This document shows positions 1 to 49,123 of a DNA stretch of 49,123 nt, piece by piece. The notes beneath the pieces are model-generated. The model was not told where the DNA came from, did no database searches, and worked only from the letters and a program-made list of their open reading frames with translations. A program made the translations under genes and the position numbers. Source of the stretch: Clostridiales bacterium (GTDB lineage Bacteria; Bacillota; Clostridia; Christensenellales; Borkfalkiaceae); assembly GCA_015069485.1 (NCBI GenBank), contig SVIM01000012.1, positions 1-49,123 of the forward strand, read 5' to 3'. Every line of letters begins with the position of its first letter. Position 1 is the first letter of the stretch.

Positions 1-261
1 ACTGTTGCCTAAATTATAAGTTCTTGTTGTAGTGGTTTGTGCTACGGTATTATTAGTTCCCGCAGAAGTAGGGTTTGCCATATTTTCTGCGGCTGTGGCA
101 GAGTTTTGCTCTGCCGAGGTTACGGAAAAAGCGCTTTTGGTAGGTTGATTTTTGTTGCTTGCTTGGTTTAAAGCAGAGTTTTTATTTAAATCAACTGCCG
201 TTTGGCTTACTTGTTCCGTTTTAAGTTGTTCAAAAATTTTGTTAATCTTTAATGTGGTCAA
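1..261 (-). CDS. partial low-complexity protein with TTG start (N-terminal 87 residues)
   Basis: The reading frame is open from a TTG codon at 259-261 to the left edge, so the C-terminus lies outside the window. A GGAGA ribosome binding site sits 8 bases upstream of the TTG, and no ATG occurs in frame until residue 62, which is why I chose TTG. The product begins MTTLKINKIFEQLKTEQ, a short amphipathic stretch, and continues as a Gln/Asn/Ser/Thr/Ala-rich low-complexity chain with no recognisable domain. Composition suggests a flexible or surface-associated protein, but I do not recognise a family and assign no function. Confidence 0.6.
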   Translation of the reverse strand, partial: MTTLKINKIFEQLKTEQVSQTAVDLNKNSALNQASNKNQPTKSAFSVTSAEQNSATAAENMANPTSAGTNNTVAQTTTTRTYNLGNS

Positions 262-491
262 ATTATAAATTCTCCTTTTTTTATAAATATTTAAACGATT
301 TGTGTAAATAAGAGGCCTCAAACATACAAACAAATGTTTACGATTTATTTATAACACAAAAAACATATGTTTAAACAAAAAACAAAAAAATAAATTTTAA
401 AAAAAATTGTAACTTTTTGGAACGGGCAAAAATTGCAGTACTTATAATTGATTTTAACCGAAAGTAAAAGCTATAAATTTTTATACAAATT

Positions 492-536
492 AAAATACAA
501 AGCGCCGTGGCAAATTGCCACGGCGCTTTGTATTTT
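492..536 (-). terminator. long perfect hairpin, probable terminator
   Basis: Arms of 22 bases (492-513 and 515-536) are perfectly complementary around a single central base. The core is GC-rich (GCGCCGTGGCAA) and flanked by AAAATACAAA/TTTGTATTTT, so transcripts in either direction would end in a U-rich 3' side. The only nearby gene reading into it is the permease at 677-1552 on the minus strand. Confidence 0.75.
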
Positions 537-630
537 ATATTATTTAAACATTATATTTTTTAATTAAGGGCGATATATATTCGAATTAAACCGGATTTTT
601 TAAAAATAACGCGGTATATATAAAGCTTAT

Positions 631-663
631 AGGGCGGGGGAATTACAAAAATTCCCCCGCCCT
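631..663 (-). terminator. hairpin just downstream of the permease gene
   Basis: AGGGCGGGGGAATT pairs with AATTCCCCCGCCCT across a short A-rich loop, 14 bases after the permease stop codon. The sequence following it on the minus strand lacks a clean U-run, so it may act in tandem with the hairpin at 492-536 or as an mRNA 3' stabiliser. Confidence 0.6.
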
Positions 664-676
664 ATTATATTAAAAA

Positions 677-1552
677 TTATAACAAATTAAAAAGCACCAT
701 GCCTGCGTTTACAATTACGCCGGCTGCGGTAGAAATTACGTATACTGCAACGAGCAACAAGACGTTACGCTTAATTTTTTTAGTGTTGCGAAGAAGCACC
801 ATAAACCCAAGCCCTGCGTTTGTGCAAAGCCCTGCTACCATACTTCCAAACGCTATTCCGCCGTTTATATACGCGCTTGTAATTAAAACGCTTGAAGCGC
901 AATTTGGAATTAAACCGATAAGCGCGGTTATAAAGGGCTGGAAGTAAGGGCCACCTATCATTACTGAAGAAATTTTATCTTCCCCCACCGCGTCGATAAT
1001 AAACCCGAAAATTAAGGTTACTATAAAAAGATAGCCGGCTACCTTAAGCGAGTGAAAAAGCGGATCGAGCAAAAATACCTTTAAATTACTTTTACCCTCG
1101 TGCTCTCTGCCACAGGAATAGGCGTGAATTTCGTGATGATGCTCTTCGGGAGCGACGAGCGCTTCGTTAGAAAATAAGAAATTAAATAGATAACCTACGC
1201 CGATTGCCAATAAAAATTTAATTGCAACCAAAGGCATTACTGCGGGGGCGGAGGTTATATCGGCAAGCAGAATTATTAACGCTTCGTCGCTTGTTGCAAG
1301 AAATACTGCAAGTAACGTGCCCGTTTTTATTAAGCCCTTTTCGTAAAGCTTTGCAGCCATTACCGAAAAACCGCATTGTGGAATTATACCCGTTGCCGTA
1401 CCTACTAAAGGCGCTAACGGACCTTGCAAAAACCTTTGGTTTTTTGTAAAACTCGTTTTATTTTCTAAAAGCTCTATAACTACGTAAATTAAAAATAAAA
1501 ACGGAAAAATTTTTAATGTATCTAATAGAGCGTGTTCAATTACGTGCCACAT
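677..1552 (-). CDS. ArsP_2-like integral membrane permease, putative metal (manganese/arsenic) exporter
   Basis: The 291-residue product is almost entirely hydrophobic, with about eight to ten membrane segments. It shows the internally repeated signatures of this permease family: GIIPQCGFS near residue 55 in the first half and GLIPNCASSV near residue 214 in the second. A His-rich cytosolic loop (EEHHHEIH, about residues 135-142) separates the halves and could bind metal. Families with this architecture are annotated as heavy-metal exporters or putative manganese transporters; the substrate cannot be read from sequence. It begins ATG at 1550-1552 with only a weak AAGG upstream. A TATAAT box lies near 1600 on the minus strand. 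The gene stands alone, with terminators on both sides. Confidence 0.75.
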   Translation of the reverse strand: MWHVIEHALLDTLKIFPFLFLIYVVIELLENKTSFTKNQRFLQGPLAPLVGTATGIIPQCGFSVMAAKLYEKGLIKTGTLLAVFLATSDEALIILLADITSAPAVMPLVAIKFLLAIGVGYLFNFLFSNEALVAPEEHHHEIHAYSCGREHEGKSNLKVFLLDPLFHSLKVAGYLFIVTLIFGFIIDAVGEDKISSVMIGGPYFQPFITALIGLIPNCASSVLITSAYINGGIAFGSMVAGLCTNAGLGFMVLLRNTKKIKRNVLLLVAVYVISTAAGVIVNAGMVLFNLL

Positions 1553-1624
1553 ATGTACCGATTACCTTGCTTTTTGCTGTTTGTAAGCAATTTATTATAT
1601 AGACAATATTTTTTTAATTTAAAC

Positions 1625-1655
1625 GCAAAAGCCCCGCCTTTTAAGCGGGCTTTGC
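1625..1655 (-). terminator. terminator of the ABC ATPase gene
   Basis: Immediately after the stop at 1660, GCAAAGCCCGC pairs with GCGGGGCTTTTGC (one or two bulges) and is followed on the minus strand by a T/A-rich run. Confidence 0.6.
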
Positions 1656-1659
1656 AAAT

Positions 1660-2859
1660 TTATTTTTTATTTTTTTTACTTTCGGGGGCAGGCTTTGCTT
1701 TATTTTTAATATTTTCTGCCTCTGCAGGGGTTACGGGGATTATTTCCGCTTCTGCATAGCCCGTGTTTTGATAGTTTTCGTCACGCGAAAGTATAGATAA
1801 GGTTGTTTCCGCGTCGAATAAATATAATCTTTCCGCATCCACTTTTATAGCTACCTCTTCTCCCTTTTTGTTAGATTGGGTGGCTACTATTATTGAATTA
1901 CCAGCAAAATCACATTCGATAAAGCCTTCTGAAACGGAAGAGATTTCGGCTTTTATTTCACCGCCCTCGCAAACGGATAAATCTTCGGGACGAATACCTA
2001 CGGTTACCTTTTTATCGCTATTTTCGTACCCGTTAGCAAGGCGGGCTTCGACGCTTTTAGGAAGATTAATTTTTACGCCGTTAAAGCATACGAAAAGATT
2101 ATCTTCTTCCCTAACCACGGTTGCGTTGCGAATAAAATTAATTGTGGGGCTACCGATAAAGAAGGCAACGAATTCGTTTACGGGATAGTCGTATAAATTT
2201 GCGGGAGTGTCGATTTGCTGAACGAACCCGTCCTTTAAAACTACTATTCTATCGGCGATAGACATAGCCTCTAAAACGCTGGGCGTTGCGTAGATAAAAG
2301 CACCGCCTACCCTTGCCCTTAAGCTTGCAACGGTTGCTATCATTTGCGCTTTTAAATCTTCCTCAAGCCCGGAAAAAGGATCGTCGAATAAATATGCGTC
2401 AGGCTCTCTAACCAACGCCCTACCCAAGGTTATAAGTTGCTTTTGCTCGGTTGTAACCGTTTTAACCTTACGGCTTAAAACTTCGGTTAAGCCGAACACG
2501 GAAGCCACCGCCTTAACCCTTTTATCGATTAAAATTTTGGGAGCGTTGCGCTTTGCAAGGCCAAAGGCTAAATTTTCGTAAACGGTTTGTTGCGTGTTTA
2601 AGGTGTTGTTTCTAAAAAGCATTGCAACGTTTCTGTCTTTAACTTCCACATCCGTTACCGCTTTGTTTGCAATTTTAATTTCACCTTCGGTTACTTCTTC
2701 CAGACCGGCAATAACCCTTAAAAGAGTGGATTTACCGCTTGCTTCGCCACCGCATAGCACTAATAATTCGCTATCGTTTGCCGTAAAGGTTGCGCCGTAT
2801 AGCGCAAGCGTGCCCGAAGGATATTTTTTATTTACGCCGTTTAAAATTACGTTTGCCAT
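1660..2859 (-). CDS. MalK/MsmX-type ABC transporter ATPase with degenerate catalytic motifs
   Basis: By overall layout this is a CUT1 sugar-transporter ATPase: an N-terminal nucleotide-binding domain of about 230 residues, then a TOBE/OB-type domain with the typical VGIRPEDL segment, and a Lys-rich tail. The Walker A (GGEASGKST) is intact. The other catalytic motifs are not: the Q-loop Gln is Arg (MLFRNN), the LSGGQ signature reads VTTEQ, the Walker B glutamate is Asp (YLFDDP), the D-loop reads SGLE, and the switch His is Pro (IYATPS). The frame is long and clean, so it is not an ordinary pseudogene. I chose ATG at 2857-2859 because GGAG lies 6 bases upstream; an in-frame TTG four codons earlier overlaps that site. 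No permease or binding-protein gene is adjacent. It could be a regulatory or structural ATPase-like protein. Confidence 0.85.
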   Translation of the reverse strand: MANVILNGVNKKYPSGTLALYGATFTANDSELLVLCGGEASGKSTLLRVIAGLEEVTEGEIKIANKAVTDVEVKDRNVAMLFRNNTLNTQQTVYENLAFGLAKRNAPKILIDKRVKAVASVFGLTEVLSRKVKTVTTEQKQLITLGRALVREPDAYLFDDPFSGLEEDLKAQMIATVASLRARVGGAFIYATPSVLEAMSIADRIVVLKDGFVQQIDTPANLYDYPVNEFVAFFIGSPTINFIRNATVVREEDNLFVCFNGVKINLPKSVEARLANGYENSDKKVTVGIRPEDLSVCEGGEIKAEISSVSEGFIECDFAGNSIIVATQSNKKGEEVAIKVDAERLYLFDAETTLSILSRDENYQNTGYAEAEIIPVTPAEAENIKNKAKPAPESKKNKK

Positions 2860-2906
2860 ATCGTACTCCAATGCCCAAGCATTATGGGCGCATAGTTTAC
2901 CCCACT

Positions 2907-2935
2907 ATAATACCATATTTTTAAATTTTTACCAA
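2907..2935 (-). promoter_or_regulatory. sigma-A promoter of the ABC ATPase gene
   Basis: On the minus strand TTGGTA (2930-2935) and TATTAT (2907-2912) are separated by exactly 17 bases. It is divergent from the queH promoter. Confidence 0.7.
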
Positions 2936-2963
2936 CTGCATTAAACAATTTTTTTAAAATTTG

Positions 2964-2992
2964 TTGTAATTATTTTATTTTCGTGTTAAAGT
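2964..2992 (+). promoter_or_regulatory. queH promoter, possibly leaderless
   Basis: TTGTAA (2964-2969) and TAAAGT (2987-2992) are 17 bases apart, and only 6 bases separate the -10 box from the ATG at 2999. No Shine-Dalgarno sequence precedes the start, so the transcript would begin at or next to the start codon. The -10 matches consensus in four of six positions. Confidence 0.45.
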
Positions 2993-2998
2993 TAATGT

Positions 2999-3616
2999 AT
3001 GAACAAAACTAACTACCAACAAAAGATGCAAGAGCAGATTAAGCTTTTAAACGGCAACAAGGCAAAGCTGTTAATTCACAGCTGTTGCGCGCCCTGCTCT
3101 TCCGCCTGCCTTGAAAGGCTTTATAATTTTTTTGACGTTAGCGTTTTATTTTATAACCCTAATATTCAAACGGGGGAATACGAGAAAAGAAAGGCGGAGC
3201 AAATTCGCTTTTTAGAGCAAACGGGTTGGGCGAAATTTATTGACTGCGACCATAACGAAGAAGATTTTTACCTTAATATATGCGGACTTGAAGGCGAGCC
3301 CGAGGGCGGTAAAAGATGTGAAAGGTGCTTTGAAATTCGCCTTAAAAAGACGGCGGAGATTGCAAGGCAAATGCACTTTGATTTTTTTGCTACCACCCTT
3401 ACCCTTTCGCCGTTAAAAAACGCCGACATTATTAACGCCTTGGGGGAAGATATTGCAAGGCAAGTGGGCGTAAATTGGCTTTATAGCGATTTTAAAAAGC
3501 AAAACGGATATTTAAGGAGCATTGAACTTAGTAAAATATACCAACTTTACAGGCAAAACTTTTGCGGTTGCGCCTTTTCGGAAAAAGAAAGTTTTATTAA
3601 AGGGTTGAAAAACTAA
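2999..3616 (+). CDS. queH: epoxyqueuosine reductase QueH
   Basis: QueH performs the last step of queuosine synthesis, reducing epoxyqueuosine to queuosine at position 34 of tRNA with a metal cluster held by clustered cysteines. The 205-residue product has the family hallmarks: HSCCAPCSSAC near residues 27-37, GGKRCERCFEIRL in the middle, and a C-terminal NFCGCAFS. Length fits the family, formerly DUF208. No other queuosine genes are in the window. The start lacks a Shine-Dalgarno sequence, see the promoter entry. The last codons overlap the -35 box of the next gene. Confidence 0.93.
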   Translation: MNKTNYQQKMQEQIKLLNGNKAKLLIHSCCAPCSSACLERLYNFFDVSVLFYNPNIQTGEYEKRKAEQIRFLEQTGWAKFIDCDHNEEDFYLNICGLEGEPEGGKRCERCFEIRLKKTAEIARQMHFDFFATTLTLSPLKNADIINALGEDIARQVGVNWLYSDFKKQNGYLRSIELSKIYQLYRQNFCGCAFSEKESFIKGLKN

Positions 3617-3633
3617 AAAAATAATGCTATAAT
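3605..3633 (+). promoter_or_regulatory. strong sigma-A promoter for the carbamoyltransferase leader
   Basis: TTGAAA (3605-3610), a 17-base spacer and consensus TATAAT (3628-3633) overlap the 3' end of queH. Transcription would start near 3640, giving a 5' leader of about 155 bases before the ATG at 3795. Confidence 0.8.
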
Positions 3634-3658
3634 GTAATTAAATATAGGCAAAAAAGCT

Positions 3659-3748
3659 GCGTAATTTTACGCAAGAGCAAAGCACCGAGTTCTTGAAGAA
3701 AATGCGCAAGGGCAAAGCACCGAGCCCTTGAAGAAAGTTAGCAAGGGC
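3659..3748 (+). repeat. tandem 35-bp repeat forming conserved RNA hairpins in an mRNA leader
   Basis: Two full units of 35 bases start at 3672 and 3707, and a third unit begins at 3742 but diverges after its first seven bases. Each full unit is a 7-bp stem around an identical ten-base loop, AAAGCACCGA. Stem 1 is CAAGAGC/GTTCTTG and stem 2 is CAAGGGC/GCCCTTG: one A-U pair has become G-C and a G.U pair has become G-C, so pairing is kept despite changes on both arms. A separate palindrome, GCGTAA-TT-TTACGC, lies at 3659-3672. The linker GAAGAAA is also conserved. Confidence 0.75.
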
Positions 3749-3794
3749 ATATTGCTTAAAAAACTGTATTTTATTAAATTTTTGAGGAAATTTT

Positions 3795-4733
3795 ATGGAT
3801 ATTAACCGTTATTCCCCCACTTATAAAATTAACAAAACCCACATGACCAAGTTGGCAGGCTATACCAGCGAAGAAATATTTGAAATTTTATACGCAATAA
3901 AGACGATGAAAGCCAAATTTATTGCGCACGAAGAAACTAATATTTTAAACGGCACTACCATTGCGCTTTTGTTTGCAGACACCTCGCTTAGAACGCGCTC
4001 TGCATTAGAAATCGGCACCAAACAGCTTGGCGGTGAGTGCGTGCTTTTACCTTACAGCGCCGAGGATATGCAAGCCGGCGACAACGTAAGGGACGTTTTA
4101 AACGTTATTACACGCTACGGCGTAGGCGCGATAGTAACCCGTGGAGTAAACCAAGAAAGCTTGGATGAATTTATGCAGGTTTCCTCCATCCCCATTATAA
4201 ACTCCACCAACGAAAGATACGTGCCTATGCAGGTTCTTTGCGACCTTTATACCATTTGGGAAAAGAAGAAAAAGCTTGAAGGATTAAAGATGGCTTACGT
4301 TGGAAAGGGCACTAATACGGCAATATCCGGAATTATGGGAGCAATAAAATGCGGTATAGATATTTCGGTTGCTACGCCCGAAAATTACGCAATCCCTCAA
4401 CAGTATATCGACAGAGCGCAACAGTACGGAAGAATTAGCGTTACCACTAACCCCATTGAAGCGGTTAAGGACGCCGATATCGTTTATACGGACGGCTACC
4501 ACTATCACTCCGTAACCTCGGACGAAGAAAAGGCTGCGCTTAAGCTTTACAAGGTTACTCCTGCGCTTATGAGCTTTGCTAAAAAGGACGCTCTTTTTAT
4601 GCATCCACTCCCTGCAACGAGGGGCTTGGAGGTTTCTGCCGAGGTTATCGACGGACCTAACAGCATAGTTTACGACCAAGCGGAAAACAGACTTCATACC
4701 GTAAAGGCCGTGCTTGCGTTACTCGTTAAATAA
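3795..4733 (+). CDS. aspartate/ornithine carbamoyltransferase family enzyme, substrate unassigned
   Basis: The fold-level match is good: an N-terminal carbamoyl-phosphate domain and a C-terminal domain ending in the OTCase-like block DQAENRLHTVKAVLALL, 312 residues in all. The key motifs depart from ornithine transcarbamylase. The carbamoyl-phosphate loop is SLRTR (residues 64-68) instead of STRTR, the usual HPTQ is VPMQ (143-146), the catalytic HCLP is HPLP (270-273, as in aspartate transcarbamylase), and the ornithine-binding SMG loop is absent, with YTDGYHYHS in its place. SLRTR-type loops are known from acetyl- and succinyl-ornithine enzymes. No other arginine or pyrimidine gene is near. 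The start has a GAGGAAA ribosome binding site. I would not call it argF without a substrate test. Confidence 0.85.
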   Translation: MDINRYSPTYKINKTHMTKLAGYTSEEIFEILYAIKTMKAKFIAHEETNILNGTTIALLFADTSLRTRSALEIGTKQLGGECVLLPYSAEDMQAGDNVRDVLNVITRYGVGAIVTRGVNQESLDEFMQVSSIPIINSTNERYVPMQVLCDLYTIWEKKKKLEGLKMAYVGKGTNTAISGIMGAIKCGIDISVATPENYAIPQQYIDRAQQYGRISVTTNPIEAVKDADIVYTDGYHYHSVTSDEEKAALKLYKVTPALMSFAKKDALFMHPLPATRGLEVSAEVIDGPNSIVYDQAENRLHTVKAVLALLVK

Positions 4734-4748
4734 TTAAAAATATTAATT

Positions 4749-4776
4749 GCGGTGGTTGCAAAATTGCAACCACCGC
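4749..4776. terminator. bidirectional terminator between convergent genes
   Basis: GCGGTGGTTGCAA and TTGCAACCACCGC form a perfect stem between the carbamoyltransferase stop and the metallophosphoesterase stop, with A/T-rich flanks on both sides. Confidence 0.8.
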
Positions 4777-4782
4777 ATTATT

Positions 4783-5574
4783 TTATTTTGCTTTATTAAT
4801 TTGTATTACGACTAATTCCGGGGTGTTAAAAAGCCTTATAGGAAAGGAGGAATTGCCTAACCCGCGCGATATAATCATATCGGTTGCCCCCATACTATGC
4901 CTTCCCGAAGTGTATTTAGGAAAAATTCCTTGCCCCGGCGCGTACAGCCCGATAGAAGTAAAAGGTATGCGCCATTGTCCGCCGTGAGCGTGCCCGCACA
5001 ACGCTAAATTATAGCCGAGCTGACAAAAGCATTTAAAGTATTGAGGCTCGTGCGCAAGCAAAACGGTAAAGGAATTTTTATCCGGTTTTTTTAAATTTTC
5101 TTCGCGTAGATTGCTATCGCTTACGCCGTAAAAGGTTACGCCGTCAAGGCATACGGCTTTATCGTCTAAAACGGTTGCGCCAAGCGATTGAAGGCTTTTT
5201 TTAAAGGCCTCGTAGCCGAGGTATCTTAATTCGTGGTTGCCGCACACGAATAATACGGGGGCGATTTTTACGCACTCCTTTATAAGGGACTTTGCCACGC
5301 TTACGCCACGCGGATTGTAATTGTGTATTATATCGCCCGTAATGCAAATATGCGTTGGGCTTTGTTTTTTTATATTATTTATTAAATAGCTATTGTCTTT
5401 TAAAAAGCACTTTCCGTGAAGGTCGGAAATATGCGCTATTTTAACGCCCTTTTCGCTTATTTTATCGCTTAATATTTGATACTTGCTAACCTTAATTTTG
5501 TTGTTTGAATAAAGTAAAAATAATATTACGGCTACTGCAAAAAGCGCAATAACCAAGTAATAGTACCACTCCAT
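4783..5574 (-). CDS. membrane-anchored metallophosphoesterase (YkuE-like calcineurin family)
   Basis: A single N-terminal membrane segment (about residues 5-23) anchors a calcineurin-like phosphoesterase domain. The metal-binding motifs appear in order: ISDLHG, GDIIH, GNHE, LLAHEP and CGHAHGGQ. YkuE-type relatives act at the outer face of the membrane on phosphate esters such as lipid-linked pyrophosphates; the substrate here is unknown. The ATG directly abuts the trmB stop codon (TAAATG), and GAGGG inside the end of trmB can serve as ribosome binding site, so the two are translationally coupled. Length of 263 residues is normal. Confidence 0.85.
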   Translation of the reverse strand: MEWYYYLVIALFAVAVILFLLYSNNKIKVSKYQILSDKISEKGVKIAHISDLHGKCFLKDNSYLINNIKKQSPTHICITGDIIHNYNPRGVSVAKSLIKECVKIAPVLFVCGNHELRYLGYEAFKKSLQSLGATVLDDKAVCLDGVTFYGVSDSNLREENLKKPDKNSFTVLLAHEPQYFKCFCQLGYNLALCGHAHGGQWRIPFTSIGLYAPGQGIFPKYTSGRHSMGATDMIISRGLGNSSFPIRLFNTPELVVIQINKAK

Positions 5575-6243
5575 TTACACCCTCGCTACAATTCTAAAAA
5601 TAGGCAAGCCCATATCCGTAAACCTTTGCTCGTGCTCGGTTACAACGTTGCCGTCAAAGGGGTTGTTTTTTAAGTCACGGCAGGTAGAAATTATTTTATA
5701 ATTTTCTTCACCGTAGCTTTCAACCGAAAAATTATAAAAATCTTCGTTGTCGGTTTTTTGCCAAATTTCTCCGTTTGCCGTTAAAATATTGCGGTAAATT
5801 TGCAAAAATTTAGGGTGCGTTAAGCGTTGCTTTGCATACCCCATTTTAGGCAAGGGGTTGGAAAAGTTTAAATAAATTCTTTCAACCGAACCGTTGGGAA
5901 AGTATTTTTGCAAAACCTCGGCAGAGGCGTTTAAAAAGTAAACGTTATTTAAAGGCTCTTTTAAAAGCTTTTCGCAGCCGTCGATAATTACGTTGGTAAT
6001 TTTTTCTAAGGCGATAAAATTTACGGAAGGGTGAAGCCTTGCCATTTCTAAAACGAATTTGCCTTTACCGCAACCGATTTCTAAATGGACGGGATTATCG
6101 TTGCCAAAAATTTTATTAAATTGTAAATACTCCTTTTTTTGCACCGAGCTAAGCATATTTTTATCGCTAAGGTCGGCAACGGTTACAACCTTACTGCAAG
6201 CTGAAATTCTTTCTTCAAGGTGTGGTTTTTTGTGCATTCTCAT
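5575..6243 (-). CDS. trmB: tRNA (guanine-N7)-methyltransferase
   Basis: TrmB methylates G46 in the tRNA variable loop with S-adenosylmethionine. The SAM-binding LEIGCGKGKF (about residues 55-64), the IALEK acidic loop and the C-terminal TEHEQRF block mark the family. The substrate loop, normally DPWPKxRHxKRRLT, reads NPLPKMGYAKQRLT, with the Trp and one Arg missing, an atypical but recognisable version. I place the start at 6241-6243 because GGGAG lies about 8 bases upstream; the longer frame adds seven unconvincing residues. It forms a unit with the downstream phosphoesterase. Confidence 0.9.
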   Translation of the reverse strand: MRMHKKPHLEERISACSKVVTVADLSDKNMLSSVQKKEYLQFNKIFGNDNPVHLEIGCGKGKFVLEMARLHPSVNFIALEKITNVIIDGCEKLLKEPLNNVYFLNASAEVLQKYFPNGSVERIYLNFSNPLPKMGYAKQRLTHPKFLQIYRNILTANGEIWQKTDNEDFYNFSVESYGEENYKIISTCRDLKNNPFDGNVVTEHEQRFTDMGLPIFRIVARV

Positions 6244-6437
6244 AAAAATTCTCCCTGTTTGCAAAAACGCCGTAATTTACTTAAAAAGTTTAGCACAAAA
6301 CTTTTTAAAAGGCAATAAAAGCGCGTGCCAAAAAATTACGTTTTTATTTTAACTTTATTTTTAACTTTTTTGTTTAAAAGCTAAAATTTTGCTTTATATA
6401 TTATTCGTCGGGTGAAAAAAATATTATACGGGAATAA

Positions 6438-6497
6438 ACCGCATTGCGGTAAAAAATTCTAAAAATAGCGTCGGGTAGCCCTTTGCGGAAGCTATTT
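6438..6497 (+). repeat. two short inverted repeats upstream of the next gene
   Basis: ACCGCATTGCGGT (6438-6450) and AAATAGC...GCTATTT (6463-6469 with 6491-6497) lie just before the ribosome binding site of the membrane protein gene at 6514. They could fold in a leader RNA. No consensus promoter is clear in this gap. Confidence 0.35.
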
Positions 6498-6513
6498 CCA
6501 AAAAGGAGAATTT

Positions 6514-7077
6514 ATGTATTTTTACGAATTAATTTCTGCATTTTCCCTTTACGGCGAAGAAGTAATTTTGTTTGCTTTTTTAACCACCGTAGCAATTCAA
6601 ATCGCAAAAAACAACCTGCTTAAAAGCGTTAATAAAAGGTTATTAACCTTTATGCCTTTTTTAATTGGCACGGTAATATATGCCGTTTATTTATATTTTT
6701 CGTTTGGCATTGAGTACCTTTTAAAAAACGCAACAGCCGTTTTCGAGCACGGCATTGCAGTTGGAACGCTTTCGACCTTTATGTATATTATATACGAGCA
6801 GTTTATAAGAAAAACCTGCCCCACCCTTTCAATTAGCGAAAGCTTGGCGCTATCGTATATATCCACCTACGTAAAGGAAGAATTGCGCGAAGATGTTGCA
6901 AAAAAAATTTGCGAAGTAGTTAACAGCACGACTGAAAGCGAAGGGGTTTTATTAATTAAGGATTTAATTTTACAAAACGCCCAAACGGAAATTTTAGACG
7001 ACGAATTAATTGCGCTTTGCTCGCTTATTTATAAGTCGCTAATATCTCTTTCGCCCATAAAAAATTCCGTAAAGTAG
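6514..7077 (+). CDS. unknown membrane protein
   Basis: The 187-residue product has three hydrophobic stretches in its first half (about residues 12-30, 45-65 and 78-97) and a soluble, helical second half rich in Glu, Leu and Ser. An AAGGAGAATTT ribosome binding site sets the ATG. I do not recognise a domain. The gene is transcribed alone toward a terminator that it shares with the gerA operon, so it may belong to the germination neighbourhood, but nothing in its sequence shows that. Confidence 0.65.
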   Translation: MYFYELISAFSLYGEEVILFAFLTTVAIQIAKNNLLKSVNKRLLTFMPFLIGTVIYAVYLYFSFGIEYLLKNATAVFEHGIAVGTLSTFMYIIYEQFIRKTCPTLSISESLALSYISTYVKEELREDVAKKICEVVNSTTESEGVLLIKDLILQNAQTEILDDELIALCSLIYKSLISLSPIKNSVK

Positions 7078-7101
7078 CTTGCGGAAAAAATTTTAAAGAT
7101 A

Positions 7102-7132
7102 GGGGCGCTCGGCAATTTTTGCCGAGCGCCCC
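7102..7132. terminator. bidirectional terminator between the membrane protein and gerAC
   Basis: GGGGCGCTCGGCAA and TGCCGAGCGCCCC form a perfect stem, followed on the plus strand by TGCCTTTTTCTTT. Confidence 0.85.
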
Positions 7133-7170
7133 TGCCTTTTTCTTTACCCCATATAAAACCTTTTACTTAT

Positions 7171-8616
7171 TTACCTTGCGCTTTTTATTGCGATTTCGTA
7201 GCCGACCAACATTTTTTGTATTAAATCGCTTTCGTATTCTTTAAAGCGCGAATTGTTATACTTATATAAATTTTGCTTTGCTCCGACCAAGTCGCAATTA
7301 TTTTGCTTACAAAAGTCGGTAAGGGCTGTAAGCGCCGATTTAACCGCCCCTTGCGTTGCGTCTAAAACCGTTTGTGGCATATTGTCGCTTTGTGCAAGCT
7401 TTTTTGCCGTGGCTTTTTCCGTTACGTCCTGCACCCTTGCCTTTGCCTTAAAGCTGTAGGAAAACACGGGTATATTATTTTCGAATTTAAGCCCCGTTCC
7501 GCTTTGCGTATTTCTAAGCCCCACCGCATAGCTTTTACCGTCCGCATCCACCGAAACTATTGCAAGCCTTACCTTGTTTTTTATTAAATTTAGCGCAAAC
7601 GCCTGCTCCTCCGATAAAATCCCTACGAAATTTCCGTCATTGAACACCGCAGTTTTACGGCAAGTAAATTCCGTCGTTCCGCCTGATTTTTGCGAAGAGC
7701 CCTGCGAGCCTTGCGAAGAGCCACCACCACCAGCCCCTTGTGATGATTTTTCACCGCCACCGCCCTCGGTGCTTGACTTACCTTCTTGCGAGCCGCCCGA
7801 GCTTCCCGAGCCACTTGACTTACCTTCTTGCGAACCGCCCGAGCTTCCCGAGCCACCCGACTTACCCTCTTGCGAGCCACCCGAACCGCCTACGCCACCT
7901 GCGTTACCGCCCGAATTTTGCGCCCCTTGACCGCCTTGTCCGCCACTTTCGTCGGCTATTTTTTTACCGTCCTGCTCTACGCCCTTAACCGACCCTTGCA
8001 TTTCCGTTTCGATATAGGGAATATAGCACGCCTTGGACGGAGATTGACTATCTTGCGCGAGCTCCTTTAAGTTTACCGTAGAAACGTTTGCCGATTTTTT
8101 AAGCTCGTCGGAAAGTATGCGTTGAAGGGATAAGGTCGTCATCGTAGCCATTGGCGTAGGCATAGAAAGTAGCTCCTGCGCCTTACCCTTGCACATAGTT
8201 ACAAGGGCGGTTAGCTGAGCGTATTCGTTACGGTAAAAATAATCTAACGTTTCGAAAACGTTTTTGCTTTTACACGATTCCCCTAATAGTATTAGCCTAC
8301 AATGCAATAATTTTGGGTAAAATCCCGTTTTAGAATTTATTTCGTTTAACGCTTCCGCAACGGTTACGCCCTTGCCCGAAACTTCGGTATAAGAAGTGTT
8401 TTCGCCGTTTTCAGAAGGCTGGGGAACGGCAATTTGCGCCGTTACTAAAAAGCTGTTATCTTCTTCGATATCAATGCCAACCGCCATTACGATAGAGGTT
8501 TTATGGATATCTACAAGACCGAAATCGTTTGTAAAAAAAAGGTAGCTAGCCAAGGCAAAAACGAGCGTATAGCAAATTAAGGGTAGCTTTTTTAGCGCCG
8601 ATTTAAGCTTTTGCAT
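7171..8616 (-). CDS. gerAC: spore germination protein GerAC (Ger(x)C family) with Gly/Ser-rich insertion
   Basis: GerAC is the third subunit of the germinant receptor in the inner spore membrane. The N-terminal domain has the family pattern VDIHKTSIVMAVGID (residues 35-49) and the C-terminal domain (about 316-481) is the usual Ger(x)C fold. Two features are odd. First, there is no lipobox cysteine; a hydrophobic segment (about 11-29) would act as a membrane anchor instead. Second, residues 224-313 are almost pure Gly, Ser, Gln, Glu and Lys, including three copies of a 14-residue unit GGSQEGKSSGSGSS encoded by 42-bp tandem repeats. This lengthens the protein to 481 residues against roughly 370-400 normally. 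It overlaps gerAB by 14 bases and has a GGGGGAAGG ribosome binding site. Confidence 0.88.
   Translation of the reverse strand: MQKLKSALKKLPLICYTLVFALASYLFFTNDFGLVDIHKTSIVMAVGIDIEEDNSFLVTAQIAVPQPSENGENTSYTEVSGKGVTVAEALNEINSKTGFYPKLLHCRLILLGESCKSKNVFETLDYFYRNEYAQLTALVTMCKGKAQELLSMPTPMATMTTLSLQRILSDELKKSANVSTVNLKELAQDSQSPSKACYIPYIETEMQGSVKGVEQDGKKIADESGGQGGQGAQNSGGNAGGVGGSGGSQEGKSGGSGSSGGSQEGKSSGSGSSGGSQEGKSSTEGGGGEKSSQGAGGGGSSQGSQGSSQKSGGTTEFTCRKTAVFNDGNFVGILSEEQAFALNLIKNKVRLAIVSVDADGKSYAVGLRNTQSGTGLKFENNIPVFSYSFKAKARVQDVTEKATAKKLAQSDNMPQTVLDATQGAVKSALTALTDFCKQNNCDLVGAKQNLYKYNNSRFKEYESDLIQKMLVGYEIAIKSAR
7748..7893 (-). repeat. 42-bp tandem repeat inside gerAC
   Basis: About three near-identical 42-bp units encode GGSQEGKS(S/G)GSGSS. 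Positions are approximate. Third-position changes between the units suggest that the repeat is retained rather than very recent. Confidence 0.75.
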
Positions 8617-9712
8617 TTTTACCTTCCCCCTTTTTTAAAAGTAGCGACGATATAGGAATTGCGTTTGCAAAAATTATAAAGGCAATTACGCCCCATCCGC
8701 CGACGAAATTTTGTAGCACGGTAAACCTATGGTCGAACACCACGGTTAGAATTATTAAAACTGCGTTGATAGCCACCGATATTATTGCGCCGTTAGAAAA
8801 TCCTATCGCCTTTTCTACGCAATACCTACACGCTTGCACCTTTAATACGAGAGAAAATAACATAACGATTTCCAAGGCGTAAAGGGCGATATAGTCCACC
8901 CTGCCCACGTTGTTTACCGCCGAAAAAAAAGTAGAAATTTTGCTTATTACGAAAAAGATATTAGACGAAAGGTCGGCATATATGCCGTAGAAAATAACGC
9001 AAACGAGCAACACTATTAAACCGCCCACGCCGTAGGATACGGTAATTTTTAAGGCGTCGCCCTTTTTGTATTTAAAGTGCCCCATAAATAGCAATATATA
9101 CGCCGCTTCCGAAAACCGCGTAGCCCCCGTAAGCGCGCCCTGCAAAACCGTTTGAGGCGAATTTGAAAATACGGGCAAAAGGTTGGAAAAATCTACCTCG
9201 TCAAACGACATTACGATAATCGTTCCAACGGAAATTATAAATAAAATAAAGCAAAGATCTGCCGCCCTTGCCGCAGAATTTAACCCCTTTGCGCCCGCGT
9301 AAACGGAAAATATAAAAAATGGCAAAAAGGGAATTAACGAAGGTATCGTATCGTAAAAAATGTCTTGCACGTAAAGCTTATGCTCGCCAAGCGGTAAAAT
9401 TGAAGCGAACAAAAAATACAGGGCAAAAAGCCCCATTATAATTTTTGCGGGAATTTTGCCAAACGCGTTTTGTAGGCGAGTATAAAGCGTTAAGTCGCTT
9501 TTAGAGCAGGCGTAGGCAGCCGCCCACACCGCAACGCCGTGAATTAAAAAGTCGATTAATGCGGCAATCCATAAATCGTTATTTGTATAAAAGCTTAAAT
9601 TAGTAGGGTACAACAACACCTTACCGCACACGTTAAAGGCAATTAAAATAAAGCAAATTTGCCTTACACTTATTCTGTTATCCGCTTTAGAATTTAGCGT
9701 TTTACTTTCCAT
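8603..9712 (-). CDS. gerAB: spore germination protein GerAB (APC-superfamily transporter fold)
   Basis: GerAB is the germinant-binding integral membrane subunit of GerA-type receptors. The 369-residue product has ten predicted membrane helices and follows the GerAB/ArcD/ProY family order, with ISVRQICFILIAF at the start of helix 1. It overlaps gerAA by 11 bases and gerAC by 14, so the three are translationally coupled in the canonical A-B-C order. AGGAGAAAAAG precedes the ATG. Confidence 0.93.
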   Translation of the reverse strand: MESKTLNSKADNRISVRQICFILIAFNVCGKVLLYPTNLSFYTNNDLWIAALIDFLIHGVAVWAAAYACSKSDLTLYTRLQNAFGKIPAKIIMGLFALYFLFASILPLGEHKLYVQDIFYDTIPSLIPFLPFFIFSVYAGAKGLNSAARAADLCFILFIISVGTIIVMSFDEVDFSNLLPVFSNSPQTVLQGALTGATRFSEAAYILLFMGHFKYKKGDALKITVSYGVGGLIVLLVCVIFYGIYADLSSNIFFVISKISTFFSAVNNVGRVDYIALYALEIVMLFSLVLKVQACRYCVEKAIGFSNGAIISVAINAVLIILTVVFDHRFTVLQNFVGGWGVIAFIIFANAIPISSLLLKKGEGKNAKA

Positions 9713-11153
9713 CTTTTTCTCCTTTCGCGTTGCGTTTTAGCCTTGTTTTGTTGGGGGTATTTAGTGAATTGGGGCGGGAATATAGCGAAAATAACCCCAT
9801 TTTTACCGTTGAGTCCTTAAGGTCGGAAAGATTTAGCGGAGCGCACGGTGAAAGAAGCGGAGTGCCGTACGACTGCTCGCTTATTAAATAGCAAATAATA
9901 TAGGTTAGTGCAAGCACTATACCAAAAGTACCAAAGCTACCTGCAACTATTAAAAATAGCCATCTTAAAGTCGTAGTAGTTTCGATAAGCTCGGGCACGG
10001 TGTAAAGACAAATTGCCGAAAAGGCTATAATTATTATTGCGGGGGTGGAAATTATTCCCGCCTTTACGGCAGTATCGCCTAAAACTAACGCACCTACGAT
10101 AGAAAGCGCCAACCCCACGTATTTTGGCATACGGATACTTGCTTCGTTTAAAACCTCTAAAACGAATAGGGTTAAAAACATTTCTATACTTGGCGATAGG
10201 GGAATACCCGATACTGAGCTGGAAATTTTTAGCAATAATTTTAACGGAATTAATTGCATTTTAAAAAGCTGGGCAGAGATGTAAAAGGCAGGCAATAAAA
10301 GCCCCACCAAAACGGAAATTAAACGCAATATCCTAACGATAGTTGCCCTATACGGCGCGACGTAATAATCTTCTGCCGACTGAAAATCTTCTGCAATCAT
10401 ATACGGCGCGGTAAGCACCATCGGCGAGCCGTCCACCACTATTGCCACCCTTCCTTCGCTAATTTTAGCGCACACGATATCGGGCTTTTCAGATGAAGCG
10501 CAACGCTTAAAAAGCGAGTGTGGCTTTTTAGAAATAAGCTCGGCTATATATGATGAATCGGGGATATTATCTATTATATGCTCGTTTAGCTTTTGCTCTA
10601 TTTTTTCGGGCACGTCCTTTTTACAAACGCCTTCGATATAGCAAATGGCAACGTTGGTCTGCGAATTTTTACCCACCTTTAAAAGCTTAACCTGCAAATT
10701 CGGCGTTTTAATTCTTTTTCTAATAAGCCCTAAATTAGTTTTAAATTCTTCTACGAAGCCCTCCCTTGGGCCACGAACAACTATTTGCGTAGGCGGTTCC
10801 ATAACCGACCTTGTAGGCGGTTTTTTTAATCCTATTATTAAAAATTTTTCTTCGCCGTCAATAAACAGTACGGCGTTACCTTCTAAAATTTCATCTACCG
10901 CCGAATTTATATCGTCCCCTTCCTTTAATTCCGGAAGAGCCAAATAAAGCTTGACCTTTAAAACCTCGTCTTCCTTTTTTGCGATACGGAGAGGCTTTAC
11001 GACCAAATCACCAAGTAAAGCCTTATCGCAAATGCCGTCGGCGTAAATTGCCGTAAATTTTTTACCGCCGTCGGATATAAAATCGAAGGTTAAAATATCC
11101 TGCGAGGTTAATATTTGTTTAACCTCTTTAACGCTTGCCTGTAGGTTTTTCAT
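9702..11153 (-). CDS. gerAA: spore germination protein GerAA
   Basis: GerAA is the large subunit of the GerA germinant receptor, now thought to form an oligomeric ion channel in the inner spore membrane. The soluble N-terminal half holds the family signature EPPTQIVVRGPREGFVE (about residues 118-134) and VDGSPMVLTAPY; the second half has about five to six membrane helices, including GIPLSPSIEMFLTL. Length of 483 is typical. The ATG has no Shine-Dalgarno sequence (TTTATTGT precedes it) and no clear sigma-A promoter, consistent with a forespore promoter that I cannot define with confidence. It is divergent from the glycosylase gene at 11307. Confidence 0.94.
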   Translation of the reverse strand: MKNLQASVKEVKQILTSQDILTFDFISDGGKKFTAIYADGICDKALLGDLVVKPLRIAKKEDEVLKVKLYLALPELKEGDDINSAVDEILEGNAVLFIDGEEKFLIIGLKKPPTRSVMEPPTQIVVRGPREGFVEEFKTNLGLIRKRIKTPNLQVKLLKVGKNSQTNVAICYIEGVCKKDVPEKIEQKLNEHIIDNIPDSSYIAELISKKPHSLFKRCASSEKPDIVCAKISEGRVAIVVDGSPMVLTAPYMIAEDFQSAEDYYVAPYRATIVRILRLISVLVGLLLPAFYISAQLFKMQLIPLKLLLKISSSVSGIPLSPSIEMFLTLFVLEVLNEASIRMPKYVGLALSIVGALVLGDTAVKAGIISTPAIIIIAFSAICLYTVPELIETTTTLRWLFLIVAGSFGTFGIVLALTYIICYLISEQSYGTPLLSPCAPLNLSDLKDSTVKMGLFSLYSRPNSLNTPNKTRLKRNAKGEKDGK

Positions 11154-11202
11154 ACAATAAATATTTGCAAAAATTTTATAAAAATACTACTGCCTGGCGC
11201 AC

Positions 11203-11231
11203 TTGACGAAGTTTTATAAAAATGATAAAAT
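11203..11231 (+). promoter_or_regulatory. sigma-A promoter of the glycosylase gene
   Basis: TTGACG (11203-11208), a 17-base spacer and TAAAAT (11226-11231), about 75 bases before the ATG. Confidence 0.8.
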
Positions 11232-11306
11232 ACAATTGTGCCACAAAACCGCATTTTGCGCTTTAAGGCTTGCTTGGCTTTATACCACTAATTAAAAAGG
11301 CTTATT

Positions 11307-12128
11307 ATGAAATTTGATTACGATTCAACCTACTTTAACCCCAAAGACGTTTTAGAGTGCGGGCAAATTTTTAGGTTTACCCCCTATAAAAGGGGCTATA
11401 AACTATTTTCTAAGGATTTGGCGTGCTATATTTATTTGGACGGCGCAAAAACGGTTGTAGAAAGTGAAAATAGCGATTATTTTTATAATTTTTTTGATTT
11501 GGAGCGGGACTATGCCTCGATTATTAAAAGAGCAAAGGCATTTAACCTACCCGTCGTAAACCGCGCGTGCGAGGCGGCGAAGGGGTTAAGGCTGTTAAAT
11601 CAAGACGCCGAGGAAATGATTTTTTCCTTTATAATTTCGCAAAATAATAATATTCCCAGAATAAAATCCATAATAGAAAAAATATGCAACAAGTTTGGCA
11701 ACGAGCGCGAATTTTTAGGAGAAAAGTATTATACCTTTCCTACCGCACAAGCGTTAGAGAGCGCAAGCGTTGAAGATTTTAAACGGATGGGCGCAGGGTA
11801 TAGATGCGTTTATTTAAGGGATACTGCCGTAGCAATTGCAAAAAACGGAATAGAACACCTTAAAAATTTAGGCACAGACGAGCTTAAAAAGGAGCTATTG
11901 AAATTTAACGGAATAGGCCCGAAGGTTGCCGACTGCATATCGCTTTTTGGCTTTGGCAAAAGGCAAAGCTTCCCCGTAGATACTTGGATAGAAAAGCTTT
12001 ATAAGCAAGACTTTGGCGGAACGCTTACCGACAGAAATAAAATTAATTTATTTTTTACCGACAAATTTAAAGAGGATTCGGGGTATATTCAGCAGTATCT
12101 TTTTTACGCAAAACGGGAAAACTTATAA
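11307..12128 (+). CDS. OGG1-type 8-oxoguanine DNA glycosylase/AP lyase
   Basis: The enzyme removes 8-oxoguanine opposite C and cleaves the backbone by beta elimination. The helix-hairpin-helix GIGPKVADC carries the catalytic Lys (about residue 213), and the downstream SFPVDTWIEK provides the conserved Asp. The N-terminal OGG_N-like domain is present (YFNPKDVLECGQIFRF). At 273 residues it resembles the bacterial OGG1 of Clostridium acetobutylicum rather than AlkA. The ribosome binding site is AAGG. Only 2 bases separate its stop from the next gene, so they are co-transcribed. Confidence 0.88.
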   Translation: MKFDYDSTYFNPKDVLECGQIFRFTPYKRGYKLFSKDLACYIYLDGAKTVVESENSDYFYNFFDLERDYASIIKRAKAFNLPVVNRACEAAKGLRLLNQDAEEMIFSFIISQNNNIPRIKSIIEKICNKFGNEREFLGEKYYTFPTAQALESASVEDFKRMGAGYRCVYLRDTAVAIAKNGIEHLKNLGTDELKKELLKFNGIGPKVADCISLFGFGKRQSFPVDTWIEKLYKQDFGGTLTDRNKINLFFTDKFKEDSGYIQQYLFYAKRENL

Positions 12129-12130
12129 GT

Positions 12131-12829
12131 ATGCCCGATTATTTTTCACACTCTGCGGTTGCAACGCAGGCCTATAACAACTTAAATGAAAGCTTAAAGC
12201 AAAAGATAATATCGCCCACCTTGTTCCTTTTAGGGGCGCAGGGAGGCGATATTTTTTACACTTGCAATATGGGGCTTAAGTGCGGAAATTTAGGCAAAAT
12301 TTTGCACAAGCAAAGCCCTGCCCGTATTTTTAAAATTTTAGCCGGCAAAAACAAAAGCTACGCTGCCGGGTTTGCCACCCACTATGCGTTAGATAGCACC
12401 TTTCACCCCATAATATACGCGTTTGAACGGGGAAAAATTGCACCGCTTGCCCACTTTAATTTTGAAGCGGATTTGGGGCTTTATATATGCTCAAGGCTAA
12501 ACTATACCCGTAAAATTTTGCAAAAGGACGCCGTTTTGGGCTGTGCCTACGCCGTTTACGATAGCGTTAAGGACATATGCGACGGAATAACGGCAACGGG
12601 CGTTGAAAAATGCCTTAAAAAGCATTGTAATTCTATTGCCCTTTTATATAAAATGCGTAGGGCGTGTTATAGGTACGACTTGGATTATAAAAAATTTGCG
12701 CCCGTATTAAATAGGGCAATTTCGCTTGCAGAAAAGGCGATAGAGTGCGTGCTGTGTGAAAATATTGACGAAAGAATTTTTAATAAGGACTTTTTAAATA
12801 AAAGCTTGAATATAAACGATTATTATTAA
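12131..12829 (+). CDS. zinc-dependent phospholipase C-like protein
   Basis: The pattern of metal ligands fits the zinc-dependent phospholipase C/S1-P1 nuclease-like family found in clostridial genomes: an N-terminal YFSHSAVA, LGAQGGDIFY, ATHYALDSTFHP and AHFNFEADL, giving the His/Asp ligands in the right order. The 232-residue product has no signal peptide, so it is probably intracellular and its substrate is unknown, unlike secreted PLC toxins. It follows the glycosylase gene with a 2-base gap. Confidence 0.8.
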   Translation: MPDYFSHSAVATQAYNNLNESLKQKIISPTLFLLGAQGGDIFYTCNMGLKCGNLGKILHKQSPARIFKILAGKNKSYAAGFATHYALDSTFHPIIYAFERGKIAPLAHFNFEADLGLYICSRLNYTRKILQKDAVLGCAYAVYDSVKDICDGITATGVEKCLKKHCNSIALLYKMRRACYRYDLDYKKFAPVLNRAISLAEKAIECVLCENIDERIFNKDFLNKSLNINDYY

Positions 12830-12851
12830 TTTTTTGCCCACCCTTGCAACG

Positions 12852-12891
12852 AAAAACGCCTTGCTTTTAGTTTAAAATGCAAGGCGTTTTT
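12852..12891. terminator. bidirectional terminator between PLC-like gene and spoIVFB
   Basis: AAAAACGCCTTGC pairs with GCAAGGCGTTTTT across a 14-base A/T-rich loop, with T-runs on both exits. Confidence 0.8.
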
Positions 12892-12933
12892 ATTTAATAT
12901 GTTATATTAATTAAGGCATATATGCGCACTAAT

Positions 12934-13755
12934 TCAATTTTCTTCGCTTGATAGAACCCTATCGTAAACGCTTGCCGTTTGTAGCTTTGCAATTAACTCC
13001 TCCTCGCTAATCTCTTCCAAAAAGTCGTTAAAATAGATTTGAAGCACTAAATATTTGGCGCTATCTAAATGCGTTAACGCATGCCTAAATGTTATATCTT
13101 GGTTGCACTTTATATATTTAACCTCTACCCCTCGCCGTAATTTTTTTTGAGAAACGAACTTGATTTTGCAGGCAGGCTGTTGCTTTTCAAAGGCGGAGGC
13201 AATTAAAAATACCGCCAAAATTAGTAGCGAAGGATTTTGTACCGCAAAAATAAAGAGGCAAATAAACGATAGCGCAAGCGCGACGCCCGTGCCCTTTAAC
13301 ACCCATTTTGCCACCCTTTCGCCCGCAATTTTTTTTACGGCAACCTGCAAAATTCTGCCACCGTCCAAGGGGTAAGCGGGGAATAAATTTAATAAAAGCA
13401 TTGCCAAATTTGCGTTAAAGGCGACGTCAGTATAGGCGTACGCTTCGGGGAAAAACCACCAAAGCCCCGCAAAGCCCACGCAAAGCGCAAGGTTAATAAA
13501 CGGCCCGGAAAGGGCTAACAGCACCTCGTCTTTTGCGCTTATGCCTTCGATATCGCAAACGGCGGCGGCACCGTATGGCATAAGCTTAACGTTTTTGCAG
13601 TTATACCCTATTTTTTCGGCGTAAAAAATATGACCGCACTCGTGTAGAAGTGCGGTTAAAGTACATATTATAAACGGAGCAAGCTCCCCTACAATTATGC
13701 TGAATACGCCAACCAGAAAAAATAGCGGATGTATTTTTACTTTTATGAATTCCAA
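12934..13755 (-). CDS. spoIVFB: SpoIVFB, site-2 protease for pro-sigma-K processing
   Basis: SpoIVFB is an M50 intramembrane metalloprotease in the mother-cell-derived outer forespore membrane. It cleaves pro-sigma-K late in sporulation. The zinc motif HECGH (about residues 38-42) and the third ligand block NLFPAYPLDGGRIL are intact, within about five to six membrane helices. The C-terminal soluble part (about 205-273) has the CBS-like shape of the family. The start codon is TTG, overlapping the end of spoIVFA by 13 bases, so expression depends on coupling. Length of 273 is normal. Confidence 0.92.
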   Translation of the reverse strand: MEFIKVKIHPLFFLVGVFSIIVGELAPFIICTLTALLHECGHIFYAEKIGYNCKNVKLMPYGAAAVCDIEGISAKDEVLLALSGPFINLALCVGFAGLWWFFPEAYAYTDVAFNANLAMLLLNLFPAYPLDGGRILQVAVKKIAGERVAKWVLKGTGVALALSFICLFIFAVQNPSLLILAVFLIASAFEKQQPACKIKFVSQKKLRRGVEVKYIKCNQDITFRHALTHLDSAKYLVLQIYFNDFLEEISEEELIAKLQTASVYDRVLSSEEN

Positions 13756-14471
13756 ACGGGCACCGTACCGCTTAACGAATAATTATTTAATAGCAAGCCT
13801 TCGTTATACATAGAAACGGTAACTTGATTTTCGCCGTTAGTGTAAGCTATTGGAACACCGCTTTTTACGCTGTCGCCCACCGAATAATAGACGGTATCAA
13901 CGCCCGTAACCACGCTTGAAAAAAGTGAGGTATGAGCAATTTCAACGGTATATATGCCCGATTCATTTTGATAAACGGCAGAAACGGTGCCTTGGCAAAC
14001 GGGGTAAACGGCACAGCTGTCGGTAAAGGTTATAACACCGCTTTCCGACACGGTAACCTCGGCGTCGGAAAGGTCTGAAACGACGGGGAAAAGGTCGAAT
14101 TCAGAATAAGCCGATTCCGTTTGCTCTACCTCTGAAAAATAGTTTATAAAGGTATTAATAGCCGTGTTGGGTACTAACATATTAGTTGCAAAAATACCTA
14201 ACGCCAAGGCGCACGCAGCGGCCGTTTCGGCAATTAAAATTATATCTCTTTTGCCCTTTACCTCGCTCGCTTCGTAAAAGTCTGATTTACTCGTTAAATC
14301 CTCGGGGTAAACGTAATCGTCCATCCTTCCGTTTACGCTATCCATTGCTTTAGCCTTTAAATCCTCTTCCCTATCTTCTTTTTTTCTTGAAAAAATACTC
14401 TTCTTTTTTACTACCTTTACGGTGTTTACGGGGATTTCTAACATTTCCGCATAATCTAATTCATCATTCAT
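13743..14471 (-). CDS. spoIVFA: SpoIVFA-like regulator of SpoIVFB with degenerate LytM domain
   Basis: The 242-residue product has an acidic/basic cytosolic N-terminus (about 1-75), one membrane segment (about 77-98) and an extracytoplasmic C-terminus with the beta-sheet pattern of a LytM/M23 domain (GTVSAVYQNESGIYTVEIAH, then GDSVKSGVPIAY). The catalytic HxH of M23 peptidases is missing, as expected for SpoIVFA, which inhibits SpoIVFB until the forespore signal arrives. Identity rests mainly on position: it overlaps spoIVFB. GGAGG precedes the ATG. Confidence 0.82.
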   Translation of the reverse strand: MNDELDYAEMLEIPVNTVKVVKKKSIFSRKKEDREEDLKAKAMDSVNGRMDDYVYPEDLTSKSDFYEASEVKGKRDIILIAETAAACALALGIFATNMLVPNTAINTFINYFSEVEQTESAYSEFDLFPVVSDLSDAEVTVSESGVITFTDSCAVYPVCQGTVSAVYQNESGIYTVEIAHTSLFSSVVTGVDTVYYSVGDSVKSGVPIAYTNGENQVTVSMYNEGLLLNNYSLSGTVPVWNS

Positions 14472-14498
14472 AAATCGCCTCCAAATCGCTTTGTATAA

Positions 14499-14527
14499 AA
14501 TATATATGCTTTGGACAAGCAGTTTAT
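14499..14527 (-). promoter_or_regulatory. possible sigma-E promoter of spoIVFA
   Basis: On the minus strand GCATAAA and CATATATA are about 14 bases apart. This resembles the sigma-E pattern (-35 near KMATATT, -10 near CATACANT), matching five positions of each. Coordinates are approximate. spoIVF is a sigma-E operon in Bacillus subtilis. Confidence 0.35.
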
Positions 14528-14572
14528 GCTTTTAAATACAAAAAGTTTAAAAAAGTGAAAATTAGAATAAAT

Positions 14573-14601
14573 GCGCCGAACGCAATTTTTGCGTTCGGCG
14601 C
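14573..14601 (-). terminator. ksgA terminator
   Basis: GCGCCGAACGCAA pairs with TTGCGTTCGGCGC, 23 bases after the ksgA stop codon; AT-rich sequence follows on the minus strand. Confidence 0.8.
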
Positions 14602-14623
14602 TTAAGCTTTTATAGCGAATTTT

Positions 14624-15463
14624 TTACTTTATATATTTGGAAAGGGCTTTTGCAAGGCTTGCAAATTGAACGGGAGATAAGGTTTCCCCCCTCGCCTTTT
14701 CGTCGATTAAGCACTCGTTTAAAACGCCCTTTGCTTGCTCGCGCGAAAGCTTGAAGGCGTTAACCAAATTATTTTCTAAGGTCTTTCTTCTCGATAAAAA
14801 CGCGGCGTGAACGCTTTTTTTATAAAGCTCGCAATCCTCCACATCAACGCCACCCTGCGTTAAATTAATTTGCACCACGGCGCTATCCACGTTGGGCACG
14901 GGGTAGAACATTTTACGGGGAACGGACTTTATAATTTTACCCTTACCGCGAAGGGCAATAACTGCGGTAATTGCGCCATAGTCGGGGGTGTTTGGCTCTG
15001 CACATAGGCGTTTTGCCACTTCTTCCTGCACCATAACCGAAAGGGAAACGCAACGCTTGCTATGCTCTATAAACTGCATTATAAGGGGCGTTGTTATATA
15101 GTAAGGCAGGTTTGCAACGACGGCGTAGTCTTCACCTAATTCTTCTTCAAACAGGTCCATCCTAACCTTTGTAAAGTCCTTAAAAACGACTTCGGCGTTA
15201 TCTACGCCCGCCAAGGTTTTTTCTAAAACGGGCTTAAGCTTCGTGTCTATTTCAAAGGCGATAACTCTTTTAGCCCTTTCGGCAATAGCCCTTGTTAAAG
15301 TGCCTGCGCCACAGCCTATTTCCACCACCGTTAAGCTTTTATTTACGCCGGATTTTTCCACGATATCGGCAAGCAAATTTTTATCGGTTATAAAGTTTTG
15401 ACCAAACTGCTTTTTAAAGGCAAAGCCCGTTTGTTTTAAAACCTCGCTAACTTTTTCTTCCAT
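14624..15463 (-). CDS. ksgA: 16S rRNA dimethyladenosine transferase KsgA/RsmA
   Basis: KsgA dimethylates A1518 and A1519 in helix 45 of 16S rRNA during 30S assembly. Motifs are clear: QNFITDKNLL at the N-terminus, the SAM loop EIGCGAGTLT, and the catalytic NLPYYITTPL. The C-terminal helical domain with FLSRRKTL is present. I set the start at 15461-15463 (MEEKVSEVL), giving 279 residues. The frame extends 28 codons upstream, but that part spans the promoter and reads as noncoding. AGG lies upstream of this ATG. Confidence 0.95.
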   Translation of the reverse strand: MEEKVSEVLKQTGFAFKKQFGQNFITDKNLLADIVEKSGVNKSLTVVEIGCGAGTLTRAIAERAKRVIAFEIDTKLKPVLEKTLAGVDNAEVVFKDFTKVRMDLFEEELGEDYAVVANLPYYITTPLIMQFIEHSKRCVSLSVMVQEEVAKRLCAEPNTPDYGAITAVIALRGKGKIIKSVPRKMFYPVPNVDSAVVQINLTQGGVDVEDCELYKKSVHAAFLSRRKTLENNLVNAFKLSREQAKGVLNECLIDEKARGETLSPVQFASLAKALSKYIK

Positions 15464-15493
15464 AATATACCTACGAAATTTTTGTATATTAAT

Positions 15494-15522
15494 ATTATAG
15501 CAACAAATAATAATTTTGTAAA
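15494..15522 (-). promoter_or_regulatory. ksgA sigma-A promoter
   Basis: TTTACA (15517-15522) and TATAAT (15494-15499) are 17 bases apart on the minus strand, giving a leader of about 24 bases. It lies inside the upstream extension of the ksgA frame, which supports the downstream start. Confidence 0.82.
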
Positions 15523-15595
15523 CGCATTTAGGCCAAGTATTGCGCAACTAAAAATTTTGCGCATACTGCTTAATCGTTTGCAACTTAAGATGAAA

Positions 15596-15627
15596 AAAGC
15601 CCGAGCGTTTTATAAACGCTCGGGCTT
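15596..15627 (-). terminator. terminator of the SPFH/zinc-ribbon unit
   Basis: AAAGCCCGAGCGTTTA and TAAACGCTCGGGCTTT form a perfect 16-bp palindrome arm pair, 20 bases after the SPFH gene stop; a T-rich exit is present on the minus strand. Confidence 0.82.
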
Positions 15628-15647
15628 TCGACTTTATTACACTATTA

Positions 15648-16955
15648 TTAAACTATAGAAGGGGGAAATAAACCTTTTAAATCATCAACTGTATTTGCTT
15701 TATTCCAAGTTTCCATCCCCTGCTTCCACACTAAACTATCGGGTAAAAGTTCACCCATAGAAGCCATTTCGGCTAATTTTGTCAAATCGAACGGACCAAT
15801 AGGTTTTCCGTTTTTTGCAACGAAATAATTTACGGTAGGAATAGGGGGCGGAGTTGCGATTGTGCCACTTCCAGAAATTGCACCGTTCATAGTTGAAGCT
15901 ATATTTTGTCCTACAACACCGCCAACCGCGATGCTAGCCATCATAGCCGCAGGGTTAAAGCCCATACCACCACCGCCTAAATCTACACCGCCTGCATTAT
16001 TAGCCCCCATTTGACCGAGCGCTTCCGCGCCAGCGACGCCAACCTCTGCCTGTTTTTCTATTTGATATGCGCCAATGTTAGCCGTTTCGGTAGCCTTATG
16101 TTGTGCATACTGCCCTTCTTCGCGCTGAATTCGCAAGCTTTCAGCGTAATGTTCAATATTTGCAGCCGTTTGCCCATGAATTGTAGCCATAGCTATATCC
16201 TTAGTTATTGCCATTAGCTCTCTATAACCTTCGCTTGACGTATCGATATCAATAACGCCAATGTCTATACCTGAAGCAACAACGCCAAAATCTTCCTTTA
16301 ATCTTTGCTTTAAATTACGCTCAACTTCGTCGTTTATCATTTCGGTTTTTGATGCAAGTTGGACTACGGGCACGCTATAAGTTAAAGAAGCACTTGCAAC
16401 TGCATTTTTAACATAACGGCTAACTGCATCGCGTATTTGCTCACTAAACACTTCTAAATTAAAGTTTGTAAGTCTATGTAATTTAATAAAATTTTTATAA
16501 TCGTCTATTTTAAAGGTTATTGAGCCACGAACTGCAATAGGTACGGTAAAATCAGGATGGCGATAATCGCTAACGTCAAAATAAGGAACAGCAAAACGGG
16601 TTTGAATTACGTTTGCAAGATTTATAAAATAAACTTCTGCTTGAAATGGCGTATCCCCACCTAAAAAAGCACCAAGAATACTTGATAAAATGGGCAAGTT
16701 TGCCGTTTTTAATTTTGCATCAAAAGGTCCTTCAACAAAATCTTGCATTGTTCCGTCCTTTTGTTTATAAACAAATACCGCAACCTCGCCTTCTTTAACC
16801 CGCAACGAAGACCCACGACGTATAGCGTATTCTCGCTTATTTTCGCCAGGCTGAGTGCCGTCGGGGTGCCACTTCCAAATTAAATACGACGGCTCGTCAC
16901 ACCTAATAATATCAGCTATTAAACCTACTTTTTTATTATTCTTAAAAAGTCCCAT
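15648..16955 (-). CDS. SPFH-domain protein with C-terminal GYF_2 domain (YdjI-like)
   Basis: The first 300 residues match the cytosolic SPFH proteins called virion-core-like or YdjI: an N-terminal IIRCDEPSYLIWKWHPDG, then the band-7 core and a long amphipathic helical region ending near IEKQAEVGVAGAEAL. A Gly/Ala/Met-rich linker (about 310-375) leads to a GYF_2 domain (about 378-432) recognised by YFVAKNGKPIGPFDLTKL and LVWKQGMETW. GYF_2 domains bind Pro-rich peptides or membrane partners. There is no signal peptide or membrane helix. Related proteins sit with membrane-stress or antimicrobial-response genes. The ATG has GGAGAGG upstream, 12 bases after the zinc-ribbon gene, so both are one operon. 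Confidence 0.85.
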   Translation of the reverse strand: MGLFKNNKKVGLIADIIRCDEPSYLIWKWHPDGTQPGENKREYAIRRGSSLRVKEGEVAVFVYKQKDGTMQDFVEGPFDAKLKTANLPILSSILGAFLGGDTPFQAEVYFINLANVIQTRFAVPYFDVSDYRHPDFTVPIAVRGSITFKIDDYKNFIKLHRLTNFNLEVFSEQIRDAVSRYVKNAVASASLTYSVPVVQLASKTEMINDEVERNLKQRLKEDFGVVASGIDIGVIDIDTSSEGYRELMAITKDIAMATIHGQTAANIEHYAESLRIQREEGQYAQHKATETANIGAYQIEKQAEVGVAGAEALGQMGANNAGGVDLGGGGMGFNPAAMMASIAVGGVVGQNIASTMNGAISGSGTIATPPPIPTVNYFVAKNGKPIGPFDLTKLAEMASMGELLPDSLVWKQGMETWNKANTVDDLKGLFPPSIV

Positions 16956-16967
16956 AACCTCTCCTAA

Positions 16968-18188
16968 TTATTTATAATATTCTATAACAACTTCATCATT
17001 GTAACGGAAAATGTCGCCTGCTTCGAAATCAGTAATTCCATTTATTGAAATGCTTTTAACTTCACCGTCCGCAATAAAAATATTACCAGTAGTTTCTATA
17101 AGTTCAATGTTATAAAATCCTAAATCCCAAAAATAATCTTCAGCCTCATCATTATTCATTTTTAACGCCAAAAAATCATTTGCACTTATATCAACCGTTA
17201 TAGGAGCATACAACGTGATATCTAACTCTAAACCATAATAATAAATATATAGATAATAACCATCAGCGTTGTAAGCTTCATACTTATAGTCTGTCTTTAC
17301 TGCCTCAATACTGAATCCAGTATTTCTACATTCTTGAACATAATTTTCAAACCCAATATTATCAACTTGATACAAATCAAAATCGAATCTCGAATTTGAA
17401 TCATAGTTGATTTTACCATAGATAATTTCAGGTTCAGGCAAATAAGAACTTATGCCACTTGCGGGCCAAATATAAGTTTGATTATTTCTTTCTTCTTCCT
17501 CTCTTTGCTCTCGCTGTCTATCAACACAGCTAGCAATTAACACAATACTAAGTATTAGTATTATAATTAAAATAGGAACGACTGTGCTTATTAGTGCTAT
17601 TCTTATATTTTTCTTTTTTTTCTGCACTATTTTATCATTATATAAACGCTGAATATCTGCTAAATCTTGGCTTTCTTTAAAACATATTTTGGCTTTTTCA
17701 TAAAGTTGTATAAATTTACTTTTCCACGCTTCCCTAATTCTTTCTTCAAAAGCACTATTTGCAGAATCACTATGCATTTCCATATTAGCGGAAGCATAAA
17801 TCATAAATTCTAAAATATCTTCTTTAGTGTTTGGCACAGGATAATTTAATATCAAGTTGATTTTACGATCTTCTTTTGGTTCTAGTTTTTTACCTAAAGT
17901 ATTAAACTTATCCTTAATAACTTTTAAAAAACTTTTATTATCGCTTTCAATATCTATTTCTTCTAATTTTGTAATGAATTTTTTTAATTCACTAGATACC
18001 TTAGCGTCACGTAATTCATACCCACAACTGCACTTAGATTGAAATGCCTTCATAAGCTTTCCACAATGTGGACATTTATGAACTTTACCTTCAAAAATCA
18101 TTTCCCTTGTTGTTAACTCATCAGAATTTTTGCAACTAGGACAAATTCCGTTAACAAGTTTATTCCCACACTCACTACAAAATTTCAT
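16968..18188 (-). CDS. double zinc-ribbon membrane protein with DUF6591-like extracytoplasmic domain
   Basis: The 406-residue product starts with a zinc ribbon CSECG...CPSC (residues 4-20) and a second CPHCG...CSCG (about 39-56), followed by a helical cytosolic region. One membrane helix (about 198-220) then leads to an outside domain. That domain carries SYLPEPEIIYGKINYD and FENYVQECRNTGFS, the pattern I know from DUF6591 proteins, and ends with a PASTA-like beta segment (AEDYFWDLGFYNIEL). It probably senses or tethers at the membrane and works with the SPFH-GYF protein encoded 12 bases downstream. Function is not known. Codon use is more AT-rich than neighbouring core genes. The start has GGAGA upstream. 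Confidence 0.75.
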   Translation of the reverse strand: MKFCSECGNKLVNGICPSCKNSDELTTREMIFEGKVHKCPHCGKLMKAFQSKCSCGYELRDAKVSSELKKFITKLEEIDIESDNKSFLKVIKDKFNTLGKKLEPKEDRKINLILNYPVPNTKEDILEFMIYASANMEMHSDSANSAFEERIREAWKSKFIQLYEKAKICFKESQDLADIQRLYNDKIVQKKKKNIRIALISTVVPILIIILILSIVLIASCVDRQREQREEEERNNQTYIWPASGISSYLPEPEIIYGKINYDSNSRFDFDLYQVDNIGFENYVQECRNTGFSIEAVKTDYKYEAYNADGYYLYIYYYGLELDITLYAPITVDISANDFLALKMNNDEAEDYFWDLGFYNIELIETTGNIFIADGEVKSISINGITDFEAGDIFRYNDEVVIEYYK

Positions 18189-18218
18189 AAAATTATCTCC
18201 AAAGGAATGGTTTAAGTA

Positions 18219-18247
18219 ATTTTACCATATTTGACTTAATTTGTCAA
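18219..18247 (-). promoter_or_regulatory. strong sigma-A promoter of the zinc-ribbon/SPFH unit
   Basis: Consensus TTGACA (18242-18247) and TAAAAT (18219-18224) are 17 bases apart on the minus strand. Confidence 0.85.
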
Positions 18248-18267
18248 TATTTTACATAAAAAAAATA

Positions 18268-18291
18268 AAGGCTTACGGGGAGGTAAGCCTT
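18268..18291 (-). terminator. tatD terminator
   Basis: AAGGCTTAC pairs with GTAAGCCTT, 10 bases after the tatD stop, followed on the minus strand by TATTTTTTTTA. Confidence 0.85.
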
Positions 18292-18300
18292 GGGGGAAAT

Positions 18301-19077
18301 TTAATTTAATTTTTTAAAAAATTGGTGGGCGTTTTGCCAAATACAGGACGCCATTTCTTGGGGAGAAACCCCCTTTAATTGCGCCATATTTTCCGTTATT
18401 TCGGGGATAGATAGGGGTGTATTGGGGAATACGCCACACTTTGAGGACGGGGGAAGATAGGGGCTATCCGTTTCGGAAAGAAGCCTAAATGAAGAAATTG
18501 CCATTATTGATTTTTTGGCGCGCTTGCTGTTTTTGTAGGTTGACATACCGCCAAAGGAAAAATATAAGCCAAGCTTTTCAAATTCCCTTGCCATTTCGGG
18601 CGAGTGCGAATAACAATGAAGCATTGCGCCGTATTCAAGCTTTTGCTTGTTTTGCTTTAAGATATTTAGCATATCCTCTGCGCAGTCACGGCTGTGAATT
18701 TGCACGGGCATTTTTAATGAATTAGCAAGCTCGATTTGGGCGCCGAAAAGATATTTTTGCAACGCTTCGTCCGTGTCGGGATAGTGATAATCTAACCCGA
18801 TTTCGCCTATCGCCACGCATTTTTTATGCTTTGCAAGCTCCTCTATTTTATACAAATCGCCGTCTTTATACTTTTTAACCTCCGTGGGCTGAAAGCCTGC
18901 GGTAAAGTAAACTCCGTCGTATTTTTCCGCAAGAGATTTTCCGTATTCAGAGGAAGGCAAATCGTATCCAACGGTTATAATTTTTGCAATTTGCCCCCCG
19001 AATATGCTTGAAATAAGGGCGTTTACATCACCGTAGTCCCTTTCGTTTATATGGCAATGAACGTCGATATACGTCAT
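18301..19077 (-). CDS. tatD: TatD-family metal-dependent hydrolase (3'-5' DNase)
   Basis: TatD is a TIM-barrel nuclease with two metals. The 258-residue product shows DVHCHINERDYG at the start, GEIGLDYH, PVQIHSRDC, LHCYSH and SETDSPYL, the complete metal-ligand set in family order. Its ATG overlaps the metG stop by 4 bases (ATGA). The metG-tatD pair is conserved across Firmicutes, which supports the assignment. Confidence 0.93.
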   Translation of the reverse strand: MTYIDVHCHINERDYGDVNALISSIFGGQIAKIITVGYDLPSSEYGKSLAEKYDGVYFTAGFQPTEVKKYKDGDLYKIEELAKHKKCVAIGEIGLDYHYPDTDEALQKYLFGAQIELANSLKMPVQIHSRDCAEDMLNILKQNKQKLEYGAMLHCYSHSPEMAREFEKLGLYFSFGGMSTYKNSKRAKKSIMAISSFRLLSETDSPYLPPSSKCGVFPNTPLSIPEITENMAQLKGVSPQEMASCIWQNAHQFFKKLN

Positions 19078-21071
19078 GACAAAACACTTCCGTCGGGGAT
19101 ATCTTTTTCGGGGGAGACGATAGATAAAGTACCGTCGGGCGCTTCAGCGCAAACTATCATACCTTCGCTTTTAATGCCCTTCATTTCTCTGGGGGGAAGG
19201 TTGGTTACGACGATTACCTTTTTACCTACCATTTCTTCTGCGGTATAGTGCTTTGCAATTCCGCTTAAAATGGAAAGCGTTTTGTTGCCTACCTTTACCG
19301 TTTCGTGTAAAAGCTTACTTTTTTTAACTGCCTCGCACGCAATAACCGTGCCTACCTGCATTTTTACCTTTGCAAAGTCGTCAATAGAAATTTCGGGTAC
19401 TTTTTCTTCTTCTACGGCGGGCGTTGCTTCGGCAAGCTGTTTTGCAACTATTTCGTCAATTTTAGGTTGAATATCTGCCATTTTAACTCTTTCAAAAAGC
19501 GTTTTAGGCGCGTTAGTTACGGCATATTCCGCTTCCAATGCAAATTTATTAAGGCTTTCAAATTCACGCTTTTGCGCGCCTAATTCCGCCAAAATTTCTT
19601 CTGCGGTGGCAGGCATAAAGGGATATAAAAGATTTGCGCCGATATTAATCGCCTCTAAAAGGTTATATAAAACGGTGGAAAGGCGGGGCTTACTTTCTTC
19701 GCTCTTTGCCAAAATCCAAGGGGTGGTTTCGTCGATATATTTATTTGCTCTTCTAAATAAGGTCCACAATAAATCGAGAGCGTCGGCAACCTTATATTCT
19801 TCCATTTTTGCGCTAACCTTGTCGCGAATAGAAGTAACCGTTACAATAAATTCTTCGTCCACTTCGCCAACGACGCCCGTATTTTTAGCAACGCCACCAA
19901 AGTATTGGTTCGTCATAGAAAGCGTACGCTTTACTAAATTGCCCAAGGTGTTGGCTAAATCGGAATTGTTGCGTTCTGCCATAAGCTCCCAGGTGATAGT
20001 GCCGTCGTTTTCAAAGGGCATTTCGTGAAGGGTGAAATAGCGCACGCAGTCAACGCCGAAAACTGATGCTAAATCGTCGGCGTATAAAACGTTGCCTTTA
20101 GATTTTGACATCTTGTCGCCCCCCTGCATAAGCCAAGGATGGCCGAACACGGTTTGAGGCAAAGGCTCGCCCATTGCCATAAGGAATATGGGCCAGTAAA
20201 CGGTGTGGAAGCGAATTATATCCTTGCCGATAATATGCACGTTTGCAGGCCATAATTTTTTGTATTGCTCGGTGGGATTTTCGGTATCGTAGCCTATACC
20301 CGTGATGTAATTCGTTAATGCGTCAAGCCAAACGTAAACGACGTGACGGCTATCGAAATCTACGGGAACGCCCCACTTAAAGGTGGTACGGGAAACGCAT
20401 AAATCCTGCAATTTACATTTAAGCTCGCCCTTATCAATCGCAGATAAAAGCTCTTCGTCAGACTTTCCTATAAATTCGTCCGCAAGCAAAAAGTTATTCA
20501 TCATTTCGTTTTTGCGGGACACGGGCGTGATGAATTTGGGGTGGGTTACTATATGCTTTACAAGTCTTTCGGCATACTTGCCCATTTTGAAGAAATACGC
20601 TTCCTCTTCCGCAGGCTTAACTTCCCTGCCACAGTCGGGACATTTACCGTCGACAAGCTGGCTTTCCGTCCAAAAGCTTTCGCAAGGGGTGCAATATAAG
20701 CCTTGATACGAGCCCTTGTAAATATCGCCCTGTTCGTAGAATTTTTTAAATAATTTTTGCACCTGAAGCTCGTGGTCGGCGTCGGTGGTTCTTATAAACT
20801 TATCGTAGGAGGTATTCATTAAATCCCAAATGCGCTTAATATCACCAGCCACCTCGTCAACGAACTGCTTGGGAGTTACGCCCTTTGCAGCGGCTTTATC
20901 TTCCACCTTTTGACCGTGCTCGTCGGTGCCCGTTTGAAAGAAAACCTCGTAGCCCTGCATACGCTTAAAGCGCGCGATAGAATCGGATAAAATAATTTCG
21001 TAAGTGTTGCCGATATGAGGCTTGCCCGAAGTATATGCTATTGCAGTAGTTAAATAAAATTTTTCTGCCAT
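19074..21071 (-). CDS. metG: methionyl-tRNA synthetase with C-terminal tRNA-binding domain
   Basis: Class I synthetase charging tRNA-Met. The HIGH equivalent is PHIGNTYE near residue 18, the zinc knuckle CTPCESFWTESQL...CPDCG lies near 126-147, and KMSKS occurs in GDKMSKSKGNVL near 300. The C-terminal 105 residues form a Trbp111/EMAP-II-like domain (DDFAKVKMQVGTVIACEAV). Length of 665 is normal. AGGAGAAAACTC precedes the ATG. No T-box element is visible upstream. Confidence 0.97.
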   Translation of the reverse strand: MAEKFYLTTAIAYTSGKPHIGNTYEIILSDSIARFKRMQGYEVFFQTGTDEHGQKVEDKAAAKGVTPKQFVDEVAGDIKRIWDLMNTSYDKFIRTTDADHELQVQKLFKKFYEQGDIYKGSYQGLYCTPCESFWTESQLVDGKCPDCGREVKPAEEEAYFFKMGKYAERLVKHIVTHPKFITPVSRKNEMMNNFLLADEFIGKSDEELLSAIDKGELKCKLQDLCVSRTTFKWGVPVDFDSRHVVYVWLDALTNYITGIGYDTENPTEQYKKLWPANVHIIGKDIIRFHTVYWPIFLMAMGEPLPQTVFGHPWLMQGGDKMSKSKGNVLYADDLASVFGVDCVRYFTLHEMPFENDGTITWELMAERNNSDLANTLGNLVKRTLSMTNQYFGGVAKNTGVVGEVDEEFIVTVTSIRDKVSAKMEEYKVADALDLLWTLFRRANKYIDETTPWILAKSEESKPRLSTVLYNLLEAINIGANLLYPFMPATAEEILAELGAQKREFESLNKFALEAEYAVTNAPKTLFERVKMADIQPKIDEIVAKQLAEATPAVEEEKVPEISIDDFAKVKMQVGTVIACEAVKKSKLLHETVKVGNKTLSILSGIAKHYTAEEMVGKKVIVVTNLPPREMKGIKSEGMIVCAEAPDGTLSIVSPEKDIPDGSVLS

Positions 21072-21094
21072 GAGTTTTCTCCTAATTTTTAAAT

Positions 21095-21123
21095 CAAATA
21101 AAATATACCATATTTTATTAAAA
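21095..21123 (-). promoter_or_regulatory. metG sigma-A promoter
   Basis: TTTACT and TATATT are separated by 17 bases on the minus strand, just upstream of the metG ribosome binding site. Coordinates are accurate to a few bases. Confidence 0.65.
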
Positions 21124-21205
21124 AAGTAAAATAAAAAGCGATATATAAAAGGCTTTTAGCCGTAGTTAAGCATATTTTTTAATGCGAGTTTGCACGCCGT
21201 TTTAA

Positions 21206-21233
21206 CATATAAGCCTATAAATAAGCATAAATT
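21206..21233 (+). promoter_or_regulatory. possible sigma-E promoter of spmA
   Basis: CATATA (21206-21211) and CATAAATT (21226-21233) are 14 bases apart, close to the sigma-E consensus (-10 CATACANT matched at all but one position). Only 6 bases separate it from the spmA ATG, which has no Shine-Dalgarno sequence. spmA-spmB is a mother-cell operon in Bacillus subtilis. Confidence 0.45.
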
Positions 21234-21239
21234 TATTTT

Positions 21240-21806
21240 ATGAACGGTATTTTTACGGTGATTTTAATTATTTCGGCAATAGCGCTATGTATAATATCGC
21301 CAAACGGCTTTTTGACGGCTATGATAGACGGCGCAAAGGGCGCGTTAAATTGCGCGGTGACCTTGTTTTGTATTTACGCCGTATGGATGGGTATTTCTAA
21401 AATTGCAGAGGACGCTGGGCTTTGCCAAAAGATTAGCAGGCGGTTTACGCCCTTTATTAAAAAATTTTTTGCAACTAAAAGCACGGGCGCGGCAAAGGAT
21501 ATTTCAATGAATATTACCTGCAACCTTTTGGGGCTTGGCGGTGCGGCAACGCCGTTTGCCGTTAGCGCAATACAAAAGCTTGATAGCGAAAATAACGACT
21601 TTGCAAAAAAATTATTATTCGTTTTAAACGCAACCTCGGTGCAAATTTTTCCTGCAACGGTTATTGCGTTAAGGGCTTCGCTAAACAGCCAAAGCCCTGC
21701 CGATATTTTTATTCCAAGCCTTATTGCAACTGCCGTTTGCACGGTTAGCGCAGTTGCCTTATTTTTGCTTTTTAACAAAATTGGAGCGGGAATATGGCGA
21801 AAGTAA
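21240..21806 (+). CDS. spmA: spore maturation protein A
   Basis: SpmA is a membrane protein of the nucleoside-recognition (Gate) family needed for spore core dehydration. The 188-residue product has about five membrane helices and the family block NITCNLLGLGGAATPFAVSA (about residues 88-107), then NATSVQIFPATVIALR. It overlaps spmB by 13 bases. The adjacent SpmB confirms the identity. Confidence 0.93.
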   Translation: MNGIFTVILIISAIALCIISPNGFLTAMIDGAKGALNCAVTLFCIYAVWMGISKIAEDAGLCQKISRRFTPFIKKFFATKSTGAAKDISMNITCNLLGLGGAATPFAVSAIQKLDSENNDFAKKLLFVLNATSVQIFPATVIALRASLNSQSPADIFIPSLIATAVCTVSAVALFLLFNKIGAGIWRK

Positions 21807-22297
21807 TACCTGTTTTAATAATTTTTATAATTACTTTTGCCGTTTTTAAAAGGATTAACATCTACAAAAGCTTTACCGCAGGGGTGGGCGAGGCAAGGGA
21901 TTTTATTTTATCGCTTATACCCACCCTTTGCGCCGTTTTTATGATGTGCGAGCTTATGGAAAGTAGCGGAATAACTGCGTTTTTAACTAAAGCCCTTTCG
22001 CCAACGCTTTCCTTTTTGGGCATACCTAAAGAGCTTGCAAGGCTTATTTTAATTAAACCGTTTTCCGGAAGTGGCTCGCTTACCTTTTTAACGGATATTA
22101 TAAATACCTACGGCGCCGACCATTATATTTCACGGTGCGCGTGCGTTTTGTACGGCTCTTCCGAAACGGTATTTTACATTTCGGCAGTATATTTTGCAAA
22201 GGTTAAGGTTAAGGGCATTGCCCTACCCGTGATTATAGTGTTGTTTTGCTTTTTACTTTCTGCTATAATTGCGTGTATGATTTGCAAGGTTTTATAA
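21794..22297 (+). CDS. spmB: spore maturation protein B
   Basis: SpmB partners SpmA in core dehydration and possibly in dipicolinate-related transport. The 167-residue product is a second nucleoside-recognition-type protein with about four to five helices, carrying KPFSGSGSLTFLTDI, DHYISRCACVLYGSSETVFY and a terminal helix pair. GGAGCGGGAAT inside spmA is the ribosome binding site. Confidence 0.93.
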   Translation: MAKVIPVLIIFIITFAVFKRINIYKSFTAGVGEARDFILSLIPTLCAVFMMCELMESSGITAFLTKALSPTLSFLGIPKELARLILIKPFSGSGSLTFLTDIINTYGADHYISRCACVLYGSSETVFYISAVYFAKVKVKGIALPVIIVLFCFLLSAIIACMICKVL

Positions 22298-22545
22298 TTC
22301 CGTTTGCAGTTTTGTGTATAAAACGCTGTATTTTTGCATAAATGATTGCATTTATTAAAAATTAATTGTTTTGGTGTGTGTTTTTTACATAATTTGTTGT
22401 GCGTTTTAAAAAAATATATTATAAAAAATTTTTATTTTATTTTATTTACTTTTTTCGCTAAAAAATTTATAATATAAGCGTAAACGATAGATAAATCGTT
22501 TACCCCTAAATCACTCATCATTTTCCCCCTTATCATATTGAGATG
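22298..22545. other. gene-free AT-rich stretch before the palindrome array
   Basis: No reading frame is credible. Two weak inverted repeats occur: ATAAATG...CATTTAT near 22339-22356 and GTAAACGAT...ATCGTTTAC at 22480-22503. No clear U-tract terminator for spmB is present apart from these. Confidence 0.5.
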
Positions 22546-22893
22546 GCGCAAACTCCGGTTTGCGTCATTTCATTTTGACACGGCGCGTATGCGCCGTATC
22601 ATTAATTTAGCGAAAATTATCACGGCGCGTATGCGCCGTATCATTAATTTAGCGAAAATTATCACGGCGCGCATGCGCCGTATCATTAATTTAGCGCAAA
22701 CTCCGGTTTGCGTCATTTCATTTTGACACGGCGCGTATGCGCCGTATCATTAATTTAGCGAAAATTATCACGGCGCGTATGCGCCGTATCATTAATTTAG
22801 CGCAAACTCCGGTTTGCGTCATTTCATTTTGACACGGCGCGCATGCGCCGTATCATTAATTTAGCGAAAATTATCACGGCGCGTATGCGCCGT
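22546..22893. repeat. array of ten palindromic hairpin repeats of two types
   Basis: Type B is the 18-bp palindrome ACGGCGC-(GTAT or GCAT)-GCGCCGT, seven copies starting at 22580, 22622, 22664, 22728, 22770, 22834 and 22876. Type A is CGCAAAC-TCCG-GTTTGCG, three copies starting at 22547, 22695 and 22801. The order is A B B B A B B A B B. Spacing is exactly 42 between B copies in the same block and 64 where an A copy intervenes. Linkers ATCATTAATTTAGCG and TCATTTCATTTTGAC are invariant. It is not a CRISPR array: there are no unique spacers and no cas genes. It resembles a REP/BIME-type element. Confidence 0.88.
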
Positions 22894-22919
22894 ATCATTA
22901 ATTTGGTACTAATTGTGAT

Positions 22920-22982
22920 GGGGCGCAAGGGCTTATACACGGGGCGCACGGACTTTTACTCGGCGCGCAACCCTTTTTGCGC
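22920..22982. repeat. three imperfect 21-bp tandem repeats
   Basis: Units at 22920-22940, 22941-22961 and 22962-22982 share the pattern GGGGCGCANGGNCTTNTACNC, with the third most diverged. They abut the palindrome array and may be its degraded flank. Confidence 0.55.
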
Positions 22983-23021
22983 AAAGCGACTTATTAATAC
23001 TTACAAATTTATAAAATTAAA

Positions 23022-23052
23022 ACGGCGATGAAGCAACCTGCTTCATCGCCGT
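23022..23052 (-). terminator. terminator of the cysteine desulfurase gene
   Basis: ACGGCGATGAAGCA and TGCTTCATCGCCGT form a perfect 14-bp stem, followed on the minus strand by TTTAATTTTATAAAT. It is 21 bases after the stop codon. Confidence 0.85.
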
Positions 23053-23072
23053 ATTTATTTACGAATATAGCG

Positions 23073-24212
23073 TTATTTTTTATTTATCATCCTTACCGCC
23101 ATTACGGAGGATTTTAAATATACTGCCGCACCGCCGATTTCTGCAACGGAGGTGTTTTTGCCAAAGGTAAAGCGTACTGCGCCCCTTGCGCGCGGTTCGC
23201 TAAGCCCCATACTGAGCAACACGGGCGAAACGGTTACCGCCCCCGAAGAGCAAGCTGCCCCAGTAGAAGCGCAAACGCCACGCCTATCTAAATTCATAAC
23301 GATTTGCTCGCCCTCGCAGCCGTCAAACGAAAGGTTGATGTTGTTAGGCAAACGGTTAATAATATCGCCGTTAATGCTTACCCCGCTAATTTCCTTTAAA
23401 ACCTTTGCAGTAAAGGCGTCCCTAATTTTTTTAATTTTTTCGTTGTTTTCTTGCATATTAGCAACTGCGTTATTAAGCGCTTCGGCAAGCCCCACGACGC
23501 CTGCGACGTTTACCGTTCCTCCACGCATCTTTCTTTCTTGATGGCCACCGGAAATTAACCTTGAAAACATTTTTCCCTTTTTAACGATTAAAGCGCCTAC
23601 GCCCTTCGGCCCGTAAAATTTATGCGCCGATATAGAAAGCGCGTCAACGTGCTCTATAGGTAAGGGTAAAACGCCCGCCGTTTGAACGCAGTCGCAAAAG
23701 AAGAATACTCCCCTTTCTTTGCAAATTGCGCCGATTTCAGGTATGCGCTGAATTACTCCCGTTTCGTTATTTGCGTGCATAACTCCGCAAAAAACGGTGT
23801 CTTCCCGTATTGCGTTTTTTATTGATTCAGGGTCTACTATGCCCGATTTATCGGGTTTTACAAGCGTTAATGTGAAGCCTTGATTGCACAAGTCCTTGGC
23901 ACTTTCGATAAGGGCAGGGTGCTCTATTGCAGAAAGCACTATATGCTTGCCGTTGCCTTGATTTGCTTGGCATACGCCCTTAATTGCCCAGTTATCCGCC
24001 TCCGTGCCACCGCTTGTAAAATACACCTCGTCAGAACGGCAACCCAAAATGTTAGCCACCCTATCGCGCGCAGAAAAAAGAGCGTTGCTCGCTTGCCTGC
24101 CTACGCCGTGCTGGGAGGAGGAATTACCGTAAATTTTAGTGAGATAGGGGAACATCTTTTTTAAAACTTCTTCGTCTAGCGGCGTAGTTGCCGCATAATC
24201 TAAATATATCAT
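23073..24212 (-). CDS. cysteine desulfurase (NifS/IscS family)
   Basis: PLP enzyme that moves sulfur from cysteine to a protein persulfide for iron-sulfur clusters or thiolated tRNA. MIYLDYAATTPLD starts the protein, the PLP lysine is in SAHKFYGPKG (about residue 201), and the catalytic Cys lies in the loop STGAACSSGA (about 322-331), which resembles the short-loop group I enzymes. At 379 residues it is full length. No iscU, thiI or mnmA is adjacent, so its sulfur acceptor is unknown. It is last in the minus-strand unit begun by ispE. Confidence 0.92.
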   Translation of the reverse strand: MIYLDYAATTPLDEEVLKKMFPYLTKIYGNSSSQHGVGRQASNALFSARDRVANILGCRSDEVYFTSGGTEADNWAIKGVCQANQGNGKHIVLSAIEHPALIESAKDLCNQGFTLTLVKPDKSGIVDPESIKNAIREDTVFCGVMHANNETGVIQRIPEIGAICKERGVFFFCDCVQTAGVLPLPIEHVDALSISAHKFYGPKGVGALIVKKGKMFSRLISGGHQERKMRGGTVNVAGVVGLAEALNNAVANMQENNEKIKKIRDAFTAKVLKEISGVSINGDIINRLPNNINLSFDGCEGEQIVMNLDRRGVCASTGAACSSGAVTVSPVLLSMGLSEPRARGAVRFTFGKNTSVAEIGGAAVYLKSSVMAVRMINKK

Positions 24213-24252
24213 AATCCGTGTTTTTATACGGCAATACCTGCCGTTATTTTAA

Positions 24253-25161
24253 TTAATTTTGTGTGTTAATTGCGGTATATATGCGCTCCAATAGCGATAA
24301 GCTTGCTTCTTCCTCTAAAAATTTTCTGCCAAGCTTTGTAGAAGTATCCCTTTCGTTTAGGCGAACCATCCTTACGCTAGAAACTAAAAATCTTGCAAAG
24401 ATTACGGTAAAAATCGCAAAGAACGCGGCAACTGCGCCGAATACGATAGTTAGCACTAAATTAAGCCCGTCTTCCCTTGCGTACATTTGCGAGCCGAATA
24501 CGATAGTGAGAATAAGCGAAATTGCAAAAGGCACGGCAAAGCATAAAAACAACGCGAGCGAACGGTTGCGCTTTGCTAAAAATTTTACACGGCGCTCCGC
24601 CTTTTTTTGCTCGTTTTCGTCCTTAATTTTTGCAACCTCTTGCTTCTTTTTTTGGTATTCCAAATCCAGCTTACCTGCGCTTATTTGTAGAAGCTGTTCC
24701 TTTTGCTCGTCAGTAGCGTATTTTTTTACGCCGTCGGCTATATCGGCGCAGTCCTTTAACAACGATAAATCGCTAAAATCCGAGCAAAGGGTACGCAATT
24801 TAATGCAATAAAACAAGCCTTCCGTTTCGTCGGTAATAATACCTTCGTCCGAATCGGCTTCGGCGCGAACGAAATCGCCCTCCTCCATCGCCGTTATTGC
24901 CGATTGCTTTAAGGCTTCTATCTTTTGCGCCCTTTTTTCTTCGGCAACCCTAGCTTCTTCCATAGCGGCGTGTAGCTGCTCCGGCGTCATCGTTACCATA
25001 TCCTCGTTATCGTAGGCAAATTCGGGCACTTCAAATTCGGCAAATTCCTCTTCTTCCTCATCCTCGTCCCCTGCAAAGTACAGCTCTTCTTCGCCGTCTT
25101 CGTTTTTGCGTATGCGATACTTTTTATCTTTATCTAAATCGTTAAGCCTTTCTTCAGCCAT
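24253..25161 (-). CDS. unknown protein: acidic N-terminus, coiled coil, two membrane helices
   Basis: The 302-residue product starts with a very acidic stretch (GDEDEEEEEFAEFEV, about 31-45), then helical, charged sequence with coiled-coil character (EEARVAEEKRAQKIEALK and EYQKKKQEVAKIKDENEQ). Two membrane segments follow (about 204-230 and 237-262), then a soluble tail. I recognise no family. It sits between ispE (9-base gap) and the desulfurase (40-base gap), so it is co-transcribed with both. AAGGAGAGAAT precedes the ATG. Confidence 0.7.
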   Translation of the reverse strand: MAEERLNDLDKDKKYRIRKNEDGEEELYFAGDEDEEEEEFAEFEVPEFAYDNEDMVTMTPEQLHAAMEEARVAEEKRAQKIEALKQSAITAMEEGDFVRAEADSDEGIITDETEGLFYCIKLRTLCSDFSDLSLLKDCADIADGVKKYATDEQKEQLLQISAGKLDLEYQKKKQEVAKIKDENEQKKAERRVKFLAKRNRSLALFLCFAVPFAISLILTIVFGSQMYAREDGLNLVLTIVFGAVAAFFAIFTVIFARFLVSSVRMVRLNERDTSTKLGRKFLEEEASLSLLERIYTAINTQN

Positions 25162-25170
25162 ATTCTCTCC

Positions 25171-26019
25171 TTATAAAACGGTTTTAGTTTGAATTATTTT
25201 TGCCTTGCCCCTATACCTTGAAGCAACGTAACGGCACATTTCCGCACTTTCGAAAACGGCGTAAACCGCGCTACCCGAGCCCGTCATATTTACGCCGAGC
25301 GGAGCAAAGGACAAGGCGTTTTTATATTCCCTTTCCACGCCGTCGCAAAGCGCGCAGGCAGGCGCAAAAAGGTGGTTGTTAAGGTTTTTACAAAGCAGGG
25401 CTTTATCGCCTAAGCACAAGGCGTTTTTCGCGTTTTGACTGTATACTCCAACGGGCTTTTCGCCTTGGTCGTAAAGCTTGAAGCATTGTGCGGTAGATAC
25501 GCCATATTGTGGCACGAATAGCAAAATATCGAGCCTTAAATCGCTTGCGATAGGCGTTATAATTTCCCCCCTTCCGGAAAGGAGAGCATAGCCACCGTAA
25601 AGCATATAACCCACGTCAGAGCCTATGGCGTCGGCAATTTGCTTAACGCCAACCTCGTCGTCTATTTTATAAAGCTTTTTTAGCGCGTTAAGCACCCCTG
25701 CCGCATCTGCCGAGGATCCGCCTAACCCTGCGCCCATAGGAATATTTTTATAAACGGTAATATCTGCGCCGCAGGTGTTAAATTTTTCTACGAACGCTGT
25801 TGCGGCAATATAGGCGTTATTTTTTTCAAGTGGGATTGCTTCGCTACCAAGTCCGCGCATAGTAACGGTTACAGCCTTATCCTTGCGAGAAGAAACGCTT
25901 ATTAAATCGTATAAGTCCACGCTACACACAACGCTGTTTAAAAGGTGAAAGCCGTCCTTCACACCCGTAATATCAAGCGTTAAATTAAGTTTTGCGTATG
26001 CCTTACTTTGAATATTCAT
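25171..26019 (-). CDS. ispE: 4-diphosphocytidyl-2-C-methyl-D-erythritol kinase
   Basis: IspE phosphorylates CDP-methylerythritol in the non-mevalonate isoprenoid pathway. The GHMP-kinase glycine motif PMGAGLGGSSADAAG (about residues 94-108) is intact, the N-terminus reads KAYAKLNLTLDI, and the C-terminal NMTGSGSAVYAVF is present. Length of 282 fits. It appears to be translated from a leaderless transcript: see its promoter. It leads a unit with the two following minus-strand genes. Confidence 0.95.
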   Translation of the reverse strand: MNIQSKAYAKLNLTLDITGVKDGFHLLNSVVCSVDLYDLISVSSRKDKAVTVTMRGLGSEAIPLEKNNAYIAATAFVEKFNTCGADITVYKNIPMGAGLGGSSADAAGVLNALKKLYKIDDEVGVKQIADAIGSDVGYMLYGGYALLSGRGEIITPIASDLRLDILLFVPQYGVSTAQCFKLYDQGEKPVGVYSQNAKNALCLGDKALLCKNLNNHLFAPACALCDGVEREYKNALSFAPLGVNMTGSGSAVYAVFESAEMCRYVASRYRGKAKIIQTKTVL

Positions 26020-26025
26020 AAAATT

Positions 26026-26054
26026 ATTATAGCATATAAATTAACGCTTTTCAA
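26026..26054 (-). promoter_or_regulatory. ispE sigma-A promoter 6 bases from the start codon
   Basis: On the minus strand TTGAAA (26049-26054), a 17-base spacer and consensus TATAAT (26026-26031) are followed by only AATTTT and then the ATG at 26019. Transcription would begin at the ATG. No Shine-Dalgarno sequence is possible, so the mRNA should be leaderless. Confidence 0.8.
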
Positions 26055-26086
26055 TATTTTTTACAATATTTACATAAATTTAAACT

Positions 26087-26111
26087 GCCGCAATGCTTGT
26101 AGCATTGCGGC
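26087..26111 (-). terminator. terminator of the SipL-like gene
   Basis: GCCGCAATGCT and AGCATTGCGGC form a perfect stem 7 bases after the stop codon. The exit on the minus strand is T/A-rich. Confidence 0.75.
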
Positions 26112-26117
26112 TTAATT

Positions 26118-27605
26118 TTATTTTGCACGGTAAATTATTATTCTTTCTTTTCCCGTTAAGGGGAACTCCAGCCCGGCGTTTAGCTTCGTTACTTCTTGGG
26201 GCGTCATTTTAAGTCTTTTGGCAACTTCCCAAAGGCTATCGCCTGATTTTGGAATAAAAACGCTTACTGCGCTTTTATTGCAATTCAGCTCCTCCCCCTG
26301 CGTTAGTTGGGTAATATATCGGCACGAATTGCATTTTATAGGGAATAAATAAATTTTTAAAACCGCCTCTGCCTCGCACTCGTCTTGGTTTTTTCTTCGC
26401 ACGGAAACACCGCTTACGGCAACGCTTATTTGCACCTTATCTTGCTCGTTTAAGCCTTGATTTGCTAAATTTACGGCAAAGGGAAGATTTATTTCCGTCG
26501 AGCGCTCTTCTCCGTTTTGCTCGTAAATTAAAAGGGAAGCTATAACGCCTTCTAACATAGCCGTTTCCTTATTATAAAAATACTCGACGGTAGGCAATGC
26601 GGTCGCCTTAAAGGTGCACGAATAATCCAGCTTACTTTTGGTTGCGCAAAGCCCAAAAAGGCGTTCCGTAAAGGTTTTAACCGCATCCACCTTATACTCT
26701 ACTTCCTCCGCAAAGCTTAATTCTACGGCGTTTTTTGCGCTAAACGCATCTACGGCAACGGGTAATTCCCTTTGCTCGTAAAACACTCCGCTATAGCCTA
26801 ATGCCGCAACGATAGAAATTTGACACCTACCCGCCTCCTCGTTTACGCTTGCGGTAACAGTTAAATCCTTAACCTCGGCAAAGCACAAAGCGTTTTGTAA
26901 AAGATAGCCGTTATCGCAGGGGATTAACGCCTTATACGGCACGGTTTTTTCTAGGCTTACGGGCGAATCACCCCTTATTGCAAGCACGGATAAAAACAAC
27001 TCGCCTTCTATTTTAATTTCCCCCGAAACGCACTCAACGCGTGATATATGCACGCTTGTAGTGGGGACTAACACGTCGGCAACGCCGTCCACTTCAAATT
27101 CGTCCTCCACCTCGCTTTCGCCAAAAAAGGGTTGCGCTGACGAAAAGCTTAAGTTTTCCGTTTTGCATACAACGCCCTCTGCGCCCGAAATTAAAGTGCG
27201 CTCTGCATTAGCAAAAACGAGCATATTAGCGCACGCAACGGCAGAAACCACTATTGCAGAGCCTTCCCTTTTAAGCGTTGTTTTTTGGCATTTTAAAGTG
27301 CAAATTGCCGTATGCGAGGGGGCAAAATTTTCGTCGTCGGCATAGTGGGAAAATTCCACACCCTTTTGAACACGGCAAAATTTGCCCGAGTCGTCAATAT
27401 AAACGAGGGTGCAAACAAGCCTTCCGGTATAATTTATTCTGCCGGACGAAACCTCGCATAGCACCGTAGAAATTTGAGGATATACGGCAATAATTTCGCC
27501 CACGCCGTCCACCTGCATAAACTTACACTCAACAATGCTCTGCGCCGAAATTTCGGCTATTTGCTTTTTATATACATCTGTTTGAAAAACGGGATTAAAC
27601 GACAT
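26118..27605 (-). CDS. sipL: SipL-like spore protein: three SPOCS (DUF3794) domains and a C-terminal LysM
   Basis: The 495-residue product has three repeats of the SPOCS/DUF3794 type (first about 25-135, second about 155-280, third about 310-425), each with a beta-rich core and a motif such as GVGEIIAVYP or VDGVADVLVP. It ends with a LysM domain (about 447-492: FIPKSGDSLWEVAKRLKMTPQEVTKLN). In Clostridioides difficile SipL binds the coat protein SpoIVA through LysM and couples coat to forespore. Domain order is the same here. AGGAG precedes the ATG. Confidence 0.85.
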   Translation of the reverse strand: MSFNPVFQTDVYKKQIAEISAQSIVECKFMQVDGVGEIIAVYPQISTVLCEVSSGRINYTGRLVCTLVYIDDSGKFCRVQKGVEFSHYADDENFAPSHTAICTLKCQKTTLKREGSAIVVSAVACANMLVFANAERTLISGAEGVVCKTENLSFSSAQPFFGESEVEDEFEVDGVADVLVPTTSVHISRVECVSGEIKIEGELFLSVLAIRGDSPVSLEKTVPYKALIPCDNGYLLQNALCFAEVKDLTVTASVNEEAGRCQISIVAALGYSGVFYEQRELPVAVDAFSAKNAVELSFAEEVEYKVDAVKTFTERLFGLCATKSKLDYSCTFKATALPTVEYFYNKETAMLEGVIASLLIYEQNGEERSTEINLPFAVNLANQGLNEQDKVQISVAVSGVSVRRKNQDECEAEAVLKIYLFPIKCNSCRYITQLTQGEELNCNKSAVSVFIPKSGDSLWEVAKRLKMTPQEVTKLNAGLEFPLTGKERIIIYRAK

Positions 27606-27652
27606 AACTTCTCCTATTCAAAGTGTTTTGCCTAAAATCGCCACGAAAAAAG

Positions 27653-27701
27653 GCGCGACTTTGGCGTTATATACGGTAAATTATATGCTTAAAAGTCGCG
27701 C
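27653..27701 (-). repeat. inverted repeat between veg and the SipL-like gene
   Basis: GCGCGACTTT (27653-27662) and AAAGTCGCGC (27692-27701) are perfectly complementary around a 29-base AT-rich loop. It may end veg transcription or fold in the leader of the next gene. The loop holds a TATAAT on the minus strand without a good -35. Confidence 0.5.
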
Positions 27702-27746
27702 AATATTACTAAATTATTAAATTTTATAATGCTTTTATAGCCGAAT

Positions 27747-28004
27747 TTAAACGGTTTTTACCTGCGTAGCTAATTTAATCGCTACCCTACCGCATAAAAT
27801 TTCGGAATAGGAATATGCCGTTTTGCCCAAAAATGCCTTATCTTCCGGACATACGGTAAATAGCGAAGGATAGATGCCGTCCACCGTAGCTAAAAAAGTT
27901 ATAAATTTGTTTCTGCCTAAATTTAACTTTACCGTAACGGGCTTTTGGTAACAGCTTTTTACTAATTGTTTAACGCCTTCTATCGTTTGGTTAGCTTTAA
28001 TCAT
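27747..28004 (-). CDS. veg: Veg protein
   Basis: Veg is a small, highly expressed Firmicutes protein linked to biofilm matrix and vegetative growth; its biochemical role is unclear. The 85-residue product has the family pattern: a short N-terminal helix, the beta segment KPVTVKLNLGRNKF, YPSLFTVCPEDK and the signature AYSYSEILCGRVAIKL. Length matches the 80-90 residue norm. There is no Shine-Dalgarno sequence before the ATG. Confidence 0.85.
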   Translation of the reverse strand: MIKANQTIEGVKQLVKSCYQKPVTVKLNLGRNKFITFLATVDGIYPSLFTVCPEDKAFLGKTAYSYSEILCGRVAIKLATQVKTV

Positions 28005-28057
28005 ACTAAGGTTATTGCCACTAAAGCGCGTTTTTATTCAAGCATCTAACAAAATAA

Positions 28058-28084
28058 AAAGAGCTGAAAATTTTTCAGCTCTTT
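28058..28084 (-). terminator. terminator of the zinc-ribbon gene
   Basis: AAAGAGCTGAAA pairs with TTTCAGCTCTTT, followed on the minus strand by TTTATTTTG. Confidence 0.82.
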
Positions 28085-28114
28085 AATCGGTTTTAAGTTT
28101 TATTAAAAGACAAT

Positions 28115-28609
28115 TTAAAAATCGTCGTCGTCATCATCGTCTTCGTCATCATCGTCGTAGTCGCCTTCGTCGTAATCGTCGATAGAATCAAAGTCTTCTT
28201 CAAAATCGTCTTCGTACATTTCGTCTTCAAATTCTTCTTCCTCGTCGTCGAATTCATCACCGAATTCTTCTTCAAGGGCTTCGTCGTCAATGGTTAAGTC
28301 TTCCGTTTCCTCGTCAAGGTAATTCTTCCACTCTTCGTCTTCTTCGATATCAATATCGTCCTCAACGTCGTATTGAGTGGCCTTTTTACAACTGTCGCAC
28401 ATAGATTCGCCGTAGGATATAGAATTTACACCGCAGATAGGGCAAATTTCTGCCTTTTCATCTTCCATTTCGTCGACAAAATCTTCTTCAAGGTCGGCAA
28501 ACTGCAATCTATTGCCTTTAATTTCCGCTATACAAACGTCGCAATATTCTTGAGTTTCACCGTCAATGTAATTAAGTTCACATCTGGGACATTTTACGTA
28601 TCTGACCAT
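28115..28609 (-). CDS. two zinc-ribbon motifs with a highly acidic tail
   Basis: Two zinc-binding motifs, CPRC...CDVC (about residues 7-26) and CPICG...CDSC (about 56-74), are followed by a tail of nearly pure Asp and Glu over about 80 residues (ending DDDDEDDDDDDDF). Such tails mimic nucleic acid or bind basic proteins. The function is unknown; the first ribbon, KCPRCELNY, occurs in small Firmicutes proteins of unknown role. I set the start at 28607-28609 because GGAGATAAAA precedes it; the frame extends ten codons further without a ribosome binding site. Confidence 0.8.
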   Translation of the reverse strand: MVRYVKCPRCELNYIDGETQEYCDVCIAEIKGNRLQFADLEEDFVDEMEDEKAEICPICGVNSISYGESMCDSCKKATQYDVEDDIDIEEDEEWKNYLDEETEDLTIDDEALEEEFGDEFDDEEEEFEDEMYEDDFEEDFDSIDDYDEGDYDDDDEDDDDDDDF

Positions 28610-28685
28610 TTTTATCTCCGTTTTTTTCGCATAAAGCATTACGGCTTAATTTTTGCGAAATTTCCTCTTATCATTTTGTGCTAAC

Positions 28686-28714
28686 ATTATATTAATATTT
28701 ATTTAATTTGTAAA
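28686..28714 (-). promoter_or_regulatory. sigma-A promoter of the zinc-ribbon gene
   Basis: TTTACA (28709-28714) and TATAAT (28686-28691) are 17 bases apart on the minus strand. Confidence 0.8.
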
Positions 28715-28839
28715 CTGTTTTTAATAATTTTTTTTGCTTATTCAAAAATTTTTTATAACTTTTTTGCGTTTTTGTAGCGTATTTATTAATAATAGCCTAT
28801 TAATTGCTTAAAAACCGCCGTTTTTGCTATAAAATAATA

Positions 28840-28862
28840 CAGACGGCGCGTTGCGCCGTCTG
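28840..28862 (-). terminator. terminator of the large lipoprotein gene
   Basis: CAGACGGCGC and GCGCCGTCTG form a perfect stem around GTT, 15 bases after the stop codon. Confidence 0.78.
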
Positions 28863-28876
28863 CTAAATTCAATTTA

Positions 28877-31099
28877 TTATTCTTCGTCGCTATAAACGTC
28901 GATAGACTTGTCGTCGGTAGTATCAATCTTTCTCTTTGCCTTTTTGTAAACGGGGCGCTTGGTGTTATTCTTTTTGATTAAGAAAATAACGAGAACTGCG
29001 ATTGCGCCAAGCACTAATAAGCCACCAAGGCTAACGCCTACGATAAATAATACCTTTGCCCAAGTTTCTAAGCCTTCCCACCAAGTAGAAGTATCTTCGG
29101 GGTATGCTTGAAGGTTGCTTGCTCTGGAGGATTCAACGTAAGCTTCTACGTCTGCTTCTGCCATAAAGCCGAGCTGAGCATAGTAATAATCGTGGCTGTT
29201 TGCATATACGGTTTTGCCGTTTACGGTTACGGAATCGGTAGCGTAATCAGCCCAGTTACCTTCTACTGCTAAGAAGTCTTTAACCTCTGCAATAGTTGCT
29301 TCGGTGTAGTATGCGTCGATATCGGAATCCTTAATATCAACGTATGCTTGACGAAGTTCTTGGATATAATCGGTGTCGTCACCAACGTAGAAGGAGTGAT
29401 TTAATACTGCGGAAATACCCTTATAAACTTCTTCATCAGCTTCTGCAATTGCTTTAAGAAGATCGGTGTATTTGGTGTTTAACGCTTCGATTTCGTCGTT
29501 AGACATCATTCCGTTTGCGCCGTTAAGGTTGCAAACTTCTACGTAGTTGTAATTATCCATTACGCCTACTTCGGAAGCGTATATAAGCTGGTTATCGATA
29601 ATTTCAGGAACGTACCAAGTGCTAACTGCGTCAACGTTTAATACGTTAATATACTTGTATTCTAAGTTTTCTTCGGTGGGATATACGGTGTAATCGCTCT
29701 TTTCGCCGTCGTAAGCAACGCGGTTAACGGTGTAGCCTGCTCCGCCCGTGGTGCTATAATATAAATAGGAATGACCTAAATTATCGTGAGCCTGGGTAAA
29801 GAGAATCGTGGGGGTTGAGGTTTCGGCAGCGATTGCAAATTCTGCAACGAGGTTACCGTCCTTAATAGAGTTCATTATAATATCGTTGTTGGTGATGCTT
29901 ATAACCTTAAGCTCGTCATCAACGGTTACGAATTCGTATGAACCTACGGCAGATGCATCCATTAAAAGACAATCGGTATAAGAAGGGTTGTTAGTTACTG
30001 CGTTCCAGCCTTCAACACCGCATTGTTCGTCGGATACGCTGAACAAGAAGGATTTAGAATCGTTTGCGGACTTTCTTGAATAATATAAAGTACCGTCTTT
30101 ATAAGCAGAAAGGGTGTAAGTGTAGGGCGCGTGGTTTGATACGGTGTTTTCACCGTCAACGCCGTCGTGGTATTCGTAGTTGAACTGGGAAAGAAGGTTG
30201 GTTGCGCCGATACCGTCAAATACGAATTCGCCCATATTTAAATAAACGGGAGCGTCGCTTTCTCTATCTTCTTCTACGTAGCTGAAATCGTATTCTCTAT
30301 CAGATTCGGTAACGTCGGCAGAAACTCTATATACTTGATTGTAAGATTCTGCGCTGCTGTTTGAAGAGCCGATATATCTGTTAACGCTCATAGTATAATA
30401 AACGTTAGCGTTTTCTACGTTTTCGTCAAAGATGAAGGACGTTACGTTATAGGCAAGGAGAACGTCTTCCCCCGTTTGGGTGTTAACGGAGTGAATATTG
30501 GTTACTGAAGAGCCAGTTTCGTATAAGTCTTCAGAAGCGGCGTATAATAAATATACGGTTCCGTCTACTTCTACGTAACGATAGTCAACGGTGTTATCGG
30601 TTGCCTGATAGTAGTAGCCCTGCATTGCTTGAGTGCCGTCGAGCTTAGCGCTCTTAAATTCAAGCAAGGTGTTTTGTACTTCGCCGTCACTATTCTTTGC
30701 AGTAGAAGGCGTTGCGTAGTAAACGTAATCGCCGTAAACGTAAATACCTGCGTTAGTATTGCCAGAATAGATAATTTGGGGAACTACTACGTCGCATTTA
30801 GCGTAATTGCGGGAAGCGAAATCATCTTCGTGAATACGCATAAGCGCGCCCTTTACGGGAGTGCCGTAATCGTTGATAGCCGTGTTTACTTCGGTGCCGT
30901 TTACAAAGTAAATATAAGCACCCTTTTTAACGGCAAAACCGCCGTTGGATTGAGCCGCTTCGGTAACGAAGATAGGGTCGCCGTTTACTTCGGGAAGGGC
31001 TTTTGCGCCGTAATAGGAACAGCCTGCAGTAAGAGCAACGCTTGCTGCCATTGCAGAGCATACGGTTAAACAAATTATTTTTTTAATAGATTTTTGCAT
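28877..31099 (-). CDS. large surface lipoprotein with C-terminal membrane anchor
   Basis: The 740-residue product starts with a lipoprotein signal ending LTAGC (Cys 27). Residues 40-540 are beta-rich with repeated IYxYGDYVYYAT, DGTVYLLYAA and KDGTLYYSRK strands, resembling a DUF5050-type propeller. A helical region (about 540-670) follows, then a hydrophobic helix (about 683-709) and a Lys-rich cytosolic tail ending in acidic residues. Having both a lipid anchor and a C-terminal membrane helix is unusual: the protein would loop outside the membrane with both ends tethered. No catalytic motif is visible. GGAG precedes the ATG; promoter at 31159-31187. Confidence 0.75.
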   Translation of the reverse strand: MQKSIKKIICLTVCSAMAASVALTAGCSYYGAKALPEVNGDPIFVTEAAQSNGGFAVKKGAYIYFVNGTEVNTAINDYGTPVKGALMRIHEDDFASRNYAKCDVVVPQIIYSGNTNAGIYVYGDYVYYATPSTAKNSDGEVQNTLLEFKSAKLDGTQAMQGYYYQATDNTVDYRYVEVDGTVYLLYAASEDLYETGSSVTNIHSVNTQTGEDVLLAYNVTSFIFDENVENANVYYTMSVNRYIGSSNSSAESYNQVYRVSADVTESDREYDFSYVEEDRESDAPVYLNMGEFVFDGIGATNLLSQFNYEYHDGVDGENTVSNHAPYTYTLSAYKDGTLYYSRKSANDSKSFLFSVSDEQCGVEGWNAVTNNPSYTDCLLMDASAVGSYEFVTVDDELKVISITNNDIIMNSIKDGNLVAEFAIAAETSTPTILFTQAHDNLGHSYLYYSTTGGAGYTVNRVAYDGEKSDYTVYPTEENLEYKYINVLNVDAVSTWYVPEIIDNQLIYASEVGVMDNYNYVEVCNLNGANGMMSNDEIEALNTKYTDLLKAIAEADEEVYKGISAVLNHSFYVGDDTDYIQELRQAYVDIKDSDIDAYYTEATIAEVKDFLAVEGNWADYATDSVTVNGKTVYANSHDYYYAQLGFMAEADVEAYVESSRASNLQAYPEDTSTWWEGLETWAKVLFIVGVSLGGLLVLGAIAVLVIFLIKKNNTKRPVYKKAKRKIDTTDDKSIDVYSDEE

Positions 31100-31158
31100 G
31101 TTAAACTCCGCGCGGAACTATATTACATTATCCGCCACATTATAATTAAGCATTATTC

Positions 31159-31187
31159 ATTATATACCAAATTTAAATATTAATCAA
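31159..31187 (-). promoter_or_regulatory. sigma-A promoter of the large lipoprotein gene
   Basis: TTGATT (31182-31187) and TATAAT (31159-31164) are 17 bases apart on the minus strand, leaving a leader of about 50 bases. Confidence 0.8.
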
Positions 31188-31234
31188 TAAAAAACGCCTT
31201 TATTTTAGCGAAAAATTATTAAAAAGGAGATAAA

Positions 31235-31471
31235 ATTACGGAAAAATTTGCACTTTTAAATTTAATTAAAGCGCTTGGCGGATTTAATGCCAATCAAAGC
31301 GCAAAAAACGGAGAAAACGAAGCCGTTTTAAACGGAGAAAACCTTGCAAAGACGGAAAACACCCAACCTTTAAAAGCAGAAATAAAAGCACAAAACATAG
31401 AGCAACCTAACCTTATGGCACAAGCAATATTGCGCCACGAGCAAATTGCAAACAAAATTAAAAATAAATAA
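31235..31471 (+). CDS. small hydrophilic protein, apparent ATT start
   Basis: A 78-codon frame opens at ATT 31235-31237, with GGAGA placed 4 bases upstream of it (31226-31230), and runs to TAA at 31469-31471. No ATG, GTG or TTG occurs in frame until codon 59 (ATG) and 64 (TTG), so a normal start would leave almost nothing. The product begins with an amphipathic segment (TEKFALLNLIKALGGFN) and continues with Asn/Glu/Lys/Gln-rich sequence, ending IANKIKNK. I do not recognise it. Codon use resembles the neighbours. It lies between two divergent large lipoprotein genes and could be surface related. Confidence 0.5.
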   Translation: MTEKFALLNLIKALGGFNANQSAKNGENEAVLNGENLAKTENTQPLKAEIKAQNIEQPNLMAQAILRHEQIANKIKNK

Positions 31472-31567
31472 AAGGCTTGTAAAAAAACCTTTTCGCTGTA
31501 ATATTAAGCTTTGCTTCGCATTTTTATACGCTATGCTTAAGCACGGTAATTGTTCGGCAAAAAATTA

Positions 31568-31593
31568 AACGGCTTCCCCGAAGGGAAGCCGTT
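31568..31593 (-). terminator. terminator of the esterase gene
   Basis: AACGGCTTCCC and GGGAAGCCGTT flank the tetraloop CGAA (TTCG on the minus strand), followed on the minus strand by TAATTTTTTG. It may also end the small gene on the plus strand. Confidence 0.85.
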
Positions 31594-31633
31594 ATTTTCG
31601 TTAAACCTATAAGGCTTTTTAACGATTTTTTAA

Positions 31634-34600
31634 TTATGCAACGTTTGCATATACGTCGATATAGTCAACGTTGATTGCAAGACCTTGGCTTACGAAGGAA
31701 ATTACGTTTTCGCCTGCAGCTAAATTGATAGTTGCGGTGAAGGTACCTACGTTCCAGTAGTTCATTGCATTGTTACCGGGGATGGGATCACCAGTGAAGG
31801 TGATTGCTTCGCCGTTGATGGTAATTGCACAGTAGGAAGGAAGATCTGCGGGTGCAAGTTCTCCAATTTCAGAACCGTTGTCGGTTTGAGTCATGGTTGC
31901 GGGTGCAATGCAGATTACAAGCTTAACTTCGGTTGCTGCTGCGCTTGCGGTGAAGTTGAAGTTAATGGTGTTGCCTGCATCCTGCATATAGCCTACGCCT
32001 TGGCCGTTAGAGCAAGCTGCGTTGCTTTCGATTTGGATGGGGTTAGAACCGCCTTCTGCGGAAACTAATTCAGCTTCTTCTGCTTCGAAACGAACTGCTT
32101 CGCCGTCGAAGTCGTTGTTGCCGCCGCCATTCTGGCTTTCGGGAATTACTAATTCGAAGTAGTCAACGTTAACTGCGGTACCATTGCTGGTGATTACGAT
32201 TACGTTTTCGCCTGCTACTAAGTCGATAGTTGCGGTGAATTCGCCTACGTTCCAGTAGTTGAATGCGTTGTTGCCGGGAAGAGGATCACCGGTGAAGGTA
32301 ACTGCATTGCCGTTTACGGTAACGCTTGCATAGCTCATGAAAGTATCTACGCTAAGTTCGTTAATTTCGGAATTGTCGTTAGTAGTTGCGGATGCAACGC
32401 CTGCTTTAAGGGTTACACCGGAAACTGCCGCGTCTGCGGTATAGGTGAAAGTAATAGAAGCGCCTGCGGTAGTGAAATAACCTACGCCTTGGCCGTTAGA
32501 GCAAGCTTCGTTGGTTTCTACGGTGATGTTATTAGCTGCGCCGTCGGGGTTGTAGTGTTCAGCTTCTTCTGCTTCTAAGCGAACGGTACCGCCGTTATTG
32601 TTGTTATTGTTGTTATTGTTGTTTTCTTCTTCGCCTGCTACGAATTCGCCTACGCTGTTGCCCTTAGTTTGAGCAGCAATCCACTGCCAAAGGGTTACGT
32701 CTTCGCCGTCGATTTGAACGGTGTTCTTACCGCCGCCTTGGTTGTTGCCCTTTAAATCAGAGTTAGCAGCTGCATCAATGCTTTGAACTGCGGTACATTG
32801 ATCTAAGAATACGTAGATCCAAGAGAAGTGACCCATATAGCTTTGACCAGCGTTATCGGTACCACGTACGTTTTGGAAATAGGAGAAGTAAACGTTTTCT
32901 GCGCCAGCTTCAAGTATTCTTAAATAAGTTGCGTTGGTGAAGTTTTGAGGGTTAACGGTAGTATCGTCTGCAGAGGTGGTGAACCAAATGTTGTATTCTG
33001 CCAATGCTTCGATCTGTTCGTCGGTGATATAGGAATCCATGTAAGCTTCACATACGGGATATGCTGCTGCGAAATATTCGCCGTGCTGGATGAGCATATT
33101 CATAGTCATGTAACCGCCGTTGGAGCATCCGCCAATATAAATACGATCGGTATCGATATCGCCGTTTTCAGCAACGTAAGTTTCGATGGTATCCATTAAG
33201 GTTTCGGTATATTGTGAAGGTTGATCACCGCTGTGCTGGCCGGAACCGGAGTCCATCCACATAGTGGGAGTTTGAACTGCAAGAACGTATGCGCCCTTAA
33301 TGTCGTCGGTGATGAAGTGGCTTTGGATGCCTTCTTCCATAAGGTTGGTTACGTCGTTACCTAAGAGAGCGATATCAACGTCGGTACCACCTTCACCTGC
33401 ACCGTGGAGCCAGATGATTAAGGGGTTAGCTTCGCCGTCGTCTGCCATTGCTTCGGTTTCGTAAGCAGCGTAAGTTAAAGTGAAGCCGTTAGCGGTGTGA
33501 GTTCCCTTATTTAAATTATCGGTTGAAGGGGATACTCTTGCATCATCACCTAAAACGGAGGTTTGATCAAACGAAGTGTAAGTAGTTGCGGTCGCGCCGT
33601 TAGTTACGGAAAGGGAGCAACCTTCGTTTAATTCAACGATAAAAGTCATGCTTTCAACCCAATTGTTAAGGCTGTTAGCGTATACGAAAGGAGAAGCAAC
33701 GTTGTATTTAGCTTCTAATGCAAAAGCAACGTATTCGCTTGCGCCTTCAACTTCTGCGCCGGTTGCGGAGCAAGGATATGCGTCAACAACGTTTAAAGCA
33801 ACTTCAGTTTCAACGTATTCGGAAGTAGACCAATCCATAGTTTCAGCAAGCTGAGAAACGGAGAAATCGTCTACGGAAACGTTTTCAACGGTGCCGTTGA
33901 ACTTAACGATAATTTTATCTACTGCAGGGCCCCATTCATAGCCGCTTACGGAATACTTCATTTCAGCTTCTTCGGGATAAGTGCCGGGTTCAACTACTGC
34001 AGCGTCAGCTACGGTTACGAGGGGCATCCAGCGGCTCCAAGTAGTAGCGTATTCATACTTAACAGTATATACTTTTTCATTAACGGTTACGGAAGAGATA
34101 ACGCCGTCTGTGCCTTGAGCAAATTCAACGTCTTTAACTTCGCCGTCTAAGTTGATGTGAGCGAGCATGTTGCCTTCGTTACCTAAAGAAGCAAGGTTAA
34201 CTGCAATTTCAAATTCGCCATCAGCTAAAGTGATATCAACGGGTAAATCGTTGATGTAAGACCAACCATCCATTCTTTGGAAGTCGAAGGTGATTTGATC
34301 TTCGGTGTAAGCCGCGTAAGTACCGGTAATTACGTAGTATGCGTTACCCTCTCTTTCTTCCATTGCAACTGCGCTTAAGTCAAATGCAGGATCAGCGGGT
34401 ACTACAACTTCGTAGTCACAGTCATCACAATCGGTTGCGGAAGTGTGGTCGAGCTTATCACTAGTTGCGTCGCATACGGAGCATACGTGCCAGTGACCGT
34501 CATTGTCGAATTCCCATTCAGCGCCGAAGCTATGGCCGGTAGCAGCAACGGCTTCCGTTTTGGTTTCGCCACATTCACAGGTAAAGGTTTTTACGCCTTC

Positions 34601-34735
34601 GGTGGTACAAGTGGGTTGAGTGGTAACTTCGCCATCGCCCCAGCTGTGTTCATGTGCAGGTGCGCAAGCCGTAGTTAAGCTACAAAGCAATGCACTCGCA
34701 ACGAGAACTGTCATTAACGATTTTTTGATTTTCAT
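31634..34735 (-). CDS. secreted multidomain esterase lipoprotein with two C-terminal CBM-like modules
   Basis: The 1033-residue product has a lipoprotein signal (SLTTAC, Cys 24), a Cys/His-rich N-terminal repeat region (about 28-108, with TCECGETKTE and HVCSVCDAT), Ig-like segments (about 110-400), then an alpha/beta-hydrolase esterase domain of the PHB-depolymerase/feruloyl-esterase type. The nucleophile elbow is GCSNGGYM; WLHGAGEGG provides the oxyanion region; Asp in SADDTTVNP and His in MGHFSWIY complete the triad. A WQWIAAQ segment precedes an Asn-run linker. Two CBM35/CBM6-like modules follow (VRLEAEEAE and VRFEAEEAE starts, each ending NVDYFEL or NVDYIDV), clearly a duplication. Likely role: deacylating plant polysaccharide at the cell surface. 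Start chosen at AAGGAGG-AAAAT-ATG. Confidence 0.82.
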   Translation of the reverse strand: MKIKKSLMTVLVASALLCSLTTACAPAHEHSWGDGEVTTQPTCTTEGVKTFTCECGETKTEAVAATGHSFGAEWEFDNDGHWHVCSVCDATSDKLDHTSATDCDDCDYEVVVPADPAFDLSAVAMEEREGNAYYVITGTYAAYTEDQITFDFQRMDGWSYINDLPVDITLADGEFEIAVNLASLGNEGNMLAHINLDGEVKDVEFAQGTDGVISSVTVNEKVYTVKYEYATTWSRWMPLVTVADAAVVEPGTYPEEAEMKYSVSGYEWGPAVDKIIVKFNGTVENVSVDDFSVSQLAETMDWSTSEYVETEVALNVVDAYPCSATGAEVEGASEYVAFALEAKYNVASPFVYANSLNNWVESMTFIVELNEGCSLSVTNGATATTYTSFDQTSVLGDDARVSPSTDNLNKGTHTANGFTLTYAAYETEAMADDGEANPLIIWLHGAGEGGTDVDIALLGNDVTNLMEEGIQSHFITDDIKGAYVLAVQTPTMWMDSGSGQHSGDQPSQYTETLMDTIETYVAENGDIDTDRIYIGGCSNGGYMTMNMLIQHGEYFAAAYPVCEAYMDSYITDEQIEALAEYNIWFTTSADDTTVNPQNFTNATYLRILEAGAENVYFSYFQNVRGTDNAGQSYMGHFSWIYVFLDQCTAVQSIDAAANSDLKGNNQGGGKNTVQIDGEDVTLWQWIAAQTKGNSVGEFVAGEEENNNNNNNNNNGGTVRLEAEEAEHYNPDGAANNITVETNEACSNGQGVGYFTTAGASITFTYTADAAVSGVTLKAGVASATTNDNSEINELSVDTFMSYASVTVNGNAVTFTGDPLPGNNAFNYWNVGEFTATIDLVAGENVIVITSNGTAVNVDYFELVIPESQNGGGNNDFDGEAVRFEAEEAELVSAEGGSNPIQIESNAACSNGQGVGYMQDAGNTINFNFTASAAATEVKLVICIAPATMTQTDNGSEIGELAPADLPSYCAITINGEAITFTGDPIPGNNAMNYWNVGTFTATINLAAGENVISFVSQGLAINVDYIDVYANVA

Positions 34736-34781
34736 ATTTTCCTCCTTGAAAAAAATCAAATAATTAATATTAATTATTTAT

Positions 34782-34810
34782 ATATTATCACACTAATATA
34801 AACCAATCAA
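34782..34810 (-). promoter_or_regulatory. sigma-A promoter of the esterase gene
   Basis: TTGATT (34805-34810) and TAATAT (34782-34787) are 17 bases apart on the minus strand. Confidence 0.75.
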
Positions 34811-35079
34811 GTGTTTTGTCGTAAATTGTATAAAAAATGGCGCAAATGGTATATATAAGTATTTTCCACAGTTTATATTTACACCCCTTTACGTTTAAAT
34901 AAACAATAATATATAAAGCTGTAAATTTTTTGCCCGCTTTTTAACCACCTTTTACTAACCCTTACGCAAGGGGTTAACAATCTATTTTGCTGATTTAAGC
35001 CAAGCGTTCAACTAATTTATGGCAAGCGGTGCGTAGTTAACAAACTAATTTATGGCAAGCGCGAATTTTTTGTAAAAGA
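34811..35079. other. gene-free stretch with short direct repeats
   Basis: No credible gene. The 19-base direct repeat AACTAATTTATGGCAAGCG occurs at 35010-35028 and 35043-35061, and a diverged third copy (GATTTAAGCCAAGCG) lies near 34993. Nothing else stands out. Confidence 0.55.
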
Positions 35080-35112
35080 AAAACCCCGAAAACCGCAAGG
35101 TTTCGGGGTTTT
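35080..35112 (-). terminator. terminator of the rplM-rpsI operon
   Basis: AAAACCCCGAAAACC pairs with GGTTTCGGGGTTTT (one bulged A) around GCAA, followed on the minus strand by a T-rich exit. Confidence 0.85.
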
Positions 35113-35134
35113 GATATTTGCCGCAAGGCAAAAA

Positions 35135-35548
35135 TTATCTCTTTGAGAACTGAGGAGCACGACGAGCTTTCTTTAAGCCGTACTTCTTTCTTTCCTTTAC
35201 TCTGGGGTCTCTGGTTAAGAAACCTGCTTTTTTGAGTGCGGGACGGCTGTCTGCTTCTGCCTGTAAAAGAGCGCGAGCAACGCCAAGACGGATAGCGTTT
35301 GCCTGACCGGTGAAGCCACCGCCATATACGTTTACGAACACGTCGTATTTGGATTCAGCGCCTAAAAGTGCAAGGGGCTGTTTTACAACGTACTGTAAAA
35401 CGGACTGAGGGAAATAATCCTCGAAGGTTCTGTCGTTAATAGTGATAGTTCCGGTGCCGGCAGGGATAAGACGAACGCGGGCGATTGCCTTTTTTCTTCT
35501 TCCTGTTCCCCAGAACTGAAGCTTTTTCTTTAAATTAGCCTTTGCCAT
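35135..35548 (-). CDS. rpsI: 30S ribosomal protein S9
   Basis: S9 sits in the 30S head and its C-terminal tail contacts P-site tRNA. The conserved [35 protein letters not shown] and the end [12 protein letters not shown] (the universal C-terminal Lys-Arg) are all present. Length of 137 is normal. It follows rplM by 16 bases with GGAG upstream, the standard rplM-rpsI pair. Confidence 0.98.
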
Positions 35549-35564
35549 ATCTTACTCTCCTACC

Positions 35565-35996
35565 TTAAAATAATTTGAGTTCTTCGGGTTTTTGTGCAGC
35601 GTGATTGTGTTCTGCGCCCTTATATACTCTTAACTTTTTAATCATATCTCTACCGAGAGAATTTTTGGGAAGCATACCTTTTACAGCCTCGTATACAGCA
35701 AGGTCACTCTTTTCTGCAAGCATCTTTTTGTAAGATACTTCTTTTAAACCGCCTGCATATCCGGTGTGATATCTGTAGAACTTATCGTCAAGTTTTTTAC
35801 CGGTAAGAACAACTTTATCGGAATTTAAAACTATTACAAAATCACCCGTATCAACGTTGGGCGTAAAGGTAGGTTTGTTTTTGCCACGCAAAATGGATGC
35901 AACCTTAGAAGCTACTCTTCCAAGAGGAACACCTGCAGCGTCAACAACGTACCACTTTCTTTCAACTGTCTGGGCATTTGCCATATAGGTTTTCAT
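35565..35996 (-). CDS. rplM: 50S ribosomal protein L13
   Basis: L13 is an early-assembly 50S protein. [29 protein letters not shown] at the start and [32 protein letters not shown] near the end are typical. Length of 143 is normal. GGAGTAAACA precedes the ATG. The leader of about 75 bases may regulate it: see the leader entry. Confidence 0.98.
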
Positions 35997-35997
35997 T

Positions 35998-36073
35998 GTT
36001 TACTCCTTACTTTATTTCTATTCGAAATCGTGTATTTTTTTCTTAATCGGGGCGCTCAATTAAAAGCGTAAAC
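35998..36073 (-). promoter_or_regulatory. rplM leader, possible autoregulatory structure
   Basis: The transcript from the rplM promoter would begin close to GUUUAC (36068-36073). That can pair with GUAAAC (35998-36003), which overlaps the spacer between the GGAG and the ATG. A further CGCT...AGCG pair lies just inside. Ribosomal protein L13 leaders are known in Firmicutes, but I could not match this one by eye. Confidence 0.4.
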
Positions 36074-36075
36074 CT

Positions 36076-36104
36076 ATTTTATTATTTTATAAAATTTTAG
36101 TCAA
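36076..36104 (-). promoter_or_regulatory. rplM sigma-A promoter
   Basis: TTGACT (36099-36104) and TAAAAT (36076-36081) are 17 bases apart on the minus strand. Confidence 0.82.
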
Positions 36105-36201
36105 GCCGTTTTGCGTCGTATTTTTAAAGTTTTTTAATAAATTTTAATTATTTTTTTTAACCCCGCGTTTTTACCCTGTTTTACCCGTTTTTTGCAAAAT
36201 T

Positions 36202-36230
36202 TTTACCGTTTTTTATTATTTATATATAAT
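36202..36230 (+). promoter_or_regulatory. sigma-A promoter of a very short transcription unit
   Basis: TTTACC (36202-36207), a 17-base spacer and consensus TATAAT (36225-36230) lie in a gap with no annotated gene downstream on this strand except a terminator 52 bases later. Confidence 0.65.
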
Positions 36231-36236
36231 GAAAGG

Positions 36237-36312
36237 GTGGTTTTTTTATTGAACGGAACGCATAAAGCCTTTAAAATTTTCGGGCGGCGCAAAACTGCGC
36301 CGCCCTTTTAAT
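36237..36312 (+). ncRNA. candidate small RNA or peptide-coding transcript
   Basis: A transcript starting near 36237 would be about 75 bases long and end at the hairpin GGGCGGCGC...GCGCCGCCC (36282-36305) followed by TTTTAATT. A frame of 20 codons opens at TTG 36249, about 8 bases after an AAAGGGTGG that could bind the ribosome, and runs through the terminator stem to TAA. Either a small RNA or a short peptide is possible; neither is shown. Confidence 0.4.
36282..36305 (+). terminator. terminator hairpin
   Basis: Perfect 9-bp GC stem with loop AAAACT, followed on the plus strand by TTTTAATT. The gene at 36347 on the minus strand also reads into it. Confidence 0.75.
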
Positions 36313-36346
36313 TGCGTGTTAACGCTAAACACATAAAAATCACGTT

Positions 36347-36782
36347 TTAACGGTTTGCCCTTTTAAAAAACATTAAATCAGCTATAAGTATTCCAATTAA
36401 CAAAACCACTACAACAAAAAGGTTAATTGCGTAAACGACGTTTAAGGGTGGTATGTCTGGGTAACTAAAAGCAAACAACATAAACACAGCGTACCAACCG
36501 TTAACAAACACGTACGCAACGATTTTTAATATTGAAAATAACCTAATATTATCAATTTTATTAGCTAAAGTATTACTTTGTATTGCATTTTGGTAGCATG
36601 AAAATTGAACGACCGAGGTTACGAGCACTATTCCTATTGCAAAGGCGTGCAAAAAAAAGGCATATAAAAGCTATTATCTAAACGGTGCAAATATGCGACG
36701 TAAATAATTAATTCCAAAAAGTTAAAGGTTATTAATGCGTATAATATTGTAATTACCGTTTTTATTTTTTTTGCATTTTTCA
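36347..36782 (-). pseudogene. small four-helix membrane protein, frameshifted at a homopolymer
   Basis: Two frames together make one protein. The first (about 36633-36782) starts ATG and reads MKNAKKIKTVITILYALITF with one membrane helix, ending at a stop just past a run of eight T (minus strand, 36651-36658). The second frame continues from the T-run as LHAFAIGIVLVTSVVQF with three more helices and ends FFKRANR at 36347. One extra T would join them into about 145 residues. It is therefore a deletion, a sequencing error at the homopolymer, or slippage-controlled expression. TATAAT lies only 4 bases before the ATG. No family is recognised. Confidence 0.65.
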
Positions 36783-36866
36783 TTTTAATTATACCACGTT
36801 ATAATGAACTAAAAAAGATATTTTATCTAAATCAACCACAATTAAATTGGCATAAGTTAAATACCT

Positions 36867-37520
36867 TTAATCTATGGAAATCAAATAATTGGGTTCTACA
36901 AGCAAAACAAAATATAACTGTTCTAAACGATAAATTGCATCAATTACTTTATCTTTGCCTTCATCCTTTAAATGAACTTGTATTATTTGGTTAAACGTAT
37001 CAAGTTTATGTTCGTATTCGGGTGTAAAAAAATAATCTGGCGGGCGTACGCCGGATATATATGAAATTTTTTCAGCGTTTTCCAAATATAAATCTTCAAC
37101 CGTAAGTTCTACGTATTCGTTTGGATTTTTTAATACCACCAAAACGGAATCTTCGGTAAACATATAATCCGGCGAATAATTCCAATAAATTTTTTCTTCG
37201 TCTTCATTAAAAACGCCGTCGTATTTAATTTTTAAAGCTTCGTTATAATCTTCGTACAAAATTTGGTAATATTCTTCTTTTAATTCTTGCTTTTCTTGTT
37301 CCAATCGTGCAATTTGTTCTTGTTGGGTTGCAATTTGAGTTTGCTGTTCGGCAACGTTAGATTGTAAATCTTGGTTTTGCTCTTGTAAATCCGCAATTTG
37401 CGCTTCAAGTTCAGCGATTTTTGCTTCTAAATCGCCGTTTGTGCAAGCGGTAAAGCTAACAACGCTAAAAAGCATTATTCCACACAAAATCGCCGTTAAA
37501 ATTTTTGTAATAATCTTCAT
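36867..37520 (-). CDS. lipoprotein with N-terminal coiled coil, function unknown
   Basis: A lipoprotein signal ends SFTAC (Cys 26). It is followed directly by about 55 residues of strong coiled coil (LEAKIAELEAQIADLQEQ and further heptads to about 82), then a mixed alpha/beta region (about 90-217) with many Tyr and acidic residues and no motif that I know. The coiled coil likely drives oligomerisation outside the membrane. GAGGAAATTT precedes the ATG. Confidence 0.8.
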   Translation of the reverse strand: MKIITKILTAILCGIMLFSVVSFTACTNGDLEAKIAELEAQIADLQEQNQDLQSNVAEQQTQIATQQEQIARLEQEKQELKEEYYQILYEDYNEALKIKYDGVFNEDEEKIYWNYSPDYMFTEDSVLVVLKNPNEYVELTVEDLYLENAEKISYISGVRPPDYFFTPEYEHKLDTFNQIIQVHLKDEGKDKVIDAIYRLEQLYFVLLVEPNYLISID

Positions 37521-37546
37521 AAATTTCCTCTTTTTTTATTTTTTTT

Positions 37547-37575
37547 ATTATATTGCACAAAGTTTATTTTGTCAA
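37547..37575 (-). promoter_or_regulatory. strong sigma-A promoter of the coiled-coil lipoprotein
   Basis: Consensus TTGACA (37570-37575) and TATAAT (37547-37552) are 17 bases apart on the minus strand. Confidence 0.88.
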
Positions 37576-37616
37576 TAGGTATTTTAAAATTTTTTGGCAA
37601 AGTTTGGTTATATTAA

Positions 37617-37645
37617 GCCCGCGGTTGCAAAGCGCAACCGCGGGC
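37617..37645 (-). terminator. probable alaS terminator
   Basis: GCCCGCGGTTGC pairs with GCAACCGCGGGC around AAAGC. It lies about 95 bases after the alaS stop; the intervening sequence is AT-rich and noncoding. Confidence 0.65.
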
Positions 37646-37738
37646 GAATTATCTTTTAAATTTTAATTGCAAATTTTTAATTGTCGCTTGAAATTTTAAT
37701 TACAAGGTTTATTTACCGCTTTAATATTTAATTACAAT

Positions 37739-39541
37739 TTATTTAATTAAAATAGCCTTGATGCGCTTAACGCCTGCGGAAACGTTTTCTTGCTTGGCGA
37801 TTTTAAAAGTGCCTAAAGCGCCTGTGGATTCTGCGTGAGGGCCACCGCAAATTTCTTTACTGAACTCGCCGATGGAATAGGTTTTTACCACTTCGCCGTA
37901 CTTACTTTCGAATAATCCTGTAAAGCCCTGTTCCTTTGCTTCGGCAACGGTCATTTCCTTCATTACTACGGGGATATCTGCCTTTATAACCTCGTTTATC
38001 ATAGCTTCTACCTTTGCTACCTCTTCGGGGGTAAGCTTGCGGGCAAAGTTAAAGTCGAAGCGTAAGCGTTCTTCAGTAATATTAGAGCCCTTTTGCTGAA
38101 TTTCGTCAGAGCATACCTTTTTAAGCGCAGCCTGTAAAAGGTGAGTTGCGGTGTGAAGGTTGGTCGTTTCTTCCTTATGGTCGGCAAGACCGCAAGCGAA
38201 TTTTTGTTCGGAGCCTGCCCTTGATTTTGCCTGATGCTCTGCGTACGCTGCGTTGTAGCCTTCTACGTCAACTAAAAGATTTTTTTCCGCAGCCATTTCT
38301 TTGGTGATTTCTACGGGGAAGCCGTAGGTATCGTAAAGGCGGAAAGCCGTTTTACCGTCGATAGTTTCGCCTTGAGCAAGTCTTTCGGCAACCTTTTCAA
38401 ATTCCTTAATGCCCTGCTGTAAGGTTTTGGAGAATTTATCCTCTTCTTTGTTTAATTCTTCTTCGATTTTTGCAGAGTTTTTAACGAGCTCGGGGTAAAC
38501 GCTTGCGTACTTTTCGATAAAGGTTTTAGAAACCTTATTTAAAGCGCCTTGGGGAAGCCCGATATTTCTGCCAAAACGAACTGCGCGACGAATAATTCTT
38601 CTTAAAATATAGCCTTGGTCGGTGTTGGAGGGAACGATACCCTTTACGTCGCCAAGCATAAAGGTTGCGGTACGAACGTGGTCTAAAACAACGCGGAACG
38701 CCTTGGTTTCCTCTTCGTTTTCGCCGTACTTTTTGCCCGTTAATTCTTCAATCTTTAAAATAGCGTTTTCAAAGATATCCGTTTCGTAAACGCTTGCCTT
38801 GCCGTTTAAAATGCAAAGCGTTCTTTCTAAGCCCATACCCGTATCTACGTTGCGTTGCTTTAAGGGCTCGTATTTGCCTTCCTCGTTTTTGTTGTACTGC
38901 ATAAATACGTCGTTCCAAATTTCAAGGAAAGTGCCTTTGGGAGCGTCGTCAAACTGATCGGAATTTAATTTTGCAGCCGCTTCCTTATTTCTTATAATGT
39001 GCATTTCCGTATCGGGACCGCAAGGGCCGGTTGTACCTGCAGGGCCCCACCAGTTACCCGATTTGGGAAGAAAGTAAATATTTTCGGGAAGTATGCCACA
39101 CTCAATCCACTTGTTAGCCGATTCTTCGTCGCGGGGGCAATCCTCGTCACCGGCAAAGCAAGTAATTGCAATATCTTCTACGGGGATTCCTAAATAGTCG
39201 GGCGAGGTTAAAAATTCGAACGACCAAGGAATCATTTCGTTTTTGAAATAGTCGCCTAAAGACCAATTGCCAAGCATTTCGAAGAAGGTACAGTGCGAGC
39301 TATCGCCAACCTCGTCTATATCACCCGTACGAACGCATTTTTGAACGTCGCAAAGGCGAGTGCCTGCGGGGTGCTTTTCGCCTAAAAGATAGGGAACGAG
39401 GGGATGCATGCCTGCGGTTGTGAATAAAACCGTAGGGTCGTTTTCGGGGATAAGTGAAGCCGAGGGGATAATTTTATGTCCCTTGCTTTCAAAGAATTTT
39501 AAGTAAAGCTCTCTTAACGATTCTGAAGTAAGAATTTTCAT
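37739..39541 (-). CDS. alaS: alanyl-tRNA synthetase lacking the C-terminal C-Ala domain
   Basis: The class II catalytic core is intact (LRELYLKFFESKGHKIIPSASL; FTTAGMHPLVPYLLG; GNWSLGDYF), as are the tRNA-recognition region and the editing domain, with zinc ligands in HTATHLLQ and CGGPHAESTGALG (normally CGGTHV). The protein ends at residue 600, right after the editing domain (GVKRIKAILIK). Usual bacterial AlaRS is about 870-880 residues, the rest being the dimerising C-Ala domain. No coding remnant follows the stop, so the short form is genuine here. AAGGTGAAAT precedes the ATG. No T-box is visible. It follows cysS on the same strand. Confidence 0.93.
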   Translation of the reverse strand: MKILTSESLRELYLKFFESKGHKIIPSASLIPENDPTVLFTTAGMHPLVPYLLGEKHPAGTRLCDVQKCVRTGDIDEVGDSSHCTFFEMLGNWSLGDYFKNEMIPWSFEFLTSPDYLGIPVEDIAITCFAGDEDCPRDEESANKWIECGILPENIYFLPKSGNWWGPAGTTGPCGPDTEMHIIRNKEAAAKLNSDQFDDAPKGTFLEIWNDVFMQYNKNEEGKYEPLKQRNVDTGMGLERTLCILNGKASVYETDIFENAILKIEELTGKKYGENEEETKAFRVVLDHVRTATFMLGDVKGIVPSNTDQGYILRRIIRRAVRFGRNIGLPQGALNKVSKTFIEKYASVYPELVKNSAKIEEELNKEEDKFSKTLQQGIKEFEKVAERLAQGETIDGKTAFRLYDTYGFPVEITKEMAAEKNLLVDVEGYNAAYAEHQAKSRAGSEQKFACGLADHKEETTNLHTATHLLQAALKKVCSDEIQQKGSNITEERLRFDFNFARKLTPEEVAKVEAMINEVIKADIPVVMKEMTVAEAKEQGFTGLFESKYGEVVKTYSIGEFSKEICGGPHAESTGALGTFKIAKQENVSAGVKRIKAILIK

Positions 39542-39635
39542 ATTTCACCTTATATCTTTAAGTTTATTTGCTATTTTATTAATTTGGTGCGCATATATGC
39601 CCTATTTATTGACGAAACGCGCCCAAAAATTACTA

Positions 39636-41033
39636 TTATTTTTTACTTACGGAATATTCCGTTTTGCTATCCTTTATAACATAGCCCAAAGCTTCGATTT
39701 CTTGGCGAAGGGCGTCTGCCTTTGCCCAATCCCTACTCTGCTTTGCCTGCCATCTTTCTTCGGCTAAATCAAGTATATTCTGGGGGATAGCTTCTAATTT
39801 ACCGCCCTTTTCGGCAATCTCTGCAAGGTATTTTTTCGCGTCCTTTTTAAACAAGCCGAGCAAGGAATAGGTCGCCCTTATTTGCATTACGTCGTCGGCG
39901 CAGGAGGCGTCGCCCGAGTTTAACTTTTTCGCTATCGCCTTAAAGCTTGCAAACAGGTTAGAAAGCGCAAGCGCAGTATTAAAGTCGTCGTCCATGCACT
40001 TATCAAAGCGCTTATCTATACCTATATTTCCCTTTTCGCCCTTGCCGAATTTTTCTTCGACTGCGTCGATAATTTTATAAAATTCAGTAAGGTGCTTTTC
40101 CGCTTCGGGGAATAAATCGTCGGTGATATTAATATCGCCACGGTAGTTGGTTTGAAGAAGGGCGAATTTTATTGCTTCGTTGGAGTATTTTGCAAGCAAA
40201 TCTTCTAAAAGAAGGCTGTTGCCCAAGGATTTAGACATTTTTTGTCCGTTTACCTTAATAAGGCCGTTGTGCGTCCAATACTTTACGAAGCGTTTGCCCG
40301 TTAACGCCTCGGTTTGAGCGATTTCGTTTTCGTGATGGGGGAATATTAAATCTCTACCGCCACCGTGAATATCTATTTGTTCGCCAAACGCAGCGCGGTT
40401 CATTGCGGAGCATTCTATATGCCAACCGGGTCTGCCTTGTCCCCAAGGAGAAGCCCAACTAATTTCGCCGGGCTTTGCCGCCTTCCACAACGCAAAGTCT
40501 GCGGGGTTTTTCTTTTCTTCGCCGTTTTCAATACGAACGCCGTTTAACATATCTTCTACCGAGCGGTTAGAAAGGCAACCGTAAGCGGGGAAGGACGCCA
40601 CGTCGAAATAAACGTCGCCACAGGGAACGGCGTAGGCGTGTCCCTTTTGAATAAGAATTTTAATAAATTCAATAATATTATCGATATTTTGCGTTGCTTT
40701 AAGCCAAACGGAAGGGTCGTCCACTTCCATTTTGCGCATAATGCCGTTAATATTTTCTATCATCATTGCCGCATATTCGTCGGCAGGTATGCCTACCTCT
40801 TTGCTCTTTGCAATAATTTTATCGTCAACGTCGGTGTAGTTTCTTGCGTAAGTTACGGAGTATCCCTTCTTTTCGAGATATTTACGCATAATATCGTAAA
40901 TAAGCGCCTGAAAGCCGTGCCCGATATGAGCCTCGCCGGAAACGGTTATACCGCAAGCGTACATTTTTACCTTACCTTCTTCAATGGGAATAAAATCTTC
41001 CTTAGTTCTTGTAAGCGTGTTATAAATTCTCAT
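39636..41033 (-). CDS. cysS: cysteinyl-tRNA synthetase
   Basis: Class I synthetase. The HIGH motif is GEAHIGHGFQAL (about 33-44), preceded by the zinc Cys in MYACGIT; the other ligands are in WHIECSAMN and HHENEIAQ. KMSKS is in NGQKMSKSLGNSL. Length of 465 is normal. It lies 9 bases after cysE, the usual cysE-cysS pairing of Firmicutes. AGG precedes the ATG. Confidence 0.96.
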   Translation of the reverse strand: MRIYNTLTRTKEDFIPIEEGKVKMYACGITVSGEAHIGHGFQALIYDIMRKYLEKKGYSVTYARNYTDVDDKIIAKSKEVGIPADEYAAMMIENINGIMRKMEVDDPSVWLKATQNIDNIIEFIKILIQKGHAYAVPCGDVYFDVASFPAYGCLSNRSVEDMLNGVRIENGEEKKNPADFALWKAAKPGEISWASPWGQGRPGWHIECSAMNRAAFGEQIDIHGGGRDLIFPHHENEIAQTEALTGKRFVKYWTHNGLIKVNGQKMSKSLGNSLLLEDLLAKYSNEAIKFALLQTNYRGDINITDDLFPEAEKHLTEFYKIIDAVEEKFGKGEKGNIGIDKRFDKCMDDDFNTALALSNLFASFKAIAKKLNSGDASCADDVMQIRATYSLLGLFKKDAKKYLAEIAEKGGKLEAIPQNILDLAEERWQAKQSRDWAKADALRQEIEALGYVIKDSKTEYSVSKK

Positions 41034-41042
41034 ATATACTAC

Positions 41043-41690
41043 CTAATCCTCCTTCTCTTGATTAGAAAGAGCGTTTATTTTTTCTTCTAACTCAAATACT
41101 TTTTCGCGCAAAAAGCATATTTCCTTTAAATAAGGGTCTTCCTTTTCCTGCTTTAAATCGGCAAGGTCTTCGCCCTGAATTCTAACCACCCTTGCAGGCA
41201 CGCCGACTACGGTTGCATAAGGGGGAACGTCCTTTAATACTACTGCGCCTGCACCGACCTTTGCGTGGTCGCCTACTTTAATGTTTCCTAAAACCTTTGC
41301 GCCTGCAGAAATTACGCAATATTCCCCAACCGTGGGGTGACGCTTGCCTTCTTCCTTGCCCGTTCCGCCCAAGGTACAGCCTTGATATAAAACGGTGCCC
41401 GTACCGATTTCCGCCGTTTCTCCGATAACCACGCCGTAGCCGTGATCAATGAATACTCCGGGGGCAATTTTAGCGGCAGGGTGAATTTCGATACCCGTTA
41501 AAAACTTTGTGCGCTTGCTAATTAAAAAGGCTATTGCGTGCATTTTGTGGCGATAAAAAAAGTTCGCCCTGCGGTGACGAGCCAAGGCGCGCACTCCGCC
41601 GTAGGTTAGCCAAATTAAAAATTTACTTTTTGCGGCTGGGTCGTTTTTCTTTGCCGCATCAATATCAGCCCTTAACTTTTTAAAAAACAT
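41043..41690 (-). CDS. cysE: serine O-acetyltransferase
   Basis: CysE makes O-acetylserine for cysteine synthesis. The 215-residue product has an N-terminal helical domain and a left-handed beta-helix of hexapeptide repeats (IEIHPAAKIAPGVFIDHGYGVVIGETAEIG and onward), ending in a helical extension (LREKVFELEEKINAL). This is the short Firmicutes EpsC-like form. Cotranscription with cysS links cysteine supply to cysteinyl-tRNA formation. GGAGCGGAAT precedes the ATG. Confidence 0.93.
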   Translation of the reverse strand: MFFKKLRADIDAAKKNDPAAKSKFLIWLTYGGVRALARHRRANFFYRHKMHAIAFLISKRTKFLTGIEIHPAAKIAPGVFIDHGYGVVIGETAEIGTGTVLYQGCTLGGTGKEEGKRHPTVGEYCVISAGAKVLGNIKVGDHAKVGAGAVVLKDVPPYATVVGVPARVVRIQGEDLADLKQEKEDPYLKEICFLREKVFELEEKINALSNQEKED

Positions 41691-41743
41691 ATTCCGCTCC
41701 TATTACAATATACATTTATTATATTCGCGGAATTTTTATTTGT

Positions 41744-42397
41744 TTAAGATTTTTCCGCGAGCTTGAATACTTCTTTAGATTTGCCTATAACCAAAATATG
41801 GTCGTTGGCAGCAAAGGTGTAGTCAGGCATGGGCGAAGGGTTTAATATGCTGCCGTTTTTTATTGCGACTATATTAATTTTAAACCTTCTTCTAACGTCT
41901 AATTCTAAAATAGTTTTGCCAACCCAAGTTTTTAAAATGGGAATTTCGAAAATTGCGTAACCGCCGGTAAGCTCTACGTAGTCGAAAATATTGTGGCCGT
42001 TGTGCCTTGCCGCAAGCTTATCTGCCGTTTCACCGTCGGCGTAAATAACCTCGTCTGCGCCGATTTTTTTAAGAAGTTCACATTGAACCTCGTCCCTTGC
42101 CCTTGAAGCAACGTACTTTGCGCCCAGCTTTTTAAGAAGCACGGTAGAAACCATAGTCGCTTCTAAATCGTCGCCAACGGTTACGAAGCATAAATCAAAG
42201 GAAGGAATATCAAATGATTTTAAAACGCCTTCGTCAGTATAGTCTGCAACCCTTACGTCGCTAAAACGGGAAGCCATTTTTGAAATAGTTTCCTTTTTTC
42301 TATCTAAAAGCATTACGTCGTGCCCTAAATCCTGCATCTTTTCTGCAAGATGCGAGCCAAGCCTACCTATGCCTATAATTAAAATCGATTTTCTCAT
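41744..42397 (-). CDS. trkA: potassium uptake regulatory subunit TrkA/KtrA
   Basis: An RCK protein: an NAD-binding Rossmann fold (IIGIGRLGSHLAEKM, then the acidic LLDRKKE) and a C-terminal RCK_C/TrkA-C domain (about 135-217). It is the cytosolic gate of the K+ channel encoded just upstream. GGAGATAGAAA precedes the ATG. The gap of 97 bases to trkH contains no terminator, so they are probably one unit. Confidence 0.92.
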   Translation of the reverse strand: MRKSILIIGIGRLGSHLAEKMQDLGHDVMLLDRKKETISKMASRFSDVRVADYTDEGVLKSFDIPSFDLCFVTVGDDLEATMVSTVLLKKLGAKYVASRARDEVQCELLKKIGADEVIYADGETADKLAARHNGHNIFDYVELTGGYAIFEIPILKTWVGKTILELDVRRRFKINIVAIKNGSILNPSPMPDYTFAANDHILVIGKSKEVFKLAEKS

Positions 42398-42494
42398 TTT
42401 CTATCTCCAAAATTTATATTTCGTGCCGTACTATGCTTTAATTAACGGCGTTTTACGCCTAAAAAATTTTTAAATATTTATTAAATTTCGCCCG

Positions 42495-43847
42495 CTAACC
42501 AATCATAATTTGTTCGGAAATATGCGAAATTTTTACCGGCTTACTGCTTTCGGCAAACACTAAAACGAGCGTATAGCCACCTACTCTTCCGTAAAACATT
42601 AGCGCCGATAAAATTAATAGCGAATAGCTTGAAAGCTGTGAGGTTATTCCCATAGAAAGCCCAACCGTGCTTGCCGCGGAAAAGACCTCGAAAAATAATT
42701 GTTCAAAGGTTACGGTATTGCTGTTTTCGATTGCGGAAATAAAAATTGCGCTTGTTACCACCGCTACGAAATAAAGCATTACTATTGCGCTGGCTTGGAA
42801 GATTTGCTCGCCGTCGAACTTACGCTTAAATATGGAGGTTTCCTCCTTACGCCTAAAGGTAGCAACTGCGGCGATTGCTAAAACGGCAATAGTAGTAGTT
42901 TTAATGCCGCCTGCAGTAGAGCCCGAACTTCCGCCAATGCACATTAAAAACATAATAAAGGCAGAAGTTCCGTCGTTTAAACCTGCTAAATTCATTGAGT
43001 AAAAACCCGCCGTACGCGAGGTTACCGACAAGAATAAAGTGGTTAATAATTTACCCCCTACGTCCAAGTCGGCAATAGTTTCGGGGTTGTTCCACTCTAA
43101 AACCAAAACCACGAGCCAACCGCCTAAAATTAAAATGCCTGTAGTTATTAAAACGAGCTTAGTGTGAAGGGAATATTTTGAAAAGTGATGCTTGTTTTTT
43201 ACCACGTCCCCCCATACGAAAAAGCCTATACCGCCTATTATTATTAAAAGCATTACGGTTACGGAAACGACCACGTCGGTAGCATAGCCCATAAGCGAAT
43301 TAGTGGTTAAGGCAAAGCCTGCGTTACAAAATGCGGAAATTGCCGTAAAAATTGAATACCAAATGCCGTGCGCCCAACCGTAATCGCGAATAAAGGAAGT
43401 GGATAGGAATATTGCGCCGATAAACTCGATAGCGAAAGTGCCTATTACTATGTAAATTACCTGCTTTTTAATATCTGCAAGACGCATACCGCCCGCTGAC
43501 TGCAAAAATATTTTACGCTCTGAAAGGGTTACGTCTTTTTTAAGGGTTAGCATAAAAAGGGAAATTATGGTAATAAACCCTAATCCGCCTATTTGTATTA
43601 AAAACAAAATTACTATTTGACCAAATAAGGTAAAGGTGTTTACAGTTTCGGCAAGGGTAAAGCCCGTTACGCAGGTTGCTGAGGTTGCAATAAAAAACGC
43701 TTCGATAAATGTACAGCAGCCTTCTGCTTTAGTAGAAAAAGGTAGCCACAAAAGTAGCGCGCCCAAAAGGATTAACGCCAAAAAGCTTATTGCAAGCATC
43801 CTTGCGGGGGTTATTTTAAATAGTTTAAACTTATTTTCGACTTTCAT
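42495..43847 (-). CDS. trkH: potassium uptake protein TrkH/KtrB
   Basis: The 450-residue membrane protein has the four M1-P-M2 repeats of the SKT superfamily. Filter loops appear in sequence: ATCVTGFT, SAFCNAGFAL, SRTAGFYS and STVGLSMG. With TrkA it forms the KtrAB-type K+ transporter. The ATG has no Shine-Dalgarno sequence, and the promoter lies only 10 bases away, so the leader would be almost absent. Confidence 0.94.
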   Translation of the reverse strand: MKVENKFKLFKITPARMLAISFLALILLGALLLWLPFSTKAEGCCTFIEAFFIATSATCVTGFTLAETVNTFTLFGQIVILFLIQIGGLGFITIISLFMLTLKKDVTLSERKIFLQSAGGMRLADIKKQVIYIVIGTFAIEFIGAIFLSTSFIRDYGWAHGIWYSIFTAISAFCNAGFALTTNSLMGYATDVVVSVTVMLLIIIGGIGFFVWGDVVKNKHHFSKYSLHTKLVLITTGILILGGWLVVLVLEWNNPETIADLDVGGKLLTTLFLSVTSRTAGFYSMNLAGLNDGTSAFIMFLMCIGGSSGSTAGGIKTTTIAVLAIAAVATFRRKEETSIFKRKFDGEQIFQASAIVMLYFVAVVTSAIFISAIENSNTVTFEQLFFEVFSAASTVGLSMGITSQLSSYSLLILSALMFYGRVGGYTLVLVFAESSKPVKISHISEQIMIG

Positions 43848-43857
43848 ACCATTTTAT

Positions 43858-43886
43858 ATTATAACTCTTTTACTTTTAAAAATCAA
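43858..43886 (-). promoter_or_regulatory. trkH promoter close to the start codon
   Basis: TTGATT (43881-43886) and TATAAT (43858-43863) are 17 bases apart on the minus strand; 10 bases then separate the -10 box from the ATG. Confidence 0.75.
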
Positions 43887-43986
43887 GTTTAAATACCACA
43901 AATGATATTTTAAAAGCAATACACAAACAAATGTTATGTTTAAACAACTTATTTTAAATTTCGTTCAAGAAATGTTGTTAATTTTC

Positions 43987-44015
43987 TTGACTTAGTTGTG
44001 AAATTGTGTTACTAT
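43987..44015 (+). promoter_or_regulatory. sigma-A promoter of the DeoR-type regulator
   Basis: TTGACT (43987-43992), a 17-base spacer and TACTAT (44010-44015), with a leader of about 45 bases. Upstream at 43919-43945 lies ACAAACAAATGTT followed by ATGTTTAAACAA, also found near position 330-375. Confidence 0.72.
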
Positions 44016-44065
44016 TATTATGTACACAAAACGAGTGTTAACAATTAACAGAAGGAGATTTTAAA

Positions 44066-44824
44066 ATGAAGCGCGAGCGTATTGAAGAAATTGCCGAAAT
44101 TTTAGACAAACGCGGTAAAATGAGCTTGGAACAGCTTGAAGAAGTTTTTCCTAACGTTTCTCAAATGACGTTGCGTAGGGACCTTTTCCAGCTTGAAGAG
44201 GACGGAAGAATTATCCGCATTAGGGGCGGTGCTATGTCCGTTAAGGAAGTTCAAAAGGTTTCCGGCGAAGCATATATTAAAAAGACGACAATTAACACCG
44301 ACGCTAAATTAGTTATTGCACAAAAGGCAGCAACGCTTATTGACGAAGGAACGAGTCTTTTTATTGACGGTGGCACTACTGCCATGTATCTTTCAAAGGA
44401 AATGCCCGATATAAACTGCAATATTTTTACCAACGGTATTGCCGTTGCTATGGAGCTTGCGCAAAAAAAGAACGTAAACATTACCGTTGTTGGCGGACAG
44501 CTTATGAAAGACAATCTTTCTACCTCCTCTCCTGCCGCAAAGGAATATTTTGCCTTAACGAATTTTGAAATTGCAATCGTTTCGGCAACGGCGTTTACTC
44601 CTGAACACGGCTTCTCGTGCTCCAGCCAAATCGAAGCTGACCTTTTAAAGCGCGTATTTAAAAAGGCAAGGCACGTTTATATGATGTTAGACAGTTCAAA
44701 AATCGGCAAAATCAATCCCTATACTTTTGCACACATTGAAGATATTAACGTACTTATTACCGACGATATTTTCCCCGCAGAATACAAGGCGTTATTTGAA
44801 CAAAACGATATAGTAGTTATGTAA
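44066..44824 (+). CDS. DeoR-family transcriptional regulator
   Basis: An N-terminal winged helix (RIEEIAEILDKRGKMSLEQL; VSQMTLRRDLFQLEEDGRIIRIRGGA, about 1-58) precedes a DeoRC sugar-phosphate sensor domain with FIDGGTTAMYLSKEM and VVGGQLMKDNLSTSSP. Members repress sugar catabolism genes and are released by a sugar phosphate. No sugar-use genes are next to it, so the regulon is not evident. GAAGGAGATTTTAAA precedes the ATG. Confidence 0.92.
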   Translation: MKRERIEEIAEILDKRGKMSLEQLEEVFPNVSQMTLRRDLFQLEEDGRIIRIRGGAMSVKEVQKVSGEAYIKKTTINTDAKLVIAQKAATLIDEGTSLFIDGGTTAMYLSKEMPDINCNIFTNGIAVAMELAQKKNVNITVVGGQLMKDNLSTSSPAAKEYFALTNFEIAIVSATAFTPEHGFSCSSQIEADLLKRVFKKARHVYMMLDSSKIGKINPYTFAHIEDINVLITDDIFPAEYKALFEQNDIVVM

Positions 44825-44827
44825 ATA

Positions 44828-44850
44828 AAAGCGGGCGCAAAGCCCGCTTT
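44828..44850 (+). terminator. terminator of the DeoR gene
   Basis: AAAGCGGGC pairs with GCCCGCTTT, followed by TTT and a further T-run, 4 bases after the stop. Confidence 0.85.
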
Positions 44851-44910
44851 TTTATATTTTTTTGCATTAGTTGGCGCATATTACGCCACCAATTGCATTT
44901 TGAGGTTTAT

Positions 44911-45120
44911 ATGAAGGCCAGTAAATTAGACTTGATGAAGCTTGCCCTTACCTTTGACGGAGAGTTTTGCTTGGACGATTTTTCGCCCGAGGAAATAGAT
45001 GAAATGTTGGGCTTTAGCGACGACGAAGCGCTTACCGTTGAGCAAATCCGCGAAAGGTATTTTGAATTTTACGACGATATTAAGGACAGAACCTTAAATA
45101 AACACAAGTGGAGCGATTAA
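44911..45120 (+). CDS. small acidic helical protein
   Basis: Sixty-nine residues starting MKASKLDLMKLALTF; strongly acidic in the middle (DDFSPEEIDEMLGFSDDE). I chose ATG 44911 because GAGGTTTAT precedes it; an ATG 18 bases upstream has no ribosome binding site. The frame is open with normal codon use. No family is recognised; it could be a regulatory partner or antitoxin-like protein, but no toxin partner is visible. Confidence 0.6.
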   Translation: MKASKLDLMKLALTFDGEFCLDDFSPEEIDEMLGFSDDEALTVEQIRERYFEFYDDIKDRTLNKHKWSD

Positions 45121-45127
45121 CAGCTTG

Positions 45128-45185
45128 GCGTTGCTTTTTACCTTTTTTGCAGGGTGAATAATCTTGCTCACTCTTAAAGCAACGC
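45128..45185. repeat. long inverted repeat between convergent genes
   Basis: GCGTTGCTTT (45128-45137) and AAAGCAACGC (45176-45185) are perfectly complementary around a 38-base region that holds GTGA...TCAC. Likely a terminator for one or both convergent genes. Confidence 0.55.
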
Positions 45186-45189
45186 GGGC

Positions 45190-45888
45190 TTACTGCCCTG
45201 ATTTGTTAATAGAATTGTTAGCTACCTTTTTAATAATAGCTGCAATAACCCATATTATTACTGCGCTAATTAAAGCTAAAATATAAGGCACGCAATTAAC
45301 TAAAGCGTCTAAAAAATCAAATTTATCGTAATCGATTGCGGTGCGACAAACTATAACTATCCACATAATTATAGTTAAAGCGAAGATTGATATTACCGCA
45401 ACCGTGGCTATATTATATATAACGGCAACAACATTTTTATTATTATTTTTACTGCTTATATCTTTTGCCCCCTCTACTTTCTCTTTGTTGCGGGTAAAAA
45501 TATAAATTAAACATAATAATACAGAAATTATAAAAGAGGCAAGCATAACGAATACTCCGGTCGTACCCGAAAATTCGTTACTGAAAACGCCGTTATTACT
45601 TTTAAAATTATTTATATAAGCACAAATAAAATAAACGTGCACTATAAAATAAATAACGTACGAAGTGATCATTATGGGCAGGTTTACCGTGTTTTGCCTT
45701 TGCGCGCTTATATAAAGCGACAAAATTATGTAAAGAAATAATCCGTATGCCATTAATGAAAACAACAAAAAGGTTATAAAGGTTTCAAAATCAAAACTAT
45801 TTTCAGTACCAAATAATAAGCAAAGGTGTACTGCGAAGAAAAAGCAAGCTAATACTACGGCAACCTTATGCAAAATGCCTTTTAACAT
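45190..45888 (-). CDS. unknown integral membrane protein
   Basis: The 232-residue product has about six hydrophobic segments (first about 8-25, last about 202-225) with short polar loops and an Asn/Lys-rich cytosolic loop near 150. No family or motif is recognised. GGAGGTAATT precedes the ATG. It lies 17 bases downstream of the disrupted secreted protein gene and was probably co-transcribed with it. Confidence 0.65.
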   Translation of the reverse strand: MLKGILHKVAVVLACFFFAVHLCLLFGTENSFDFETFITFLLFSLMAYGLFLYIILSLYISAQRQNTVNLPIMITSYVIYFIVHVYFICAYINNFKSNNGVFSNEFSGTTGVFVMLASFIISVLLCLIYIFTRNKEKVEGAKDISSKNNNKNVVAVIYNIATVAVISIFALTIIMWIVIVCRTAIDYDKFDFLDALVNCVPYILALISAVIIWVIAAIIKKVANNSINKSGQ

Positions 45889-45905
45889 AATTACCTCCTA
45901 TTTTT

Positions 45906-46615
45906 TTATTCAGGAAAACTTGTATTTAATATTGTAATATTCGTATCTGTTGCGTTATTTATAGCATAACTTGATGTTGACCCAGTTAAGTTTGGTGTAC
46001 AAACAATTAAACCATCAGTATCTTCATCATAATAGAAAATATAATCATAATATCCTGTAAAATAATTTGTGTAATGAGACTTTTCTTTTATAGAATTACA
46101 CAAAGTACTAGGTGTATTTACAAACCAAAAACCACTTGACAAGTGATCGTCTGAAGCCATATTCCAAATTTCAGTTACAAACCATGAACAATTGAAACCA
46201 ATCGACCAAGAATTCTCTTCTTCTATTATAAACTCAGTAATATCAGCTAATTGGTCGGTTGTTATAGTTGTTCTTACCGATACCCTTCCATCCCAATATC
46301 CAAGCATACTAACAGCATAGCTATCGACATTGTACCACACTCCTTCATGTTGAGCTATATTTCCCCATAACCCTATTGAAATTGTGCTACCTGCTGTTAA
46401 TGTTCTACGACCAACAACAATACTACCACTAGTCTTGTTTTCAATCGTTATAAAAGCATGCCCATTCCATCACCTTCTTTATAATACGAAAAGGCGTTAA
46501 GATATATTTGTCCAGAAGAAGCATAAGCATACAGTGTATATGTAGTGGCATATACACTAAAAGTTATAACTAATGCAACTACAAAAGTAAAAAAGTTAAA
46601 AATTTTTTTGTTTAT
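45906..46615 (-). pseudogene. secreted permuted-papain-like protein, disrupted by a frameshift
   Basis: An N-terminal frame (46615 to about 46455) gives a signal peptide, NKKIFNFFTFVVALVITFS, after AAGGAGG; its first codon would be ATA. The second frame (about 46475 to 45906) continues GHAFITIENKTSGSI, GLWGN, VWYNVDSYAV and NCSWFVTEIWN. A conserved GHAF histidine followed by an NCSxF cysteine fits the permuted NlpC/P60 or LRAT-like papain fold seen in secreted Firmicutes proteins. One missing base near GATGGAATGGGC separates the halves. It also lacks a canonical start, so decay is likelier than regulation, though a sequencing error is possible. Confidence 0.65.
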
Positions 46616-46738
46616 AACATATCCTCCTTATATCTATATTATAACACCCTTTGGTATTTTTGTCAATAGTCAAATTAAAATTTTTTTACAGCTGTTCATT
46701 TTTACTATAATACGACTTTAAGTAAGGATTTATTACTA

Positions 46739-48106
46739 ATGAAAACTAAACTCGGTTCAAAATTTTGGGTTGCGCTTGTAATTTTTAGCCTATGCGGGCA
46801 GGTTGCCTGGGTGGTTGAAAATATGTACTTTAACGTATTTATTTATAAGATGTTTAACGCGAGCGCGGCGGATATTTCCCTTATGGTTGGGGCAAGCTCG
46901 GTTGCGGCAACCGTTACTACCCTTATTATAGGGGCACTTTCCGACAAGGTTGGCAAGCGCAAAATTTTTATTTGCGGGGGCTATATTACGTGGGGAATTT
47001 CTATTTTATGCTTTGCTTTGATTCGTGTTGACGTTATTTCTGCAATAATCCCCTCCACCCTTTCGGCAGCTGCGGTGGGCGTTACGCTTACTATAATTTT
47101 AGATTGCGTTATGACCTTTTTTGGTTCTGCCGCAAACGACGCTTGCTTTAACGCCTGGCTTACCGATAGCACCGATAGCACCAACCGTGGCGCTGCGGAA
47201 GGCATAAACGCAATGATGCCACTTGTGGCAATTTTAGTTGTGTTTGGCGGTTTTATGGGCTTTGACCAATCGCTTGCATCAAGCTGGACGCTAATTTTTA
47301 TTATAATCGGCTCTGTAGTAGTTTTAATCGGCATTGCAGGAATATTTTTAATTAAAGACCCTGCAGTAAAAGCAACTGAAAACAATAAGTATTTTGCCAA
47401 TATAATTTACGGCTTCCGCCCTTCGGTTATAAAGCAAAATTATCTGCTTTATTTGTGCCTTGGCGCGTTTGCAATTTTTAATATTTCAATTCAAACTTAT
47501 ATGCCGTATCTTATTTTATATTACGAAGTTTCGTTAAATATGAGCAACTACGTATTTATTATGGCGCCTGCAATTATTCTCGCTTCCGTCTTCACCTTTT
47601 TCTACGGAAAGACTTACGATAAATGGCGCTTTAAAAGGTCAGTTATTCCCACGATAATTGCGTTAGTTGCGGGATATGTACTACTCTTTTTATTTAAAGG
47701 AACGGTTTTAGTGTTTATCGGCTCGCTGTTTATGATGTGTGGATATCTTTCAGGGATGGCGATTTTCGGCGCAGTCGTGCGCGACTTAACTCCCCCTAAA
47801 AAGACGGGTATGTTCCAAGGACTTCGCATTTTTGCACAGGTTTTAATTCCCGGAATTATAGGCCCTGCAATCGGCGCGTGGGTACTTGCCGACGCTAAAA
47901 AAATAGTTGGCGGAGACGGTACTGAACAGTTTATTCCCAACGAAAATATATTTTTGGCTGCATTAATCGTAGCTGCCGTTTTGGCGATTGTTTTAGCTTT
48001 GGTTTTTATCGTTATTCACAAAAATAAAAACAACGAATTCGTTAACAAAATTTTTTATACTCTTCCTGAAAAGGTAGCAAATGATGATATTACAGAAGTA
48101 GAATAA
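46739..48106 (+). CDS. major facilitator superfamily transporter
   Basis: The 455-residue product has twelve membrane helices with the MFS loop GALSDKVGKRKIF (helix 2-3) and a central cytosolic loop near residue 205-230. Its general shape resembles sugar-cation symporters of the GPH/SLC45-like group, but the substrate is not readable. A TATAAT lies about 30 bases upstream with a poor -35. The ATG has only AAGGA 10 bases away. Confidence 0.85.
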   Translation: MKTKLGSKFWVALVIFSLCGQVAWVVENMYFNVFIYKMFNASAADISLMVGASSVAATVTTLIIGALSDKVGKRKIFICGGYITWGISILCFALIRVDVISAIIPSTLSAAAVGVTLTIILDCVMTFFGSAANDACFNAWLTDSTDSTNRGAAEGINAMMPLVAILVVFGGFMGFDQSLASSWTLIFIIIGSVVVLIGIAGIFLIKDPAVKATENNKYFANIIYGFRPSVIKQNYLLYLCLGAFAIFNISIQTYMPYLILYYEVSLNMSNYVFIMAPAIILASVFTFFYGKTYDKWRFKRSVIPTIIALVAGYVLLFLFKGTVLVFIGSLFMMCGYLSGMAIFGAVVRDLTPPKKTGMFQGLRIFAQVLIPGIIGPAIGAWVLADAKKIVGGDGTEQFIPNENIFLAALIVAAVLAIVLALVFIVIHKNKNNEFVNKIFYTLPEKVANDDITEVE

Positions 48107-48168
48107 GTAAGCAGTATTACATTATTAATAATATAGAAGCAATTTTATAAACTATTAGTAAAAAACTA

Positions 48169-48192
48169 GCGGCGCGAGTAAACTCGCGCCGC
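48169..48192 (+). terminator. terminator of the MFS gene
   Basis: GCGGCGCGAG and CTCGCGCCGC form a perfect stem around TAAA, followed by ATTTAATTT. Confidence 0.8.
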
Positions 48193-48215
48193 ATTTAATT
48201 TATTTAGCGCTTTAA

Positions 48216-48246
48216 CCCCCCGAGGCAATTAATTTGCCTCGGGGGG
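48216..48246 (-). terminator. hairpin at the end of the decayed gene
   Basis: CCCCCCGAGGCAA pairs with TTGCCTCGGGGGG around five A/T bases, just after the pseudogene's terminal stop on the minus strand. Confidence 0.7.
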
Positions 48247-48254
48247 GATTAAGC

Positions 48255-48715
48255 TTAAACACCTTTATTCCTTTTATAAAAGCAAGCAAACGAAATATAT
48301 ACGATTGCTAATACACAAAATACGAAATAATTCGTTATCGCAGGTCATAGTGTATCCACCCTCTATTACGCTATGACTAAACACGACGGCATGCCCCGTA
48401 AAAACTAAAACCATAAACGAAACAATTATACATATTAAAGAATTTTACTGTTTTTAACTCCAAAGTTAATTGCAATACCCAAAATGAAAATTATATACGG
48501 TATAACCATAGCAACAGTATAGTTAGACTTAAACGCCAATTCAGGTATTACTTAGACGGAATGATGTAAAATCATATCCCACATAGTTACGAAATAAAAC
48601 CCTTTAGCACTTGACGAACTTGCTATCGGCATCATAAAGAATATTAAAATTTCTGTTACATTAACGCGATTGCTAGTGCATATTTAATGCTCTTTTTTAT
48701 AATAAAATCCTAAAT
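48255..48715 (-). pseudogene. decayed small membrane protein
   Basis: Reading the minus strand in mixed frames gives coherent hydrophobic stretches broken by stops and shifts: KYALAIALM, then VTEILIFFMMPIASSSS and FYFVTMWDMILHHSV, an in-frame stop, PELAFKSNYTVAMVIPYIIF, a stop, ICIIVSFMVLVFTGHAVVFS and finally NYFVFCVLAIVYISFACF ending at 48255. At least two stops and two frameshifts are present. Size and helix pattern recall the four-helix protein at 36347-36782. A TTGACA box lies upstream near 48789 on the minus strand. Confidence 0.6.
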
Positions 48716-48933
48716 ACTATATATTGTATATTAAAATGTTTTAATTACTTAAGGTATCGTAGTAATACTTTACCTCAAAAGCAATTATTTTGTCAATATT
48801 TGCCATAAAATTTTCTTAAAATATTTATGCTGCAATACGCTATGCGCCTTATGGGCAATATTTACTTAAATATGCCCGCATAAACGAGCAGTTGCAACCC
48901 CCCTCGACCGGGAGGATATAATTACTGCACAAC

Positions 48934-48969
48934 AAAAAAACAGTTGCAACCTTTTGGTTACAACTGCTC
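48934..48969 (-). terminator. intrinsic terminator of the right-edge RNA
   Basis: On the minus strand GAGCAGTTGTAACC (48969-48956), loop AAAA, GGTTGCAACTG (48951-48941) and a run of seven T (48940-48934). One pair is a U.G wobble in this orientation but a C/A mismatch on the other strand. A second copy, GGTTGCAACTGCTC, lies downstream at 48886-48899 and could pair with the same arm over 14 bases. Confidence 0.85.
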
Positions 48970-49123
48970 TTTTTTGAAATCCGGCAACTCCTTTCTCGGC
49001 GACTGTATGGCGTATTTCAGTCGCCTCGGGCACCGTTCGCCTGCCTTGTTAGAGGCGAACTCATCTCGCAACGCTTTAACAGTGTACTACACTGTTAAAA
49101 GAAGTGCATTGCTCGTCCTCCCT
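48934..49123 (-). ncRNA. unidentified structured RNA, 5' end beyond the window
   Basis: Upstream of the terminator, the minus strand contains three consecutive hairpins: TTTAACAGTGTA with TACACTGTTAAA (49075-49099), enclosed by GCAATGC/GCGTTGC (49106-49112 with 49068-49074, one U.G); GTTCGCCT with AGGCGAAC (49035-49060); and GGCGACTG with CAGTCGCC (48998-49025). The G.U pairs form only in the minus-strand RNA. No long reading frame crosses it. I compared it by eye with common riboswitches, RNase P, SRP, tmRNA and T-box elements and found no match. Confidence 0.65.

Follow-up and report, generated by a model that had tools for sequence, protein, structure and literature searches.

Few enzymes have been studied as much as ABC ATPases, whose signature and H-loop residues touch the gamma-phosphate and are required for efficient hydrolysis. 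The window, the whole stretch of 49,123 nucleotides that we analysed, encodes an ATPase of the MalK/MsmX sugar importer type in which these and other catalytic residues are replaced. Is this gene decaying, does its product still power a transporter, or is it kept for something other than hydrolysis? The features of the locus are listed below; ortholog counts refer to the 86 orthologs found in the genus of the window.

677..1552, minus strand: ArsP-like permease gene (NF037962 arsenic_eff, PF11449, PF03773), 3' neighbour of the ATPase gene
1594..1623, minus strand: promoter-like site 5' of the arsP-like gene, TTTAAA-18-TATAAT; such matches do not exceed those in shuffled sequence
1633..1649, minus strand: terminator-like hairpin between the ATPase and arsP-like genes; such matches do not exceed those in shuffled sequence
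1660..2859, minus strand: gene for a degenerate MsmX/MalK-type ATPase (putative pseudo-ATPase), 399 aa, ATG at 2859
1663..1707, minus strand: basic C-terminal tail, last 15 residues; mean 7.3 K/R and 1.4 D/E over 84 orthologs
1978..2154, minus strand: OB_MalK (regulatory) domain, residues 236-294 (PF17912, 41 bits)
2281..2283, minus strand: H-loop position 193, His to Pro; K 81, R 4, P 1, H 0 (n=86)
2362..2364, minus strand: D-loop position 166, Asp to Glu; D 78, S 5, N 2, E 1 (n=86)
2380..2385, minus strand: Walker B Asp159 (86/86) and catalytic position 160, Glu to Asp; E 47, D 39 (n=86)
2443..2457, minus strand: signature residues 135-139, LSGGQ to VTTEQ; first Gly in 0/86, second Gly in 5/86
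2611..2613, minus strand: Q-loop position 83, Gln to Arg; R 36, Q 21, G 10, K 10, S 5, N 2, A 1, gap 1 (n=86)
2725..2751, minus strand: Walker A GGEASGKST, residues 37-45; Lys43 in 85/85 orthologs having the site
2821..2823, minus strand: A-loop aromatic Tyr13, kept; Y 77, F 8 among the 85 orthologs having the site
2999..3616, plus strand: queH (PF02677), divergent neighbour
3795..4733, plus strand: aspartate/ornithine carbamoyltransferase gene (PF00185, PF02729), neighbour

Motifs, fold and conservation of the ATPase

The protein matches MalK, UgpC and MsmX along its length, as the initial annotation had noted from the sequence. It contains ABC_tran and OB_MalK domains, the latter confirming the TOBE-like region described earlier, and a GGAG six bases 5' of the ATG (by eye) agrees with the proposed ribosome binding site. 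The AlphaFold model is confident (mean pLDDT 90.8) and MalK-like, with 7x0q, AlgS, MalK and MsmX as top Foldseek matches, and the predicted model has the RecA-like, helical and OB/TOBE fold by which MalK/MsmX-type sugar ABC ATPases are recognised. The protein matches MalK and UgpC models strongly, yet it falls below the curated NCBIfam cut-offs of all 25 families shown (UgpC PRK11650, 288.4 vs 432 bits; MalK PRK11000, 237.2 vs 568). The label 'sugar ABC transporter ATP-binding protein' would be misleading for this gene.

Residue numbers are collinear with MsmX throughout the NBD. Alignment to canonical relatives bore out the intact Walker A and all five substitutions reported initially (Q83R, LSGGQ to VTTEQ, E160D, D166E, H193P), the signature being changed at L135V, S136T, G137T and G138E. 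The statement that every motif except Walker A is altered claimed too much. In the window protein Walker B still has Asp159 and the A-loop still has Tyr13, and across the genus the D-loop Asp (78/86) and the catalytic Glu (47/86) are often present; loss from all 86 orthologs is confined to the first signature Gly and the H-loop His.

We searched 93 genomes of the window's genus (g1, family f1) using a profile built from 21 orthologs, with 19 candidates scored per genome (17 in the other genome search). Orthologs were found in 86 genomes at 466-696 bits, other MalK-type genes reaching at most 419 bits, and matches cover nearly the whole profile in 84 of the 86. Two further genomes carry an ortholog cut by a contig end. 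We saw no clean loss of the ATPase among the 93 genomes. A scan of genome contigs gave 15 loci, comprising 11 canonical, one partial with canonical D- and H-loops, and three distant (21-24% identity).

Neither the LSGGQ signature nor the H-loop His occurs in any of the 86 orthologs, and the first signature Gly is replaced by Ala (58), Ser (17) or Thr (11). The H-loop position is basic (K/R) in 85 of 86, with Pro in the window alone, and the next residue is Asn in 76 and Ser in 10. The basic residue and the Asn/Ser after it look like a new motif rather than drift. The Q-loop, signature, catalytic, D-loop and H-loop sites are jointly altered in two orthologs, those of the window and G066. The orthologs form a conserved series, and the window species, which lies at its most altered extreme, is atypical of the genus. 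Being fixed in all 86 orthologs found by the genus search, the pattern exceeds chance.

To estimate selection, we applied a pairwise codon model to the nine most similar of the 210 possible pairs among the 21 orthologs. Only two of the nine pairs had dS <1.5, and these gave dN/dS of 0.073 and 0.072 for the whole gene, 0.032 and 0.045 for residues 1-235, and 0.117 and 0.100 for the remainder; the other seven (dS >=2.5, several without limit) tell little. ArsP in the two usable pairs gave 0.050 and 0.141. In the sister genus g27, dN/dS was 0.057-0.115 in five degenerate pairs (dS 1.0-3.4) and 0.009-0.076 in eight canonical pairs. The degenerate ATPase is under purifying selection.

Gene neighbourhood and the ArsP-like permease

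The ArsP-like gene lies 107 bp downstream of the ATPase gene on the same strand, and its product is above the NF037962 curated cut-off (235.6 vs 100 bits). The earlier remark that no permease is adjacent therefore holds for ABC permeases, but not for permeases of any kind. The two genes are adjacent and co-directional in 81 of 86 genomes of the genus, with gaps of 22-902 bp (median 107); in the remaining five each gene has a separate contig, close to the contig end judging by coordinates. The order carbamoyltransferase-queH-ATPase-arsP is kept in most of the 21 loci compared and is variable past arsP. Hairpins are visible by eye in many of the gaps between genes, so the two genes may be separate transcripts. 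In the window, the good promoter and terminator described initially do not stand out from background: positions 500-3700 hold nine promoter-like matches against 8.0 (sd 2.8) in shuffled sequence, and four terminator-like matches against 5.2 (sd 2.1). No RNA switch was found in the window by Rfam at the gathering threshold.

Outside g1, the loci fetched for 14 of 17 degenerate g27 copies contain ArsP, as do those for G133 and for 29 of the 36 canonical g27 copies fetched with flanks. Since ArsP also lies beside the canonical ATPase in g27 and G133, the linkage is older than the degeneration, and ArsP is an old neighbour; this is no proof of a common function. In three g27 genomes with a degenerate ATPase (G560, G553, G518), ArsP was not found at E<=1e-20. 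Taken together, the checks proposed in the initial annotation gave positive results inside the genus, namely the same changes in orthologs (motif counts, 86 orthologs), a fixed neighbour (the ArsP-like gene, 81/86) and a low dN/dS (~0.07, two usable pairs).

Five genomes of the genus (G001, G005, G010, G069, G092) have neither the ATPase ortholog nor ArsP. We considered this co-loss as a sign of a functional pair and rejected it, since four of them also lack the carbamoyltransferase gene (E<=1e-60) and the G092 contig stops inside queH, so that assembly gaps explain the pattern equally well.

Two other features of the window were observed. Between queH and the carbamoyltransferase gene (3670-3739) there are two head-to-tail 35-base units, 86% identical. 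Positions 7171-8616 encode a 481-aa protein with a long Gly/Ser/Gln-rich low-complexity stretch and near-repeats, which may resemble a spore-germination protein.

Canonical relatives, sugar importers and origins

Among 103 genomes of g27, the corresponding gene is canonical in 79 (seven truncated), degenerate in 17 and unassigned in seven (G503, G523, G526, G510, G491, G548, G550), although G510 and G550 retain a C-terminal piece where a contig ends. Elsewhere in the family, the top profile match is canonical in G133, G371, G341, G441, G432, G414, G361 and G423, and degenerate in G388. Canonical orthologs, which had been named in advance as evidence against a pseudo-ATPase, are thus absent within the genus and present outside it. 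Their presence outside indicates that the degenerate state is derived and not noise. The H-loop position in the 18 degenerate copies (17 from g27 and G388) holds E 4, R 3, H 3, D 3, A 2, S 2 and K 1, and some g27 copies are shortened (G175). We also observed a g27 copy with an LNGGQ signature and otherwise canonical catalytic motifs (G544, locus L306), a possible early stage.

We compared the number of sugar importers between the two forms. PF00528 is too broad as a measure of sugar importers (some BPD_transp_1 permease is present in all 93 g1 genomes), and a MalG query was used instead. With the seven unassigned genomes left out, g27 genomes carried on average 1.1 MalG-like permeases when the ATPase was degenerate (n=17) vs 4.8 when it was canonical (n=79) (one-sided Mann-Whitney p 2e-7, in a test that ignores kinship). 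Across five independent pairs on a 45-row ArsP tree, the trend agreed in 4.6, was opposite in 0.0 and showed no difference in 0.4 on average; the sign test gives p 0.0625 at best, and five pairs cannot go lower. There are exceptions, as the canonical G482, G496 and G514 have no MalG-like permease and the degenerate G519 has five.

Within g1, 44 of the 86 genomes bearing the ortholog lack MalG-like permeases at E<=1e-15. Seven of the 86 (G066, G025, G071, G073, G099, G034, G101) have neither another MalK-type match (E<=1e-60, 19 candidates scored per genome) nor a MalG-like permease at E<=1e-15; six of these are at least 90% complete and G034 is 77% complete, with contamination of 0-6%. The gene thus persists in some genomes where no other MalK-type ATPase or MalG-like permease was detected at these thresholds. 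With no further MalK-type ATPase seen in these seven genomes, it is unlikely that the protein depends on an active partner, and the pairing with an active ATPase suggested by the initial annotation does not hold as a general rule.

The window's own genome has one MalG-like permease, beside its own canonical ATPase in a maltose-type operon. This paralog (locus L065, 6110-8029, contig G000:C13) is read as 639 aa, ~265 residues longer than the 373-residue MsmX chain, and open frames of ~620-700 aa recur at maltose-operon-type MalK genes across the family.

To trace the degenerate state, we built a joint ATPase tree from 21 of the 86 g1 orthologs, the 17 degenerate g27 copies and 18 of the 79 canonical g27 copies. 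Every degenerate sequence fell in one clade (100/98) and the AU test rejected a g27 clade (p 0.0003), in an analysis where the tree program flagged ten long branches. The placement changed when the degenerates of each genus were run apart. Eight of the 17 degenerate g27 copies, kept mostly for their short branches while all g1 rows, G388 and two outgroup rows were left out, nested inside g27 (97/90), in a run with a long-branch warning where the outgroup was not one group and the fork placing the degenerates was weak (83/0). When nine of the 21 g1 rows were kept and all g27 degenerates, G388 and two outgroup rows were left out, g1 fell outside a g27+g28 clade (100/98), also with a long-branch warning. 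The ArsP tree recovered both genera as clades (g27 99/98, g1 99/92), with the degenerate g27 genomes scattered, and forces at least five state changes within g27.

We read the joint clade as an effect of long-branch attraction, and its fully supported branch is probably misleading. At least two origins of the degenerate state appear likely. A single origin of all degenerates was set aside, since the placement shifts when the sets are run apart and the full tree splits a genus that ArsP recovers. It is also possible that one old degenerate lineage moved between genomes. As an observation on tree building, a joint run unites the fast-evolving degenerates of g1 and g27 at full support, even with a site-mixture model, but separate runs pull them apart.

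G486 (degenerate) and G487 (normal) are sisters by ArsP, with 88% identity in ArsP and 55% in the ATPase. At four-fold sites they agree in 77/136 for ArsP (rank 1) and in 39/99 for the ATPase (rank 25 of 27 canonical genomes). This low ATPase agreement argues against recent conversion in place, and at least this G486 copy was exchanged or is old. Four other such comparisons showed no clear excess (ATPase ranks 12, 15, 5 and 13 of 27). Many independent in-place conversions within g27 were also considered; the G486/G487 codon comparison speaks against at least one of them, so we claim only two origins. No remnant of a normal gene was found upstream of the degenerate ATPase in G486, where there are two other ORFs. 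These (L197, 4450-6137) are mutually similar and lipoprotein-like by eye, and lie between the upstream gene and the ATPase, where G487 has a short gap.

Possible function and comparison with known systems

In the reading that we consider probable, an MsmX-type ATPase shared by several importers was left without these clients, ceased to hydrolyse ATP (probably on two or more occasions) and was kept as an ATP-binding pseudo-ATPase. The ancestor would have been a shared ('multitask', MsmX-type) ATPase powering several CUT1 sugar importers; its gene has an ArsP-like permease gene as neighbour in several of the family's genera. Loss of the importers that relied on it, or gain of importers with their own ATPase, would have lifted selection for hydrolysis, and under relaxed selection the signature glycine and H-loop histidine could be lost. 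In g1 the product would have been retained and fixed again as a pseudo-ATPase whose H-loop carries a new, conserved basic residue (ATKN in most orthologs; Pro in the window). Judging from its motifs, this protein should bind Mg-ATP via the A-loop Tyr, Walker A and Walker B Asp, with hydrolysis very slow or absent; slow hydrolysis is possible, since the catalytic Glu remains in 47 and the Q-loop Gln in 21 of the 86 orthologs. The earlier proposal of binding without turnover gains indirect support in that the residues holding the nucleotide remain, the genus has no signature Gly (first position) or H-loop His, and selection is purifying. ATP-state-dependent binding or a regulatory role is most likely, and its output would most likely be protein binding or ATP-state sensing via the helical and OB/TOBE domains and the basic tail. 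A regulatory scaffold, also suggested initially, is possible.

Could the protein instead be an ATP-dependent or regulatory partner of the ArsP-like permease? The near-constant linkage in g1, broken only by contig ends in five genomes, and in degenerate g27 copies favours such a role. We find it unlikely, as the linkage predates the degeneration, three genomes keep the degenerate gene with no ArsP found, and the hairpins suggest that transcripts may be separate. To our knowledge, no ATPase requirement is known for ArsP proteins. An asymmetric heterodimer with an active MalK/MsmX-type ATPase, regulating or slowing a sugar importer as in ABC exporters with one degenerate site, is consistent with the predicted fold and OB domain, and the window's own genome does encode a canonical paralog. 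Several sugar importers share one ATPase in B. subtilis (MsmX) and in S. pneumoniae (MsmK), and mutations at four MsmX residues (D77, R104, E110, K154) impair importer energising (PMC7658222). R104 (86/86), D77 (76/86) and K154 (68/86) are largely kept here; E110 is kept in 0/86, though only 8/44 canonical relatives have it. Loss of both signature and H-loop in one chain would impair both composite sites, and the seven genomes named above offer no other MalK-type match or MalG-like permease. We therefore rate the heterodimer as quite improbable.

Slow decay of a gene with no present function would account for evolution faster than that of normal copies, with long branches and the G486/G487 divergence, and for the shortened g27 copies. 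The low dN/dS in g1, lower in the NBD than in the C-terminal part of both usable pairs, the basic H-loop residue in 85/86 orthologs and the nearly whole-profile matches in 84/86 argue against it, and we hold it very unlikely. Least likely of the four is that the protein still works as an ATPase, its motifs being unusual, and drives an importer type outside those searched. The frequent catalytic Glu and D-loop Asp and the BPD_transp_1 permeases in every genome would fit; the H-loop His and first signature Gly are absent from all 86 orthologs, and BPD_transp_1 matches number just three or four in genomes such as G034, G073 and G101, a count made whether or not these permeases have their own ATPase.

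Returning to the pseudo-ATPase, we suggest more tentatively that MsmX-type ATPases of this family may have a second job that needs ATP binding and not hydrolysis, an idea we put forward with some doubt. If true, it would explain why the gene was retained after importer loss and converted at least twice, and the fixed H-loop Lys of g1 may hold the gamma-phosphate and lock the ATP state, giving an ATP-level sensor or scaffold in importer-poor cells. Sister genera with normal and degenerate forms of apparently the same gene allow a stepwise study of the conversion of a motor to a pseudo-ATPase, and whether shared ATPases act beyond transport becomes testable.

A search of open-licence literature (titles and abstract starts) gave no pseudoenzyme among MalK/MsmX-type ATPases, and no free-standing importer-type ATPase with genus-wide signature and H-loop loss under purifying selection. 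The nearest solved chain to the window ATPase is 7x0q (Clo1313_2554). Like MsmX of Bacillus subtilis (PDB 6yir) and the MalK type, the protein has the same (predicted) fold, domain order, Walker A, Walker B Asp, A-loop aromatic and R104, and the corresponding sister-genus gene is canonical. Unlike them, its orthologs have lost the signature and H-loop, often also the Q-loop and catalytic Glu, and persist without MalG-like permeases in about half of the genomes. Its C-terminus is ~35 residues longer than that of MsmX; canonical family relatives are longer still, so the extension is not special to it. ArsP-type permeases (NF037962), the family of the neighbour, have no homology to the ATPase, and three degenerate-bearing genomes lack them at the threshold used.

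TAP, CFTR and MRP1 are heterodimeric ABC proteins with a degenerate site, in which one NBD lacks catalytic residues and keeps ATP binding. The window ATPase resembles them in the loss of catalytic residues and, as its motifs suggest, in retained ATP binding. In contrast to them, one soluble chain with no membrane domain bears both degenerate halves, and the 19 candidates scored per genome included no active partner from its family in seven genomes. Pseudoenzymes in general have lost catalytic residues while fold and selection are kept, and this is what we found for the window ATPase, with its catalytic residues lost, a MalK-like fold in the predicted model and purifying selection on the gene.
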